This document shows, piece after piece, positions 1-64,000 of a DNA stretch of 64,000 bases (position 1 is the stretch's first letter; each line of letters starts with the position of its first letter). The notes beneath the pieces are model-generated. The model was given only the letters and a program-made list of their open reading frames with translations, ran no database searches and had not been told where the DNA came from. Source of the stretch: an uncultured Pelagibacteraceae bacterium (GTDB taxonomy: Bacteria > Pseudomonadota > Alphaproteobacteria > Pelagibacterales > Pelagibacteraceae); assembly GCA_902596205.1 (NCBI GenBank), contig CACJSY010000005.1:1-64000 (forward strand), written 5' to 3'. The translations under genes and the position numbers were made by a program.

Positions 1-1472
1 TCACCACCAGTTTTAAATAAATTTTTTAAGGGATTTCCAAATTTTTCATTAAGTCTTTTCAGCCATTTACTTGTTTCGTTTTCCATTTCTTTTCGTGTCA
101 TTTTTGTAAGGTTAATATTAAAGTCCTGTCTTTCAGTTATATCTGACAGATATTGATCTATATTTTTTATATAACCATTTTCAATAGCATAATTCCACAT
201 ACCTGTTTCTGGCAGAGGTAATAAATATCCTGTGCTTGGATAAATTTTAAGTTCCTCCAGCTGAGACATCGTTTGAGAAATTGTCTCTTTCGTTTCTCTA
301 GGATAACCAATTATTATACTTGTATTGTTAATGAGTCCTGCCTCTCTACAAATATGGACTTGCTCTTTAAAAAATTTAGACTCAACTTTTTTATTCATGT
401 CTTTTAATATTTCATCACTACCAGACTCCAAAGAGTAACCAGCTGATACACATCCTGCTTTGACAAATTTTTTAGCTAGATTTAATCGATCTTCCCTCGG
501 AATAGTATTGCCTTTGGCATCAACGTCTTTACCCATCAAGTCTGCTCTGATAGCACATGTCCAATGCCACTTTAAATCTGCCTCAATAAGTTTATCTACA
601 AATTTAGTAGCTGGCCCTAATTTATGAAAAGATAACTCGTCCCAAAAGTTGAAAAAATTTGCTCCATATTTTTTATTTAACTGTTTCATCTCCAAGATTA
701 CATTTTCTGCTGATCTGTGTCTGTAAGGGTCGTGCCAAAAGACGTAATGACAAAATGTACATTTAAAAACACAACCTCTAGCAGTATTTATTGGCATCGC
801 TATTGCTTCATCCTTTTTATAAAAAGATGAGTAAGAAACTTTTTTCTTTCCACCTATTCTTAAGTATGTTTCAACATCAAAAAGATCCCAATCTGGAAAT
901 GGAAATTCATCTATGTTTTTTACAGCTTTTCTTTTTCCGTTATTAACTATTAAATTATTTTTTGTTCGGTAAATTATCCCATCAATACCTTTACCTCTTA
1001 CTGTGGATGGATATCCTTTGTTTGCATGAGGTATCTCTACTAGTGGCTCTATTATTTCACCAAAAGATTTATCATCTTTAATTGCATCTAGAACTTTAGT
1101 GATTGTAATCTCCGCTTCACCATAAATAATAATATCAACTTTTGTAGTTTGAAAGACCACTTCTGGAATACTTCCACCTACAGAATTACCTAAAATAACC
1201 TTGCTGTCTGGTTGAATATTTTTAATTGTGTTAATGCACCATTTCATCCAACTATAATGTGTTACGATACTTCCAAGACAAATTACGTCGTATTTATGTT
1301 TCCTTAAATAATCTTCAACATATTTGTTGGAATAATCTCCAGCGTCTATATCTAAAATATCAAAATCGTATCCGTATTGCTTTACGTAGGTCACAACATA
1401 GCCTAATCCTACCGGCAAGAATATATGGTCTGTACCTTGTCTAAGGCTAGGATTTATAAATAAAATTTTCAT
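1..1472 (-). CDS. Radical SAM protein with N-terminal B12-binding-like domain (3' end truncated by window)
   Basis: Manual minus-strand translation from ATG at 1472: MKILFINPSLRQGTDHIFLPVGLGYVVTYVK..., later ARGCVFKCTFCHY (CxxxCxxC) and IIIGYPRETKETI. Absent from the ORF track because it runs off the window edge. Confidence 0.85.
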   Translation of the reverse strand, partial: MKILFINPSLRQGTDHIFLPVGLGYVVTYVKQYGYDFDILDIDAGDYSNKYVEDYLRKHKYDVICLGSIVTHYSWMKWCINTIKNIQPDSKVILGNSVGGSIPEVVFQTTKVDIIIYGEAEITITKVLDAIKDDKSFGEIIEPLVEIPHANKGYPSTVRGKGIDGIIYRTKNNLIVNNGKRKAVKNIDEFPFPDWDLFDVETYLRIGGKKKVSYSSFYKKDEAIAMPINTARGCVFKCTFCHYVFWHDPYRHRSAENVILEMKQLNKKYGANFFNFWDELSFHKLGPATKFVDKLIEADLKWHWTCAIRADLMGKDVDAKGNTIPREDRLNLAKKFVKAGCVSAGYSLESGSDEILKDMNKKVESKFFKEQVHICREAGLINNTSIIIGYPRETKETISQTMSQLEELKIYPSTGYLLPLPETGMWNYAIENGYIKNIDQYLSDITERQDFNINLTKMTRKEMENETSKWLKRLNEKFGNPLKNLFKTGG

Positions 1473-1574
1473 AGATCATTATTTAATCAAATTTAATAAA
1501 AAACTTCTACATGATTTGAGGGTAATTTAATAGTTGCAAAAAAAGCATTTAAAGATATAAGCAAATTATACTGA

Positions 1575-1715
1575 ATCTTGACGGGGAATTAGTGCGAAAT
1601 TCACTTGCTGTTCCTGCAACCGTATAGTCGGAGTGCCGTCCAGTATAGTCCGCTGTTGAACGATGGCCAGGAAAAGCCTAGTTCTGCAATTTAATTGGCA
1701 GTGGCTTTAAAGTTA
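1575..1715 (+). promoter_or_regulatory. Cobalamin (B12) riboswitch
   Basis: GACGGGGAATTAGTGCGAAATTCACTTGCTGTTCCTGCAACCGTATAGTCGGAGTGCCGTCC matches the cobalamin-riboswitch core (GGGAA..GGTG..AAATCC..GCTGCCCCCGCAACtGTA..) directly upstream of a BtuB-like receptor. Boundaries approximate. Confidence 0.88.
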
Positions 1716-1718
1716 AAA

Positions 1719-1738
1719 GTTAGATGAAAAAATCTAAC
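1719..1738 (+). promoter_or_regulatory. Hairpin GTTAGAT-gaaaaa-ATCTAAC just upstream of the receptor start; possible expression platform
   Basis: 7-bp perfect inverted repeat with 6-nt loop, followed by A-rich AAGGA and ATG at 1756. No U-tract on the + strand, so translational control is more likely than termination. Confidence 0.45.
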
Positions 1739-1755
1739 AAAAAAAAGGACTGTTA

Positions 1756-3615
1756 ATGAAAAATTTTTTAATAGTAATATTATCTTTACTTATTTTTTTT
1801 CCTCTAGGAGGCGAGGAATTGAAAAATTGTAAATGGAAAAACGAAAGTGGTACTCCGTGTTTAACTATTTTTTCTGCACCTAATACTTCTAAAATAACAG
1901 AGGGTGTTCTTGGAAAAACAGTTATCACAAAAAAACAAATTATCGAATCTGGCTATGAAGACGTGAGAAGTGTTTTAGAATATATAGCTGGCGTGGATGT
2001 ATATAGCGATGGACCCACTGGTCAAAAAACCTCAGTTTTTATGAGAGGAACTAATTCCAATCACACATTAGTTTTACTGAACGGAATTCCTATTAATGAT
2101 CAAAGTTCTCCTAAAGCAATGTTTGATTTTGGTTATGATTTTTTACATGGTTTGCAACAAATAGAAATTTATAAAGGCGCTAGTGGAGCTATCTTTGGGC
2201 CAGCCGCCATCGGAGGTGCAATCAATTTTGTGACAGATATTGATTACAAAAATAGTACTTCTTTCACAATATCGGATAAACGTAATAACTCAATTAGTGG
2301 AAACTATACATATATTACTGAAACTGGTTGGCATCATAATATACAAGGTGGGTCTTCTCAGTCTGAGGAGATTTCAGCAGGAAATAGCAAACCGGATCTT
2401 GATGGAGCAAAAAATATATCACTTAACTACAATTCGATGAAATTTTTGTCTGATAACTTAAAATTTAAAGGCACAGGTTATTTAAGGAAAACTGACACAG
2501 GATATGACAAATCAACAGACGAACAAGCTGAAGGTACAAATGTGATGTATGCTATCCAATCAAGTTTAGAAAATAAAAAACAAAATAAGTTCGATAAATT
2601 TACTTCACATGTTCACGTATATGATCGGGTGTATGATGAGGCTGAAAAAAACAAATATTATTCACAAGCTTATACCTTAAAGGCTGAGAGAAAAGTTAGT
2701 TTGTCAGATAAAATATCTTATGGTTTCGGAGGTGATTACAATTATAATAAAGGAGATTTTCAAGTTTATGGAACATACGGTAGTTCCGCCAAAGGTCATG
2801 CTGATAACATTGGTATTTTTTCAAACGCTGGTTATAAACTTGACGACTCAACAATTTTATCTTTTCATACTAGAGGAGACTCACATAAATATAGTGGAGA
2901 GAATTTAACTTACAGATTAAACGCAACTAAATTGATCGAAAATCTTAAATTAAGCTTTTCAGAGTCCACAGGACTAAGACACCCAGACCTGTATGTTCTT
3001 CACGGTGGAAATCCTGGTTCCTCTTTTTATAATGGAGCTTTCAAGGCTATGTTAACAACTAAACCTGAGACGAGTTTAACTAGGGAAATTTCAGCTAAAT
3101 ATGATTTTTCAAAAAATATATCTTTTGGAACAACAGCTTACAGAGGGTCTGTGTCGGATGTTTTGAATCGTAGTAATAGCTCAGGAGGTTATAACGAAAC
3201 AATTGATATTAATCAGGAAGGTTTAGAAAGTAACTTATCTTTTAAGGGAAACAAACAAAAACTAAAGTTATCAAGTACTTTTTCAAAAAGTACCGAGTCA
3301 AATGGAAGACCTCAACTAAGACGGCCAGACGAACAATACGGAATTAATTATAACGCAAAATTAAACTCTAACCTTATCGGTTTATTTGGCGTGAATTTAA
3401 ATTACAGACATGTAGGTAAAGCAGAAGACTGGGTAGGTTCGGTGAGAAAAGACGTAGATAGCACAGATATAATGAATCTATCGATCTCGAAAGAACTATT
3501 TGGATTTGAGTGGTCGTTGAACAGTACAAATTTATTAGACGAGTACTATCAAAAACCTTATGGATATAATCAAGAAAGAAGAAATTTTAACCTATCTCTT
3601 AGATCCAAGTACTGA
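1756..3615 (+). CDS. btuB: TonB-dependent outer-membrane receptor, BtuB-like (cobalamin)
   Basis: Signal peptide; plug-domain motifs (VLEYIAGVDVYSDGPTGQKTSVFMRGTNSNHTLVLLNGIPIND, GASGAIFGPAAIGGAINFVT); length similar to E. coli BtuB; B12 riboswitch upstream. Confidence 0.85.
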   Translation: MKNFLIVILSLLIFFPLGGEELKNCKWKNESGTPCLTIFSAPNTSKITEGVLGKTVITKKQIIESGYEDVRSVLEYIAGVDVYSDGPTGQKTSVFMRGTNSNHTLVLLNGIPINDQSSPKAMFDFGYDFLHGLQQIEIYKGASGAIFGPAAIGGAINFVTDIDYKNSTSFTISDKRNNSISGNYTYITETGWHHNIQGGSSQSEEISAGNSKPDLDGAKNISLNYNSMKFLSDNLKFKGTGYLRKTDTGYDKSTDEQAEGTNVMYAIQSSLENKKQNKFDKFTSHVHVYDRVYDEAEKNKYYSQAYTLKAERKVSLSDKISYGFGGDYNYNKGDFQVYGTYGSSAKGHADNIGIFSNAGYKLDDSTILSFHTRGDSHKYSGENLTYRLNATKLIENLKLSFSESTGLRHPDLYVLHGGNPGSSFYNGAFKAMLTTKPETSLTREISAKYDFSKNISFGTTAYRGSVSDVLNRSNSSGGYNETIDINQEGLESNLSFKGNKQKLKLSSTFSKSTESNGRPQLRRPDEQYGINYNAKLNSNLIGLFGVNLNYRHVGKAEDWVGSVRKDVDSTDIMNLSISKELFGFEWSLNSTNLLDEYYQKPYGYNQERRNFNLSLRSKY

Positions 3616-3633
3616 TAGTTTATAATAAAACTT

Positions 3634-4134
3634 ATGAAAAAAAGTATTGTTATATCTTTAGGAATATTTTTGTCTTTAGCAGCAAGTAGATTTATTCCTC
3701 ATCCACCAAATTTTACAAGTCTAATTGCATTAAGTTTTTACGTGCCTGTTTTTTTTGGGCTAAGATTTATACCTGCTTTAATACTCAGTTTTGCTCTAAC
3801 CGATTTTATTATCGGTTATCACAGCGGAACCCACTGGACATGGGGAAGTGTACTATTGATAGGTTTAATATCAGTGTATTTCTCTAATAATTTTTCACTT
3901 AGAATTTCCGGTGCACTATTAGGAGCATTAATATTTTTTATAATTACTAATTTTGGTGTTTGGACTACGGGATATTACGGGTTAAATCTTAATGGTCTTA
4001 TAAATTCTTACTTTTTGGCGCTCCCTTTTTTTGGTTATTCAGTTTTATCAACATTAATTTTTGCAGTAATAATTGAAACTATTTATAAAATTTATTCTAA
4101 AAATTTTTTAAAATACCTCAAATTTAATAAGTGA
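3634..4134 (+). CDS. DUF6580-like membrane protein, ECF S-component-like; candidate inner-membrane cobalamin transporter
   Basis: Hydrophobic multi-TM protein with SRFIPHPPNFTSLIALSFYVPVFFG motif; 18 bp downstream of btuB-like gene. Confidence 0.65.
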   Translation: MKKSIVISLGIFLSLAASRFIPHPPNFTSLIALSFYVPVFFGLRFIPALILSFALTDFIIGYHSGTHWTWGSVLLIGLISVYFSNNFSLRISGALLGALIFFIITNFGVWTTGYYGLNLNGLINSYFLALPFFGYSVLSTLIFAVIIETIYKIYSKNFLKYLKFNK

Positions 4135-4185
4135 AACAATCAAACTCTTTAAAAAATAATTTTTTTACTCCCCGAAATACTATTC

Positions 4186-4884
4186 ATGAGAATTAATAAG
4201 AAAGAAAATATATGTATAATCCCTGCAAGAGGTGGGAGTAAAAGAATACCAAGAAAAAACCTTAAATCTTTTTTTGGAAAGCCAATTATTTATTATGTTA
4301 TCAAAAATATAAAAGATACTAACTTTTTTGACAAAATCGTTGTGTCAACAGATGACTTAAAAATTGCACAGTTTTCAAAAAAAAACGGCGCTTACATTCA
4401 TGTAAGACAAAAAAATTTGGCTAAAGACAATGTTCCTTTAATTGATGTTATTGCAAAAGTTATAAAAGATTTGGAAAAAAAAAATTTATATTACAAAAAA
4501 ATTTGTTGTTTGTTTCCAACTTCTATTTTTCTTAAAAAATCTCAATTAAAGTTGGGTTTTAAAAAATTGAAACCAAAACTTAATTATGTTTTCACAGCTA
4601 AAAAATATGACCATCCAATAGAAAGATCATTTAAAAAAAAAAGAAATACATTGGTAATGACAAAGTTAAAAACAGAAAAAAAAAATACTCAATTTTTTAC
4701 TCCTAGCTACCACGATGCAGCCCAGTTTTATTTAGGATGGAAGAGGTCGTGGATTTCTAAAAAAAAAATATTCCAAGGAAAATCAGATTTTATTGAAATA
4801 CCAAAGCTTAATTCACAAGATATCGACACTTATGATGATTGGCAAATTTCTGAAATACTTTGGAAATTAGGAAAAAGAAAATGA
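4186..4884 (+). CDS. pseF: CMP-nonulosonate cytidylyltransferase (PseF/NeuA family)
   Basis: ICIIPARGGSKRIPRKNLKSFFGKPIIYYVI N-terminus and STDD motif. Confidence 0.8.
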   Translation: MRINKKENICIIPARGGSKRIPRKNLKSFFGKPIIYYVIKNIKDTNFFDKIVVSTDDLKIAQFSKKNGAYIHVRQKNLAKDNVPLIDVIAKVIKDLEKKNLYYKKICCLFPTSIFLKKSQLKLGFKKLKPKLNYVFTAKKYDHPIERSFKKKRNTLVMTKLKTEKKNTQFFTPSYHDAAQFYLGWKRSWISKKKIFQGKSDFIEIPKLNSQDIDTYDDWQISEILWKLGKRK

Positions 4885-4888
4885 AAAT

Positions 4889-6697
4889 TTATCTTAAAAC
4901 TTTTATTAAATTGTTTTGACATCTTTTCAAGTTAAATTTTGTATAGTGTTGTTTTCTAAAACTATTTAGTAAAGAATTGTAGTAGTTAAAATTATCTTGG
5001 ATTTTTTCTAATTTATTAATCAAATCATTCACACTATAAGACATTATTTCTGGCGGGTAATTAATAATTCCAGTGATGTAGGAAGGTTTATCATACACGA
5101 TTACAGGTTTATTATTCATAAGAAAGTCATCAACCAAAGATGTCCATTTTGCTATCGAAAAATCTGCATTTTGTGTCATTTCAAAGTTAGTAATTTTTAT
5201 ATTATGTGGGAAGAAAATTAAATTTTCCTGTTTTTGTACATCTTTATAAACGTCTTTAAAAAATTTGATTTTTGTCCAGTTATAGTTTTTACTTTTAAGC
5301 ACAAATAAAATTTTAGGAAAATTTTGTGAAACTTTTAAAATAATTTTATAAAATTTAATATTCTCAGACCAATTGACTAAAGGGCTTAGCGAAGATTTGT
5401 ACCAATCTTTATCAGAATGATAGTCCAACACAAAACAGATTTTATTAAAGTTTTTTTTATATTTATTAAATAGCCCTAAATGATTTCCATTAGACATGCT
5501 TTCATGTCCGCCAACGATTATTGAATTTGTCTTCTTATAAAATTGGTGTTTAAGATCTTTTAAAGTTTGCTTGCCAAAAATAAAATAGTTATCAACTATG
5601 AATTGGTGTTTTTGAGCAGGATAAATAAGCCTTTTTGTGATACAATTAACTTTAATACCTTTATGCTTTAATGCGATAATAAGTGTTGTAGAAATTTGAA
5701 ACTCGTTATCAATAATTGCATTTCTTAAATTTGGAAGTTTATCTAAAATTTGTACATTGCTTTTTATTTCAAGAACAGACCAGCAAAATCTTATGCCAGC
5801 TGATAAATCATTAATTAATAAAGATTTTAAAATTAATTTTGAAAGCAATAAAGTTTCGTTATTTAAAAGTGGTATAATTCTTTTTCTGTACCAGTAAAAA
5901 AATTTAAGTTTCAACTTTTTGTAATATCTAAACGACACAGGATCTAGATTCTTTGAAGTTTCACATACAATAATATTTTTTTTATTAAGCAGACTATTTT
6001 TATTTTTGGAGAAAAAAAAACTTTTATAATTTAAATAATTTGAATTAGCCGTAACAATTCCCCCAGCTGTGAAAAAGATAGTTTTGTATTTTTTAAAATT
6101 AATTGTATTGACCTTAGAATTATTTTTTTTTTTAGTAATTAAAGTAAATCTATTTTTGATATAAACAATGATGTGTGCACTTATGTCAATTATGTCTGTA
6201 AAAAAATTCAGAAGAAATGGTTTTAAAATAATTAAATTTTTATAATATTTTAAAGACTCTTTAGTAATCATGTTTTTATTAATCCAAAAGTACGAATTTT
6301 TTCCTTCTTGCTGTATCTTGTTTCCAAATTCAAATAATACTAAAATTTCAAAAACTCTTTGATTAAAATAATTGGTAAGAAAAACTTTTAAAAAAGTTTT
6401 ATCAATAAATTTTTTTTTAAGTTCCTCAGACCAAATATCTTTAATTACTTTATCTGACATTCTCTTTGAAATATCATAAGCATATTTTTTCATAAGTGTA
6501 TATTTTGAACTTATAGAGTGCTCAGATTTATTAAAATCAATTTTTATAATTCCTAACTTTTCTAAAATTAAAATAATTGGCTTATTTTTGATAAACGGAT
6601 TTGTCTTTAAAAAAAAAACTTTGAACCAAAAAGTTCTTAGAATCAAAATTAAAAATATATTAAAAAAATTTAGTTCATCAAAAATTATTTTTTTCAT
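4889..6697 (-). CDS. Surface carbohydrate biosynthesis protein, possible GT-B-type glycosyltransferase
   Basis: 602-aa ORF; C-terminal ADFSIAKWTSLVDDFLMNNKPVIVYD resembles polysaccharide transferase C-termini; glycan gene context. Confidence 0.5.
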   Translation of the reverse strand: MKKIIFDELNFFNIFLILILRTFWFKVFFLKTNPFIKNKPIILILEKLGIIKIDFNKSEHSISSKYTLMKKYAYDISKRMSDKVIKDIWSEELKKKFIDKTFLKVFLTNYFNQRVFEILVLFEFGNKIQQEGKNSYFWINKNMITKESLKYYKNLIILKPFLLNFFTDIIDISAHIIVYIKNRFTLITKKKNNSKVNTINFKKYKTIFFTAGGIVTANSNYLNYKSFFFSKNKNSLLNKKNIIVCETSKNLDPVSFRYYKKLKLKFFYWYRKRIIPLLNNETLLLSKLILKSLLINDLSAGIRFCWSVLEIKSNVQILDKLPNLRNAIIDNEFQISTTLIIALKHKGIKVNCITKRLIYPAQKHQFIVDNYFIFGKQTLKDLKHQFYKKTNSIIVGGHESMSNGNHLGLFNKYKKNFNKICFVLDYHSDKDWYKSSLSPLVNWSENIKFYKIILKVSQNFPKILFVLKSKNYNWTKIKFFKDVYKDVQKQENLIFFPHNIKITNFEMTQNADFSIAKWTSLVDDFLMNNKPVIVYDKPSYITGIINYPPEIMSYSVNDLINKLEKIQDNFNYYNSLLNSFRKQHYTKFNLKRCQNNLIKVLR

Positions 6698-6717
6698 TCT
6701 AGAAAATAAATGAGGTC

Positions 6718-7713
6718 TTAAATTTTCTCGTCCTTTTTGTAATTTTTCTTTGCTTTTTTTCCATATAAATTAGGAATTCTCATTGGAGAAATTCCCCCAG
6801 TTCCAGTCCTCTTTGTATAAACGTTATGATTACCAAGAGTTTCATTCTTAAGAATAAATTTACTTGCAACTAAATATTGCCTGCATTTTATAATATTCTT
6901 CCTCTCACTATTTGAGACAAACTTATCCTCAATACCAATTAGCTTTTCAGTTTTTCTAATTGAGACAACCATATTTTTAAATTCTTTTGGTGTTAAGCTG
7001 GATTGATGATCTGGTCCTTTTAAGTTTCTATTTAATGTGAAGTGTTTTTCAACAATTTTTGCTCCAAGTGCGATAGCAGCGATAGGGGTTTCTATTGAAA
7101 CTGTATGATCAGAGTATCCAACTTCAGTTTTAAATATTTTTCTTAGCTTTTTTATTGCTCTTAAATTAACATCTTTAAGAGGTGTAGGGTATTCAGTGTT
7201 GCAGTGGAGTAAAGAAATATTCTTTCTTTTGGTTCCTGATCTTACAATAAGGTCAAAAGCTTTTCTTATTTCTTCTAAATTGCTCATGCCAGTAGATAAG
7301 ATAATTTTTTTACCCAATGAACCAACCTTTTTTAAGAGAGGGTAATTTGTTATTTCACCAGAAGGTATCTTAATTCTTTTTAAATTAAGTTTAGTAGCCA
7401 AACTTAAATCATCTATATTAAAAAAAGAGGCAGAAAATTCAATTTTTTTTCTCTTACACATCTCATATAATTTAGAAAAATCATTTTCACTTAATTCTAG
7501 TTTTTTAAGCATTTCAAATTGATTTTTAAATTTGGAATTCCTTTGATAGTTTGCCTTTGGGGTATATGCGGTTGTCAATTTATCAGCCTTAAAAATCTGA
7601 AATTTAATTACATCCGCACCCATTTTTTTGGCTACGGAAATTAATTTTTTTGCCAATTTTAGGTTTCCATTATGATTAACACCTGCTTCTGCAATAATTA
7701 AAGTCTTGCTCAT
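6718..7713 (-). CDS. neuB: N-acetylneuraminate/legionaminate synthase family protein (NeuB)
   Basis: LIIAEAGVNHNGNLKLAKKLI..ADVIKFQIFKADKL; VGYSDHT; EKHFTLNRNLKGPDHQSSLTP. Confidence 0.92.
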   Translation of the reverse strand: MSKTLIIAEAGVNHNGNLKLAKKLISVAKKMGADVIKFQIFKADKLTTAYTPKANYQRNSKFKNQFEMLKKLELSENDFSKLYEMCKRKKIEFSASFFNIDDLSLATKLNLKRIKIPSGEITNYPLLKKVGSLGKKIILSTGMSNLEEIRKAFDLIVRSGTKRKNISLLHCNTEYPTPLKDVNLRAIKKLRKIFKTEVGYSDHTVSIETPIAAIALGAKIVEKHFTLNRNLKGPDHQSSLTPKEFKNMVVSIRKTEKLIGIEDKFVSNSERKNIIKCRQYLVASKFILKNETLGNHNVYTKRTGTGGISPMRIPNLYGKKAKKNYKKDEKI

Positions 7714-7794
7714 AAATTTAAATTTTTGTGATCAGTTTATTCAACATATAAATCTTATTATAGCAATTATTAAAATCCTTTATAATTATGCTAA

Positions 7795-8334
7795 TCATTT
7801 TTTGTTAATAATTTTTTTAAGTTCATCAAATATACGATTTGAATAATGACTCACGGGTTTTTTAAAGTCATTAACAATTACAATGTTTGGTTTCTTTGGA
7901 AATTCCGGCCTTAGGTCTACACCCCAAATATTTTTCATATTTTTTCTGAAATATATTTTTTTTTTATTCTTCTTAACAATATTTTTTAAATCTGTTTTAA
8001 TATAAATTTCGATATAATTTGAAAATTTTTTTTTATTCATTTCTCTGACTTTATCAAACATCGAAATAGTAGAATAAACCAAATTAATTTTTTGCCTTAA
8101 AATTAATTCACAAAATTTCAATTTAGTCTTTGCAAATTTTAGTCTATCTTTTTTTGTATATTTTCTAAAACCGTGAATATTTCTTAGGTTATCTCCGCTT
8201 ACTATGATTGAAGGTCCGTAATATTTCTGAATTTTTGGAAGCAAATATCTTGCTATTGAGGATTTTCCTGATCCAGCAAGACCAGTTATCCAGAATAAAA
8301 CACCTTCCTTTTTATTTATATTTAATTTTCTCAT
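7795..8334 (-). CDS. Adenylylsulfate kinase-like P-loop kinase
   Basis: Walker A WITGLAGSGKSS and VSGDNLR in APS-kinase-like positions; next to a sulfotransferase. Confidence 0.65.
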   Translation of the reverse strand: MRKLNINKKEGVLFWITGLAGSGKSSIARYLLPKIQKYYGPSIIVSGDNLRNIHGFRKYTKKDRLKFAKTKLKFCELILRQKINLVYSTISMFDKVREMNKKKFSNYIEIYIKTDLKNIVKKNKKKIYFRKNMKNIWGVDLRPEFPKKPNIVIVNDFKKPVSHYSNRIFDELKKIINKK

Positions 8335-8366
8335 TTCCTTTTTTGTAAAAACAAAGTTTAATTGTC

Positions 8367-9446
8367 CTAAATTTCATTTAGTTCTTTTATATAATTTTCA
8401 TAATCAACTGTATCGATAAATTTGGCTTTTTGGTTTTTAGAAAGGTCTGTAGCTGCCCAATTTTCTGGTTTAGTAGGATCGCTAGATCTAGCGTTTGTGC
8501 CAGAATTATCCTTCTTAAAATTCAAGAAATTTTTTTTCAAGGTTTTACTGTTTTCTAATATTTCTAAACCTTTTTTTAACAATTTTTGATTACATTCAAC
8601 GAGTTCATAACCTAACATCTTTAAATAATCCTTTAGTAAATACTGCACCAATACTATTTCCCATTCTTTTAAGTTATTTTTCCACTCTGAAATCCGACTT
8701 TCTGAAAATCCAAAAACTTTTTTTTTTGAATAAGCCGAAATATTAACATAATTATATTTAGTATTTATCAGTAGAGGCCAACTATCAACGTTCAGCATAT
8801 TCTCGTCATAATCGACATTAGCAAACTGACATAATTTTTTTGCTGAAATTTCTGGAGATTTGTGAATTTCCTCAAATTTGACAGTTATAAATCTGTTTGA
8901 ACTATATTCTTTTTCATATTTTAACTTGTAATTAATTGCATCAACCCAAAAAAAGATAATATCAAGATAATCATAGCCCTCTAAATATGTTAACTTTTTG
9001 AACGAAGATAATATTGATCTTGGATCTCTAATTACTTGGTAAGCTTTGTAATTTTTATTTAAATTTAATAAATTTCCAATATTTCTCCACTCTGTATTTG
9101 CAGATTCTCCAATAATTTTTTTTCCAGGTATTTCATTTAACAAAAAACTATTTAAAGAGTTTAAAACATCAGAATAATCATTTACCTTATTAAAATGATT
9201 AAAAATTTTATGATAAGGTATATTAATCCTTTTCCGATACTTTAATCTTAAACATAACTCTTTAACAAGTCTCAATTGGTTTTTTGAGTCAGCAATTGGG
9301 TTATATCTGTTATAAATAAATCTAAAAAAATGAATCAGATCTTTTGTTATAATTATGTTTTTATTTGCTGATAATAAATTTGCAACCAGGGATGATCCGG
9401 ATCTTGATGTGCTTGTTCCAAAAATAAAATTTTCTGTCTTTATCAT
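8367..9446 (-). CDS. Sulfotransferase family protein
   Basis: N-terminal FGTSTSRSGSSLVANLLSANKNI (5'-PSB-like) and YQVIRDPRSILSS (3'-PB-like). Confidence 0.78.
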   Translation of the reverse strand: MIKTENFIFGTSTSRSGSSLVANLLSANKNIIITKDLIHFFRFIYNRYNPIADSKNQLRLVKELCLRLKYRKRINIPYHKIFNHFNKVNDYSDVLNSLNSFLLNEIPGKKIIGESANTEWRNIGNLLNLNKNYKAYQVIRDPRSILSSFKKLTYLEGYDYLDIIFFWVDAINYKLKYEKEYSSNRFITVKFEEIHKSPEISAKKLCQFANVDYDENMLNVDSWPLLINTKYNYVNISAYSKKKVFGFSESRISEWKNNLKEWEIVLVQYLLKDYLKMLGYELVECNQKLLKKGLEILENSKTLKKNFLNFKKDNSGTNARSSDPTKPENWAATDLSKNQKAKFIDTVDYENYIKELNEI

Positions 9447-10132
9447 TCTTTAATTGATCTAGCTATTTTTAAGTCGTAAATATTATCAATATCAATATTT
9501 TCTTTCTGTGATTTTAAGATAAAGCCCTTTAATTTTTTAATATAGAAAGTTTTTTGGGATCTAAGAATACTTGGTTTTATTATATAAAATGATCCGTTAG
9601 GTCTATAAAAATTATTTTTTTGATTAAAAATATTCATTAATTTATTTTTTTCTTTCATAAAAAAAAATTTATGTGAATTTGTATTGTTAACTTTACCTAT
9701 TGAAATAATTGAAAATTTTTTATTTTTTTCAAACAAATTTAATCCTTTTAATATTGAGTTTTTTTTTCTAAAAGGAGAAGTAGGCTGTAATAATAATAAA
9801 CAATTGACCTTTTTAAAATTTTTTTCATACCAATTCAAAGCATGTAATACGACATTTTCAGAGGAGGCTTTGTCAGAAGAAAGTTTTTTTGGTCGAAGCC
9901 AAGGAACATTTATTTGATTTTGTTTTGCAATTTTTTGAATTTTTGAGCTATCAGTTGAGATAATTATATTTTCTTTGTCAGTAATTTGTTTAGCTATATC
10001 AATAGTCCTTTGAATAAGACTTTTTTTATTTACTTTTAATAAATTTTTATTTGGTAATCTTTTGGAATTTTTTCTTGCAGGAATAACTATTAAAATCTTT
10101 AAATTTTTTTCTTGCATACAATGTAAGAACAA
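9443..10132 (-). CDS. neuA: Acylneuraminate/legionaminate cytidylyltransferase (NeuA/LegF family); start likely internal at 10117
   Basis: ILIVIPARKNSKRLPNKNLLKVNKKSLIQRTID; LLLLQPTSPFR. Confidence 0.85.
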   Translation of the reverse strand: MFLHCMQEKNLKILIVIPARKNSKRLPNKNLLKVNKKSLIQRTIDIAKQITDKENIIISTDSSKIQKIAKQNQINVPWLRPKKLSSDKASSENVVLHALNWYEKNFKKVNCLLLLQPTSPFRKKNSILKGLNLFEKNKKFSIISIGKVNNTNSHKFFFMKEKNKLMNIFNQKNNFYRPNGSFYIIKPSILRSQKTFYIKKLKGFILKSQKENIDIDNIYDLKIARSIKE

Positions 10133-10788
10133 TGGTCGTGGTAACCAATTTTTTTAATTTCAACTTTTTTATTTCTAAAGAAGTAATCAATTGCTTTTGT
10201 AGCACCAACTTCGACAGCATAATCATCTATCAAAATAATACCGTTATTTGACATCAACTTATAAAAATATTTGAGAGCAGCAATGGTTGGCTGATAAACA
10301 TCCATGTCTAAATGTAATAATGCAATCTTAGTATGCTTGTTTTTTTTTAAATATTTTGGAATAGTTTTTTTTACATCTCCCTTAATTAATTCAAAGTTGG
10401 TAAATTTTTTTTCATTTAGTATTTTACTCAATTCTCTGTCGTTAATTCCTTTTCCATGCTCCTTATTCCAATTTGAAATAAATTTTTTATCATCAATATT
10501 TTTTTGATTAGTAAACAATCCAAAATCATCGAAACCGATTATTTTCCTAGAAGCATTAGTTTCTAAAAGATATCTAAATGATGCAAACTGTAATAACGAA
10601 ACTCCTTTAAAAACTCCACATTCAATAATATCTCCTGGAATGGATAATATTTGTTTATATATTTCATAGTGAGATAAAAGCTTACCATATCTGCTTACAT
10701 CACTTTTTAGATGAAAAATATTTTCACTTTCCCATACTTTATCTTCAGTTATGTTTTTTAAAGTAAAATTTCCTTTTTTTTTTATCAT
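10099..10788 (-). CDS. TylF/MycF-family O-methyltransferase
   Basis: GDIIECGVFKGVSLLQFASF; IGFDDFG; IALLHLDMDVYQPTIAALKYFY; GIILIDDYA. Confidence 0.82.
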   Translation of the reverse strand: MIKKKGNFTLKNITEDKVWESENIFHLKSDVSRYGKLLSHYEIYKQILSIPGDIIECGVFKGVSLLQFASFRYLLETNASRKIIGFDDFGLFTNQKNIDDKKFISNWNKEHGKGINDRELSKILNEKKFTNFELIKGDVKKTIPKYLKKNKHTKIALLHLDMDVYQPTIAALKYFYKLMSNNGIILIDDYAVEVGATKAIDYFFRNKKVEIKKIGYHDHCSYIVCKKKI

Positions 10789-10791
10789 TGT

Positions 10792-11847
10792 TTATTTTCT
10801 CTCTATTTTTTTTATTGGATCATAATCTTGAAAACTTCCAATTTCTGACCAATTTTCGTAAATTGGAAAAACTATTGTTTTTTTTCCTTTTTTCTTAATT
10901 GTTTTAAAAAAGTCAGGCATATCTAATTTCTTCTTCTTCAAAGCTTTTATTGTTGCTGGATTAAGCACATAAACTCCAGCATTAATAATTGTAGATTTTT
11001 GAACTGGCTTTTCCTCAAAATCTATAATCTGAATACCTTTTGTTTTCACCACACCATATGGGTTTTTTAAATCAAAAAATTTAACAGCCATTGTTGCTTG
11101 AGATGCATTTTTCTGATGATAATCGATTAAATCTCCGTAATTTATCTCTGTAAGAATGTCTCCGTTAACAACAACTAAAGGTTCATTTGGTATTTTTTTC
11201 ATTAGGCTAAGAGCGCCAGCAGTTCCCATTGGCTTGCTTTCATTAATATAATCTATATCTACGTTAAAGTTTTTTCCGTTTTTAAAATAATCTTTTATCA
11301 TACTGCCTAAATAGTGTGTAGAAATTACAATTTTTGAAAATCCTTGGCTAGAAATGTTGTTGATTATATGTTCTAGTATTGGTGCTCCGGCAACTGTTAA
11401 CATAGGCTTTGGACATTTTAGAGTATAAGGACGTAGTCTCTTACCAAAACCACCTGCCATAATAACTACTAAATTTTTTCTTTTTTTAAGTAGTTTAAAA
11501 TCACTTAATAAATATAACCCTGTAACTTTAAATTTCTCATTTACTTGAGGAACTTGAAGTAAAGATTTTGATCTCATAAAATATTGGACTGTATTATTGC
11601 TCATTGACGAAGTAACAACGAAAGGATTTTTTTTAATTAATGTGGTGATTGGGTCTTCCAAATTTAAACCTCTTAATAAACCTCTTCTTACATCACCATC
11701 AGTTATAGTGCCGATTAGGGTATTATTTCTAGATACAACCAAACAAATCTGTAGACTTGATTTTGATAAACTCCTTACCGCTTCTTTAATTTTACTGGTT
11801 GGTTTTATCAAACATTTTGACCATATATTTTTAGTGACTGAATTCAT
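10792..11847 (-). CDS. CBS-domain-containing sugar nucleotidyltransferase (PtmE/LegE-like)
   Basis: N-terminal CBS pair (GTITDGDVRRGLL) then VVIMAGGFGKRLRPYTLKCPKPMLTVAGAPILEHII. Confidence 0.85.
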   Translation of the reverse strand: MNSVTKNIWSKCLIKPTSKIKEAVRSLSKSSLQICLVVSRNNTLIGTITDGDVRRGLLRGLNLEDPITTLIKKNPFVVTSSMSNNTVQYFMRSKSLLQVPQVNEKFKVTGLYLLSDFKLLKKRKNLVVIMAGGFGKRLRPYTLKCPKPMLTVAGAPILEHIINNISSQGFSKIVISTHYLGSMIKDYFKNGKNFNVDIDYINESKPMGTAGALSLMKKIPNEPLVVVNGDILTEINYGDLIDYHQKNASQATMAVKFFDLKNPYGVVKTKGIQIIDFEEKPVQKSTIINAGVYVLNPATIKALKKKKLDMPDFFKTIKKKGKKTIVFPIYENWSEIGSFQDYDPIKKIERK

Positions 11848-11855
11848 TCTTTTAT

Positions 11856-12983
11856 TTATTTGTAAATTTCATTAAATTTAATTTTATTCAATTCTTTAAT
11901 TATTTTTTTTGCCGTATTTTTTTTCTGATAAGGATTAGTAAAATTAATTTTTTTTTCATTTTTTAATTTATATATTTTCTTAAGAGTATTAAATACATTT
12001 TTTGCTTTTACATTAAAAACACTTTTAGACATGATTCTGCCTTCTTGTCTTTCTCCAATATTAATTGTTGGAATTTTTGCAGAAGGAGCTTCTATAATAC
12101 CACTCGAAGAATTACCTATTATGCAATCAAAATTTTTTAAAAGTTGATAATAGTTTTCTTGACCAACAAATTTAAATAATTTTGCGTTTTTATTTTTTTT
12201 AACAAACTCATTCATTTTTGCAATAATATAATCACTGTCCACATCATGATTTGGGTAAGAAAAAACTATAGAAGTATTTTTCACTTGTTTGAGACAAGTT
12301 AAAAGTTCATTAAAATCTTTTCTTCCTTTTTTTATATTTATTGTTAAAGAATGATAGCTGATTAAAATTCTTTTTTTATTAAAATTAAAATTCATAATAT
12401 TCTTTAAGAAATTATCTTTTTTTTTAATTTTTATTAAGTTTTCCACACTTAAAGACCCGACATTGAAAACTTTTTTAGGACTCTCACCCATTTGGATCAC
12501 TTTAGCCTTATATTTACTTGTTGAGACAAAATGAATAAAAGATAGTTTCGTAATCGCATTTCTTGAGCCATTATCATACGAACCGAGGGTAGTTTCACCA
12601 CCATGTATATGCGCTAGTCTAATTCTTAAAATATTTGCAACTATTGCAGCGCACAGAATTTCATACCTGTCCCCAGTAACTAAAATTAAGTCTGGATTAA
12701 TTTTTTTGAAAACTTTTGAAAAATTTATTAAATAATTACTCATATCTTTAATGATAGAGAACTTGTCATTCTTGTTTAATTTAATTCTAATTTTGTAATC
12801 AATCTGAATTTTATCATTTTTAATGTTTTTAACAGTAGAACCGTACTTTGGGACTAAATGAGAGCCAGTAACTAAAACTTTCGTTTTAAACTTTTTAGAG
12901 GATTTCAACTTTATTATGAGTTCTTTTAAAATACCGTATTCTGCTCTACTACTTGATATTACGCAAATTTTTTTTTTTTTCAT
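11856..12983 (-). CDS. neuC: UDP/GDP-N-acetyl sugar 2-epimerase, hydrolysing (NeuC/LegG-like)
   Basis: KKICVISSSRAEYGILKELI; LILVTGDRYEILCAAIVANILRIRLAHIHGGE; IIGNSSSGIIEAP. Confidence 0.9.
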   Translation of the reverse strand: MKKKKICVISSSRAEYGILKELIIKLKSSKKFKTKVLVTGSHLVPKYGSTVKNIKNDKIQIDYKIRIKLNKNDKFSIIKDMSNYLINFSKVFKKINPDLILVTGDRYEILCAAIVANILRIRLAHIHGGETTLGSYDNGSRNAITKLSFIHFVSTSKYKAKVIQMGESPKKVFNVGSLSVENLIKIKKKDNFLKNIMNFNFNKKRILISYHSLTINIKKGRKDFNELLTCLKQVKNTSIVFSYPNHDVDSDYIIAKMNEFVKKNKNAKLFKFVGQENYYQLLKNFDCIIGNSSSGIIEAPSAKIPTINIGERQEGRIMSKSVFNVKAKNVFNTLKKIYKLKNEKKINFTNPYQKKNTAKKIIKELNKIKFNEIYK

Positions 12984-13574
12984 TTATATATTTTTTTTAA
13001 CAATCGAACCCATCTGTAAGATTGTATTATTTTTAATTTTAATTGAATTTTTTAATATTGAACCACTCCCGATAAAAGAGTTATTACCTATTTCAACATT
13101 TCCATTTACTGTAGATGAAGTCGATACATGACAAAAATCTCCAACAACAACATCATGTTCAATGATCGCATTGGTATTAATTATACAGTTTATTCCAATT
13201 TTTGTATCAGAGTTTATTTTAACTCCATGAGCTATGAGACAACCTTTGCCAATCTTACTGAATGGCGATATTATTGAGCTTGGCGAAATAATTTTTGGAA
13301 ATCTAAAACCAAAACTTGTCGCTTTTAAATATAATTTTTTTCTCAACTCGTGAGTTTTAATTTGTCCAACAGCCAAAAAAGCAAATTGTACTTCACTTCG
13401 GATATTTTTAAGAATTTTATCGTTTCCTAAAACTTTGTAATTAAAAATTTTTGAGCCTTTTTTTTTCTTATTATCAACCAGCCCAATAATTTCATACTTT
13501 CCTTCGGCATTAATGATATCAATGCAAGATTTTGCGTGGCCACCGGCTCCGATTAAAATAATTTTTTTCTTCAT
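12984..13574 (-). CDS. neuD: Sugar O/N-acyltransferase, NeuD/PglD-type left-handed beta-helix
   Basis: IILIGAGGHAKSCIDII N-terminus; hexapeptide repeats with AHGVKINSDTKIG. Confidence 0.87.
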   Translation of the reverse strand: MKKKIILIGAGGHAKSCIDIINAEGKYEIIGLVDNKKKKGSKIFNYKVLGNDKILKNIRSEVQFAFLAVGQIKTHELRKKLYLKATSFGFRFPKIISPSSIISPFSKIGKGCLIAHGVKINSDTKIGINCIINTNAIIEHDVVVGDFCHVSTSSTVNGNVEIGNNSFIGSGSILKNSIKIKNNTILQMGSIVKKNI

Positions 13575-14749
13575 TTAATAAATTTAGAACCACTAGGGAG
13601 ATTGATGACTTTCTCGTATATTTCTTCAGCATTTTTCAGATTCATCATAGGGTTTTTTTTAAAATGTTTTAATAGATGTAAAGGTTTCCAAATTGGTCTT
13701 GTAAAAATATTTTTATTATTAGTTAAAGTTAGTATTTTATTTTTTTTAGAGTAATACTTTTTTTCTAAAATAAGTGCTTGAAGCCAATAGTTGCTCTTAG
13801 ATTTTTTCGGTTCCTTAAGAATTTTAGCTTGTTTAAAATTTTTAAAATTTTTTTCATATCTTTTAAACAAACTTCTTTTCTTCTTTAAAAAATTTTTTAG
13901 TTTTTCTAATTGACCTAGTCCCAAAGCAGCATTTATTGCTGGCATTTTGTAGTTATATCCAGGTTCACTATGAATATATTCCCATTTATGAAATTCTTTT
14001 GCACCATTAGATAATAAATTCGCATATTCATACAATTTTCTATTATTTGTAAGTAAGGCTCCACCACCACCTGTAGTAATTGTTTTATTTCCATTAAAGC
14101 TTAAAATTCCAATGTCTGAAAAAGTTCCCAAGTGCCTTTTTTTATAATAACTGCCAATACATTCTGCAGCGTCTTCTATTACTGGAATTTTAAATTTTTT
14201 GGTAATTTTTAAAATATCATCTATTTTAGCTGGATGACCAAAAACATGAACAACTATTAAAGCAGTAATTCTTTTTTTTGTTTTTTTGTTAATTAAGAAA
14301 TTATTTTTTCTTACCGTTGTTTTTTTTAAATAGGTTTCTAATTTAATAGGGTCTATCCCAAAATTTTCAGTCTCTGAGTCTACAAAATGAGGAGTCGCGC
14401 CAGCCATTTTGATAGCATTAGCTGTTCCAGCAAAAGTTATGCTAGGCACTAAAATTTCATCATCATTTTGAACGCCTAGAATTTTCAAACATAAATGTAA
14501 GGCGGTAGTTCCGTTAATCAAACTTAATACATATTTTGAATTTGTTATTTTTTTAATTTTTTTTTCAAATAATTTCACAAATTCACCCGCCGTTGAAACA
14601 AATGTACTTTTTACACATTTATTTAAATATTTTATTTCTTTTTGATCAAAATTTGGTTCGTGTAAGAAAGCTTTTTCATTTTTCTTTTTTAAATTTAAAG
14701 TTTTTCTTAATCTGAAAAGTACATCATTTTCTAAGTTATAAGGTCTCAT
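13571..14749 (-). CDS. DegT/DnrJ/EryC1 aminotransferase (LegC-like)
   Basis: STFVSTAGEFVKLFEKKI; NGTTALHLCLKILGV; IEDAAECIGSYYKKRHLGTFSDIGILSFNGNKTITTGGGGALLTNN. Confidence 0.88.
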   Translation of the reverse strand: MRPYNLENDVLFRLRKTLNLKKKNEKAFLHEPNFDQKEIKYLNKCVKSTFVSTAGEFVKLFEKKIKKITNSKYVLSLINGTTALHLCLKILGVQNDDEILVPSITFAGTANAIKMAGATPHFVDSETENFGIDPIKLETYLKKTTVRKNNFLINKKTKKRITALIVVHVFGHPAKIDDILKITKKFKIPVIEDAAECIGSYYKKRHLGTFSDIGILSFNGNKTITTGGGGALLTNNRKLYEYANLLSNGAKEFHKWEYIHSEPGYNYKMPAINAALGLGQLEKLKNFLKKKRSLFKRYEKNFKNFKQAKILKEPKKSKSNYWLQALILEKKYYSKKNKILTLTNNKNIFTRPIWKPLHLLKHFKKNPMMNLKNAEEIYEKVINLPSGSKFIK

Positions 14750-15738
14750 CTATTTATCTTATAATTACCGTATTTATTTTTATTAGTGAAAGCGTCCTCA
14801 AATTTTTTTTTATTAATACATTCAATTATTTCATCAACACCATCGCTTACAGATACCATTTTGTGATCTATAAATTTATTAATTTTATTAAAATTAATTT
14901 TGTAATCTCTTTTATCTGGACCGTCCCCAATATATTTTATAATGCATTTATTTTTTATTTTTTTGGAAATTAATTCTACAATTTGTCTTTTTGTAAAATT
15001 ATTTTCGTTTGAACCTACATTAAAAACTTGGTTTCTTACCGTATCATCGTCTAAGTTTAAAAGCTTAAATAAGACTGTTGCAAAATCATTTACATGACAG
15101 TATGGTCTCCATGTATCTGGGTCATAAACCTCGAGCTGTTTATTTTGAATTAAATCATTTGTAAATTGGTTGATTGTTAAGTCAAACCTCATTCTAGGAG
15201 ATAATCCAAAGGCAGTAGCAAACCTTAGAATAATAGGCGAAAAATCAAAATTTTTATTGTTATCTAAAATAAATTTTTCTATATCTACTTTTGTTTTGGC
15301 ATAAATTGAAAGGGGATTTAATGAGAAGCTTTCATCGACTAATTTATCATTATTTGTCAATCCGTAATTAGAACAGGTAGATATAAATATTACTTTATTT
15401 AAATTCTTATTTTTAAAAAAATTCAAACATGATTTTATACCTTCGTAATTAATTTCAACTGATTCCCTAGGATATTTTTTTGACAAAGGATCGCCAACAA
15501 TTCCTGCTAAAATTATGACATCCGTTATATCTTTAATAGATTTTTGAAGATCTTCTAAGTTACACAAGTCACCTTTTAAAAAATTGAAATTTTCATTTTT
15601 ATTTAGATCTCTTATTGAAAATTCATTATCAAATAATAAATTATCTAATATTCTTACGCCTAAACCTAGTGATAAAAAATATTTTGCTACAACAGCACCA
15701 ATATATCCACTTCCTCCAATAAGTAATACTTTTTTCAT
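14746..15738 (-). CDS. NAD-dependent epimerase/dehydratase (extended SDR)
   Basis: VLLIGGSGYIGAVVAKYF; FISTCSNYG; SIYAKTKVDIE. Confidence 0.82.
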   Translation of the reverse strand: MKKVLLIGGSGYIGAVVAKYFLSLGLGVRILDNLLFDNEFSIRDLNKNENFNFLKGDLCNLEDLQKSIKDITDVIILAGIVGDPLSKKYPRESVEINYEGIKSCLNFFKNKNLNKVIFISTCSNYGLTNNDKLVDESFSLNPLSIYAKTKVDIEKFILDNNKNFDFSPIILRFATAFGLSPRMRFDLTINQFTNDLIQNKQLEVYDPDTWRPYCHVNDFATVLFKLLNLDDDTVRNQVFNVGSNENNFTKRQIVELISKKIKNKCIIKYIGDGPDKRDYKINFNKINKFIDHKMVSVSDGVDEIIECINKKKFEDAFTNKNKYGNYKINR

Positions 15739-16038
15739 TTATTTTTTGTTAATTTCTGCTTTGAGACTCTCATATTCTTTTGAAATCTTATTCAAATATC
15801 TTATTGTTAATTTTGTCTTTTCTGTAAAACCTTTTGGTGTGAGATAATAAACATAATTTAATTTTTTGGGATTTTTTTTAAAATTTGCAAATTTTATCAA
15901 GCCCTTTTTTTTTAAAGCATTTAAAATATAATTAAATTTACCCAGACTAAATCCCAAGTTTTTCGCTAGCTCTCTTTGAGATTTTGACGGATTATTATCA
16001 ATATTTCTTAATACTTTTAAAAAATCGTTGTTTTTCAT
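15739..16038 (-). CDS. MarR-family EPS-associated transcriptional regulator
   Basis: Short wHTH protein: NPSKSQRELAKNLGFSLGKFNYILNALKKKGLIKFANFKKNPKKLNYVYYLTPKGFTEK. Confidence 0.82.
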   Translation of the reverse strand: MKNNDFLKVLRNIDNNPSKSQRELAKNLGFSLGKFNYILNALKKKGLIKFANFKKNPKKLNYVYYLTPKGFTEKTKLTIRYLNKISKEYESLKAEINKK

Positions 16039-16054
16039 TGTATAATATATGTAT

Positions 16055-16071
16055 TGTTCAAAAAATGAACA
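16055..16071. promoter_or_regulatory. Palindromic operator candidate TGTTCA-AAAAA-TGAACA (site 1)
   Basis: Perfect 6+6 inverted repeat in the divergent intergenic region upstream of the MarR-like gene. Confidence 0.7.
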
Positions 16072-16127
16072 TAATGTATTACTATTTTCAAATCAATTAA
16101 ATAATTTTAGAATTTAAAAAAAAATTA

Positions 16128-16862
16128 TTGAAAAAAATTATGAAATTCATCAGGACTCATGACCATATTTATTTGACTGAAAATAGGTATAAAAAACCTA
16201 AGGAAATGTTCAAATTTATTGAAAAAAAGGCTTTTAAAAAAAAAGAGGGCTACAAAAAAAAATTAATTTGTGATTTTGGGTGTGCTGCAGGTGAGTTTCT
16301 TTATTACCTCGAAAAAAAAAGACCTAGCAATGAATATTACGGTACAGATATAAGACTTGACTTATTAAAAAAAGCTAAAAAATTTTTACCGACTGTAAAG
16401 TTTTTAAAAAAATCAGTTTTAAAAAAAGAATCTTTCCCGCAAAAAATTTTTCACAAAAGTTTTTTGTGCGGTGTACATCCAATATTTGACGAATTTGAAA
16501 AATGTTTTTCTAACTTGATTTACTGGACCAAAAATGCCGGTGAAATATTTATTTTTGATATGTTTAATCAATACCCAATAGATGTTCTAATAAAATACCG
16601 TAATTCTAAAGATTATAATAAAAAAAAAAATTATGAGAGTGGGTGGAATAATTTTTCGAGAAAATCAGTTTCAATATTTTTAAAAAAACAGCGTAGAGTA
16701 AAAAATTTTTCATTTCATAAATTTGAAATGCCTTTTGATCTTAAAAGACAAAAAGATCCTGTAAGAAGCTGGACGATAAAATCTAAAAATAAAAGACTTA
16801 TGATAAACGGTTTGAATATAATCCAACCTCAAACATTATTAATAATAAGATTAAGGAAATAG
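16128..16862 (+). CDS. Class I SAM-dependent methyltransferase (likely ATG start 16140)
   Basis: KLICDFGCAAGEFLYYLEKKRPSNEYYGTDIR motif I. Confidence 0.75.
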   Translation: MKKIMKFIRTHDHIYLTENRYKKPKEMFKFIEKKAFKKKEGYKKKLICDFGCAAGEFLYYLEKKRPSNEYYGTDIRLDLLKKAKKFLPTVKFLKKSVLKKESFPQKIFHKSFLCGVHPIFDEFEKCFSNLIYWTKNAGEIFIFDMFNQYPIDVLIKYRNSKDYNKKKNYESGWNNFSRKSVSIFLKKQRRVKNFSFHKFEMPFDLKRQKDPVRSWTIKSKNKRLMINGLNIIQPQTLLIIRLRK

Positions 16863-16865
16863 CTT

Positions 16866-17774
16866 ATGAGTTTTGCAGTAATGTTTCATCATTTTCATGG
16901 CCGACTACACTCGAAATCTCAAGGATCAATTTCTGCTAAACAATTTACTCTCATGCTCAACTTTTTAAAAAAAAAATATAATTTATTGAACGCTAATAAA
17001 TTTTTTGAAAAAATTTTAAATAAATCAATAAAAAAAAATGACATTTGTTTAACTTTTGATGACTGTTTAAAGTGTCAATTTGATATTGCTTTACCTATAT
17101 TAAAAAAAAAAAATATATCTGCTTTTTTTTTTATTTATAGTAGCGTTTTTGATAAAAAACCAAATTATTTAGAAATTTTTAGAGATTTTAGATATACAAA
17201 GTTCAAAAATGTTGACGTTTTTTATAAGGAATTTTTTAAACTTCTGGAGCATAAATTTAAAAATAAAAAAAAAAGCTTAGATGAAAAATTTAAAAAAAAC
17301 TATTTAGCAAAATATAAGTTTTACAGCTTGAACGACAGAAAATTTAGATTTTGCAGGGATAAAATTATTTCAAAAAAGAATTATGAAGAAATTATGATCG
17401 ATATGATGAAAAGTAAAAATTATGATTATAAAAAAAAAGGAAATAAATTGTTTATGACAATAAGAGATTTAAAATATTTAAAACTAAATAATCATTTAAT
17501 AGGTCTTCATTCAAATTCACATCCAGTTGATATATATAGTTTGTCTTATAAAAAGCAGTATTTAGATTATATTAAGAATTTTAACTTTTTAAAAAAGCAT
17601 TTAAGCATTTCACCTAAATCAATGTCCCATCCTTTTGGAAGATATAATAAAAATTCTTTAAAAGTATTAAAAAAATTAGGAATTAAAATTGGTTTTTTAT
17701 CTTCTCCGGTTAAGTCTATTAAATCTAACTTAGAGATAGGTAGAGTTGATCACAATTCATTTATTAAAAAATGA
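16866..17774 (+). CDS. Polysaccharide deacetylase (NodB/CE4 family)
   Basis: DICLTFDDCLKCQFDIALPILKKKNISAFFFI; GLHSNSHPV; MSHPFGRYN. Confidence 0.85.
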   Translation: MSFAVMFHHFHGRLHSKSQGSISAKQFTLMLNFLKKKYNLLNANKFFEKILNKSIKKNDICLTFDDCLKCQFDIALPILKKKNISAFFFIYSSVFDKKPNYLEIFRDFRYTKFKNVDVFYKEFFKLLEHKFKNKKKSLDEKFKKNYLAKYKFYSLNDRKFRFCRDKIISKKNYEEIMIDMMKSKNYDYKKKGNKLFMTIRDLKYLKLNNHLIGLHSNSHPVDIYSLSYKKQYLDYIKNFNFLKKHLSISPKSMSHPFGRYNKNSLKVLKKLGIKIGFLSSPVKSIKSNLEIGRVDHNSFIKK

Positions 17775-17775
17775 T

Positions 17776-18588
17776 ATGAAAGTAACAATTTTCACAAGCA
17801 ATAGTTTAAGACATAAAAACTTAATAAATTCTATTTCTAGAATTTGCAACAACTGTTACGCTATAATTGAATCTAAAACACTATTTCCAGGTAAAGTAGA
17901 TGATTTCTTTAAGAAATCAAAGTTACATCATAAATATTTTAATGAGGTAGAAAAGTCAGAAAAATTTTTTTTTAAAAATAATAATTTTATTGAAAAAAAT
18001 GTTAAAACCACAGTCATTAAACAAGGTGATCTAAATCTGCTTAAAAAAAATGATCTTAAAGCAGCTTTGAAATCTGATTTATATATAGTCTTTGGATCAA
18101 GTTATATCAAAGGATGGTTAATTAAATTTTTAATGAAAAAAAAAGCAATAAACATTCATATGGGATTATCTCCGTTTTACAGAGGTTCATCATGTAATTT
18201 CTGGGCTATGTATGATGAAAATCCCAACTATGTTGGCGCTACTATTCATTATTTGAGTGAAGGATTAGATAGTGGCAAAATTATTTCACATTGTCTTCCC
18301 AATTATAAAGAAAAAAACTTTTTTCGTTATACAATGAGTTCAGTAAAATCAGCCCATAATTGTTTAAGATATTTAATTTATTCTAAGAAATTATTTAAGC
18401 TAAAATTGAAAAAACAGAATAAAATTTACCAAATTAGATATTCTAAGAAAAACGAATTTAATGAGAAAATATTAAAAAAATTTTTTAAAATCAGCAAAGC
18501 TATTACAAAAAAAGAAAAAATAGGAGTGGACTACCATTTGAAAGATCAACTTGTAAATCCTTTTTATTACAACAAAAAAGAGGTTTAA
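17776..18588 (+). CDS. Formyltransferase family protein
   Basis: AINIHMGLSPFYRGSSCNFWAMYDENPNYVGATIHYLSEGLDSGKII (formyltransferase fold). ATG at 17776 follows the upstream stop, whereas the track start at 17746 overlaps it. Confidence 0.82.
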   Translation: MKVTIFTSNSLRHKNLINSISRICNNCYAIIESKTLFPGKVDDFFKKSKLHHKYFNEVEKSEKFFFKNNNFIEKNVKTTVIKQGDLNLLKKNDLKAALKSDLYIVFGSSYIKGWLIKFLMKKKAINIHMGLSPFYRGSSCNFWAMYDENPNYVGATIHYLSEGLDSGKIISHCLPNYKEKNFFRYTMSSVKSAHNCLRYLIYSKKLFKLKLKKQNKIYQIRYSKKNEFNEKILKKFFKISKAITKKEKIGVDYHLKDQLVNPFYYNKKEV

Positions 18589-18639
18589 TAATTGTTTTTA
18601 AACTATATTAATAGTTGTATAATTTAAAAATTTTGATAC

Positions 18640-18656
18640 TGTTCAAATATTGAACA
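18640..18656. promoter_or_regulatory. Palindromic operator candidate TGTTCA-AATAT-TGAACA (site 2)
   Basis: Same 17-bp architecture as site 1; ends 2 nt before the ATG (18659) of the pseB-like gene. Confidence 0.7.
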
Positions 18657-18658
18657 AA

Positions 18659-19663
18659 ATGCTTAACAACAAAACAATTTTAATAACTGGTGGTACAGGT
18701 TCTTTCGGAAAAGAATTTATCAAACAAACATTAAAAAAATTTAAACCTAAAAAATTAATTATCTTCAGTAGAGATGAGCTTAAGCAGTATGAATTAAAAA
18801 AAAAGTTTTCCGATAATCAACTAAAAATTTTAAGGTTTTTTATTGGAGATGTTAGGGATAAAGAAAGAGTGAGCCAAGCTCTTAACAAAGTCGATGTTGT
18901 GATTCATGCTGCTGCTTTAAAACAAGTTGATACTGCTGAATACAATCCAATCGAAACAATTAAAACTAATATAGGTGGGGCAGAAAACATAATAATAGGA
19001 AGTTTAAAAAATAAAGTAAAAAAGGTCTTAGCTTTAAGCACAGATAAAGCCAGTTCACCAATTAATTTGTACGGCGCTACAAAACTTGCTTCAGATAAGC
19101 TGTTTATCAATGCAAACAACATAGCAGGAGATGCAAAAACATCTTTTTCTGTTTTAAGATATGGAAATGTAATGTCAAGTAGAGGGTCGGTAATACCTTA
19201 CTTTCAAAAATTAAGCAGTGAAAAAAAAGTTTTCCCAATTACTGATAAGTTGATGACAAGATTTTCTTTAACATTAGAGGAGAGCGTAAAATTTTCTCTT
19301 TCTGCTCTTACCAAAATGATTGGAGGAGAAATATTTGTTCCTAAGGTTAGTTCTTACAAAATTTTAGATTTAGTAAAAGCAATAAATTCTTCAGCGAAGA
19401 TTAAAGTTATTGGTCGAAGACCAGGCGAAAAATTACATGAAGAATTAATTTCAAATGTTGATGCTCTTTACACTATTGATTTAAATGAATTTTATATAAT
19501 CTCTCCATATCAAAATATGACAAGGTGGAAAAAAGAAGATTTTATGAAATTTAACAAATTAAAAAAACTTAAGTTTTGTAAAAAAGATTTTAGTTACACA
19601 AGCAACAACAATAAAAGTTTTTTAAGTATAAATAATTTAAAAAAAATTTTACTTAACTTGTAA
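18659..19663 (+). CDS. pseB: UDP-N-acetylglucosamine 4,6-dehydratase (inverting), PseB-like
   Basis: MLNNKTILITGGTGSFGKEFIKQTLKKFKPKKLIIFSRDELKQYE; HAAALKQVDTAEYNPIE. Track start (TTG 18650) lies inside the palindrome, so ATG 18659 is preferred. Confidence 0.92.
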   Translation: MLNNKTILITGGTGSFGKEFIKQTLKKFKPKKLIIFSRDELKQYELKKKFSDNQLKILRFFIGDVRDKERVSQALNKVDVVIHAAALKQVDTAEYNPIETIKTNIGGAENIIIGSLKNKVKKVLALSTDKASSPINLYGATKLASDKLFINANNIAGDAKTSFSVLRYGNVMSSRGSVIPYFQKLSSEKKVFPITDKLMTRFSLTLEESVKFSLSALTKMIGGEIFVPKVSSYKILDLVKAINSSAKIKVIGRRPGEKLHEELISNVDALYTIDLNEFYIISPYQNMTRWKKEDFMKFNKLKKLKFCKKDFSYTSNNNKSFLSINNLKKILLNL

Positions 19664-19674
19664 AAGATATTTTC

Positions 19675-20832
19675 ATGATAAATTACGGAAAACATTTTAT
19701 TGATAAATATGACATACAGAATGTCACCAATACTCTTCACGGTGCATGGTTAACTCAAGGCCCAAAAGTAAGTATATTTGAAAACAAATTAAAAAAATAT
19801 TTAAATTCTAAATTTTCGCTAGTTGTAAATAGTGGAACAGCCGCACTACACCTAGCTTGCATTTCAATTGGCTTAAAAAAAAACGATATCGTTTTAGCTA
19901 CACCCATTACTTTTTTGTCATCAATAAACTCAGCTCTTTACCTAAATGCTAAACCTATTTTTATAGATATAAATTCAAAAAATTATTGTTTAGATTTAGA
20001 AAAATTAGAAAAAAAACTTAAAGAATTAAAAAGAAAAAAAAAAAGAGTACGAGCACTCATTGTAACTGATTACGCAGGACACATGTGCGATTGGAAAAGG
20101 ATTAAGAAGTTGTCAAAAAAATTTAATTTCTATACAATTAACGACAATTGTCACAGCTTAGGATCTAAGTATTATAAAGATAGGGGTTACGCGGTAAAAT
20201 TTGCAGATATAGCTACTCACAGTTTCCATCCAGTAAAAGTTATCACAACTGGAGAAGGCGGCTGTTTATCCACTAATAATTCTGCAATTTATAAAAAAGC
20301 GCTAGAATTAAGATCCCACGGTGTAATTAGAACAGATAATTTAAAGAAAAGATATGGAAATTGGTACTACAGCATGAATAGTCTTGGCTATAATTATAGA
20401 ATGCCAGATATAAACGCTTCACTAGGTATTTCTCAGTTAAAAAAAATCAACAAATTTATTAAAAAAAGAAAATCGATAGCAAAAGAGTATTTCGACGGGT
20501 TTAAAAGAAATAAAAATATAATTTTACCATTCATAGACAAATTTTGTGACCATTCATTTCATTTATTTCCTATTCAAATCAAATTTGAAAATTTAAGAAT
20601 ATCGAAAAAAACTTTTTTTAATATAATGTTAAAAAATGGTATTAATTTACAGGTGCATTATATTCCGATACATTTACAGAAATACTATAAGGAAAAATTT
20701 AATTTTCCAAAAAACTCATTGCCGGAAGCAGAAAAATTTTACTTGAAGGCTGTATCGCTACCAATTTACTACTCTTTGGATAAAAGAATGGTCAATAAAA
20801 TTATTAAAAAAATAAACCTACTTACAAAATAA
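19675..20832 (+). CDS. pseC: PseC-like UDP-4-keto sugar aminotransferase (DegT family)
   Basis: GAWLTQGPKVSIFENKLKKYLNSKFSLVVNSGTAALHLACISIG; SFHPVKVITTGEGGCLSTNN. Confidence 0.9.
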   Translation: MINYGKHFIDKYDIQNVTNTLHGAWLTQGPKVSIFENKLKKYLNSKFSLVVNSGTAALHLACISIGLKKNDIVLATPITFLSSINSALYLNAKPIFIDINSKNYCLDLEKLEKKLKELKRKKKRVRALIVTDYAGHMCDWKRIKKLSKKFNFYTINDNCHSLGSKYYKDRGYAVKFADIATHSFHPVKVITTGEGGCLSTNNSAIYKKALELRSHGVIRTDNLKKRYGNWYYSMNSLGYNYRMPDINASLGISQLKKINKFIKKRKSIAKEYFDGFKRNKNIILPFIDKFCDHSFHLFPIQIKFENLRISKKTFFNIMLKNGINLQVHYIPIHLQKYYKEKFNFPKNSLPEAEKFYLKAVSLPIYYSLDKRMVNKIIKKINLLTK

Positions 20833-20833
20833 T

Positions 20834-22201
20834 ATGAAAAAAAAAATAGTATATTTTGTTCACTGTGTTGATACTGAAGGTCCATTGTATGAAAGTTTAA
20901 CTGCAAAGTTTCAAAGGGTGAAAGATATATTCAATATCAGTGTTAAGCCTTCAAGAGAAAACTTAAAAAAACTGAAATTAGCCAAAATTCCTTTAAAAGG
21001 AAAAGAAAAAAAAATTGCTTCAGTATTATCTAGCCATTTAACAAATTACAATTCAGATTGGAGTAAAATAAATAATATGATTTCAAGAATTTTTAGTAGA
21101 AAATTCAGAAATTCACATAAAGACTCATTTGGCAAATCTTGGGTTTTCAACTGGCATTGTCTTGATCATGTTGGATACAAGACCAACCCTCGAAGAAGAA
21201 CTCTGGGATACCACAAGATATCTGATTATTATACTAAAGTTCTAAAAAAATATAAAAATTATGAAGATAAGATTCACTGGCACTTTCATCCTATGTCCAC
21301 TTATAACGAGGCGCACAGATGTGCAACTTCTTATGCTAATTCACCCGAATTATATCAAATACTTTGTAGAAAAATAATTGAGAGAAATTTTTTTCCCTCA
21401 GTCTTCAGAGCCGGGTTTCAGGCTGAAAGACCAGATAGTAATTTGTTTTTAGAGCAATGGATACCTTTTGATATTACTAATATGTCAACAAGAGATAATA
21501 AAGATCTTGATCTATCCTTAGATTTTAAATTAGGAAGATCAGGTGATTGGAGAAGAGCCCCAAAGGAATGGAATATATATCACCCAAGTCATGATGATTA
21601 TCAAACACCTGGTAATTGCAGAAGATGGATAGGAAGAGCTTTAAATGTATTAAATCGAATTGCAAGTATAAATCAGAGAGAAATTGATAACGCTTTTATT
21701 CAAGCTCAAAAAAAAGGTTACGCTTTAGTAGGATTTGCCAGCCACGATTTTAGAGATTTAGAATATGAAGTTAAATATTTGGATAATTTAATAAAAAAAT
21801 CTTATAAAAAATTTAAAAATGTAGAATATAAATTTTGCGAAGCAAAATATGCTTTTGCAAAAATTGCCAAATTAAAGGAAAAAACAAAAATTAAACCTCT
21901 AAAGTTTAAAATTAAATATTATAAAAAATCCAAAGAAGATTTTGCAAGATTAACTGTCATAGTGACACAAGGCGATGTTTTTGGACCACAACCTTTTTTA
22001 GCAATTAAGACGAAAAAAGGTAGGTTTATTAATGACAACTTTGATTTTTCCTCAAATAAAAAAATTTGGCACTATGCGTTTCACAGCGACACTATTCCAA
22101 TCAATGATATTTCAATTATAGGAATTGCAGCAAATGATAAATTGGGGAACACTTGTATAAAAAAAATAAAATTTTACAAATCTAATTTCAAATTAGTATA
22201 A
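20834..22201 (+). CDS. Uncharacterised protein, possible divergent NodB-like deacetylase
   Basis: HCVDTEGPL, HWHFHP, FRAGFQAERPDS and SHD motifs spaced like metal-dependent deacetylases; no confident family. Confidence 0.35.
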   Translation: MKKKIVYFVHCVDTEGPLYESLTAKFQRVKDIFNISVKPSRENLKKLKLAKIPLKGKEKKIASVLSSHLTNYNSDWSKINNMISRIFSRKFRNSHKDSFGKSWVFNWHCLDHVGYKTNPRRRTLGYHKISDYYTKVLKKYKNYEDKIHWHFHPMSTYNEAHRCATSYANSPELYQILCRKIIERNFFPSVFRAGFQAERPDSNLFLEQWIPFDITNMSTRDNKDLDLSLDFKLGRSGDWRRAPKEWNIYHPSHDDYQTPGNCRRWIGRALNVLNRIASINQREIDNAFIQAQKKGYALVGFASHDFRDLEYEVKYLDNLIKKSYKKFKNVEYKFCEAKYAFAKIAKLKEKTKIKPLKFKIKYYKKSKEDFARLTVIVTQGDVFGPQPFLAIKTKKGRFINDNFDFSSNKKIWHYAFHSDTIPINDISIIGIAANDKLGNTCIKKIKFYKSNFKLV

Positions 22202-22202
22202 A

Positions 22203-23969
22203 ATGAAGTCATTTACAGATTTTTATTTAATTATCAAAAATTTAAGATACCAAAAAACTTTCTACTTTTTTTTTTTAATTTGCTTTTTATCTGCGCTTTT
22301 AGAAGTTATTAGTATCGGTACAATTTTGCCTTTGTTGAGCCTAGTCACTGATGACAATTTTTTAAAATCGTTTCCTATAATTTATGATTTCTTATTAATT
22401 TTTTCACCAATCAATTTTTTTTCATTCGATACTTCCGATAAAATGAAAATAATTTTTTCTGTTTGCTTTTTTACACTTTTTATTTTTTTATTAAGATTTT
22501 TTTTCCAAATTTTTACGGAATGGGTAAAGGCAGAATTTATTTATAAATTGGAATATTCAATGGCAAATAAATTATTCGGCAACATCATGAATGCACCTTA
22601 CTTGTTTCATTTAAATTCTAATAGCTCTGATTTTCATAGAGACATTCAAAGTAATATTGGATATTTTTCAGCTACGGCCAATGCCGTTACTGTTTTTCTT
22701 ATTGAAATATTAATAATTTTAGGATTAGTTTTTTTAGCATTCAAAATAAATTTTAGTATAACAGCACTGATAATTTTTTTCTTATTCGTTTTTGGTTTTC
22801 TTTTTTTAAATTTTACCAAGAAAATTAATTTATCGCTCGGAAAAGATGTTCATGAATTTTCTCAATTAAGAATTAAAAATTTAATAGAGGGATTGGGAGG
22901 TATAAAAGAGATTTTAATCTTTAATAAAATTGATGATTTTATAAATCAATTTAAACATTCAAATTCAAAACTTACTTCAGCAAAAAAAAAAAATAGCATT
23001 ATAGGCTCACTACCACGGTATATTATCGAAATACTTTTGGTAATAATATTGGTAATCACTTTATTAGTTATTTCAAAATCAAATAGTCTAATTATAAATA
23101 ATCTTACTTTGTTAGGCTTTTTTTCAGCTACTTTTATTCGATTAACTCCATCGGCGTATAGAATTATTAGTTCTTTGCAGAGGATTAAATTTACTCAAAA
23201 AATTTTAAATAGCCTTAATAAAAACCTAGAATATTTTGATAAAATAAAAATTGATAAAGACGAAAAAAGTAAAAGGAAAAAAATTGAAAATATCAGCATT
23301 GAAAATAGTATTGTAATAAAAAATATTAAATTTTCTTATAATTCTAAAAAAAAATTATTTGAAAGTTTAGATTTGGAAATTAAGATTGGTGACACTATTG
23401 GAATATTCGGAGAGAGTGGTTCAGGCAAAAGCACCTTTGTAAATCTATTAATTGGATTATTAAAACCGGATAAAGGTGAAATTCTTATTAATGATAAAAA
23501 TATTAATTCTAATATCTATTTATGGAGAAAAAATATTGGATATGTTCCTCAAAATATTTTTCTAATTGATGATACTTTTAAAAAAAATATTTCTCTAAAT
23601 TTTGATAGTAAAAAAGAAAATTTAAAGAGATTAAATGAGTGTTTAAAGCAATCTGAATTAGAAAAATTTATAAGCAGCTTGCCAAATGGCATTGATACTA
23701 TAGTTGGTGAAAGAGGTAGTAGAATTTCTGGAGGACAACTACAAAGAGTAGGTATAGCAAGAGCTCTTTACAACAATCCTGAAATTTTAATTTTTGATGA
23801 GTCAACAAGTGCATTGGATCGTGAGACTGAATTAGAAATTTTTAAAAATATTTATAAATTTAAAGATAGAAAAACACTTATAATTATAACTCATAAAAAA
23901 GAACTCTTAAAGGATTGTGATAAAATTTATAAATTAGAAAATGGGAAATTTTTAGTAAATGAAAAATAA
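22203..23969 (+). CDS. ABC transporter, fused permease/ATPase (MsbA/PglK-type)
   Basis: N-terminal TM segments; GIFGESGSGKSTFVNLLIGLLKPDKGEI; ISGGQLQRVGIARALYNNPEILIFDESTSALD. Confidence 0.92.
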   Translation: MKSFTDFYLIIKNLRYQKTFYFFFLICFLSALLEVISIGTILPLLSLVTDDNFLKSFPIIYDFLLIFSPINFFSFDTSDKMKIIFSVCFFTLFIFLLRFFFQIFTEWVKAEFIYKLEYSMANKLFGNIMNAPYLFHLNSNSSDFHRDIQSNIGYFSATANAVTVFLIEILIILGLVFLAFKINFSITALIIFFLFVFGFLFLNFTKKINLSLGKDVHEFSQLRIKNLIEGLGGIKEILIFNKIDDFINQFKHSNSKLTSAKKKNSIIGSLPRYIIEILLVIILVITLLVISKSNSLIINNLTLLGFFSATFIRLTPSAYRIISSLQRIKFTQKILNSLNKNLEYFDKIKIDKDEKSKRKKIENISIENSIVIKNIKFSYNSKKKLFESLDLEIKIGDTIGIFGESGSGKSTFVNLLIGLLKPDKGEILINDKNINSNIYLWRKNIGYVPQNIFLIDDTFKKNISLNFDSKKENLKRLNECLKQSELEKFISSLPNGIDTIVGERGSRISGGQLQRVGIARALYNNPEILIFDESTSALDRETELEIFKNIYKFKDRKTLIIITHKKELLKDCDKIYKLENGKFLVNEK

Positions 23970-24804
23970 AAATTTTATAAGAATTATACCAAAACTTGAT
24001 ATTAAAAATGGTATGTTAATTAAAGGTATTAATTTGGAGGGTTTACGGGTTTTAGGAGACCCTTTTAATTTTGCTAGGTATTATTATGAGAATCTTGCTG
24101 ATGAAATTTGTTATATAGACAATGTAGCAACTTTATATGGAACAAATAATCTAAGTAATTTTATCTCTGATACAGCTAAAAATATATTCATACCTATCTC
24201 AGTCGGAGGAGGCATTAAAACAATTGATGATGTTAAGCGAATATTTAATGCTGGGGCAGATAAAATTTGTATTAATTCAGCTGCAATCGAAAAGCCAAAA
24301 TTTATTAGCAAAATTGCCAGAATTTTTGGATCAGCAAATATTACAATAATTATTGAGTATATTAAAATAGATAATAAGTATTTTATTACAAAATCAACCG
24401 GTAGAGACACTGTGAGAATTGACCCAATTAAATGGGCAAAAATTGTAGAAAAAGAAGGAGCCGGAGAAATCTTTTTGACTTCTGTAAATCACGAAGGCTT
24501 AAAAAAAGGATTTGATATCAAAATTATAAATAAAATTTCAAAAAATGCATCTATACCAATAATTGCACACGGGGGTGCAGGAGAAATAAAACATGTTATA
24601 GAATTGGTGAAAAAAACGAATGTATCAGGTGTAGCTCTCTCAAGCTTACTACATTACGATATTGCGAATTTTTTCAAAATTAAAAATAGAACAATAGGTA
24701 ATTTTAATTATTTAGAGAGTAATTCAAAAATCAAAAAGCCAAAAAACTTTATAAAATTAATAAAAAAAGAATTAGAACGGGAAGGATTTAATGTCAGATT
24801 ATAA
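23959..24804 (+). CDS. hisF: HisF-like glycosyl amidation protein (WbuZ type)
   Basis: RIIPKLDIKNGMLIKGINLEGLRVLGDP; ISVGGGIKTIDDVKRIFNAGADKICINSAA; linked to HisH- and PseA-like genes. Confidence 0.88.
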   Translation: MKNKNFIRIIPKLDIKNGMLIKGINLEGLRVLGDPFNFARYYYENLADEICYIDNVATLYGTNNLSNFISDTAKNIFIPISVGGGIKTIDDVKRIFNAGADKICINSAAIEKPKFISKIARIFGSANITIIIEYIKIDNKYFITKSTGRDTVRIDPIKWAKIVEKEGAGEIFLTSVNHEGLKKGFDIKIINKISKNASIPIIAHGGAGEIKHVIELVKKTNVSGVALSSLLHYDIANFFKIKNRTIGNFNYLESNSKIKKPKNFIKLIKKELEREGFNVRL

Positions 24805-25420
24805 TTTTTCTAAAGTTAAAGTAGGCGTTATAGATTTAAAATCTCACAATTTATTTAGTATTTTACAAGCTATGAAAAATATTGATTATAAAACTACAGT
24901 ATTAAACAAACCCAATCAATTTAAGGATAAAGATATAATAATCTTGCCAGGTGTTGGATCTTTTAAATATGCCATGAACTTTTTAAAAAATTCAGGATTA
25001 TCAGACTCTATTAAAGAGCACGTTCAAAAGAAAAAAACACTTTTTGGGATTTGTTTGGGTATGCAATTACTATTTTCAGAAAGTGAGGAGTTTGGAAAAA
25101 CTAATGGACTGAATATATTCAAAGGAAAAGTAATTAAATTTAATGATAAAAATTTAAAAATACCCCACATAGGATGGAATAAAATAGACAAAAAAAACGG
25201 AATTTTTTTACCCAAAAATTTATTTAAAAATAAGTTCTATTTTACCCACTCTTTTTATTGCAAGCCACATAATGACAATGATATCCATGCAATAACAAAT
25301 TACGGGAGGTTTAAATTTTGTTCTTCAGTGGTCAAAAAAAATATTGTGGGAACACAATTTCACCCAGAGAAAAGTGGCAAAGCTGGACTTAAAATATTAA
25401 AGCAATTAATAAAGATTTAA
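24791..25420 (+). CDS. hisH: HisH-like glutamine amidotransferase
   Basis: IILPGVGSFKYAMNFL; LFGICLGMQLLFSESEEFG; GTQFHPEKSGKAGLKIL. Confidence 0.9.
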   Translation: MSDYNFSKVKVGVIDLKSHNLFSILQAMKNIDYKTTVLNKPNQFKDKDIIILPGVGSFKYAMNFLKNSGLSDSIKEHVQKKKTLFGICLGMQLLFSESEEFGKTNGLNIFKGKVIKFNDKNLKIPHIGWNKIDKKNGIFLPKNLFKNKFYFTHSFYCKPHNDNDIHAITNYGRFKFCSSVVKKNIVGTQFHPEKSGKAGLKILKQLIKI

Positions 25421-25423
25421 AGA

Positions 25424-26644
25424 ATGAAACTAAAAACCTTATTTGGCTTACCTTCAAAAGTAGTATTTTGCAAAAAGACTTTAATATCTAATCAAAGACC
25501 AACCTCAGCTATAGAGTTTTTGCACAATAAAAAAACAAAAAAAAAAACTTTAAATATTGATAAAAATGGTATCTCAGACTCTTGGAAATATTCTCAACTT
25601 AAAAGAAAAATTAATTTTGATAAAAGAGAAAAACAGCTTCTAAAGCTTTTAAGCAAACACAGAGGAAAACATGGGGAATATGATTGTATTGTTCCCAGTA
25701 GTGGTGGAAAAGACAGTTGTTATGCTGCACATTTGTTAAAATTTAAATATGGAATGAACCCACTTACAGTTACCTGGCCTCCAAATTTGTATACTAATTA
25801 TGGTTATGCAAATTTTAAAAATTTATTAAAAACGGGGAAATTATCTAATATTTCAGCAAGAAGAAATGAAAACACGATGAGATTATTAACAAAACTTGCA
25901 GTGGAAAATTTGATGCATCCATTTCAACCTTTCATGCTAGGTCAAAAAATTTTTCCAATAAAAGTGGCTTTAAAAATGAAAATTCCTCTCATTTTTTATG
26001 GTGAAAACGAAGCTGAGCATGGAAATCCATTAGGAGATAACGCTTCATCACTAAGAAAAAAATATTATTTCATGCATAATAATCTTAACAAATTATTTAT
26101 AAGCGGTTTAAATTTAGAAGATTTAAAAAAAAATTATAAACTAGGTTTTAAAGATTTAGAAGATTATATTCCACCCAATCAAAATGAAATTTCAAAAATT
26201 CCATTAGAAGTTCATTATTTAGGCTATTACATCAATTGGATACCTCAAGAAACATTTTATTATTCAGTTGAAAATTGCGGATTTAGACCAAGACCATTCA
26301 GGACTCAAGGCACTTATAGTAAATATAATAGCATTGATGATAAAATGGATGACCTGCATTTTTACACTTTGTTTATAAAATTTGGAATAGGTAGAGCAAC
26401 TTATGATGTTTCTCAAGAGATAAGAAATAACCATATAAACATTGAGGAAGGTAAAAAACTTATTAAAAAATACGACGGCGAATTCCCCTCAAGATATTTT
26501 AAAGAAATTTTAGATTATCTTAAAATAAAACCATCAACCTTCTTTAATAAATTGAATAAATTCAGATCACCACATTTGTGGATACACCATAAAAAAAAAT
26601 GGTTGCTCCGCCACACTGTTAATAAAGATGGATTCAATGACTAA
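25424..26644 (+). CDS. pseA: N-acetyl sugar amidotransferase (PseA/WbuX family)
   Basis: DCIVPSSGGKDSCYAAHLLKFKYGMNPLTVTWPPNLYTNYGYANFKNL PP-loop; adjacent HisF/HisH. Confidence 0.9.
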   Translation: MKLKTLFGLPSKVVFCKKTLISNQRPTSAIEFLHNKKTKKKTLNIDKNGISDSWKYSQLKRKINFDKREKQLLKLLSKHRGKHGEYDCIVPSSGGKDSCYAAHLLKFKYGMNPLTVTWPPNLYTNYGYANFKNLLKTGKLSNISARRNENTMRLLTKLAVENLMHPFQPFMLGQKIFPIKVALKMKIPLIFYGENEAEHGNPLGDNASSLRKKYYFMHNNLNKLFISGLNLEDLKKNYKLGFKDLEDYIPPNQNEISKIPLEVHYLGYYINWIPQETFYYSVENCGFRPRPFRTQGTYSKYNSIDDKMDDLHFYTLFIKFGIGRATYDVSQEIRNNHINIEEGKKLIKKYDGEFPSRYFKEILDYLKIKPSTFFNKLNKFRSPHLWIHHKKKWLLRHTVNKDGFND

Positions 26645-27821
26645 AATTGTAATTTTAACTGAAGTTGGTTTCTCGCAAAGAGACTATTTTCGTTGGGGTA
26701 TAAAAAAAATTCAAAAAATATTTGACATTAAGATACTTGATTTCACAAAAATTTCCTATCCTCATTTTTTTGAAGTTCATAAAGAAAAAATTTATGAAAC
26801 TGGAAATTATCATGAGATTCAGGAAATTAATAAAGCAAAGATCCTTATAGATAATTTTAAACCAGCTTTTGCATTTGATAATATGACTCCTCATTCAAAT
26901 AATTCAAGACAAATAAGAGAATTTTTAAAAAAAAAAAAAATTAAAACAGTTCATATTCAATCTGGATTAGTTCCATCAATTAAAAGAAAATTTTATGAAA
27001 AACTTCATAGAATTTTTTCTTTGATTTTAAGACCAAGATTTTTTTTCTTAAAAATAAAGAAAATTTTTAAAAATAAATTATCCGGACAAAATAAAGAAAA
27101 AAATTGTGAAATAATTTTGATCAGCGGTTTAAAAGGTATAAACAAAATTAACAAAAATAAGGAAATTATATACTCTCACAGTTACGATTATGAATTTTAT
27201 CTAGATTACACAAAAAATTTAAGTTCAAATTATTTTTCCAAAAAAAACTTTATTGTTTTTTTAGATCAATATGTGCCTTTTCATCCAGGAGCTATTATGA
27301 GAGGCGAGAAACCAAAAGCAACCAAAAAAAATTATTATCCAGCAATTAATAATTTTTTTTCTTTTTTAGAAAACAAATCTAAAAAAAAAATACTTATCGC
27401 CGCTCATCCAAGAGCAGACTATAGTAGAAAAAACCCATTCCAAAATAGGGCAATTATTGAAAACAAAACAATTGAACTAGTTAACAATGCCGATATTGTT
27501 TTAGCCCATACAAGCACCTCTATTTCTTTTGCAGTGCTATTTAAAAAGCCAATAATTTTTCTCACTTCAAATGAAATTATAAAATCTTACGATGATTTTA
27601 GAATTCATAGTTTAGCTAGGGAATTGAACTCAGTTTTGATTAATATTGATAAATTTGAGTCTTTCTCTGAAAGCATAGATTTAAATGAGATAATCAAAAT
27701 AAATAATAAAAACTATAGAGATTATAAACGAAATTACATAAAACACCCTAATAGTGAAAACATTTCAATGTGGGATAATATTGCTAACATTTTAACAAAT
27801 AAGATTGAAATCAAAAACTAA
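26628..27821 (+). CDS. Surface polysaccharide biosynthesis protein, possible GT-B-type transferase
   Basis: C-terminal NNADIVLAHTSTSISFAVLFKKPIIFLTS resembles polysaccharide transferase C-termini. Confidence 0.45.
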   Translation: MDSMTKIVILTEVGFSQRDYFRWGIKKIQKIFDIKILDFTKISYPHFFEVHKEKIYETGNYHEIQEINKAKILIDNFKPAFAFDNMTPHSNNSRQIREFLKKKKIKTVHIQSGLVPSIKRKFYEKLHRIFSLILRPRFFFLKIKKIFKNKLSGQNKEKNCEIILISGLKGINKINKNKEIIYSHSYDYEFYLDYTKNLSSNYFSKKNFIVFLDQYVPFHPGAIMRGEKPKATKKNYYPAINNFFSFLENKSKKKILIAAHPRADYSRKNPFQNRAIIENKTIELVNNADIVLAHTSTSISFAVLFKKPIIFLTSNEIIKSYDDFRIHSLARELNSVLINIDKFESFSESIDLNEIIKINNKNYRDYKRNYIKHPNSENISMWDNIANILTNKIEIKN

Positions 27822-27885
27822 ACACTATAAAAAATTGTTAATTGTATTAAATTAATACTAAATTTTATGTTTGTTCATTAAAATT

Positions 27886-28533
27886 ATGTCAACCTTAACC
27901 AACTTAATATTTAATCAATACGTTATAAGTTTAGCCTTTCTTACTATATCAGGTTTTTTAATTAGAACTGCTCTTGTCGTATCGGGCCAGAAATGGGCAA
28001 ACACCTATCATCACCTAGCAACCTGTTTGTTACTTCCTGGCATAGGGTATATTATTACATCTATAATTAAGGATGATATTGCTTTGTCTCTGGGAATGAT
28101 TGGCGCACTTTCAATTATAAGATTTAGAAATCCTGTGAAAAGTCCATTTGAGCTAGTCATATTTTTTGCATTACTTACACTTGGTGTGGCTACTACAACT
28201 GGTTTAAAATTGTCTTTTTTACTTCTAATTTTAGTTTTGATAGTTGTCTTAGGCATTCGATTCATAGATCAGCTTTTACAAAAATTTGGTTTTTCGCTTT
28301 TTCAATTTTCTTTTAGCGATGGAAATAGTCCCCATATATTAGAAATTACTTCCTCTAAAATTTTAGATGAACTTCAAGATGAAAAGAAAATGGTATATTT
28401 TCATTTTGAGAAACAATCAAATCAATACGTCTATAGACTAATCTTCAATTCTAAAAATGAATTGATGAAATTTAAAAAATCATTAGAAAAAAACTCTTCA
28501 ATATTAGACGTCAGAGCAGATATGCAAGGATAA
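27886..28533 (+). CDS. DUF4956 membrane protein
   Basis: Multi-TM; SLGMIGALSIIRFRNPVKSPFELVIFFALLTLGVATTTG signature. ATG at 27886 preferred over TTG 27871. Confidence 0.82.
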   Translation: MSTLTNLIFNQYVISLAFLTISGFLIRTALVVSGQKWANTYHHLATCLLLPGIGYIITSIIKDDIALSLGMIGALSIIRFRNPVKSPFELVIFFALLTLGVATTTGLKLSFLLLILVLIVVLGIRFIDQLLQKFGFSLFQFSFSDGNSPHILEITSSKILDELQDEKKMVYFHFEKQSNQYVYRLIFNSKNELMKFKKSLEKNSSILDVRADMQG

Positions 28534-28538
28534 AAATA

Positions 28539-30920
28539 ATGAAAAAAATAATTTTTTTCTCCTTTTTTTCATTTACATTTATTTTTTTTTCATACAAATT
28601 TTTAGAAAGTAAACAATCTCTTAGTTTTGCTGATGAATTTTCATACAATCCTTGTAATAGTTTAAGTTTTGAAAAATCTAAGAATATTCATCCCTCTGAA
28701 TTTCAAAGTTTTGATATAAAATTACAAATAGATGAAAAAAGAAAATGGGCTAGTCTTAACCTCAGAGATGCAATTAAGGCAGAAAAAATAAATAGTTTTA
28801 CAAATAGAGAAAGAGTTAAAGGAAGGATAATTGTCATTCTAGAAAATGACTTTAAATGCTCTCTTAAAGTCACACTAAGAGCTCACGGAGATCAAGTTGA
28901 TCATAGACAAGGTAAAGGTTTACCCAGTTTAAATATAAAAATTACAGATGGCCATATTTTCGGAATTGTCGATTTTATTTTATTAAAACCTAAAATTAGA
29001 ATTTATGATAACGAAATATATGCTACTGCTCTTTTACAACAACTTGATTTACTTGCTCCTAGAACTTCTTCAGTAAATTTGACATACGGTTTCAACTCAC
29101 AAAAGTTTATTTTTCAGGAAAAAATTGTAAAAGAATTTATTGAAAATGTGAATCTAAGAGAGGGCGCTCTTTTTGAGGGAGATGAAAGGTTTGTTTTTCA
29201 AGAAGGTAATAATAAAAATATAAGATTCGTTAACCACAGGTTATCAAATAGGAACTGGGCTGCTAAAAATAATAATAATAAAAAAATAGCAGAAATTGGA
29301 TTATCAATATTGAATTATCACGGACAAATTCATGAAATGGATATCCCAAAAAATTGGGTGATCGACTATTTTTCGCTATCTAAAAAAATAGGTAACTCAA
29401 ATTATTTTTCAGAATTACCAAAGTTTGATGCCATCATGTTTGCACTTGATGCTATGGGAAATTTAAGTGTGCAAGACAGGCGATTTTACTTTGACAGTGT
29501 TCAAAATCAATTCTTACCAATTTTTTATGATGGAAAACCTACTTTATTTAGCAAAACAAATAATTTAACTAATCCACGATTAGAAGAAACAAGTAAATTA
29601 ATAGTTATAGATAAAGGGAAAATAAAATTTTATTATCCTAATTTACTCAAGGGAAAAGTTCTTAATTCAGCATTTGAGGGTTCAGAGGAAGCTTTAAGTT
29701 CGCTAGAAACAATAAACGTAGAAAAGTTTCATAAAATATTAAACAAAAACGGTATGGATATAGATTTAAATAAGACCAAATTATCTATTGAGATTTTAAG
29801 TAAAAAATTAAACTGGATGTCAAAATTCGAAAGAACGAGGATTTTTCAGCAAAATTACACATCGGAGATCAATTTGGCTGCTCCTAAATCATATCAATCT
29901 GACATTAAAAGAAGAATTCTTTTTTATAACTCAAAAGAAAAAAATTCTTTTTTATCATGCAATATTTATGGAGAAAATTGTAAAAATTTTTCTTTAAATC
30001 AAAAAGATTATCTTAAAGCCATTAGCCAATTATTAAAAGATGACAAAAAAAATGAAATTATCTTTTTAGGCAAGGATAATAATAAAGAGATAGACAAAGG
30101 TTGGTATCATCAATCATTTTTAAAATCAAAGGGTAAAAAAAATAAATTAAATTTTATCAATGATGTTGAGATAATAAATAACGGAGGAGTAAAAGTAAAT
30201 ATAGATGATGAACAAAAAAAAATATTTATTTTGAAACAAAATATAGATAGCAATTTAATATTTAAAGGTGGTTCATTAATTGATTGGGAAATATTTTTTG
30301 AAGATAGATCTAAAGATGCTCCAAAATTTATAAACGATATAAACGGGATGACTGGATGCTTAAATTTTTTAGATATGACAGTCAAAAATTTAAAATTAAA
30401 TGCTAGTGGAAGTAAATGTGAAGACTCTATTAATTTCATACGTGTAAATGGGTCTTTAGATAACTTATATATTTCAGAATCTAAATCTGATGGTTTTGAC
30501 GCTGACTTTTCCAAATTAAAAATTAATAATATTAAAATTTTTGATAGCGGAAATGATTGTATTGATTTTTCATATGGTGAATATGAATTAATCAATGTGA
30601 AGCTATCTGGATGTGGTGATAAAGGTGTTTCTATTGGGGAAAAAAGCACTGTGAAATTGAAAAAGCTTATTGCGGAAAATACCAATGTAGGAGTTGCAAC
30701 TAAAGATTATGGCACTTTCTTTGCTGAAAATCTTGAGTTAGATAATGTAGAGTATTGCATTACTGCATATAGCAAAAAACAAGAATTTAGTGGAGGTAAG
30801 GCGGATATAAAAAAAATTAATTGTTCAAATTTTAATAATTCATTTAAATCAGACAAAACATCGATGATTAAAATTGAAGAAAATCTTTCGAAGAAAAAAA
30901 AATATAACAAAGGTATATGA
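28539..30920 (+). CDS. CotH-like protein with signal peptide and C-terminal repeat (beta-helix-like) region
   Basis: 793 aa; FDIKLQIDEKRKWASL, LKVTLRAHGD, FDAIMFALDAMGNLSVQDRRFYFDSVQNQFLPIFYDG resemble CotH; sits between DUF4956 and VTC genes. Confidence 0.62.
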   Translation: MKKIIFFSFFSFTFIFFSYKFLESKQSLSFADEFSYNPCNSLSFEKSKNIHPSEFQSFDIKLQIDEKRKWASLNLRDAIKAEKINSFTNRERVKGRIIVILENDFKCSLKVTLRAHGDQVDHRQGKGLPSLNIKITDGHIFGIVDFILLKPKIRIYDNEIYATALLQQLDLLAPRTSSVNLTYGFNSQKFIFQEKIVKEFIENVNLREGALFEGDERFVFQEGNNKNIRFVNHRLSNRNWAAKNNNNKKIAEIGLSILNYHGQIHEMDIPKNWVIDYFSLSKKIGNSNYFSELPKFDAIMFALDAMGNLSVQDRRFYFDSVQNQFLPIFYDGKPTLFSKTNNLTNPRLEETSKLIVIDKGKIKFYYPNLLKGKVLNSAFEGSEEALSSLETINVEKFHKILNKNGMDIDLNKTKLSIEILSKKLNWMSKFERTRIFQQNYTSEINLAAPKSYQSDIKRRILFYNSKEKNSFLSCNIYGENCKNFSLNQKDYLKAISQLLKDDKKNEIIFLGKDNNKEIDKGWYHQSFLKSKGKKNKLNFINDVEIINNGGVKVNIDDEQKKIFILKQNIDSNLIFKGGSLIDWEIFFEDRSKDAPKFINDINGMTGCLNFLDMTVKNLKLNASGSKCEDSINFIRVNGSLDNLYISESKSDGFDADFSKLKINNIKIFDSGNDCIDFSYGEYELINVKLSGCGDKGVSIGEKSTVKLKKLIAENTNVGVATKDYGTFFAENLELDNVEYCITAYSKKQEFSGGKADIKKINCSNFNNSFKSDKTSMIKIEENLSKKKKYNKGI

Positions 30921-31557
30921 GGATTTTCAAATGAGCTTTAGGGTAGAAGAAAAATGTATTTTAAAAAATATAGATAAAAATAAATTTAAATCTACTTTGT
31001 TTAAAATTGGGGGAAAAATATTATTTCCAAAAAGAGAAATTATGAGCTTGTATTTTGACACAAAAGCTACAAAAATGTTTTTTGACTCTGAAGAAGGCAC
31101 TACGCCAAGGAAAAAAATTAGAGTAAGAACTTATCCAAATGAAAAACATAAAACATTCAATTTAGAGAAAAAAATTAATAGCGCTGAGGGCAGGTATAAA
31201 ATATCTGAAAAAATAAATATTGAAAAATATATCAAAATACTTAAGCAAGGAATAATCGATAATGAATATGGTTTTTGCTATCCTCAAATTTGGGTAAAGT
31301 ACTCTAGAGAATATTTTAGTTTGAAAGATCAAAGAATAACATTAGACACTGACATAGTTTATCAAAGTTATAAAAGTCAGATCCAAAAAAAGGATTTGGA
31401 TGTAAACATTTTTGAAATTAAGGCGAATGTGAATTTTGATAAAAATCTGTTTGATAATATTTTACCATTTGGCAGATATAGATTTTCTAAATACTCTGAA
31501 GGTTTAAAAGCTATTGAGGAGAGTAAAAATACACATCTTATACCTTTGATAAGTTAG
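30874..31557 (+). CDS. VTC-domain (polyphosphate polymerase / triphosphate-tunnel type) protein
   Basis: FRVEEKCIL; YFDTKATKMFFDSEEGTTPRKKIRVRTYP; NLEKKINSAEGRYKISEKI; KYSREYFSLKDQRITLDTDIVYQSY. True start probably ATG 30931 (MSFRVEEK). Confidence 0.82.
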   Translation: MKKIFRRKKNITKVYEDFQMSFRVEEKCILKNIDKNKFKSTLFKIGGKILFPKREIMSLYFDTKATKMFFDSEEGTTPRKKIRVRTYPNEKHKTFNLEKKINSAEGRYKISEKINIEKYIKILKQGIIDNEYGFCYPQIWVKYSREYFSLKDQRITLDTDIVYQSYKSQIQKKDLDVNIFEIKANVNFDKNLFDNILPFGRYRFSKYSEGLKAIEESKNTHLIPLIS

Positions 31558-31593
31558 GCTATATTTTGTTGTCAAATCCTTTAAAAGTGATAC

Positions 31594-31610
31594 TGTTCAA
31601 CTTTTGAACA
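31594..31610. promoter_or_regulatory. Palindromic operator candidate TGTTCA-ACTTT-TGAACA (site 3)
   Basis: Same 17-bp architecture; 24 bp before the ATG at 31635. Shares upstream GATAC with site 2 and downstream TAAT with site 1. Confidence 0.7.
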
Positions 31611-31634
31611 TAATTTTTCAATAAGAAAATAACA

Positions 31635-33221
31635 ATGGAAAATAATTTTATTAACCTAGATTGTACATTCAGAGACGGTGGTTATCATAACAATTGGAAC
31701 TTTAAAAAACCTCTTATTGAGAAATACTTAAAGTGTATGTCCAAGTTAAAAATAAACTTTATTGAACTGGGTTTTAGATTTTTAAATAGAAACAAATCTA
31801 GAGGTGAAACAGCATATACTGAAGAAAAATTCATAAATCAATTAAGAATACCTAAAAATTTAAATATAGGAGTGATGATAAATGCTGGAGATTTTTTGAG
31901 CCACGTAGATTCGATGGACAATGTATGCAACAAAACTTTTCCTAACATAAAAAAAAGCAAAATTAAGTTTGTAAGAATAGCATGCCACTTTCATGAAATA
32001 TTTAAAATTTCAAAAATTATCAGTTGGTTAAAGAAAAGAAAAATATTGGTTGCAGTAAACTTAATGCAAATATCTGAAATTAATAAAAAACAGATTAAAA
32101 GTGTTTGCAAATTTATTTCAAAGAAAAAGATAGATATTTTTTATGTCGCAGATAGTTTAGGTTGCATGAGGCCTCAAGATATAAATTCTGTTTTTAAAGA
32201 AATTAAAAAATTTTGGAAAGGTGAACTTGGAATTCACGCACATGACAATTTACATTATGCTTTGAAAAATTCTATTATAGCAAATAAAAATCATGGTGTA
32301 AATTGGCTTGATAGCACAGTTCTTGGAATGGGAAGAGGACCAGGGAATTTGAAAACTGAGGAAATTATTAATCATTCAAAAGAAGAAAAAAATAAATATC
32401 TAATTAAAAAACTTATCAAAGAAAATTTTTCCCCACTTAAAAAAAAATATAAATGGGGTTCCAATCTATATTATCGTCTTGCTGCAAAGTTCAAGATTCA
32501 TCCAACTTATATTCAAGAGATGTTGACAGATAAGCGATATAAAAAAAATAACTATTTGCAAATTATTAAAAACTTAAGCAGAAACGACAGTACAAAATTT
32601 AATCCTTTTAAGCTCATAAGCCCACAAAATGTTTATATTAAGGATCCAATAGGAAAGGGGAACCCTTTTGCGGATATAAATAAGAAAGACGTTTTAATAA
32701 TTGGGGCTGGAAGTTCTGCTAAAATTTTAAGAAAAAAAATTGAAAATTTTATAAAACAAAATAATGTTTATGTAATTTCGTTAAACACTAATCAAAATAT
32801 CAGTGAAAATTTAATTAATTTAAGGGTTGCATCACACCCATTTCGAATAAGCTCAGATGTTTCTTTGCATTCAAAAAATAAAACGAAGCTTGCTATTCCA
32901 GCGTCTATGTTACCTAAAAAAATTTTTGATAAAATAAAAAGTAAAAAAAAATTAATGGATTACGGTCTATCAATTAATATGGACAATAAAATTATAATAA
33001 AAAAAAATTGCTGCATCTTACCAAACGCCTTAGCTATTTCTTACTCCTTAGCGATTGCAGTTGCTGGCAAAAGTAGCAAGATTTTTTTAGCTGGATTTGA
33101 CGGATATAAAGTTGACGATAGCAAAAATGATGAAACTCAATTAAGTTTAAGTCTTTTCAGAAAAAAATTCGATAAGTTGAAAATATCTTTTTTAACCCCA
33201 ACAAAATATAATTTTAGATAA
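31635..33221 (+). CDS. DRE-TIM/HMGL-like aldolase fused to an uncharacterised C-terminal domain
   Basis: DCTFRDGGYHNNWNF active-site motif, GELGIHAHDNLHYAL metal motif, LGMGRGPGN; C-terminal DVLIIGAGSS...IFLAGFDGYK domain. Confidence 0.8.
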   Translation: MENNFINLDCTFRDGGYHNNWNFKKPLIEKYLKCMSKLKINFIELGFRFLNRNKSRGETAYTEEKFINQLRIPKNLNIGVMINAGDFLSHVDSMDNVCNKTFPNIKKSKIKFVRIACHFHEIFKISKIISWLKKRKILVAVNLMQISEINKKQIKSVCKFISKKKIDIFYVADSLGCMRPQDINSVFKEIKKFWKGELGIHAHDNLHYALKNSIIANKNHGVNWLDSTVLGMGRGPGNLKTEEIINHSKEEKNKYLIKKLIKENFSPLKKKYKWGSNLYYRLAAKFKIHPTYIQEMLTDKRYKKNNYLQIIKNLSRNDSTKFNPFKLISPQNVYIKDPIGKGNPFADINKKDVLIIGAGSSAKILRKKIENFIKQNNVYVISLNTNQNISENLINLRVASHPFRISSDVSLHSKNKTKLAIPASMLPKKIFDKIKSKKKLMDYGLSINMDNKIIIKKNCCILPNALAISYSLAIAVAGKSSKIFLAGFDGYKVDDSKNDETQLSLSLFRKKFDKLKISFLTPTKYNFR

Positions 33222-33940
33222 TGAGAAAAATATTAATTATTATACCTGCACGATATAAATCTTCAAGATTTCCGGGAAAACCCTTAAAAAAAATTTTAGG
33301 AAGAGAATTAGTTTTAAGAGTTGCTGATAGATGTAAAAAAATATCAAATAAAAGGGATCTGATAATAGCGACGGATAATTCTATGATTTCTAAAGTAGCA
33401 AAAAAAGAAAATTTTAAAGTGATTATGACTTCCCAGAATTGTTTAACCGGAACAGATAGAGTCGCTGAAGTAGCAAAAAAAATTAATTCAAAAATTTATA
33501 TAAATGTTCAAGGAGATGAGCCTTTAGTAAATCCAAGGGATATTAAAAAGATCATATCTCAAAAGATTAAATATCCAAATCATATAATTTGTGGATTTGC
33601 TAAGATTAGAAATTTTGAAAATCCAGCAAGTAAAAATATACCCAAAGTAGTAATGAACAAAAACAACGAATTAGTTTATATTTCAAGAGCTCTTGTACCA
33701 AGTTCAAAAAAAAAAAGTAAAATACAGTTTTACAAACAAGTATGTATTTATGCGTTTAATAAAATGGAGCTTGCAAAATTTAGCTCTATGAAAAAAAAAT
33801 CAGCACTAGAGAAGCTTGAGGACATTGAGATTTTAAGGTTTTTTGATTTAGGTATTAAAATTAAAATGGTTAAATTGAGTTCTAAAACTTTAGCGGTAGA
33901 TGTAAAAAGCGATATTAAAAAAGTAGAAAAATTTTTATAA
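33221..33940 (+). CDS. KdsB-like CMP-ulosonate cytidylyltransferase
   Basis: ILIIIPARYKSSRFPGKPLKKILGRELVLRVADRC; NVQGDEPLVNP. Confidence 0.88.
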   Translation: MRKILIIIPARYKSSRFPGKPLKKILGRELVLRVADRCKKISNKRDLIIATDNSMISKVAKKENFKVIMTSQNCLTGTDRVAEVAKKINSKIYINVQGDEPLVNPRDIKKIISQKIKYPNHIICGFAKIRNFENPASKNIPKVVMNKNNELVYISRALVPSSKKKSKIQFYKQVCIYAFNKMELAKFSSMKKKSALEKLEDIEILRFFDLGIKIKMVKLSSKTLAVDVKSDIKKVEKFL

Positions 33941-33941
33941 A

Positions 33942-34820
33942 ATGAAAAAAAAATTTATTGACCCAAATATAAAAAATAAATCTGTAACGGTAGAGAAAAG
34001 ATTACAATTTGTAAATTTTAATAAAAAATCTCTTCCTTTACCAACTGAAATTGAAATTAGCGAGTCAGGAATATGTAATAGAAAATGTTCTTTCTGTCCG
34101 AGAAGTGACCCGGAATTTGTTCATAAAAAAGAATTCATTTCGAATAAATTGCACCTAAAATTATGTAACGAATTAAAAGCTCTTAATTATGGAGGAACCA
34201 TAAGATATAGTGGGTTTGTAGAACCTTTATTAGATAAAAACATCTTTAATTTGATAAAAATGGCAAAAGATAAACTTCCCGATAGCAATATTGAACTCGT
34301 AACAAATGGAGATGTTTTAAACTTAGCAAGATTAAAAAAATTATTTACACATGGTTTGAACAAAATTCTTATTAGTGCATATGACGGCAAGAAAGAGGCA
34401 GATAAGCTTGAAGAACTCTGCTTAAGAGCAAAACTTAAATCAGAGCAATATATAGTTAGACATAGGTATCTTCATGAAAGCCAAGATTTTGGAATTACGT
34501 TGAGTAATAGATCCGGATCAATGCAAAATGCTGAATACAAAATAGAAAGTCTTAAAGAACCTTTAAAAAAACCATGTTTTATACCTAGTTATACCTTTTT
34601 TTTAGACTATCAAGGTGATGTTTTAATGTGCCCACATGATTGGGGAAAAAAAATTATATTGGGAAATTTAAATCACAAATCTTTTAGTGAAATTTGGTTT
34701 AGCAAAAGGGCAATGAATATAAGAAGTATGCTAAATAATTCTAACAGAAATTTTTCTCCTTGTAATGTCTGCGATGTAGATGGAACTTTGATGGGAAAAA
34801 TAAATTCAACTTATTTTTAA
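33942..34820 (+). CDS. Radical SAM/SPASM domain protein
   Basis: EISESGICNRKCSFCPRS (CX3CX2C) and C-terminal CPHDWGKKIILGNLNHKSFSEIW...CNVCD. Confidence 0.88.
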   Translation: MKKKFIDPNIKNKSVTVEKRLQFVNFNKKSLPLPTEIEISESGICNRKCSFCPRSDPEFVHKKEFISNKLHLKLCNELKALNYGGTIRYSGFVEPLLDKNIFNLIKMAKDKLPDSNIELVTNGDVLNLARLKKLFTHGLNKILISAYDGKKEADKLEELCLRAKLKSEQYIVRHRYLHESQDFGITLSNRSGSMQNAEYKIESLKEPLKKPCFIPSYTFFLDYQGDVLMCPHDWGKKIILGNLNHKSFSEIWFSKRAMNIRSMLNNSNRNFSPCNVCDVDGTLMGKINSTYF

Positions 34821-34826
34821 CACTTT

Positions 34827-36167
34827 ATGCGTATAGGGCTTGAGCAAAAAAAGATTTTAGACATTTCCAAGAAATTAACTAACAAAAATAAGAAACTTAA
34901 TGAACATCAAATTAGTGCATTAAATTATTTTGCTTTATGGGGAGATAGTTTAGGATTTGAAAGAATAAAGTGCAAAATTTATGGTGTGCAAAATTTTTTC
35001 AATTTTTGTTTAAAGATACTTAAAGATATTGTTGCCATTGCTTTTTTAAAAAATTACAAAATTTTAAAAAATTCAAAGTTCAATTCAAAACCCTTTAAAA
35101 AATTAATAATTTCAAGATCCATTATTGATGATTTTGATAGAAGAGGAAATTATAAAGATAGATACTTTTTGATAAATTCGAATAGTGAAAAAGATACCTT
35201 ATTTATTTTAATAAATTCTGGAGAAAAATTACCACAAAAAATTGCAAAAAACGTTATTATTATTTATCAAAAAGGAAGATCATTTGAGTTATTTTTTTTA
35301 TTAAAATATTTATTAAATAAAATCATTTCTTCCAATTTTTCAATTAATCAATTTTTTTACAAAACGTCATCATCTATCGTAATTGGCGAGGTAATTATTG
35401 AATTTTTAAAAAAAGAAATTAACTATGATAGAATAAAATCAATACTTGTACCCTACGAGGGACAACCATATGAGCATCTTATTTTTGAAGAAGCTCGAAA
35501 AAATAACAAAAAATTAGCAATCGGTGGATATGATCATAGTGCTCCGCATAGTATCCCGACACATCTAATGTATAGATCTTATTCACCAGATATTCTTTTC
35601 GTGAATGGTAGTAGCCAAGTTAGTTTCTCTAAAAAATTTTTGGAATGGCCAAAGAGAAAAATTCGATTAGCCCCTTCACTAAGATATCCTAAAAAATCAA
35701 AGCTTAACTTTCAAAATAAAGTCTTTTTGCCTTATAATATTCCCAATGAAACAGTTGTAATAGATGAGTTTAAAAAGATAATACTAGAGGAACCTAATTT
35801 AAATTATAGATCTTTGAAAATTAAAAATCACCCTATGATGATTAATTCAAAAAGACACTTAATATTAAAGAGTAAATTAGAAAAAATTATTAAAGAAAAT
35901 CAAAAAAGAAATAAAAATAAAAATAAAAAAAATATTGCAATTTTTATTGGCGCAACGACTGGCGTAATAGTAGCTCTTGAAAAAAAAATTGACGTTATTC
36001 ATATTTGTTTCGACTCAATTTTTGATTCATATAGCCAAACTTTATGGCCAAATTTACGAGTGAAACAAATTTCAAAAAACTCATTTACATATAGACTAAA
36101 AAAATATAACACGTTTTTAAAATTTAATAATATTCAAAATTGTTACAAAAAATATTATGCAATCTAA
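34827..36167 (+). CDS. Surface carbohydrate biosynthesis protein, possible glycosyltransferase
   Basis: 446-aa ORF, glycan context; C-terminal NIAIFIGATTGVIVALEKKIDVIHICFD. Confidence 0.45.
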   Translation: MRIGLEQKKILDISKKLTNKNKKLNEHQISALNYFALWGDSLGFERIKCKIYGVQNFFNFCLKILKDIVAIAFLKNYKILKNSKFNSKPFKKLIISRSIIDDFDRRGNYKDRYFLINSNSEKDTLFILINSGEKLPQKIAKNVIIIYQKGRSFELFFLLKYLLNKIISSNFSINQFFYKTSSSIVIGEVIIEFLKKEINYDRIKSILVPYEGQPYEHLIFEEARKNNKKLAIGGYDHSAPHSIPTHLMYRSYSPDILFVNGSSQVSFSKKFLEWPKRKIRLAPSLRYPKKSKLNFQNKVFLPYNIPNETVVIDEFKKIILEEPNLNYRSLKIKNHPMMINSKRHLILKSKLEKIIKENQKRNKNKNKKNIAIFIGATTGVIVALEKKIDVIHICFDSIFDSYSQTLWPNLRVKQISKNSFTYRLKKYNTFLKFNNIQNCYKKYYAI

Positions 36168-37236
36168 AAGATCGATATTTAACAAAACATTATGGGCCGA
36201 AGAAATTCAAAGAGTTAGGGGCCCTTTGGAATCTAGATTTAATAAAATTAGATTAGATAAAAATGAAAAGCCTGATAATCACTTATCTAAATTAATTAAA
36301 GATATTAAGAAAAATATTAAACATGAACATTTAACCGCTTATCCAGAGACAGAAAAACTTTACAATACAATTTCTAAAAAATTTAAAGTCAAAAAAGAGT
36401 CAATTGTTCTTACGCCAGGTTCTGATGCAGCTATAAAGAATTGTTTGGATCTCTTTGCAGAAAAGAATGACAAAATTATTTCTATTGATCCAACATTTGC
36501 CATGGTGGACATTTACTCTAAAATTAAAAGAGTTAAACAAATTAAGATAAAATATAATAGAAAATTAGAATTAGATTATAAAAAAATATTTGAAACAATT
36601 AAAAATAGAAAAATAAGCCTTGTTATTTTAGCTAATCCAAATAGTCCTACTGGGACTATTATACCCAAAAGAATTCTTTTTAATATTTTAAAATCTTGTG
36701 AAAAAAAAAATATTGTAGTTTTAATAGATGAAGCTTATTTTGGTTTTTATAAATTTTCAATGATTCCTTATATTAGAAAATTTACAAACCTCGTAGTTTG
36801 CCGAACATTCTCAAAAGCATTTGGTTTAGCAGGTTGTAGAGTTGGTTTCATTGCCACTAATAAAAAATTGGCTAACAGACTATATAATTTAAGGCCCATG
36901 TATGAAATTAACTCTCTTGGTGTAATGATTGTTAATGAAATTTTAAAAAAAGATGTATTTGTTAATAAAAATTTAAATGCACAATTAGAGGGAAAAAAAT
37001 ATTTAATTAAAGAAGTTAAAAAAATGAAACTTCAATATTTAGACGGAAATGCTAATTTTATTCACATTGATCTAGGGAGTAAAAAAAATAAAGCTGAAAG
37101 AACATTTTTGAAAAACAAAATTTTAATTAGGGGAGGACTAAATATTACAGGATATAAAAATTTTTTAAGAGTTTCTTTAGCACCCAAAAGAATAATGAAG
37201 AAAGTAATTAAAATTTTAAAAGATATTCAAAGATAG
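36157..37236 (+). CDS. HisC-like class I/II PLP aminotransferase
   Basis: LTPGSDAAIKNCLDLFAE; LANPNSPTGTII; VLIDEAYFGF; RTFSKAFGLAGCRVGF. Confidence 0.87.
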   Translation: MQSKRSIFNKTLWAEEIQRVRGPLESRFNKIRLDKNEKPDNHLSKLIKDIKKNIKHEHLTAYPETEKLYNTISKKFKVKKESIVLTPGSDAAIKNCLDLFAEKNDKIISIDPTFAMVDIYSKIKRVKQIKIKYNRKLELDYKKIFETIKNRKISLVILANPNSPTGTIIPKRILFNILKSCEKKNIVVLIDEAYFGFYKFSMIPYIRKFTNLVVCRTFSKAFGLAGCRVGFIATNKKLANRLYNLRPMYEINSLGVMIVNEILKKDVFVNKNLNAQLEGKKYLIKEVKKMKLQYLDGNANFIHIDLGSKKNKAERTFLKNKILIRGGLNITGYKNFLRVSLAPKRIMKKVIKILKDIQR

Positions 37237-37239
37237 AAT

Positions 37240-38109
37240 ATGCAGACCCCATCAAATTCTCCAAGAATAAGTATTATTATGAATTGTTTTAATGGTGAAG
37301 AATTTCTTAATAAGGCTTTAGATAGTATTGTTAAACAGACTTATAATGACTGGGAACTAATCTTCTGGGATGTAAGTACTTCAGATAAAAGTAAGAAGAT
37401 TTTAGATAGTTATAAAGAGAACAGGTTTAGATATTTTAATTCTGGATTAAAAAAAAATTTGTACCATTCTAGAAATGAAGCAATAGAAGTTTCTAATGGA
37501 GAAATAATTGCCTTTTTAGATTGTGATGATTGGTGGCACCAAAACAAATTAGAGAAACAAATAGAACTTTTTAATGATGAAACCGTAGCTATGGTTTATT
37601 CAAATTATTTTGAATATCATCAAGTTAAAAAAAAGCTAAGAAAATTAAGTAATAAAAAAATTTTATCAGGTTACGTACAGAATAGAATAATTCACGATTA
37701 TCATATTGGAATATTAACAACATTAATTAGAAAAAAAATCTTTCATAGTTTGGGAGGTTACAATAATTTCTTTCATATTTGTGGAGATTTTGAATTTAAC
37801 ATTAGAATGAGCAATATTCACAAAGTTATCGGACTAAAGGAACATCTAGCCTACTATCGAGTCCATAACAAAAATATATCTAGAGATCTTGATAAAGAAA
37901 TTATCGAATTAAATTATTGTAAAGAGATTTTCAAAAAAGAAAATTATCATAATCTTAAGAAGTTTGAGAATTATTTGAATTATAGAAAGTTTAAGAATAA
38001 TTTAGTAAAAAACGATAAACTTAAAGCATTTAAAATATTTTTAGATTTAAAATTCAGCTTTTTAAAATTAAAGGCTTTAATTTTATTTTTTTGGAGGATC
38101 TTAAATTAA
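37240..38109 (+). CDS. Glycosyltransferase family 2
   Basis: RISIIMNCFNGEEFLNKALDSIVKQTYNDWELIFWDVSTSD; IIAFLDCDDWW. Confidence 0.92.
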   Translation: MQTPSNSPRISIIMNCFNGEEFLNKALDSIVKQTYNDWELIFWDVSTSDKSKKILDSYKENRFRYFNSGLKKNLYHSRNEAIEVSNGEIIAFLDCDDWWHQNKLEKQIELFNDETVAMVYSNYFEYHQVKKKLRKLSNKKILSGYVQNRIIHDYHIGILTTLIRKKIFHSLGGYNNFFHICGDFEFNIRMSNIHKVIGLKEHLAYYRVHNKNISRDLDKEIIELNYCKEIFKKENYHNLKKFENYLNYRKFKNNLVKNDKLKAFKIFLDLKFSFLKLKALILFFWRILN

Positions 38110-38522
38110 TGAAAATTGGGAAAAAAATTTTAGTCATGGGTTTACCTGGATCTGGAAAAACCACACTAGCAAAAATTTTAGTAAAAGAATTAAATGCTTC
38201 TTGGTTAAATGCTGATGAAGTTAGAAAAAAATATAATGACTGGGATTTTTCCGAAGCAGGAAGACAAAGACAAGCTAAAAGAATGTTTGATTTAGCAGAA
38301 GAATTTATTAGCCAAGGAAAAAATGTAGTGGCTGATTTTATTTGTCCAACAAAAAAAACAAGGAATGAATTTAGACCAGATAAGATAATTTGGATGGACA
38401 CTATAATTAAAGGAAGATTTGATGACACAAATAAAATTTTTGAGAAACCAGATAATTATGACTTTAGAGTTACAGTAAAAGACGCGATAAATGAAAGTAA
38501 AAAAATCTTAAAAGAAATTTGA
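38109..38522 (+). CDS. Adenylylsulfate kinase-like P-loop kinase
   Basis: ILVMGLPGSGKTTLAKILVKELNASWLNADEVRKKYNDWDFSEAGRQRQAKRMFDLA; start at ATG 38109. Confidence 0.7.
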   Translation: MKIGKKILVMGLPGSGKTTLAKILVKELNASWLNADEVRKKYNDWDFSEAGRQRQAKRMFDLAEEFISQGKNVVADFICPTKKTRNEFRPDKIIWMDTIIKGRFDDTNKIFEKPDNYDFRVTVKDAINESKKILKEI

Positions 38523-38529
38523 GAGTAAA

Positions 38530-39414
38530 ATGAATTTTTCACTTCATATAATAAAGCAGATAAAAACTTTTATTAAATTTCCGATTCAATTTTTAAAAAT
38601 TCTATTTGATGACATCAAAAAAGATTTTTTTTATGATCACAAAAAAAAATATAATAAAGTTTTAGTTATAGGGGTACAAAAATCTGGGACTACTCTCATA
38701 GAGTGGATTTTGTCAGAGATGGGCTATGTCAATCAGGTTACTTCTCCACTAAGAATCTTTTATGAAAAAAATTTAAAGTATGTTCATGATTTATCCTCTA
38801 AAATGCTTTCTTATTTACCAGATCGTAAGTTCACTTTTTTAAAAAGACATTCAGAAGCAACATTTGATAATTTAAAAATAATTAAAGATTCAAATCTTAA
38901 AATTATTTTAAGTATTAGAAATTTAAAACAGATAATGATAAGTAGATATATACATATAATTTCTGACAAAAACTTTCCACAATATTATAAATTTAAGGAT
39001 TTAGATTATGTAGAGGGTTTTAGGCTTTCTTTAATTAAAAATCATATAGAAGGTGAGGTGCCGATAAAAATATTTAATGAATGGTTAATAAACTGGGAAA
39101 AAGCAATAAAAGAAAAAAAAATAGATTGTTTAATTCTAAATTATAATGATTTCAAAATTAATGAAAAAAATTACATTGATAAAATTTTGAATTTTTTGGA
39201 AATTGAGGATTGCAAATCTAGTGATATTTTAAAAAAACATAAAGAAAGAATAGAAAAGATGAAAAACAAAACACTTGAGGATAACTTAAAAAAAAATTTG
39301 CATTCCCAAACTTACAATAGTCTTTCAGATAATATTAAGTTTAAGTTAAACAAAGAAATTTCTGATGAAGAAATTAATAATTTAATTAAAAAATACGAAT
39401 TACCGGGCGTGTAG
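38530..39414 (+). CDS. Sulfotransferase family protein; 3' end overlaps the tRNA-Val gene
   Basis: VLVIGVQKSGTTLIEWILSEMG (5'-PSB-like); LSIRNLKQIMISRY. Stop TAG at 39412-39414 lies inside the tRNA. Confidence 0.78.
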   Translation: MNFSLHIIKQIKTFIKFPIQFLKILFDDIKKDFFYDHKKKYNKVLVIGVQKSGTTLIEWILSEMGYVNQVTSPLRIFYEKNLKYVHDLSSKMLSYLPDRKFTFLKRHSEATFDNLKIIKDSNLKIILSIRNLKQIMISRYIHIISDKNFPQYYKFKDLDYVEGFRLSLIKNHIEGEVPIKIFNEWLINWEKAIKEKKIDCLILNYNDFKINEKNYIDKILNFLEIEDCKSSDILKKHKERIEKMKNKTLEDNLKKNLHSQTYNSLSDNIKFKLNKEISDEEINNLIKKYELPGV

Positions 39415-39479
39415 TTCAGTGGTAGAACGCTTCGTTGACATCGAAGAGGTCATAAGTTCAATTCTTATCACGCCCACCA
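39405..39479 (+). tRNA. tRNA-Val (anticodon GAC)
   Basis: GGGCGTG..CACGCCC acceptor stem, CTTCG-TTGACAT-CGAAG anticodon arm, GTTCAATTC T-loop, encoded ACCA end. Confidence 0.93.
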
Positions 39480-39546
39480 AACAAAACTAGCGTTTTTAGC
39501 TCTAATCTAACCTTTACAAAATATAACTTAGATACTATAAAGACTG

Positions 39547-39662
39547 GCCTGGTGATTTTTGCGAAGGGGCCACACCCGATCCCATTCCGAACTCGGAAGT
39601 TAAGTCCTTCAGCGCCGATGGTACTTTGTCTTAAGATATGGGAGAGTAGGACGTTGCCAGGC
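39547..39662 (+). rRNA. rrf: 5S ribosomal RNA
   Basis: GCCTGGTGATTTTTGCGAAGGGGCCACACCCGATCCCATTCCGAACTCGGAAGTTAAG...GGGAGAGTAGGACGTTGCCAGGC; canonical 5S with pairing termini. Confidence 0.95.
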
Positions 39663-39672
39663 TTTAAATATT

Positions 39673-39798
39673 ATGAAAATAGCTAGTTCGTTGAAATCCT
39701 TGAAAAAAAGAGATCTAAACTCTAAGTTAGTTAAACGAAGAGGAAAGCTCTACGTAATTAATAAAAAAAACCCAAAATTTAAAGCTCGTCAAGGTTAA
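39673..39798 (+). CDS. rpmJ: 50S ribosomal protein L36
   Basis: Manual translation [41 protein letters not shown]; below the track length cutoff. Confidence 0.9.
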
Positions 39799-39799
39799 A

Positions 39800-39910
39800 A
39801 TGAGCGAAAACGATTTCAAAAAAACTTACAATGGTTTTACAAAGTTTGTTTTATGGGGAACCCTTGCAGTAATTGCGATACTAGTAATATTAGCTTTTAC
39901 ACTACTTTAA
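39800..39910 (+). CDS. Small single-TM protein, possibly aa3-type cytochrome oxidase subunit IV-like
   Basis: Manual translation MSENDFKKTYNGFTKFVLWGTLAVIAILVILAFTLL. Confidence 0.55.
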   Translation: MSENDFKKTYNGFTKFVLWGTLAVIAILVILAFTLL

Positions 39911-39926
39911 AATCAAAATTATAAAA

Positions 39927-41021
39927 ATGATAGTTGGTTCAATAAAAGAAGAATTAGAATTAGAAAAAAGAGTTTCACTTACTCCTGAAACAGCAAAAAA
40001 TATAATAGGGCTGGGACTTAAAGTATGTATAGAAAAAAATTATGCAGAACATTTAGGTATTAACGATAATGAATATAAGGATATCGGAGTTGAAGTTAAA
40101 GCCACATCTAATGAGGTAACAAACTCTAGTAATTTAATAATTAAAGTCAATTGTCCGTCTGAAAATCAAATTAATTCTTTAAAAGAAAATACAATTTTAA
40201 TCGGAATGCTAAATCCATCAAAAAACAAAGGTCAAATTGATAAAATAATTAATAAAAATATTAAAATTTTTTCACTTGAATTATTGCCACGTATTACGAG
40301 AGCTCAATCAATGGATGTATTATCTTCTCAATCAAACTTGGCTGGATATCGAGCTGTAGTTGATTGTGTTGCAGAATTTGAAAAAGCTGTGCCAATGATG
40401 ATGACAGCTGCTGGAACCGTCCCAGCTGCAAAAGTTTTAGTAATCGGTGCGGGTGTAGCTGGTCTACAAGCTGTTGCTACTGCTAAAAGACTGGGTGCAA
40501 TAGTTTCGGCTACAGATGTAAGAGCAGCATCTAAAGAACAAGTCGAAAGTTTGGGAGGAAAATTTTTAACAGTGGAACAAACAGAAGATTTAGAGACTGT
40601 AGGGGGCTACGCAAAAGAAACCTCAGCCGATTATAAAAAAAAGCAAGCTGAAATGATGAAAGAGGCGCTAAAAAAAAATGATGTGGTTATATGCACTGCT
40701 TTAATACCTGGAAAACCTGCACCAAGAATTTTAACTGAAGACCTTGTAAAACTTATGAAACCTGGCTCAATTATTTATGATTTGGCAGCAGAACAGGGTG
40801 GGAATTCAGCATTTTCGCAACCAGGAAAAATAAACACAGTTAATGGAATTAAGGTAATAGGTGTTAAAAACTTAATGAATCGTTTACCACTTACAGCTTC
40901 AAGCTTATATGCTAAAAACTTGTTTAGCTTCATACGAAACTTGTATAGTAAAGAAAAAAAAGATTTTAATATAAATTTAGAAGACGAGATAATTGAAAAA
41001 TCATTAATAAAAGAAATTTAA
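39927..41021 (+). CDS. pntAA: NAD(P) transhydrogenase subunit alpha part 1
   Basis: GSIKEELELEKRVSLTPETA; VLVIGAGVAGLQAVATAKRLGAIVSATDVRAASKEQVESLGGKF. Confidence 0.95.
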   Translation: MIVGSIKEELELEKRVSLTPETAKNIIGLGLKVCIEKNYAEHLGINDNEYKDIGVEVKATSNEVTNSSNLIIKVNCPSENQINSLKENTILIGMLNPSKNKGQIDKIINKNIKIFSLELLPRITRAQSMDVLSSQSNLAGYRAVVDCVAEFEKAVPMMMTAAGTVPAAKVLVIGAGVAGLQAVATAKRLGAIVSATDVRAASKEQVESLGGKFLTVEQTEDLETVGGYAKETSADYKKKQAEMMKEALKKNDVVICTALIPGKPAPRILTEDLVKLMKPGSIIYDLAAEQGGNSAFSQPGKINTVNGIKVIGVKNLMNRLPLTASSLYAKNLFSFIRNLYSKEKKDFNINLEDEIIEKSLIKEI

Positions 41022-41023
41022 TT

Positions 41024-41335
41024 ATGGAAATCGATCCGTTTATATTTAGATTAAGTATTTTTATTTTATCAATTTTTATTGGTTATTATGTAGTATGGAG
41101 CGTAACACCATCTCTTCACACTCCTCTAATGTCAGTAACTAATGCTATTTCATCAGTTATCATTGTTGGGGCTATAATAGCTGCGCTATCTGGATCCTCT
41201 GGGAATGTTTTTGATATTTCTAGTATTTTCGGATTTTTAGCAATTGTTCTTGCAGCAATAAATATTTTTGGTGGGTTTTTAGTTACTCAAAGAATGCTTC
41301 AAATGTACAAAAAAAAGAAAGATAAAAAGAAATGA
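41024..41335 (+). CDS. pntAB: NAD(P) transhydrogenase subunit alpha part 2
   Basis: [38 protein letters not shown]. Confidence 0.95.
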
Positions 41336-42735
41336 TCTCAGCAGATTTGTCAGCAATATTTTATTTAGTCTCCGGAATACTTTTTATTCTTGCTCTTAGG
41401 GGGCTGTCATCTCCAGATACATCAAGACAAGGAAATTATTTTGGAATTGCAGGAATGATAATTGCAATTATTGTAACATTTTTATCAATTGGAAACTTTT
41501 CTACTTCGCTGGCGTATGTGATAATTTTTCTTATAATTGGTGGAGCAATTGGAGCCTTTATAGCTTTTAGAATTCCAATGACTGCAATGCCAGAATTAGT
41601 TGCAGGATTTCATAGTTTAGTTGGTTTAGCAGCTGTCTTTGTTGCTATTGCAGCTTTTCTAAACCCAGAAGCATTTGGTTTAGGATATATTGGCGATATT
41701 AAATTAGCAAGCCTTATTGAAATGTCTATTGGTGCAGCAGTAGGAGCAATAACTTTTTCTGGCTCTATAATCGCTTTTTTGAAATTGAGGGGGATAATGT
41801 CTGGTGCCCCAATCACATTTGGCGGACAACACTTTTTAAATTTAATGCTTGGTATAGGTATTTTTATTTTAATTTTTTATTTGTGCAACAGTCAGTCGTC
41901 AAATGTATTTTGGGCATTAATTTTTATCTCCTTTTTAGTTGGAGTTTTATTAATTATACCTATTGGTGGAGCAGACATGCCAGTGGTAATTTCAATGCTT
42001 AATTCGTATTCTGGTTGGGCTGCAGCAGGTATAGGTTTCACACTAGAAAATTCTGCTCTTATTATTACTGGCGCGCTAGTGGGATCTTCCGGAGCAATTC
42101 TCTCTTATATAATGTGTAAAGCTATGAACAGATCTTTTATAAGTGTAATTCTTGGTGGATTTGGTGCAGATAATGCTGCAGAAAATACAAAAGAAAAACA
42201 AGACCAAAAGCCTGTTAAAAGTGGGAATGCGGAGGATGCGGCTTTCTTAATGAAAAACGCTTCTTCAGTGATCATAGTTCCAGGTTATGGAATGGCGGTA
42301 GCACAAGCTCAACATGCATTAAGAGAAATGGTAGATAAATTAAAAAAGAATGATATTAAAGTTACATACGCCATACATCCAGTTGCTGGAAGAATGCCTG
42401 GACATATGAACGTATTGCTGGCAGAGGCGAACGTTCCTTATGATGAAGTTTTTGAATTGGAGGACATTAATAATGATTTTGCCAACTCTGATGTTGCATT
42501 TGTAATTGGAGCAAATGATGTTACAAATCCTGTTGCCAAAACAGATCCTAAAAGCCCAATATTTGGTATGCCAGTGCTTGATGTTGAAAAGTGCAAATCT
42601 GTCTTGTTTGTAAAAAGAAGTTTGTCGCCAGGATATGCCGGTATAGATAATGAGCTATTTTACAAAGATAATACCTTGATGTTATTTGCAGATGCGAAAA
42701 AAATGACAGAGGATATTGTTAAAAATCTAGATTAA
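41332..42735 (+). CDS. pntB: NAD(P) transhydrogenase subunit beta
   Basis: [68 protein letters not shown]. Confidence 0.96.
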
Positions 42736-43433
42736 TGAAAACAAAAATATTTTGTGACATAGCCGATTATAAAACAATTAAATCATTTAATAACAAGTCT
42801 TTAGTTGATGGTTTCACTACTAATCCAAGTTTGATGAGGTTAGCCGGGGCTAAAAATTATAAAGATTACTCTATTAAAATTTTGAAAATCTGTAAAAGAA
42901 AACCAATTTCTTTTGAAGTTTTTGCTGATAATTTCAAGGATATGCTTAAACAGGCTTACGAAATTAATTCTTGGGGTAAAAATGTTTATGTAAAAATACC
43001 AGTTGTTAACTCAAAGGGAGTCTTTACAGGCCCGGTAATTGAAGAATTGAGCAAAAAAGGGATAAAACTGAATATAACCGCTGTCTATACATTTAAACAA
43101 ACAAAAAAAATTTACAAAAAATTAAACAAAAAAACTAAATCTATAATATCTATATTTGCCGGCAGGATGGCTGATAAAGGCAAAGATCCAGTTCCAATAT
43201 TTAAAAAAAGTGTAAATTTAACAAAAAAAAATAAAAATATTCAAATTCTTTGGGCTAGTACAAGAGAAGCTTATAATTACATTCAAGCCAAACAATTGAA
43301 GTGCAATATTATAACCATGCCACCTAAAGTAATTAGTCAAATTGAAAGTTTTGGCAAAAGTTTTAAATCAATGACAATTGATACAGTAAAAGGATTTTTA
43401 ACAGACAGCAAGAAATCTAAATTCAAGATTTAA
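42735..43433 (+). CDS. tal: Transaldolase family protein
   Basis: KIFCDIADYKTIKSFNNKSLVDGFTTNPSLMRLAG; YVKIPVVNSKG; LNITAVYTFKQ. Confidence 0.87.
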   Translation: MKTKIFCDIADYKTIKSFNNKSLVDGFTTNPSLMRLAGAKNYKDYSIKILKICKRKPISFEVFADNFKDMLKQAYEINSWGKNVYVKIPVVNSKGVFTGPVIEELSKKGIKLNITAVYTFKQTKKIYKKLNKKTKSIISIFAGRMADKGKDPVPIFKKSVNLTKKNKNIQILWASTREAYNYIQAKQLKCNIITMPPKVISQIESFGKSFKSMTIDTVKGFLTDSKKSKFKI

Positions 43434-44492
43434 TTATTTCTTTCTTAAAAATTTACTTACAAGAGAAATTTTAAAAATTTTAAGAGAAATAAAATCAACT
43501 AATCCATAAATAAAAAATAGAGCAAATGTTCTAAAGTATCTCAAAGAGGATTTAAATAGAGTAAAGCTAATTTTTTTGAGCATCAGATTAGCGTATTTAA
43601 TTTTCAACTCATATGTGAAATTATTGATGCTATTAGGTATTTTATTTTTCGGAAAATTAAGTGATGGATTTTTTCTCTTTTTTCCACATATAATAAATAG
43701 ATTTTCTGACTCATGATTGTAATAATAATCAAACTTAATTGACTCTTTAGGCGTTTTTGTAAAACCATAATCTAAAATTTCATATCCAGCAGATTGAAAC
43801 ATTTTTGCAAAAGAAAATTCTGTAAAAGCAATTTTATGAGCTTCATCAGCTAGAGGGAAGCCGTATAAATTTGGAACTTCTGCATATAAAACTCCTTCAT
43901 CAGATAAATGATCTTTTAATTTTATTAAGTTTTCAAGAGGTTTATCTAAATGTTCCAAAACATGGACAATTGTTATCAGATCAAAGTTTTTCTCATCAAT
44001 TTCATTTTTAGAAAGATCAATTGTTTTTGAGCCTAAAAATTGAGCCATGTTTAATCCTTTTTGATCTAAATCTGCTACAAAAGAATTAATTTTATGTTTT
44101 TGACTGAAAGCATAAGGAAGGAAACCATTATATCCTCCGTAATCAAGCATTTTTAATTCTTTATTAGAAAAAATATTAGTAGACTTATTTAAAACTTTCC
44201 ATATATGAGCCCACCTTTTAAATGAAATTGCCGACCAAAAATCTATTGGAGGTAAAATTTTTTTATCATCAGATTTTGTATTAAAATGATTTTTATTATC
44301 TCTATAAGCTCCATCTGCATAAGTAATTTCATTTTCTTTGATTTTAAATTCAGATACTGATCCACAATCAAAACAAAAAAAACTTTTCCAATTTTCATTT
44401 TTAGTCAAAAACCCGAAATGTACAATTTTAAATTCTTCAATCTTTTCTGATACACAAACCCTGCAATTAAAACTTGTATTAGATTTATTCAT
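43434..44492 (-). CDS. Class I SAM methyltransferase with N-terminal Zn-ribbon-like Cys motif
   Basis: CRVCVSEKIEEFKIVHFG...FFCFDCG; MLDYGGYNGFLPYAFSQ; LITIVHVLEHLDKPLENL. Confidence 0.82.
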   Translation of the reverse strand: MNKSNTSFNCRVCVSEKIEEFKIVHFGFLTKNENWKSFFCFDCGSVSEFKIKENEITYADGAYRDNKNHFNTKSDDKKILPPIDFWSAISFKRWAHIWKVLNKSTNIFSNKELKMLDYGGYNGFLPYAFSQKHKINSFVADLDQKGLNMAQFLGSKTIDLSKNEIDEKNFDLITIVHVLEHLDKPLENLIKLKDHLSDEGVLYAEVPNLYGFPLADEAHKIAFTEFSFAKMFQSAGYEILDYGFTKTPKESIKFDYYYNHESENLFIICGKKRKNPSLNFPKNKIPNSINNFTYELKIKYANLMLKKISFTLFKSSLRYFRTFALFFIYGLVDFISLKIFKISLVSKFLRKK

Positions 44493-44498
44493 GTGTGT

Positions 44499-45344
44499 TT
44501 AATCATACAAATGAAATTCTGTAGCTAGTTTACTCCTATTTTTAATATAAGGGTTTTTTTGATTTAATAAGGTAAAGCTTCCATAAATAAAATATCTATA
44601 GTCGGAATGATTTTTCATTTCTTCTACACCATGAAAGCTTTCACTTTCGTTTAAAAAAACAATTAATTTTCCAGCTTCAGGTTTTATATTTTCAATTTTT
44701 TCGCAATTTTCTTTTTCTGGTTGAGCAATATTTTTTTTTCCATTTATTAATTTATAAATATCAAAATCACCCCCTTGATGATTATCTGATTTTGAGGGCG
44801 CATTAAGATATAAAATAAAAACTATAAGTCTATTATCGCTGTCCCTATGAATTTCTCTAGAATACCCATTACCCGCCTTCGAGTAATCGTATAGCAACTC
44901 TACAGCACTCTTATTTGGATAAAATATTTTTGAAAATTTAATCTTTCTAAAAAGATCTCTATAAATCCTGAGCAGTGAATATTTTACCAAGGTTTTAGTA
45001 GGTATTAACTTGTTTTTAGTAGAACTAATTTTTTTGTATATTTTTTGAGTATCAGTCAAGTTTTTGTAATTAAAAAAATTTACTAATGAAAATTTCTTAT
45101 CATTTAAATCGAGTTTTTTAAGACAAAATTCTAAAAATTCTGAAGAATTAATTTTTTTTTCTAAATTATTCCACTCCTCAGAATTATTTAAAAGATTATG
45201 AAATTCTTCATCAGATGAGCTAACAAATTGTCTTTGGCCATGAATTAAAGTTTTATTTTTACTAAAATTATGTATGTCAGATGCTTGAATTAATTTTTCA
45301 CATAAGTCCTTATTAATAAAATTATTTATGCTAAAATACTTCAT
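44499..45344 (-). CDS. 2OG-Fe(II) oxygenase-like protein
   Basis: SREIHRDSDNRLIVFILYLNAPSKSDNHQGGDFDIY...KLIVFLNESESFHGVEEMKN: HxD...H and downstream pattern. Confidence 0.75.
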   Translation of the reverse strand: MKYFSINNFINKDLCEKLIQASDIHNFSKNKTLIHGQRQFVSSSDEEFHNLLNNSEEWNNLEKKINSSEFLEFCLKKLDLNDKKFSLVNFFNYKNLTDTQKIYKKISSTKNKLIPTKTLVKYSLLRIYRDLFRKIKFSKIFYPNKSAVELLYDYSKAGNGYSREIHRDSDNRLIVFILYLNAPSKSDNHQGGDFDIYKLINGKKNIAQPEKENCEKIENIKPEAGKLIVFLNESESFHGVEEMKNHSDYRYFIYGSFTLLNQKNPYIKNRSKLATEFHLYD

Positions 45345-45386
45345 AGTTGTAAAATTAAGGGTATATTCATATTTTGTAAACTTAAA

Positions 45387-47204
45387 TTACGATAGCTTAG
45401 ATTGCCTTTTTCTCTCATGAGTATCTAAAATTACTTTTCTTAACCTGCAAGACAAGGGTGTAATTTCCAGTGCTTCATCAGTATTAAGGATACTTAATTG
45501 CTCTGCAATAGCCATTTTTCTAACTGGAGTTAAAACCACGTTTTCATCAGTTCCTTGAGTTCTCATATTTGTAAGTTTCTTTCCTTTTAAAACATTTATC
45601 TCTAGATCACCACTTTTTGATGAAAGTCCTACTATCATTCCTTTATAAACTGGATCGTTATGCTTTATAAACATCTCACCTCGAGCTTGTAAATTAAAAA
45701 TTGCAAATGCTACAGCTTTCCCGTCTTCCATAGAAATTAAAGCACCGTTTCTTCTTCCTTCCATGTCTCCTGTGTATTTTCCATAAGAATGAAAAATTCT
45801 ATTTATTACACCGGTGCCCTTAGTTAAAGTTAAAAATCGACTTGTGTAACCCATAAGTCCTCGAGTTGGAGCATGGAAAATCAATCTTTTTTTTTCTTTC
45901 CCAGTATCTTTTAAGTCTATTAATTTTCCTTTTCTTCTATTCATTGAATCTATCACTTTAGACGAAAACTCTTCATCAAGATCCATAGTTATTTCTTCAA
46001 TAGGCTCAAGCTTGTTACCTTCAGTATCTTTTTTAATTAATACTTTTGGAGGGCTAACAGTCATTTCAAATCCCTCTCTTCTCATCTGGGTTAAAAGAAT
46101 TTCTAACATTAGCTCACCTCTTCCGCTTATAATGAATGAGTCCCTGTTTTCATTTTCTGCAAAACTAACGCCTACATTATTTTCAGCTTCTAAAATAAGG
46201 CGATCTCTTATTTGTGTGCTTGTAAGTTTTTTTCCTTCAGTACCAGCCAAGGGAGAGCTATTAACTGTAACTGTAATAGACATAGTAGGGGGATCTATAG
46301 GCGTAGCGTTTATAGGTTCACTAATCTCTAAATCACATATAGTGTCAGCGACGTTTGCTTTTTCAAGCCCAGCTATAATAACAATATCTCCAGCCTCTCC
46401 TTGCTCTATTGGAACTTTTTTTGTCCCTTCATATCTAAATATTTTTGTTAATCTACCTTCATCTACTTTATTACCTTCGAGATTAATTGCTTTAATTTGT
46501 TGATTAGCTTTTGCTGTACCTTGAGCAATTTTTCCAACTAAACTTCTTCCAAGAAAACTATCTGCATAGAGAAGAGTAGAAAGCATTGCAAAAGGTTTTT
46601 TCTTATCAGAAGAAGATGGTTTTACTTTTTCAATAATTAAATTAAGTAAAGGTTGTAAATTTTCTCTTGGACCATTTATTTCTTTTGATGCCCATCCAGA
46701 TCTTCCGCTAGCATATAATACTGGAAAGTCGAGTTGCTCTTCATTTGCATCGAGATTAACAAATAAATCGAATGTTTCATTGAGCACTTCATTGGCTCTT
46801 TGATCAGGTTTATCTAACTTATTTATCACTACTATAGGTTTTAAACCCTGTTTCAAGGCTTTAGATAAAACAAATTTTGTTTGAGGCATCACACCTTCAG
46901 CTGAGTCAATCAAAAGTAAGACCCCATCAGCCATATGTAAAACCCTCTCTACTTCAGCTGCAAAATCTCTGTGGCCCGGGGTGTCAATAATATTAATTCT
47001 AGAATTTTTCCAATTAATGGCTGCTGGTTTAGCTAGAATTGTAATACCTCTTTCTTTTTCTAACTCACCTGAGTCCATAATTCTCTCTTCTACGTTTTCA
47101 TTTTCTCTAAACGTTCCACTTTGCTTCATTAGACTGTCAATTAAAGTTGTTTTACCATGATCAACATGAGCAATGATTGTAATATTTCTGATAGTCTCTG
47201 TCAT
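45387..47204 (-). CDS. typA: Translational GTPase TypA/BipA
   Basis: NITIIAHVDHGKTTLIDSLMKQSGTFRENENVEERIMDSGELEKERGITILAK. Confidence 0.97.
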   Translation of the reverse strand: MTETIRNITIIAHVDHGKTTLIDSLMKQSGTFRENENVEERIMDSGELEKERGITILAKPAAINWKNSRINIIDTPGHRDFAAEVERVLHMADGVLLLIDSAEGVMPQTKFVLSKALKQGLKPIVVINKLDKPDQRANEVLNETFDLFVNLDANEEQLDFPVLYASGRSGWASKEINGPRENLQPLLNLIIEKVKPSSSDKKKPFAMLSTLLYADSFLGRSLVGKIAQGTAKANQQIKAINLEGNKVDEGRLTKIFRYEGTKKVPIEQGEAGDIVIIAGLEKANVADTICDLEISEPINATPIDPPTMSITVTVNSSPLAGTEGKKLTSTQIRDRLILEAENNVGVSFAENENRDSFIISGRGELMLEILLTQMRREGFEMTVSPPKVLIKKDTEGNKLEPIEEITMDLDEEFSSKVIDSMNRRKGKLIDLKDTGKEKKRLIFHAPTRGLMGYTSRFLTLTKGTGVINRIFHSYGKYTGDMEGRRNGALISMEDGKAVAFAIFNLQARGEMFIKHNDPVYKGMIVGLSSKSGDLEINVLKGKKLTNMRTQGTDENVVLTPVRKMAIAEQLSILNTDEALEITPLSCRLRKVILDTHERKRQSKLS

Positions 47205-47206
47205 TT

Positions 47207-47283
<77 letters not shown>

Positions 47284-47288
47284 ATAAA

Positions 47289-47492
47289 TTATTTTTTCTT
47301 AATGTTAATTGCTTGAAGTTTATCTTTTTCTTCTTTTATATCGTATACAATTATTTGATCTTCTTTTAAAACTCTTAATTTCGAGTTTTCTAATGCTGAT
47401 ACATGCAGAAAAATATCTTTTTGTGTTTTATCGTCTGTTATAAATCCATAACCTTTTTTGGCGTTAAACCATTTTACTTTACCAGATGGCAT
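47289..47492 (-). CDS. cspA: Cold-shock protein
   Basis: MPSGKVKWFNAKKGYGFITDD; ATG at 47492 preceded by AGAGG. Confidence 0.93.
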   Translation of the reverse strand: MPSGKVKWFNAKKGYGFITDDKTQKDIFLHVSALENSKLRVLKEDQIIVYDIKEEKDKLQAINIKKK

Positions 47493-47517
47493 ATCTAATC
47501 CTCTCATTTTAATAAAT

Positions 47518-47712
47518 TTAGTACCTATTTTTTAGTTTTTGGAGTTTTTTTATTCTTTTAAGATTTTCTGTTTGAACTCTCTTTTTTTTTTCAGATGGTT
47601 TTTCGTAAGTACTTTTCATTTTCATTACTTTAAAAAACCCTTCTTTTTGAAGTTTTCTTTTAAGAACCCTAATGGCTTGTTCTACATTATTATCTTTTAC
47701 GTCTATTTTTAT
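47518..47712 (-). CDS. rpsU: 30S ribosomal protein S21, apparent ATA start codon
   Basis: Manual translation (M)KIDVKDNNVEQAIRVLKRKLQKEGFFKVMKMKSTYEKPSEKKKRVQTENLKRIKKLQKLKNRY; GGAGG 5 nt upstream of ATA at 47712-47710. Confidence 0.88.
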   Translation of the reverse strand: MKIDVKDNNVEQAIRVLKRKLQKEGFFKVMKMKSTYEKPSEKKKRVQTENLKRIKKLQKLKNRY

Positions 47713-47763
47713 AAAAACCTCCGGTTAATTTTCATGGTAGTTATCATCTGAAAAACTATTTGT

Positions 47764-48348
47764 CTAGAGAGAAGCTGATTGAGCTTTTTTTTCCTCTCTA
47801 ATCTTTGCTTTTTTCTCTCTTTCAACTCTTCTTTTAGCTTTATCGAGAGCTTTCTGGAAAACCTCTTGAGTGCATAATGCTAATATTACTGGATCCCGGG
47901 GTTTTAAATTAGAAAAATTCCAATAACTTCTTTTTCTGATAAGAGAAACTGTACCCTTAGTACTACCGACTAGCTTCGATATTTGGCCATCTGTTAATTC
48001 TGAAGCATTTTTACATAACCATAATATTGCATCCGGTCTATCTTGTCTTTTTGACAAAGGTGTATACTTAGGTTTTTTTCTTTCTTTAACTTCAACTTCT
48101 TCAATTTTTTTTAATAATTTTAATTTCTTTTCTGGATTTTTTGAGCAAGTTTCTATCTCTTCCCTGGATAACTGACCAGCTAATATTGGATTGTATGCTT
48201 TAATCCCTTTTGCAACATCGCCATCCGCTATGCCTTTTATCTCCAACTCATGCAAATCACAAAACTCCGCGATTTGCTTAAATGTTAATGTTGTATTTTC
48301 AACTAACCAAACAGCTGTTGCTTTTGGCATAAATGGTGTTTCTGTCAT
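47764..48348 (-). CDS. trcR: DUF1013 family cell-cycle regulator (TrcR)
   Basis: PFMPKATAVWLVENTTLTFKQIAEFCDLHELEIKGIADGDVAKGIKAYNPI; RPDAILWLCKNASELTDGQISKLVGSTKGTV. Confidence 0.9.
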   Translation of the reverse strand: MTETPFMPKATAVWLVENTTLTFKQIAEFCDLHELEIKGIADGDVAKGIKAYNPILAGQLSREEIETCSKNPEKKLKLLKKIEEVEVKERKKPKYTPLSKRQDRPDAILWLCKNASELTDGQISKLVGSTKGTVSLIRKRSYWNFSNLKPRDPVILALCTQEVFQKALDKAKRRVEREKKAKIREEKKAQSASL

Positions 48349-48351
48349 AAA

Positions 48352-48576
48352 TTATTTTTTTGTTCTTAAGTTGCTAAATTTTTTATTGTATTTACTAACT
48401 CTACCTTTATCTAAAACTTTTTGAGTTCCACCAGTCCAAGCGTAGTGAGATTTTGGATCAATATCCAATTTTAATACATCGTTTTCTTTACCCCAGGTTG
48501 ATCGCGTAACAAACTCCGTTCCATCTGTCATTACAACTTTTATTTTGTGGTAATTAGGGTGTATATTTTTTTTCAT
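48352..48576 (-). CDS. rpmE: 50S ribosomal protein L31
   Basis: [28 protein letters not shown]...[20 protein letters not shown]. Confidence 0.95.
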
Positions 48577-48604
48577 CTGAAGTTTTTTATATTAATAACA
48601 GTTT

Positions 48605-49405
48605 TTACTCAATATCTTTTTTATTTATGAATTCTTTTAATTTTTCGTATAAATTTGAATTTGTAGCTAAAATATTCTTTTTTAATGGCAGGTTTTGATC
48701 TTCCTCAAAATAATCAACAAACCCCCCTGCTTCTTTTACGATTATTATCCCAGCTGCGATGTCCCAATAATTTAACTCCCTTTGCCAATATCCGTCAAAT
48801 CTACCACAAGCTACATATGACATATCTAAAGCCGCACTTCCGAATTTTCTAACGTTTGAAACTTTTTTAGAAATATTTGCATATTCTTCAAAAATTTTAT
48901 CTTTTATCTTACTCGCTGCTTTAGGGCCGCCTGTTACAAGTAAAGCGTTTTGAATTAATTTTTTGTTTGAAACTCTTATTCTTGAATTATTTAAAAATGC
49001 CCCGTTACCTTTTTCTGCGCAAAACATCTCATTCATGATAGGATTAAATATCACTCCGCTTTTAATTTCTCCATCTTCCTCGTATCCAATAGAAATTGCA
49101 AATTGAGGAATACCATTTAAAAAATTCAATGTTCCATCTATAGGATCAATTATCCATCTTTGTTTTAAATTTGATTTATTTATTATCCCAGTTTCTTCTG
49201 TTATTATTCCGTATTCAGGGTGTGCTTTTTGTAATTCATCGATTAAAATTTTTTCAGTTCGCCTGTCAGCTGACGTGACAAAATCTCCAGGACCTTTAGT
49301 TGAGACTTGTAAATTTTCAATTTCTCCGAAATCTCGAATTAAAGACCTTGAAGCCTTCATACACGCTTTAGTCATCAGATTTATTTGAGGAGAATTCAAC
49401 CTCAT
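48605..49405 (-). CDS. suhB: Inositol monophosphatase family protein
   Basis: GDFVTSADRRTEKIL; GIITEETG; RWIIDPIDGTLNFLNGIPQFAISI; YWDIAAGIIIVKEAGG. Confidence 0.93.
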   Translation of the reverse strand: MRLNSPQINLMTKACMKASRSLIRDFGEIENLQVSTKGPGDFVTSADRRTEKILIDELQKAHPEYGIITEETGIINKSNLKQRWIIDPIDGTLNFLNGIPQFAISIGYEEDGEIKSGVIFNPIMNEMFCAEKGNGAFLNNSRIRVSNKKLIQNALLVTGGPKAASKIKDKIFEEYANISKKVSNVRKFGSAALDMSYVACGRFDGYWQRELNYWDIAAGIIIVKEAGGFVDYFEEDQNLPLKKNILATNSNLYEKLKEFINKKDIE

Positions 49406-49968
49406 TAATTGACTCTTTTTACATATTCTAATGTTCGAGTATCGATAACAATTTTTTCTCCACTTTCAATAAATGGAGGCACATTAATTTTTATACCACA
49501 ATCTAATAAAGCAGGTTTATATGAGGAGGAAGCAGTCTGATTTTTTATTGCAGCATCAGTATTTTCAATAGTGCATTCAATATTGTTTGGCAACTCTAAT
49601 GAAATAGGTTTTTCTTCCATAAAGGAAATTGTTACTTCTAAATTTTCTTTTAAAAGTTTGTACTGCTCACCAGCTATTGATTTCGGAATTTCTACTTGTT
49701 CATAGGTTTCATTGTCCATAAAATGGCAGTTCTCACCATCTGTATATAAAAAATTAAATTTTTTTTCATCAACCTCAGCTTTTTCGATAGTCTCATTTGA
49801 CCTAAATCTCTCATTTAACTTTGTACCTTTAACAACACTCTTTAATTCGACTTGGTTGAATGCTCCCCCTTTTCCAGGCTTTACATGTTGAGTTTTTAAA
49901 ACATTCCAATAATCGTTTTTATGTTCGATTATCATGCCTGGTTTTATTTCAATAGCTGTAATTTTCAT
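49405..49968 (-). CDS. efp: Elongation factor P
   Basis: IKPGMIIEHKNDYWNVLKTQHVKPGKGGAFNQVELKSVVKGTKLNERFRS. Confidence 0.96.
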   Translation of the reverse strand: MKITAIEIKPGMIIEHKNDYWNVLKTQHVKPGKGGAFNQVELKSVVKGTKLNERFRSNETIEKAEVDEKKFNFLYTDGENCHFMDNETYEQVEIPKSIAGEQYKLLKENLEVTISFMEEKPISLELPNNIECTIENTDAAIKNQTASSSYKPALLDCGIKINVPPFIESGEKIVIDTRTLEYVKRVN

Positions 49969-50567
49969 TTAAACTTTCTAATTGCGAATTCTGGTTTTAA
50001 TTTTGGGTTATCCCAAATAAAACTTGATATTGCAATATATTTTGCTCCAGCTTTTATTAATTTTTTATAATTTAAGTCATTAATTCCACCTATAACAACA
50101 ATAGGTTTTTTTATATTCTTATTAGCCCATTTTAAGATGTTAAGGTTTGCTTTTTTTGCATTCGGTTTAAGTTTTGAATTAAAAAATGATCCAAAAGCAA
50201 TGTAATCTGCTTTATTTTGCTTGGCATTCTTTGCTAGAATTTTAGAGTTATGACACGTTATTCCAAGAATTTTGTTTTTGAGTTTGCTTCTAGCAATTTT
50301 AAATGATCCATCAAGCTGACCCATGTGACATCCATTTACGCCGGGTCTGCAAGCCATATTATAATTGTCATTTATAATAAATTTCACTTTATGTTTAGCT
50401 GTGATTTTTTTGATTTTGTTCATAATAGTAATAATTTTTTTCTTTTTTGTATTTTTCAATCTTAGTTGAAAATATTTTACATTTTTAAAAGATAAAACTT
50501 TGTCTAAGTCTACGTAAAAGTTAGCTTTTAATTTATTTGGTGAGATTAAATATACTAATCGCTTCAA
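49965..50567 (-). CDS. thiE: Thiamine phosphate synthase family protein
   Basis: VKYFQLRLKN; KFIINDNYNMACRPGVNGCHMGQLD; ILGITCHN; PIVVIGGIN. Confidence 0.78.
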   Translation of the reverse strand: MKRLVYLISPNKLKANFYVDLDKVLSFKNVKYFQLRLKNTKKKKIITIMNKIKKITAKHKVKFIINDNYNMACRPGVNGCHMGQLDGSFKIARSKLKNKILGITCHNSKILAKNAKQNKADYIAFGSFFNSKLKPNAKKANLNILKWANKNIKKPIVVIGGINDLNYKKLIKAGAKYIAISSFIWDNPKLKPEFAIRKFK

Positions 50568-50573
50568 TGTTTT

Positions 50574-51590
50574 TTAAGCCGCTGATTCTTTTTCTAAGTC
50601 TTCAGACCATTCCCCTCTAGAAGATAAACCATTCATTTTTGCTCTATGATTAAAAGCTTTTTGAATATTTTTGATATTATTTTGATCTTTTCCAAACTCT
50701 TTCAGAGCACTAGCCTGCAATCCCCTTCCATATGAAAAGGTAATTAAAAAATTGCTGTCATTTATTTTATTAATCTCATTTAGATTTTTACTAGACTCTA
50801 TTTCAGATTGACCTCCTGATAGAAATGCAATTCCAGGAACTTCACTAGGTACATTCTTTTTCAAACAATCCAAAGTTTTTTTTGCAATTTCTTCTGAGCT
50901 AGATTTATTTTTACATTCTGAGCCAGGGATAACCATATTAGGTTTTAACACAGTTCCTTTCAAATCAACTTTGTGTATTTCAAGTTCATTATAACATTCA
51001 TTTAAAACATTTGTTGTAACTTCATAACATTTATCAATATTGTGTGAACCATCCATGAGTACTTCCGGTTCAACAATAGGCACCATATTTGCCTCTTGAA
51101 CTAATGCAGCGTATCTTGCTAACGCGTGCGCATTCGATTTGATTGACTGAGATGTGGGAAATTTCTCTGCAATTTTATACACCGCTCTCCATTTTGTAAA
51201 TCTTGCACCTAGACTATAATACTCTTTCAATCTCTCTCTCAAACCATCTAAACCCTCTGTCACAGTTTCTTCATGTGATCCAGCTAGAGGTTTAGCTCCT
51301 TTATCAACCTTTATTCCTGGAATAGCACCATGCTTTGAGATCAATTCAGGAATAGTTGGACCTAATGTGGTTTTTTGCTTTATTGTTTCATCAAAAAGGA
51401 TTACGCCACCTATGTAATCTTTCATTGCACTGGCATCAAATAACGTCTGACGAAAATTTAATCTATTTTTTTCTAAATTTTCTACATTAATACTTTTGAA
51501 TCTTTTTGCTATCGTTCCTGTGCTTTCATCAGCGGCTAAAATTCCTTTGCCCTTGGCACACATTTTTTTTGCTATTTCATTTAAAGTCAT
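50574..51590 (-). CDS. Class I fructose-bisphosphate aldolase
   Basis: GKGILAADESTGTIAKRFKSINVENLEKNRLNFRQTLFDA; IVEPEVLMDGSHNIDKC; GTVLKPNMVIPG. Confidence 0.95.
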   Translation of the reverse strand: MTLNEIAKKMCAKGKGILAADESTGTIAKRFKSINVENLEKNRLNFRQTLFDASAMKDYIGGVILFDETIKQKTTLGPTIPELISKHGAIPGIKVDKGAKPLAGSHEETVTEGLDGLRERLKEYYSLGARFTKWRAVYKIAEKFPTSQSIKSNAHALARYAALVQEANMVPIVEPEVLMDGSHNIDKCYEVTTNVLNECYNELEIHKVDLKGTVLKPNMVIPGSECKNKSSSEEIAKKTLDCLKKNVPSEVPGIAFLSGGQSEIESSKNLNEINKINDSNFLITFSYGRGLQASALKEFGKDQNNIKNIQKAFNHRAKMNGLSSRGEWSEDLEKESAA

Positions 51591-51599
51591 ATCGATTAT

Positions 51600-52790
51600 T
51601 TATTTTAAAACACTAAGGCCAGGCAAGTCTTTTCCTTCCAAGTATTCCAAAAATGCGCCACCTGCTGTTGATAAGTGAGAGAAAGAAAGTTTATTTTTAT
51701 TTTTATTAATTGCCGCAAGAGTATCACCTCCACCTATAACTGAGATTAGATTTTTTTTGGAGGTATTTTTTGAAATAGTTTCTGCAATCGAAATTGTCCC
51801 TTTTAAAAAGTTTTTATTTTCAAAATATCCTGCTGGCCCATTCCAAAGAACTGTACTGGAATGATCAATAATATCTTGAATTTTTTTAATTGTGTTTACT
51901 CCAATATCCAAAATCATTTCACTATTTTCAATTTGATCTAAATTTTTATTTTTTCCCTCTCCGTCAAAACTAGTAGAGACAATACAGTCTTCTGGTATAA
52001 CTATCTCACAATTATTTTTTTTGGCTTTTTCATAAATTTTTTTAATAATCTCTTTTGTATCGGTTTCAACTAAAGATTTTCCAATATTTAAATTCTTATA
52101 TAAAAAAAAATTATTGGCCATAGCACCAACAATTATTAGGCTATTCACTTCTTTTATTAAATTTGAAAGAACGTTAATTTTCGTTGAAATTTTGGAGCCC
52201 CCAATAATACATGTTACTGGCTCTTTCTTATTTTTAATAACAAGATTTATTGCATCAATTTCTTTTTTCAATAAAGGACCAGCAAAACACCTATCTAAAA
52301 ACTTTGTAATATTATGAATAGATGATTGTTTTCTATGCGAACATGAAAAAGCATCATTTATATAAATATCTCCAAGAGAAGCTAATTTTTTTGAAAAATT
52401 TTCATCATTATTTGTTTCTTCCTCAAAATATCTTATATTTTCGATTAGAATTACTTCTCCCTGATTTAAATGAGAAAATTTTTGGCTTACCTCATTATCA
52501 ATATTTCCCGTAAAAAAATAAACATTAGTTTGAAGTGTTTTCTTTAGATATTTATAAATTGGCATTAAGGATAAATCAGGATCTTTAATTCCCTTAGGTC
52601 TACCAAGATGACTTATAATTATTATTTTTGCTTTTTTTTCGATTAATTGTTTTATGAAAGGCAAACATAGCACAATTCTTGTATCATCTAAAATCATTTT
52701 GTTTTTAATAGGAACATTTAAATCTAATCTTAAAATTATTTTTTGATTTTTAATTTCTAAATTACTAGGAAAAAAATTTATTTTATCCAT
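51600..52790 (-). CDS. pgk: Phosphoglycerate kinase
   Basis: ILRLDLNVPIKNKMILDDTRIVLCLPFI; ISHLGRPKG; VLWNGPAGYFE; SVIGGGDTLAAI. Confidence 0.96.
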   Translation of the reverse strand: MDKINFFPSNLEIKNQKIILRLDLNVPIKNKMILDDTRIVLCLPFIKQLIEKKAKIIIISHLGRPKGIKDPDLSLMPIYKYLKKTLQTNVYFFTGNIDNEVSQKFSHLNQGEVILIENIRYFEEETNNDENFSKKLASLGDIYINDAFSCSHRKQSSIHNITKFLDRCFAGPLLKKEIDAINLVIKNKKEPVTCIIGGSKISTKINVLSNLIKEVNSLIIVGAMANNFFLYKNLNIGKSLVETDTKEIIKKIYEKAKKNNCEIVIPEDCIVSTSFDGEGKNKNLDQIENSEMILDIGVNTIKKIQDIIDHSSTVLWNGPAGYFENKNFLKGTISIAETISKNTSKKNLISVIGGGDTLAAINKNKNKLSFSHLSTAGGAFLEYLEGKDLPGLSVLK

Positions 52791-52799
52791 TAATTTAAA

Positions 52800-54782
52800 T
52801 TATTCTCTAAGTTTTTTTTGAATGAAATTTGTTATTTTTTCTTCTGATAGGTCAAAATGATTATATACTTCCTTATAAGGTGCACTTTCTCCAAATTGAT
52901 CTATACCTAAATTCAGTCCTTTGCCTTTTACGTATTTTTGCCAAGAAATGATACTTCCAGCTTCTAATGTCACTACTAATGAATTTTCCTCTATAATATC
53001 GTTACGATAGTTCTCAGGCTGCATATCAAAAAGCTCCATACATGGCATTGAAACAACTTTTGAATGAATATTATTTTCTTTTAGTTTTTCTTGGACTTTT
53101 AAAGCTAATTCAACTTCAGTTCCAGAAGCAACTATATTTACCTTGCTTTCGTGGGAAGTTATTTTTACTACGTACGCACCTTTTTCACATTTATTTTCTC
53201 GAGAATTTTCGGGGTTGACGTAAGAAACTTTTTGCCTAGATAACGCGATTACACTAGGAGTATTTTTGCTTTTTAATGCTATCTGCCAACATTCTAAAGT
53301 TTCGTTGATATCTGCTGGTCTAAATACATTTAAATTTGGTATCGCTCTCAATCCAGCAAGCTGCTCAATAGGTTGGTGAGTAGGGCCATCTTCTCCCAAA
53401 CCAATTGAGTCATGAGAAAAAATATAGATTACTTTAAGACCCATTAAAGCTGAAAGTCTTATCGAAGGTTTGCAATAATCAGAAAAAATCAAAAATGTTC
53501 CTCCATAAGGCACTATCCCTCCGTAGAGTGCTAACCCATTCATAATAGCAGCCATACCATGCTCCCTAACCCCATAATGAATATAATTTCCATTAAAATT
53601 TTTAGAATTAATTATTTTAGAATTGCTAGTCTTTGTATTGTTCGAACCACTAAGGTCTGCAGATCCTCCAATAAGTTTCGGTAGTATTGCAGAAATACTC
53701 TCGATTACAGCCATTGAGCATTGTCGTGTAGCCAAGCTTGGCTTTGACTCATAGTATTTTGCTTTTTCTTTTTCAAATAAGCTTTCTAAGGACGTTATGT
53801 CAGTATTTAAATAATTTTGCTCAAGATCGTCTTTTATTTTAGGATTTTTTTTATTTATTTCTTCTTCCCATTTTCTTTCTAGCAACTCACCCTTACTTCC
53901 GATTTCTCTCCACTCTTGTAAGACTTCTTGTGGAATTTCAAACGGCTTATAATTCCATTTAAGTTTTTTTCGAACTAGCACAATTTCGTCATCACCTAAA
54001 GGAGAGCCATGTGAAGAAGCTTTTCCAGATTTGTTAGGAGATCCGAATCCTATTACTGTTTTACAAGATATAATGGTAGGCTTTTTAGATTTCGAGGCTT
54101 TAGAAATAGCTTTTGAAATTTGTTTTTCATTATGACCATTAGTTTCTAAATAATTCCAACCATAGGACTCAAATCTTTTTTTATAATTATCTGAGACACT
54201 TAAGGAAGTCGATCCGTCAATTGAAATTTTATTGTTATCAAAAAAAACAATCAAATTTTTTAACTTTAAATGACCAGCTAAACTCATAACCTCATGACTA
54301 ACACCCTCCATTAAATCTCCGTCGCTAGCAAAGACAAAAGTTTTATTATTAATTAGAGTGTCGCCAAATTTTTTCCTATAAATTTCCTCAGCTATCGCCA
54401 TCCCGACAGAATTTCCTAAACCTTGTCCTAATGGACCAGTTGTAGTTTCTATACCTGTGCCCTTTTTATATTCCGGATGACCTGCACATATTGAATTAAG
54501 TTGTCTAAAATTTTTTATATCTTCAATTGATATACTTTTGTATCCACTCAGATAGAGAAGAGCATAAAGCAACATAGAGCCATGGCCTGCAGATAGAATA
54601 AATCTATCTCTGTTGATCCAATTAGGATTTTTTGGATTAAACCTCAGGTGGTATTTAAACAACACGGTAGCAACATCTGCCATTCCCATTGGCATACCCG
54701 GATGACCAGAATTTGCTTTTTGCACAGCATCAATTGATAAAAATCTTATTGCGTTAGATAATTGGTTAAATTTTACACTCAC
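52800..54782 (-). CDS. tkt: Transketolase
   Basis: AIRFLSIDAVQKANSGHPGMPMGMADVATVLF; GPLGQGLGNSVGMAIAE; HDSIGLGEDGPTHQPIEQL. Confidence 0.97.
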   Translation of the reverse strand: MSVKFNQLSNAIRFLSIDAVQKANSGHPGMPMGMADVATVLFKYHLRFNPKNPNWINRDRFILSAGHGSMLLYALLYLSGYKSISIEDIKNFRQLNSICAGHPEYKKGTGIETTTGPLGQGLGNSVGMAIAEEIYRKKFGDTLINNKTFVFASDGDLMEGVSHEVMSLAGHLKLKNLIVFFDNNKISIDGSTSLSVSDNYKKRFESYGWNYLETNGHNEKQISKAISKASKSKKPTIISCKTVIGFGSPNKSGKASSHGSPLGDDEIVLVRKKLKWNYKPFEIPQEVLQEWREIGSKGELLERKWEEEINKKNPKIKDDLEQNYLNTDITSLESLFEKEKAKYYESKPSLATRQCSMAVIESISAILPKLIGGSADLSGSNNTKTSNSKIINSKNFNGNYIHYGVREHGMAAIMNGLALYGGIVPYGGTFLIFSDYCKPSIRLSALMGLKVIYIFSHDSIGLGEDGPTHQPIEQLAGLRAIPNLNVFRPADINETLECWQIALKSKNTPSVIALSRQKVSYVNPENSRENKCEKGAYVVKITSHESKVNIVASGTEVELALKVQEKLKENNIHSKVVSMPCMELFDMQPENYRNDIIEENSLVVTLEAGSIISWQKYVKGKGLNLGIDQFGESAPYKEVYNHFDLSEEKITNFIQKKLRE

Positions 54783-54841
54783 TTGTAATTACCTATATAG
54801 ACTTAAACTCACTATATCAATAATATGCTATAAAAAACTTT

Positions 54842-55165
54842 ATGAGCAATTTTGAAAAGAAAGAACAAAATTTAAACCAGCTTATTGATAAATTAAATTC
54901 AATTTCATTAAGTTATACACAGCCAAATTACGAACTTGCAAAAATTATAACTGAAAAAAAAGAGTTAATTTCTAAAAAAAAAGAGATTGAAAAACAAAAT
55001 CAAGAATTAATGAGAGAACACAAATTTTTAAAGGAAAAAATAAAAAAACTTCAATTTGAGGCAAACGAAAATTCAAAACTCGAAGAAAGGTTCAATCAAG
55101 ATATTGAGGAATTAAGTCAAGAAACTGAGAGTTTAGTTAACGAAATAGACAAATGGCAAACGTAA
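54842..55165 (+). CDS. Coiled-coil protein upstream of zapA (DUF4164-like)
   Basis: 107-aa Glu/Lys-rich coiled coil overlapping zapA by 13 bp. Confidence 0.55.
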   Translation: MSNFEKKEQNLNQLIDKLNSISLSYTQPNYELAKIITEKKELISKKKEIEKQNQELMREHKFLKEKIKKLQFEANENSKLEERFNQDIEELSQETESLVNEIDKWQT

Positions 55166-55599
55166 ACATTAAATTCAATAATAAAGATTATCTTTTATCA
55201 TGTGACGATGGCCAAGAGGAGTCGCTCAAAAAGCTTACAAAATATTTAGATAAAAAATATACAGAATTAAAAGATAAATTAGGGAATATTGGAGAAAACA
55301 AATTATTACTTATTACAACCATAAAATTAATTGATGAATATTTTGATTTAAAACAAAAAGTAACAAATCAAAAAAATAAATTGGATGAAATTTCAAATAA
55401 GTTTAAAGAAATTAGATCCTTAGCAATCAGATACAAAGAAGATAAAGATCTAGAAATAAAAAAATTGCATCAAGAGCTTGATAATTTCAAAAAAACTATA
55501 GAAGAAAATAATTCCTTATACGAAACTATGCTCGATAAAACAGCTCAATCATTAGAGAAAATAATTTCAAACACAGAATCGCTGTCTAAAATACAGTAG
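55153..55599 (+). CDS. zapA: Cell division protein ZapA
   Basis: MANVNIKFNNKDYLLSCDDGQEESLKKLTKYLDKKYTELKDKLG...LLLITTIKLIDEY. Confidence 0.88.
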   Translation: MANVNIKFNNKDYLLSCDDGQEESLKKLTKYLDKKYTELKDKLGNIGENKLLLITTIKLIDEYFDLKQKVTNQKNKLDEISNKFKEIRSLAIRYKEDKDLEIKKLHQELDNFKKTIEENNSLYETMLDKTAQSLEKIISNTESLSKIQ

Positions 55600-56154
55600 A
55601 TGAGTTCAAAAAATAAACTTAGAAAAAAATTTTATCTTTTAAGAAAAAAAAGATATTTCGAAATAGATGAAAAATTTTTTTTTCCTTTAATTAAGTTTTT
55701 AAAAATAAAATTAAAAAAAAAAGCTTTTAAAATAGCTCTTTATTATCCCTCGAATTTTGAGTTAAATGTTTTAAAAGTTTTAGAAAATCCCTATATCTCT
55801 AATAAAAATACTCTTCTTCCGGCAATAGAGGAAAATAATAATATGAATTTTTTCCCCTGGAAGAAAAATGAGGTTTTATTTATTAATAAGTATGGAATAC
55901 CGGAGCCTATCAAATCTAGGGCAAAAGTTCCCGAAGTAGTTCTAGTACCAATTCTAGTTTTTGATAAATTTAAATTTAGAATTGGTTACGGAAAAGGTTT
56001 TTATGATCGTTATTTAACTAAATTAATTAAAAGATATAAAAAAATATTAACTGTTGGTGTTGCATTTTCTTTTCAAAGATACCATAAACTCCCTGTTTCA
56101 AAAAATGATGTAAGGTTAGATTTTATTTTAACAGATAAAGGATTGATTGAATGA
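55600..56154 (+). CDS. 5-formyltetrahydrofolate cyclo-ligase
   Basis: VPEVVLVPILVFDKFKFRIGYGKGFYDRYL signature; follows zapA. Confidence 0.92.
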   Translation: MSSKNKLRKKFYLLRKKRYFEIDEKFFFPLIKFLKIKLKKKAFKIALYYPSNFELNVLKVLENPYISNKNTLLPAIEENNNMNFFPWKKNEVLFINKYGIPEPIKSRAKVPEVVLVPILVFDKFKFRIGYGKGFYDRYLTKLIKRYKKILTVGVAFSFQRYHKLPVSKNDVRLDFILTDKGLIE

Positions 56155-56957
56155 ATATATTGATATTAGGTGACATAATGGGGGCATCTGGAAGAGAAGT
56201 GCTAAAAAAAAATCTAGAAAATTTAATCAAAAAAGAAAATTTAAATTTTGTAATTATAAATGGAGAAAATTCAGCTGATGATGGTTTAGGTATTACCAAA
56301 TCAATCGCGAATGAATTTTTTAATCAAGGAGTTGATGTAATAACTTCTGGAAATCATATATGGGATAAAAAAGAAACAATTGATCATATTAATATAGAAA
56401 ACCGATTGTTACGTCCTGCAAATTTACCTGAGGGATCTCCTGGTAATGGGTCTGGAGTATTTTTGTCTAAAGATAAAAGATTTAAAGTTGGTGTAATTAA
56501 TTTGATGGGAAACGTTTATATGAGAAAATCTGACGATGTATTTAAAAAAGCTGTGCAACTTCGAGAGAAATTCACTCTTAAAAAAAATGTAGATTTTTTG
56601 ATTGTAGATTTCCATGGTGAAATTACTAGTGAAAAAATGGCCATTGGTCATTTCTTTGATGGAAAAACTACATGTGTTGTTGGAACACATACTCACGTTC
56701 CAACTGCTGACACTAGAATACTTGATAATGGTACTGCATATCAAACGGATATAGGAATGTGTGGTGATTACAATTCAGTTATTGGGATGAACAAAGAAAA
56801 TTCGTTAAAAAAATTTTTAAAAGAAAAAGATTTTAATAAAAATTTTCCAGCAAACGATGCTGGATCATTATCAGGTTTAATCGTGGAATGTGATCACAAT
56901 ACTGGGTTAGCAAAAAAAGTTAGAAGGTTGATTCTAGGAGGAAGTTTAAATCAATAA
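56151..56957 (+). CDS. YmdB-family metallophosphoesterase
   Basis: NILILGDIMGASGREVLKKNL; VIINGENSADDGLGIT; GNHIWDKKE; GTHTHVPTADTRIL. Confidence 0.93.
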   Translation: MNILILGDIMGASGREVLKKNLENLIKKENLNFVIINGENSADDGLGITKSIANEFFNQGVDVITSGNHIWDKKETIDHINIENRLLRPANLPEGSPGNGSGVFLSKDKRFKVGVINLMGNVYMRKSDDVFKKAVQLREKFTLKKNVDFLIVDFHGEITSEKMAIGHFFDGKTTCVVGTHTHVPTADTRILDNGTAYQTDIGMCGDYNSVIGMNKENSLKKFLKEKDFNKNFPANDAGSLSGLIVECDHNTGLAKKVRRLILGGSLNQ

Positions 56958-56959
56958 AT

Positions 56960-57688
56960 ATGGCTGGGCATTCACATTGGGCTGGTATAAAACATAAAAA
57001 AGGAAGAGCGGATAAAGAGAGGTCAAAAATATTTTCAAAAATTTCCAGAGAAATCACTGTTGCAGCAAAATTAGGTGATAAGGATCCAAACATGAACCCA
57101 AGGTTAAGGACTGCAATTCAAGCAGCAAAGCAAGCTAACATGCCAAAAGATAATATCACAAGAGCAATTAGCAAATCAGAGATAAGTGGAGAAAAGAATT
57201 ATGAAAGTTTAAGATACGAAGGATTTGGGCCTTCAAATATTGCTTTTATAATTGAGACATTAACAGACAACAAAAATAGATCAGCATCAAGTATAAGAAA
57301 TGTACTGCAAAAAAATGGAGGAAGATTAGGTGAGACCGGTTCAACAGCACATTTATTTTCCAATGTAGGCATAATTCATATAGATAAAAAAAAAACAAAG
57401 GAAGACGCAATATTTGAAATAGCAATTAATGCAGGAGCTAAAGATTGTTTAAATTTAGATGAAAATTTTGAGATAATAACTGAAAAAGAGGACTTCTATA
57501 AAATAAAAACTGAAATTGAAAAAAAAATTGATAATTTAAATCATTCATCTGTAGAGTGGAGGCCCTTAAATTATATAGATTTGACCAAAGAAAAAAGAGA
57601 GCAAATTTTAGAAGTTTTAAACGCATTAGATGAACTTGACGATGTGCAAAATATTTTTACCAATGCTAATTTGAAAAATTTAAAATAA
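56960..57688 (+). CDS. yebC: YebC/PmpR-family regulator
   Basis: MAGHSHWAGIKHKKGRADKERSKIFSKISREITVAAKLGDKDPNMNPRLR. Confidence 0.96.
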   Translation: MAGHSHWAGIKHKKGRADKERSKIFSKISREITVAAKLGDKDPNMNPRLRTAIQAAKQANMPKDNITRAISKSEISGEKNYESLRYEGFGPSNIAFIIETLTDNKNRSASSIRNVLQKNGGRLGETGSTAHLFSNVGIIHIDKKKTKEDAIFEIAINAGAKDCLNLDENFEIITEKEDFYKIKTEIEKKIDNLNHSSVEWRPLNYIDLTKEKREQILEVLNALDELDDVQNIFTNANLKNLK

Positions 57689-57690
57689 TA

Positions 57691-58182
57691 ATGAAAATCA
57701 TTGGAATAGACCCGGGTTTGAGTGGAGCAATTGCGATATTAGAAAATAACAAAGTTTTAAATCTTTTTGATATGCCAGTTATGTCTGAGGGAAAAAAAAA
57801 TAAGAGACAATTAAATAGCTCACTCTTGGTTAATCTTATTAAAGAGAATATTGAACAAAATGAAGAGGTAGCTGTTGTTGTGGAACAAGTAAATGCTATG
57901 CCCGGTCAAGGAGTAACAAGCATGTTTAATTTCGGACAAACTTTTGGGGCAATTAAAGGAGTTTGTGCGGCATTAGAGTTGCCAATATTTTTTGTAAGAC
58001 CGTCTAAATGGAAAAAACATTTCGAATTAATAAATTCATCAAAAGACTCAAGTAGAACAAGAGTGATAGAAATGTATCCAAAATTATCAAGTCAACTGAC
58101 TAAAAAAAAAGACGTCAATAAATCAGATGCTATTTTGATAGCAAGATTCTTCAGTGAAACAAGATTATCTGAAGAAATTTAA
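57691..58182 (+). CDS. ruvC: RuvC-like Holliday junction resolvase, phage-type variant
   Basis: IIGIDPGLSGAIAILENN; VVVEQVNAMPGQGVTSMFNFGQTFGAIKGVCAALELPIFFVRPSKWKKHF; KSDAILIARF. Confidence 0.82.
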   Translation: MKIIGIDPGLSGAIAILENNKVLNLFDMPVMSEGKKNKRQLNSSLLVNLIKENIEQNEEVAVVVEQVNAMPGQGVTSMFNFGQTFGAIKGVCAALELPIFFVRPSKWKKHFELINSSKDSSRTRVIEMYPKLSSQLTKKKDVNKSDAILIARFFSETRLSEEI

Positions 58183-58239
58183 ACCCAAATTAATTATTAA
58201 CGCCAAATTCATGACACATTCTAAAAGTAATTAATCTTA

Positions 58240-58920
58240 ATGGAACAAGATATAGCTACTCAAGTTGTAGGTTTAGGAGGCTCTTCCGACTTTACTTTAT
58301 GGAAGCTTTTTTTAAGAGCTGACTTTGTTGTAAAATTCGTAATAATTTTACTAATAGCTTGCTCTATTTTCTCATGGGCATTAATTTTTGATAAGTTAAA
58401 ACTATTTAAAAATATAAATCGTTCTATAGAAGATTTTGAAAAAAAGTTCTGGAAAGCAAAATCTGCTGAGAGCTTCAATAATAGCTTACCTGTTAATTCA
58501 AAAGATCCTGCTGTATTAATTTTCAAAACAGCTATGGCCGAGTTAATTAAAACAAAAAGACAATCATCAGCGATTCAGGCAGCGAGAGTTGGAAGAATAT
58601 TAGAAATAGCTACTGACACAGAGATGAAAAAAGTTGAAAAAAATTTTACTTTTTTAGCTACTGTGGGATCCACCGCTCCATTTATTGGATTATTCGGAAC
58701 AGTCTGGGGGATAATGAATTCTTTTCAGTCTATTGCAATTTCAAGAAACACAAGTTTAGCAATAGTTGCACCTGGGATAGCTGAAGCTTTATTTGCTACA
58801 GCTTTAGGTTTATTAGCAGCTATACCAGCTGTAGTTGCTTATAATAAATTTAATAACGATTCACAAAAATATTTCTCAAGAATAGAAAATTTTTCAAAAA
58901 GATTTCTTTCTATAATATAA
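58240..58920 (+). CDS. tolQ: Tol-Pal system protein TolQ
   Basis: FLATVGSTAPFIGLFGTVWGIMNSFQSIAISRNTSLAIVAPGIAEALFATALGLLAAIPAV. Confidence 0.96.
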   Translation: MEQDIATQVVGLGGSSDFTLWKLFLRADFVVKFVIILLIACSIFSWALIFDKLKLFKNINRSIEDFEKKFWKAKSAESFNNSLPVNSKDPAVLIFKTAMAELIKTKRQSSAIQAARVGRILEIATDTEMKKVEKNFTFLATVGSTAPFIGLFGTVWGIMNSFQSIAISRNTSLAIVAPGIAEALFATALGLLAAIPAVVAYNKFNNDSQKYFSRIENFSKRFLSII

Positions 58921-58922
58921 AA

Positions 58923-59336
58923 ATGGCATTTCAATTTAATCGCTCAAAAAAAGGACCGATGAGTGAAATTAATGTAACACCATTTGTTGATGTTATGTTA
59001 GTACTTTTAATTATTTTCATGGTTACCGCACCTCTATTGACTGTTGGTGTTCAAGTAGATTTACCAGAGTCTGCAGCAGACTCACTTCCTGATGATCAAG
59101 AACCATTAACTTTAAGTATTAATTCTAAGGGTGAAATTTATATACAAGAACATCAGGTTACTTATCAAAAAATGATCCCAAAGTTATTAGCCATTGCGAA
59201 GAATAGGACTGATACAAGAATTTACGTTAGAGGAGATAAAAATATTAACTACGGAAGAGTCCTAGAGGTCATGGGGACACTTTCAGGAGCAGGTTTCTCT
59301 AAAGTAGCTTTAATCTCAGAGCCTTATAAAAATTAG
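58923..59336 (+). CDS. tolR: Tol-Pal system protein TolR
   Basis: MSEINVTPFVDVMLVLLIIFMVTAPLLTVGVQVDLPES. Confidence 0.96.
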   Translation: MAFQFNRSKKGPMSEINVTPFVDVMLVLLIIFMVTAPLLTVGVQVDLPESAADSLPDDQEPLTLSINSKGEIYIQEHQVTYQKMIPKLLAIAKNRTDTRIYVRGDKNINYGRVLEVMGTLSGAGFSKVALISEPYKN

Positions 59337-59344
59337 GATGATTT

Positions 59345-60154
59345 ATGATAAGAAGCTTAATTTACTCTATAACTTTCCATTCAATATTAATTTTATTAAC
59401 AATTTTAAGTTTACCTTTCATGCTTAGAGAGCCAATTGACCTTCCTCCAATAGTTTCTGTAGAGTTGATACAAATTACAGATAAAACAAGTATTCCATAC
59501 GCGCCTAAAGCAAGAAAAATAATTGAGGAAACGAAAAAAAAAGAGAAGGAAAGACTGGTGTCTGAGCAAGCACCCCCTGCTGCAAAAGCAAAAGAAAAAC
59601 CTGATCGGATACCTCTTCCAAATGAAAAAAAAGAAGAAAAGCAAATTGTTAAAAAAAAACAGAATCCAGAGGAAATTAAACCTCAAATTAGACAATCTTC
59701 TGAATTTGAAAAAAAAGAGGTTGTTGATACAAATCAAATAGCAGCTTTAATTGATAAAGCAAAAGAAGAAGAAGCTGTAAAACAAAAAAAAACTAATAAG
59801 ATCACTCAGAGCAGTCAAAAAAACTCATTTGCCTCTGGGTTAACTCTCTCTCAAGAAGACGCACTAAGAGCTCAAATTTTTGGTTGTTGGAGTGTACCTT
59901 TAGGATTACCTTACGATGAAGATTTGCTTGTAAGAATTAAGCTCAAATTAAAAAAAGATGGTACAATATTAAAATCTGAAATTTTAGATCACCAAAGAAT
60001 GAATAGACCAGGACAAAAATTTTATAAAGTTTTAGCGGAGAGCGCTTTAAGAGCAGTAAGGTTGTGCCAACCACTCAAAGTACCTCCGACTGGATACGAT
60101 AAATGGAAAGAATTACAATTAAACTTTAATCCAACAGAAATGCTAAAAGGTTAA
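59345..60154 (+). CDS. tolA: TolA-like protein
   Basis: N-terminal TM, long Lys/Glu-rich middle, C-terminal [34 protein letters not shown]; tolR-tolB position. Confidence 0.88.
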
Positions 60155-60155
60155 A

Positions 60156-61493
60156 ATGCGAAAAATTATTTTATTTTTTTTACTGAATATTTTTTTGATA
60201 GGCAATTCTAACGCTTTGATAGAAATTGATATTACAAGAGGTAATCTTGATCCCCTGCCAATTGCAGTATCTCCTTTACATGTTGATGTTAAATCACAAA
60301 ACTACGAAGGCGTAAAAATTAAGGAATTAGGTGAAAACATTTCAAAGATAATTGAAGATAATTTTAAGGCAACAGGATTATTTAATCCACTTAAGAAAGA
60401 AGCCTTTGTTCAGAAACCAGATATTGCACATTTAAAACCAAGATTTGAAGATTGGAGATTAATAAAAGCTCAAGCATTGGTAACTGGAAAACTTTTAGTT
60501 AAAGATGGAAAACTCAAAGTAGAGTTTAGGCTTTGGGATTTAGCAGCTGCAAAAGAAATGACTGCTCTTGCTTTCACTACCACCCCATCAAATTGGAGAA
60601 GGGTAGCTCATATTATTTCAGATAAAATCTACGAAAGATTAACCGGAGAAGAAGGTTATTTTGACACAAGAATAATTTATGTATCGGAGAGTGGACCAAA
60701 AAATCAAAGAGTTAAAAAGTTAGCAATCATGGACCAAGATGGAGCTAATACTAAATATTTAACTTTAGGAAATGAATTAGTATTAACTCCAAGATTTAAT
60801 CCCACGAACCAAATGGTTACTTATATGTCATATTTTAGAAATATGCCTAGAGTTTATTTGCTTGATATAGAAACTGGTACTCAAGAAGTAGTAGGAAATT
60901 TCCCTGGAATGACATTTGCTCCAAGATTTTCACCTGATGGAAAAAAAATTGTTATGAGTTTTGCAAAGGACGGTAATTCGGATATTTATACTATGGATTT
61001 AGACTCAAGAGTCGTTGAAAGAATTACAGACCACTCATCTATAGATACATCTCCATCTTTTTCACCCGATGGAAAATTCATAGCATTCAACTCTGATAGA
61101 AGTGGATTACAACAAATATACGTCATGCGAAGTGATGGGAGCGGTGTAAAAAGAATTACTTTTGGAAATGGAATCTATGGCACACCTGTTTGGTCTCCAA
61201 GAGGTGATTTAATAGCATTTACTAAAATGCGTAAAGGGAGATTTTATATTGGTGTAATGAGAGTAGACGGATCTGGTGAAAGGTTATTGACTGAAAACTA
61301 TTACCAAGAGGCACCATCGTGGTCTCCAAATGGACGAGTATTAGTTTTTTACAGAGAAACTAAAGCTGGAACAAAAGGAGAGGGTTTCACAGCTAAATTA
61401 TGGTCTATAGATATCACTGGATATAATGAAAGAAGGCTAAAGACTGAAACTGATGCTTCCGACCCATCTTGGTCCTCTCTTTTATCAAAATAA
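60156..61493 (+). CDS. tolB: Tol-Pal system beta-propeller protein TolB
   Basis: [32 protein letters not shown]; repeated FSPDGK..IAFxSxR blades. Confidence 0.96.
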
Positions 61494-61570
61494 GGTACTA
61501 TTTTAAGTAAATTACACTTGAATAACATTAAATAATTTGAAATAAAACACATGAAAACCCAGGGGAAAAA

Positions 61571-62047
61571 ATGATGTTTAATAAGAATTTAAAAAATATA
61601 TTACTAGTAATCTTTGCTACTTTAATTTTAAGCGCATGTTCCACAGCAAAAAAATCAGGAGACATTGATGGTGATGTTTACACAGGAAAAGAGACTGTTA
61701 AATATTTAGCTTCAGGTGTTCCTGACAGAGTTTTCTTTGCAACAAACAAATCATCTCTAACAACGGCTGCTAGAGAGACTTTAAGAAAACAGGCTACTTA
61801 TCTTAGAAAAAATAAAAGCCTTAATGTAACAATTGAAGGTCACGCTGATGAACGAGGCACAAGAGAGTACAACTTAGCTCTTGGAGAGCGAAGAGCCAAC
61901 GCTGCTAGAGATTATTTAATGACATATGGTATCTCTGGAAATAGAATTGCTGTAATTAGTTATGGTAAAGAGAAACCAGTTAATCCAGCTTCTACTCCGC
62001 TAGCATGGTCTCAAAACAGAAGATCTGTTACAGTTAAAGTAAATTAA
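61571..62047 (+). CDS. pal: Peptidoglycan-associated lipoprotein Pal
   Basis: Lipobox ILSACSTAKK; VTIEGHADERGTREYNLALGERRANAARDYL. Confidence 0.96.
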   Translation: MMFNKNLKNILLVIFATLILSACSTAKKSGDIDGDVYTGKETVKYLASGVPDRVFFATNKSSLTTAARETLRKQATYLRKNKSLNVTIEGHADERGTREYNLALGERRANAARDYLMTYGISGNRIAVISYGKEKPVNPASTPLAWSQNRRSVTVKVN

Positions 62048-62067
62048 TTATAAATTTATTAAATACT

Positions 62068-62105
62068 AAGACCCCTTAGAATTCATTTTAAGGGGTCTTT
62101 TTTTT
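62068..62105 (+). terminator. Rho-independent terminator after pal
   Basis: AAGACCCCTTA-gaattcatt-TTAAGGGGTCTT followed by T-run. Confidence 0.93.
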
Positions 62106-62136
62106 GCCATTTTGTGAAATTAATAAAGAAAGTATC

Positions 62137-63099
62137 ATGCAATGTAATTTAAAACTAAAAAAAATTTTAATACCAATTTTATTTCTATTTTTAATTAACT
62201 ATGTTAACGCAGAGGAAGAGGAAATTTATTTAAAATCTATCTCAGATCAGATTCAAGTAATAACAAAAGATCTTAAAACTTTAGAAAAAGCTGTTTATCA
62301 AAAATCAGACTTAATTTCTGCTAAACCTTCAAGTTCAACAAGTTCAGCTGGACTTAACGAAGATATTATGACGAAGCATCTTCTGAAATTAAATGAAATA
62401 GAAGATCAATTTAGAGAACTTACAAATAAATTTGAGGAAGTGAACTTTAAATTAGACAAATTATCAACACGTGTTACGAAAATTCAATCAGATACACAAT
62501 TAAGATTTTCTGATTTAGAAACTGGATCACTTAACACAGTTAAAGAAAAAAAAACAATACTTCCTGGCTCAACAAAGCCTCAAGATTTTGGTGCTGCGCC
62601 TGCTTACGAAACCTCAAATTTACCTGAACGACAATCAATTAATTCAGTTGAAAGTGCGAAAACAGTAATTGCTGAAGAACCAGAAAAAAAAGAGTCATTA
62701 CTTCCGGATAAGCCAGCGGATGAACAATATGAGTTTGCAGTTAGTTTTATGAAAATTGGAGATTACGAAACAGCTGAATTTGCTTTAAAAGAATTTATAG
62801 ACAAAAACAAAGATCATGATTTAGCTGGCAGCGCACAATATTGGTATGGAGAGACTTTTAGAATTAGACAATTATACTCAGATGCTGCAACAGCCTACCT
62901 AGACGGATACCAAAATTATCCAAAAAGCAGCAAAGCACCTGATAATCTTTTAAAGCTTGGAATTACGATGGTGCAACTTGGTGAAAAAGATCAAGGTTGT
63001 AAAATGATTTTAGGTATTAAAAAAGAATATCCAAAAGCTAACAAGTCTGTGTTACAAAAAGCTCAATATGAGCAAAAAAAATTCAAGTGTAAATCTTAA
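62137..63099 (+). CDS. cpoB: Tol-Pal coordinator CpoB/YbgF
   Basis: Signal peptide from ATG 62137 (MQCNLKLKKILIPILFLF); TPR region DEQYEFAVSFMKIGDYETAEFALKEFI. The track start at 62104 lies in the terminator. Confidence 0.9.
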   Translation: MQCNLKLKKILIPILFLFLINYVNAEEEEIYLKSISDQIQVITKDLKTLEKAVYQKSDLISAKPSSSTSSAGLNEDIMTKHLLKLNEIEDQFRELTNKFEEVNFKLDKLSTRVTKIQSDTQLRFSDLETGSLNTVKEKKTILPGSTKPQDFGAAPAYETSNLPERQSINSVESAKTVIAEEPEKKESLLPDKPADEQYEFAVSFMKIGDYETAEFALKEFIDKNKDHDLAGSAQYWYGETFRIRQLYSDAATAYLDGYQNYPKSSKAPDNLLKLGITMVQLGEKDQGCKMILGIKKEYPKANKSVLQKAQYEQKKFKCKS

Positions 63100-64000
63100 T
63101 AACGGCTTTAAAAATTATAAAGACTTATCAAAAATATTTTTAAAATTTAAAAACAAATTAGACGATTTAGATAAAAGTAAATACGTGGTCGCTGTGTCCG
63201 GTGGACCCGACAGTTTGGCGCTTGTAGCATTAACGAGAGCTTACACATTTTTTAAAAAAACTAAATTTTACTACGTATTAGTAGATCACAGTTTAAGAAA
63301 AAATTCTGATAAAGAAGCCCAAAATGTAAAAAAACTTTTAAAAAAAAACAGTATAAACCTTAAAATACTTATAAATAAAAAAAAAATTATCAAAAATATT
63401 CAATCAGAGGCAAGAATTATTAGATACAATATTCTTGTAAACTATTGTAAGAAGAACAATATTAAAATTCTTCTTACAGCGCATAATCTTGAAGATCAAG
63501 TTGAAACTTTTTTAATGAGACTTTCAAGAGGCAGTGGATTAAAAGGCTTATCGGCAATGAAACCACTAAGTAATATCAACAGTAAAGTGGATTTATATAG
63601 ACCTTTATTAGATGTTAAAAAAAAATATTTAATTAAAATATCCAAGAGTATTTTTGGCACTTATTTTAAAGATCCTTCTAATAAAAACACAAATTACTTA
63701 AGAACAAAAATCAGAAGTTTAAAAAAGCCTATTGAAAATAGTGGCATTAAGTATGAACAAATCTTTAGATCTATTCAAAACTTATCTTCAAGTAAAAATA
63801 CCCTAGATAAGTATTTAGATAAAATTTTTAAAGATTTAATTAAAAAAACAAAAGGTGAAATCCTGATTAATTTTGTAAAATATAAAAGGCTAGGTAAAGA
63901 CACAAAAATATCTCTAATTAATGAGTCAATTAAACAATTAAAAAATAATTATTATGATCTAAGATCCAAAAAAGTAGATAATTTGATCAATAATCTTGAA
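63068..64000 (+). CDS. tilS: tRNA(Ile)-lysidine synthetase (3' truncated by window)
   Basis: Manual translation from ATG 63068: ...KYVVAVSGGPDSLALVAL...YYVLVDHSLRKNSDKEA...LLTAHNLEDQVETFLMRLSRGSGLKGLSAM. Confidence 0.93.
   Translation, partial: MSKKNSSVNLNNGFKNYKDLSKIFLKFKNKLDDLDKSKYVVAVSGGPDSLALVALTRAYTFFKKTKFYYVLVDHSLRKNSDKEAQNVKKLLKKNSINLKILINKKKIIKNIQSEARIIRYNILVNYCKKNNIKILLTAHNLEDQVETFLMRLSRGSGLKGLSAMKPLSNINSKVDLYRPLLDVKKKYLIKISKSIFGTYFKDPSNKNTNYLRTKIRSLKKPIENSGIKYEQIFRSIQNLSSSKNTLDKYLDKIFKDLIKKTKGEILINFVKYKRLGKDTKISLINESIKQLKNNYYDLRSKKVDNLINNLE

Follow-up and report, generated by a model that had tools for sequence, protein, structure and literature searches.

What could a DUF4956 membrane protein, an exported 793-aa protein and a VTC-domain protein do together at the surface of a Pelagibacteraceae cell? 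Their genes lie in an island within the window, i.e. the whole stretch of 64,000 nucleotides analysed here, and the ORF list agrees with the original prediction that they are direct neighbours, all three being consecutive ORFs on the + strand. The VTC gene probably starts at ATG 30931 and not at TTG 30874, because close relatives open with MSFR.E.K. The features of the locus are:

27886..28533, + strand: DUF4956 membrane protein, 215 aa, starting at ATG 27886 (PF16316, 29 bits)
28539..30920, + strand: exported CotH-beta-helix protein, 793 aa (AF2, Foldseek, hhalign, KD hydrophobicity), with a predicted signal anchor (residues 4-22), a CotH kinase-fold domain (about 55-450) and a right-handed beta-helix (about 540-785)
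29457..29459, + strand: Gly307, at the CotH catalytic Asp site (B. subtilis D228) by alignment
29529..29531, + strand: D331, the invariant counterpart of the CotH metal-binding Asp (D251) by alignment
30339..30833, + strand: beta-helix core, residues 601-765, with 33 of the 50 invariant positions of the protein, including D629, D651, D654, D656, D673, D676, D694, K695, E701, K722, D723 and K746
30931..31557, + strand: soluble VTC-domain protein, 208 aa (PF09359), with key residues K8, R64, R66, K81, K90, Y124, R126, R135, E162 and K187

The triad is a self-contained and recurrent unit

Among 297 genomes of the order, the middle protein was found in 36, the VTC protein in 38, DUF4956 in 41 and all three in 33, the triad occurring in about 12% of these relatives. 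For 35 of 42 VTC genes a DUF4956 gene lies within 4.5 kb, and the other seven are on contigs where no DUF4956 was found. At the 21 loci examined, the three genes were together in every case and in identical order in 20, a pyrophosphatase gene being interposed once. The triad is therefore a self-contained unit, since no other neighbour family occurred in more than 10 of the 21 loci, and on the same ground the glycan genes of the window were ruled out as part of the module. The glycan-island setting given in the original prediction is correct as a location, but the surrounding glycan genes fall outside the conserved unit.

The linkage extends well beyond the order: of 80 DUF4956 loci across bacteria, all taken from named genomes, 76 contained VTC and 69 both CotH and VTC, in line with the statement in the original prediction that the triad recurs elsewhere with no function assigned. 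Streptococcal, clostridial and bifidobacterial pel loci carry cotH, polyphosphate polymerase and DUF4956 genes (PMC7112168), and a Clostridium perfringens locus contains VTC and CotH genes (PMC2879425), so that this widespread set is found near biofilm polysaccharide genes as well as in that locus. The Gram-positive pel loci resemble the window in having the same three families, contiguous, next to surface polysaccharide genes and of unassigned function (PMC7112168). There, however, the kinase gene is called a CotH orthologue and is accompanied by a DUF4832 or GGDEF/EAL gene and by pelDEADAFG, whereas in the window the CotH fold bears a beta-helix and has another residue in place of the catalytic Asp, and none of the annotated neighbours was recognised as a pel gene. 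Triad-like sets near pel operons being already known (PMC7112168), the window triad is a variant of an uncharacterised module.

The VTC protein and polyphosphate metabolism

The VTC protein passed the PF09359 cut-off of 23 bits with 68.5 bits (E 8e-19), and its family profile matches the structure of yeast Vtc4 (3g3q, E 7e-12), so that by homology it probably adopts a triphosphate-tunnel fold. A check of the Lys/Arg tunnel residues, which had been suggested with the original prediction, supported it on this point: all eight mapped Vtc4 residues (K200, R264, R266, K281, K294, Y359, R361 and R373) are conserved in the window protein, and E162 and S186-K187 are invariant across 23 aligned proteins. 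In yeast Vtc4, R264 and R266 are essential for polyphosphate synthesis (PMC8749416). The active site thus looks intact, and we infer polymerase activity from these residues. Unlike Vtc4, the window protein is a stand-alone domain of 208 aa with neither SPX nor transmembrane domain. No assay of a bacterial VTC protein of this kind was found in the literature consulted, and a phage search with the protein gave no match.

Neither PPK1 nor PPX was found in 13 of 21 triad genomes, two of them single-contig assemblies, and therefore VTC is the only polyphosphate-polymerase candidate found there. A PPK2 search returned a single weak match, a remnant with two in-frame stops located in the window's own genome outside the window (G000:C17:501-1037).

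Soluble pyrophosphatases accompany the triad in some relatives

The link to phosphate chemistry made in the original prediction gained from an additional gene. Soluble pyrophosphatases of family PF00719 occur in only 5 of the 297 genomes, and all five adjoin the triad or are fused to it; the probability that all five would lie in triad genomes by chance is 2e-5 (hypergeometric), adjacency left uncounted. In one genome (G221; L004:632-3205, - strand) a CotH-beta-helix protein is fused to a complete family I pyrophosphatase domain, and at four loci (L109, L112, L113 and L024) the pyrophosphatase is a separate gene within or next to the triad, 70-144 bp from VTC or DUF4956, and is the sole PF00719 protein of its genome. 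The N-termini of the four separate proteins are hydrophobic and signal-like, and the triad-linked pyrophosphatases are apparently exported. The four separate proteins retain the active-site pattern of the family. Because their positions differ, as do their sequences (37-52% identity), the linkage does not reflect one recent copy. This link between pyrophosphatase and triad is new. The housekeeping pyrophosphatase of most relatives is presumably of another kind, and no PF00719 protein was found in the window's own genome (about 1 Mb, 83% complete). That the only soluble pyrophosphatases among 297 relatives sit in this cassette and are seemingly exported would tie it to phosphoanhydride chemistry beyond the cytoplasm; however, VTC polymerisation itself releases no PPi, and the link therefore needs a further step.

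The exported protein combines a CotH fold with a beta-helix

The middle protein has a single N-terminal hydrophobic segment, and its AF2 model (pTM 0.83) gave B. cereus CotH (5jd9/5jda, E 8e-10) as the top Foldseek matches in the PDB, followed by CtkA, a HipA-like kinase, and then by PL3 pectate lyases. By hhalign the N-terminal half matches canonical CotH (95.5%, 1.4e-8), and in a profile-profile comparison it matches CotH-beta-helix proteins of other bacteria more strongly (99.6%, 1e-23), these proteins themselves matching the CotH model PF08757. No such Pfam/NCBIfam match was obtained for the middle protein or for 14 order-level relatives. The description of an exported CotH-like protein is thus supported by fold and hydrophobic segment but not by a Pfam match, while the repeat-like C-terminus is real and corresponds to the right-handed beta-helix, whose profile matches the beta-helix of an alphaproteobacterial relative (E 3.5e-13). 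A PDB sequence search with the middle-protein profile found nothing, so that a fold search was needed; a pattern scan of genome contigs returned no relatives, a plasmid search gave no match, and a Connexin43 Pfam match (19 bits, below cut-off) was discarded as spurious.

The original prediction also raised the kinase activity of CotH proteins. In 5jd9, the catalytic Asp within NFDGFVHN and the metal-binding Asp within IPWD are 23 residues apart, as are D228 and D251 of B. subtilis CotH, where D228Q and D251A are inactive (PMC7821199). The window protein shares the kinase fold and the metal-binding Asp (D331) with Bacillus CotH but has only about 11% identity to it, a fused beta-helix and Gly in place of the catalytic Asp. 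Because of this replacement, classical protein-kinase activity of the window copy is unlikely, as judged from its residues. The loss of catalytic residues is confined to this protein and does not extend to VTC. It is also part of a wider pattern. The catalytic-Asp site is His in 29 of the 30 proteins of a joint beta-helix alignment, the window copy with Gly being the exception, and the metal-binding Asp is retained in all 30. Among the 29 are four that were found only after the pattern had been noticed; they come from the same phylum, and each of them belongs to a triad. Across 77 aligned CotH rows the site is Asp in 70 and His in all four beta-helix types; CotH proteins without this beta-helix keep Asp where the motif is readable, and one more close relative of the window copy has Ala. 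The alignments thus mark Asp-to-His as the signature of the beta-helix type of CotH.

The consistency of this change, together with an invariant metal Asp and a preserved fold, raises the alternative that CotH-beta-helix proteins are active atypical kinases or phosphate transferases, with His for the catalytic Asp, that move phosphate from exported polyphosphate to surface proteins or glycans held on the beta-helix. A polyphosphate source is near, with an exported pyrophosphatase as well in relatives, and ATP is absent outside the cell. The window copy, however, has Gly at the key site and Asp replacing a conserved Asn, and the kinase domain is less conserved than the beta-helix; we consider this alternative rather unlikely.

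The beta-helix C-terminus is, by alignment, the most constrained region of the protein: of the 50 residues invariant among 14 relatives, 33 fall in its core, and its Asp/Glu/Lys ladder is kept across 30 diverse proteins. Such a ladder would also suit a beta-helix that itself works on a glycan of the cell surface, be it as a polysaccharide lyase, an epimerase or a hydrolase; the CotH fold would then be a binding scaffold, and VTC and DUF4956 would be regulators. Foldseek matches to PL3 pectate lyases, polygalacturonases and AlgG/AlgE epimerases point in this direction, as do matches of relatives to the Beta_helix, NosD and Pect-lyase Pfam models. These fold matches have poor E values (0.01 or worse), however, and the CotH proteins of many canonical triads (about 470-550 aa) lack room for this beta-helix; we consider an enzymatic beta-helix served by the other proteins unlikely.

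The DUF4956 membrane protein

The window DUF4956 protein falls just short of the PF16316 cut-off (29 versus 30.6 bits), while all 45 aligned relatives match this model. Its AF2 model (pLDDT 87) has 4-5 transmembrane helices and a C-terminal ferredoxin-like (ACT-like) domain, for which the best Foldseek matches were ACT/Lrp-type domains with weak E values, and the motif GALSIxRFR is invariant. The MgtC model PF02308 (E<=0.1) is matched by 18 of 45 relatives (best 2.5e-6), the window protein not being among them, and ACT_4 by one. The C-terminus of MgtC is described as a divergent ACT domain in the title of a paper cited in PMC4469704. In its membrane-domain motif and its ACT-like tail the family resembles MgtC, and we regard DUF4956 as MgtC-like with moderate confidence. 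A VTC1-like polyphosphate channel was also considered and rejected, since a PDB fold search with DUF4956 gave no match to the membrane channel of yeast VTC; export of polyphosphate is therefore a guess.

A candidate envelope module for phosphate-linked surface modification

Taken together, these data lead us to a tentative preferred reading, to which we give somewhat less than even weight: the triad may be a self-contained envelope module for extracytoplasmic polyphosphate- or pyrophosphate-linked modification of a surface polymer. We favour it because the VTC tunnel residues are kept, the linkage is strict, the CotH-beta-helix protein appears exported and a pyrophosphatase is linked, and also because the beta-helix is pectate-lyase-like and related sets adjoin pel exopolysaccharide operons (PMC7112168). 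Cytosolic VTC would convert ATP to polyphosphate or a related phosphoanhydride product, and the MgtC-like DUF4956 protein beside it in the inner membrane could act as partner, regulator or exit route. Outside, the beta-helix of the exported protein would bind or modify a polymer of the cell surface and in doing so use, attach or process the phosphate product. In the window copy, the kinase-fold half is probably no classical protein kinase. In some relatives, the exported pyrophosphatase may remove PPi or short polyphosphate.

It is improbable that VTC is instead a sensing or signalling triphosphate-tunnel protein controlling phosphate/ATP homeostasis with DUF4956 and using the exported protein as output: the kinship of DUF4956 to MgtC, its ACT-like domain and the shortness of VTC, devoid of SPX and membrane parts, would suit such a role, but every mapped polymerase residue is kept and the linkage to exported pyrophosphatases better fits synthesis or processing.

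The envelope-module reading has a bolder form, which we hold as a long shot, where surface phosphorylation is fuelled by exported polyphosphate and not by ATP, VTC and its MgtC-like partner supplying a CotH-fold/beta-helix enzyme with His for Asp, and a dedicated exported pyrophosphatase disposing of residual PPi in some genomes. If true, bacteria could phosphorylate their own surface without extracellular ATP. The module is now testable, with most invariants in the beta-helix, the Asp-to-His change marking the beta-helix type and the pyrophosphatases sitting in the cassette.

Genomic setting of the triad

The island has a GC content of 25-26%, against about 30% outside it, contains nucleotide-sugar and glycosyl-transfer genes around the triad and ends at a tRNA-Val and a lone 5S rRNA. 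In SAR11, HVR2 is a surface-gene island flanked by 23S and 5S genes (PMC2217521), and by analogy the layout of the island matches it. This layout, taken with a genome of about 1 Mb and its base composition, points to SAR11. Upstream of the triad, HisF-like, HisH-like and WbuX N-acetyl sugar amidotransferase genes are consecutive (23959-26644; cf. acetamidino-sugar pathways). Downstream, a set at 31635-37233 encodes an HMGL-like aldolase with an additional C-terminal part, a KdsB-like cytidylyltransferase, a radical SAM/SPASM protein, an unknown 446-aa protein and a HisC-like aminotransferase, and is possibly an unusual CMP-activated sugar pathway. At the end of the island, a pair encoding an APS-kinase-like P-loop protein and a sulfotransferase (38091-39411) suggests a sulfated surface glycan. 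Elsewhere in the window, an AdoCbl-II riboswitch at 1568-1646 lies upstream of a 619-aa ORF.
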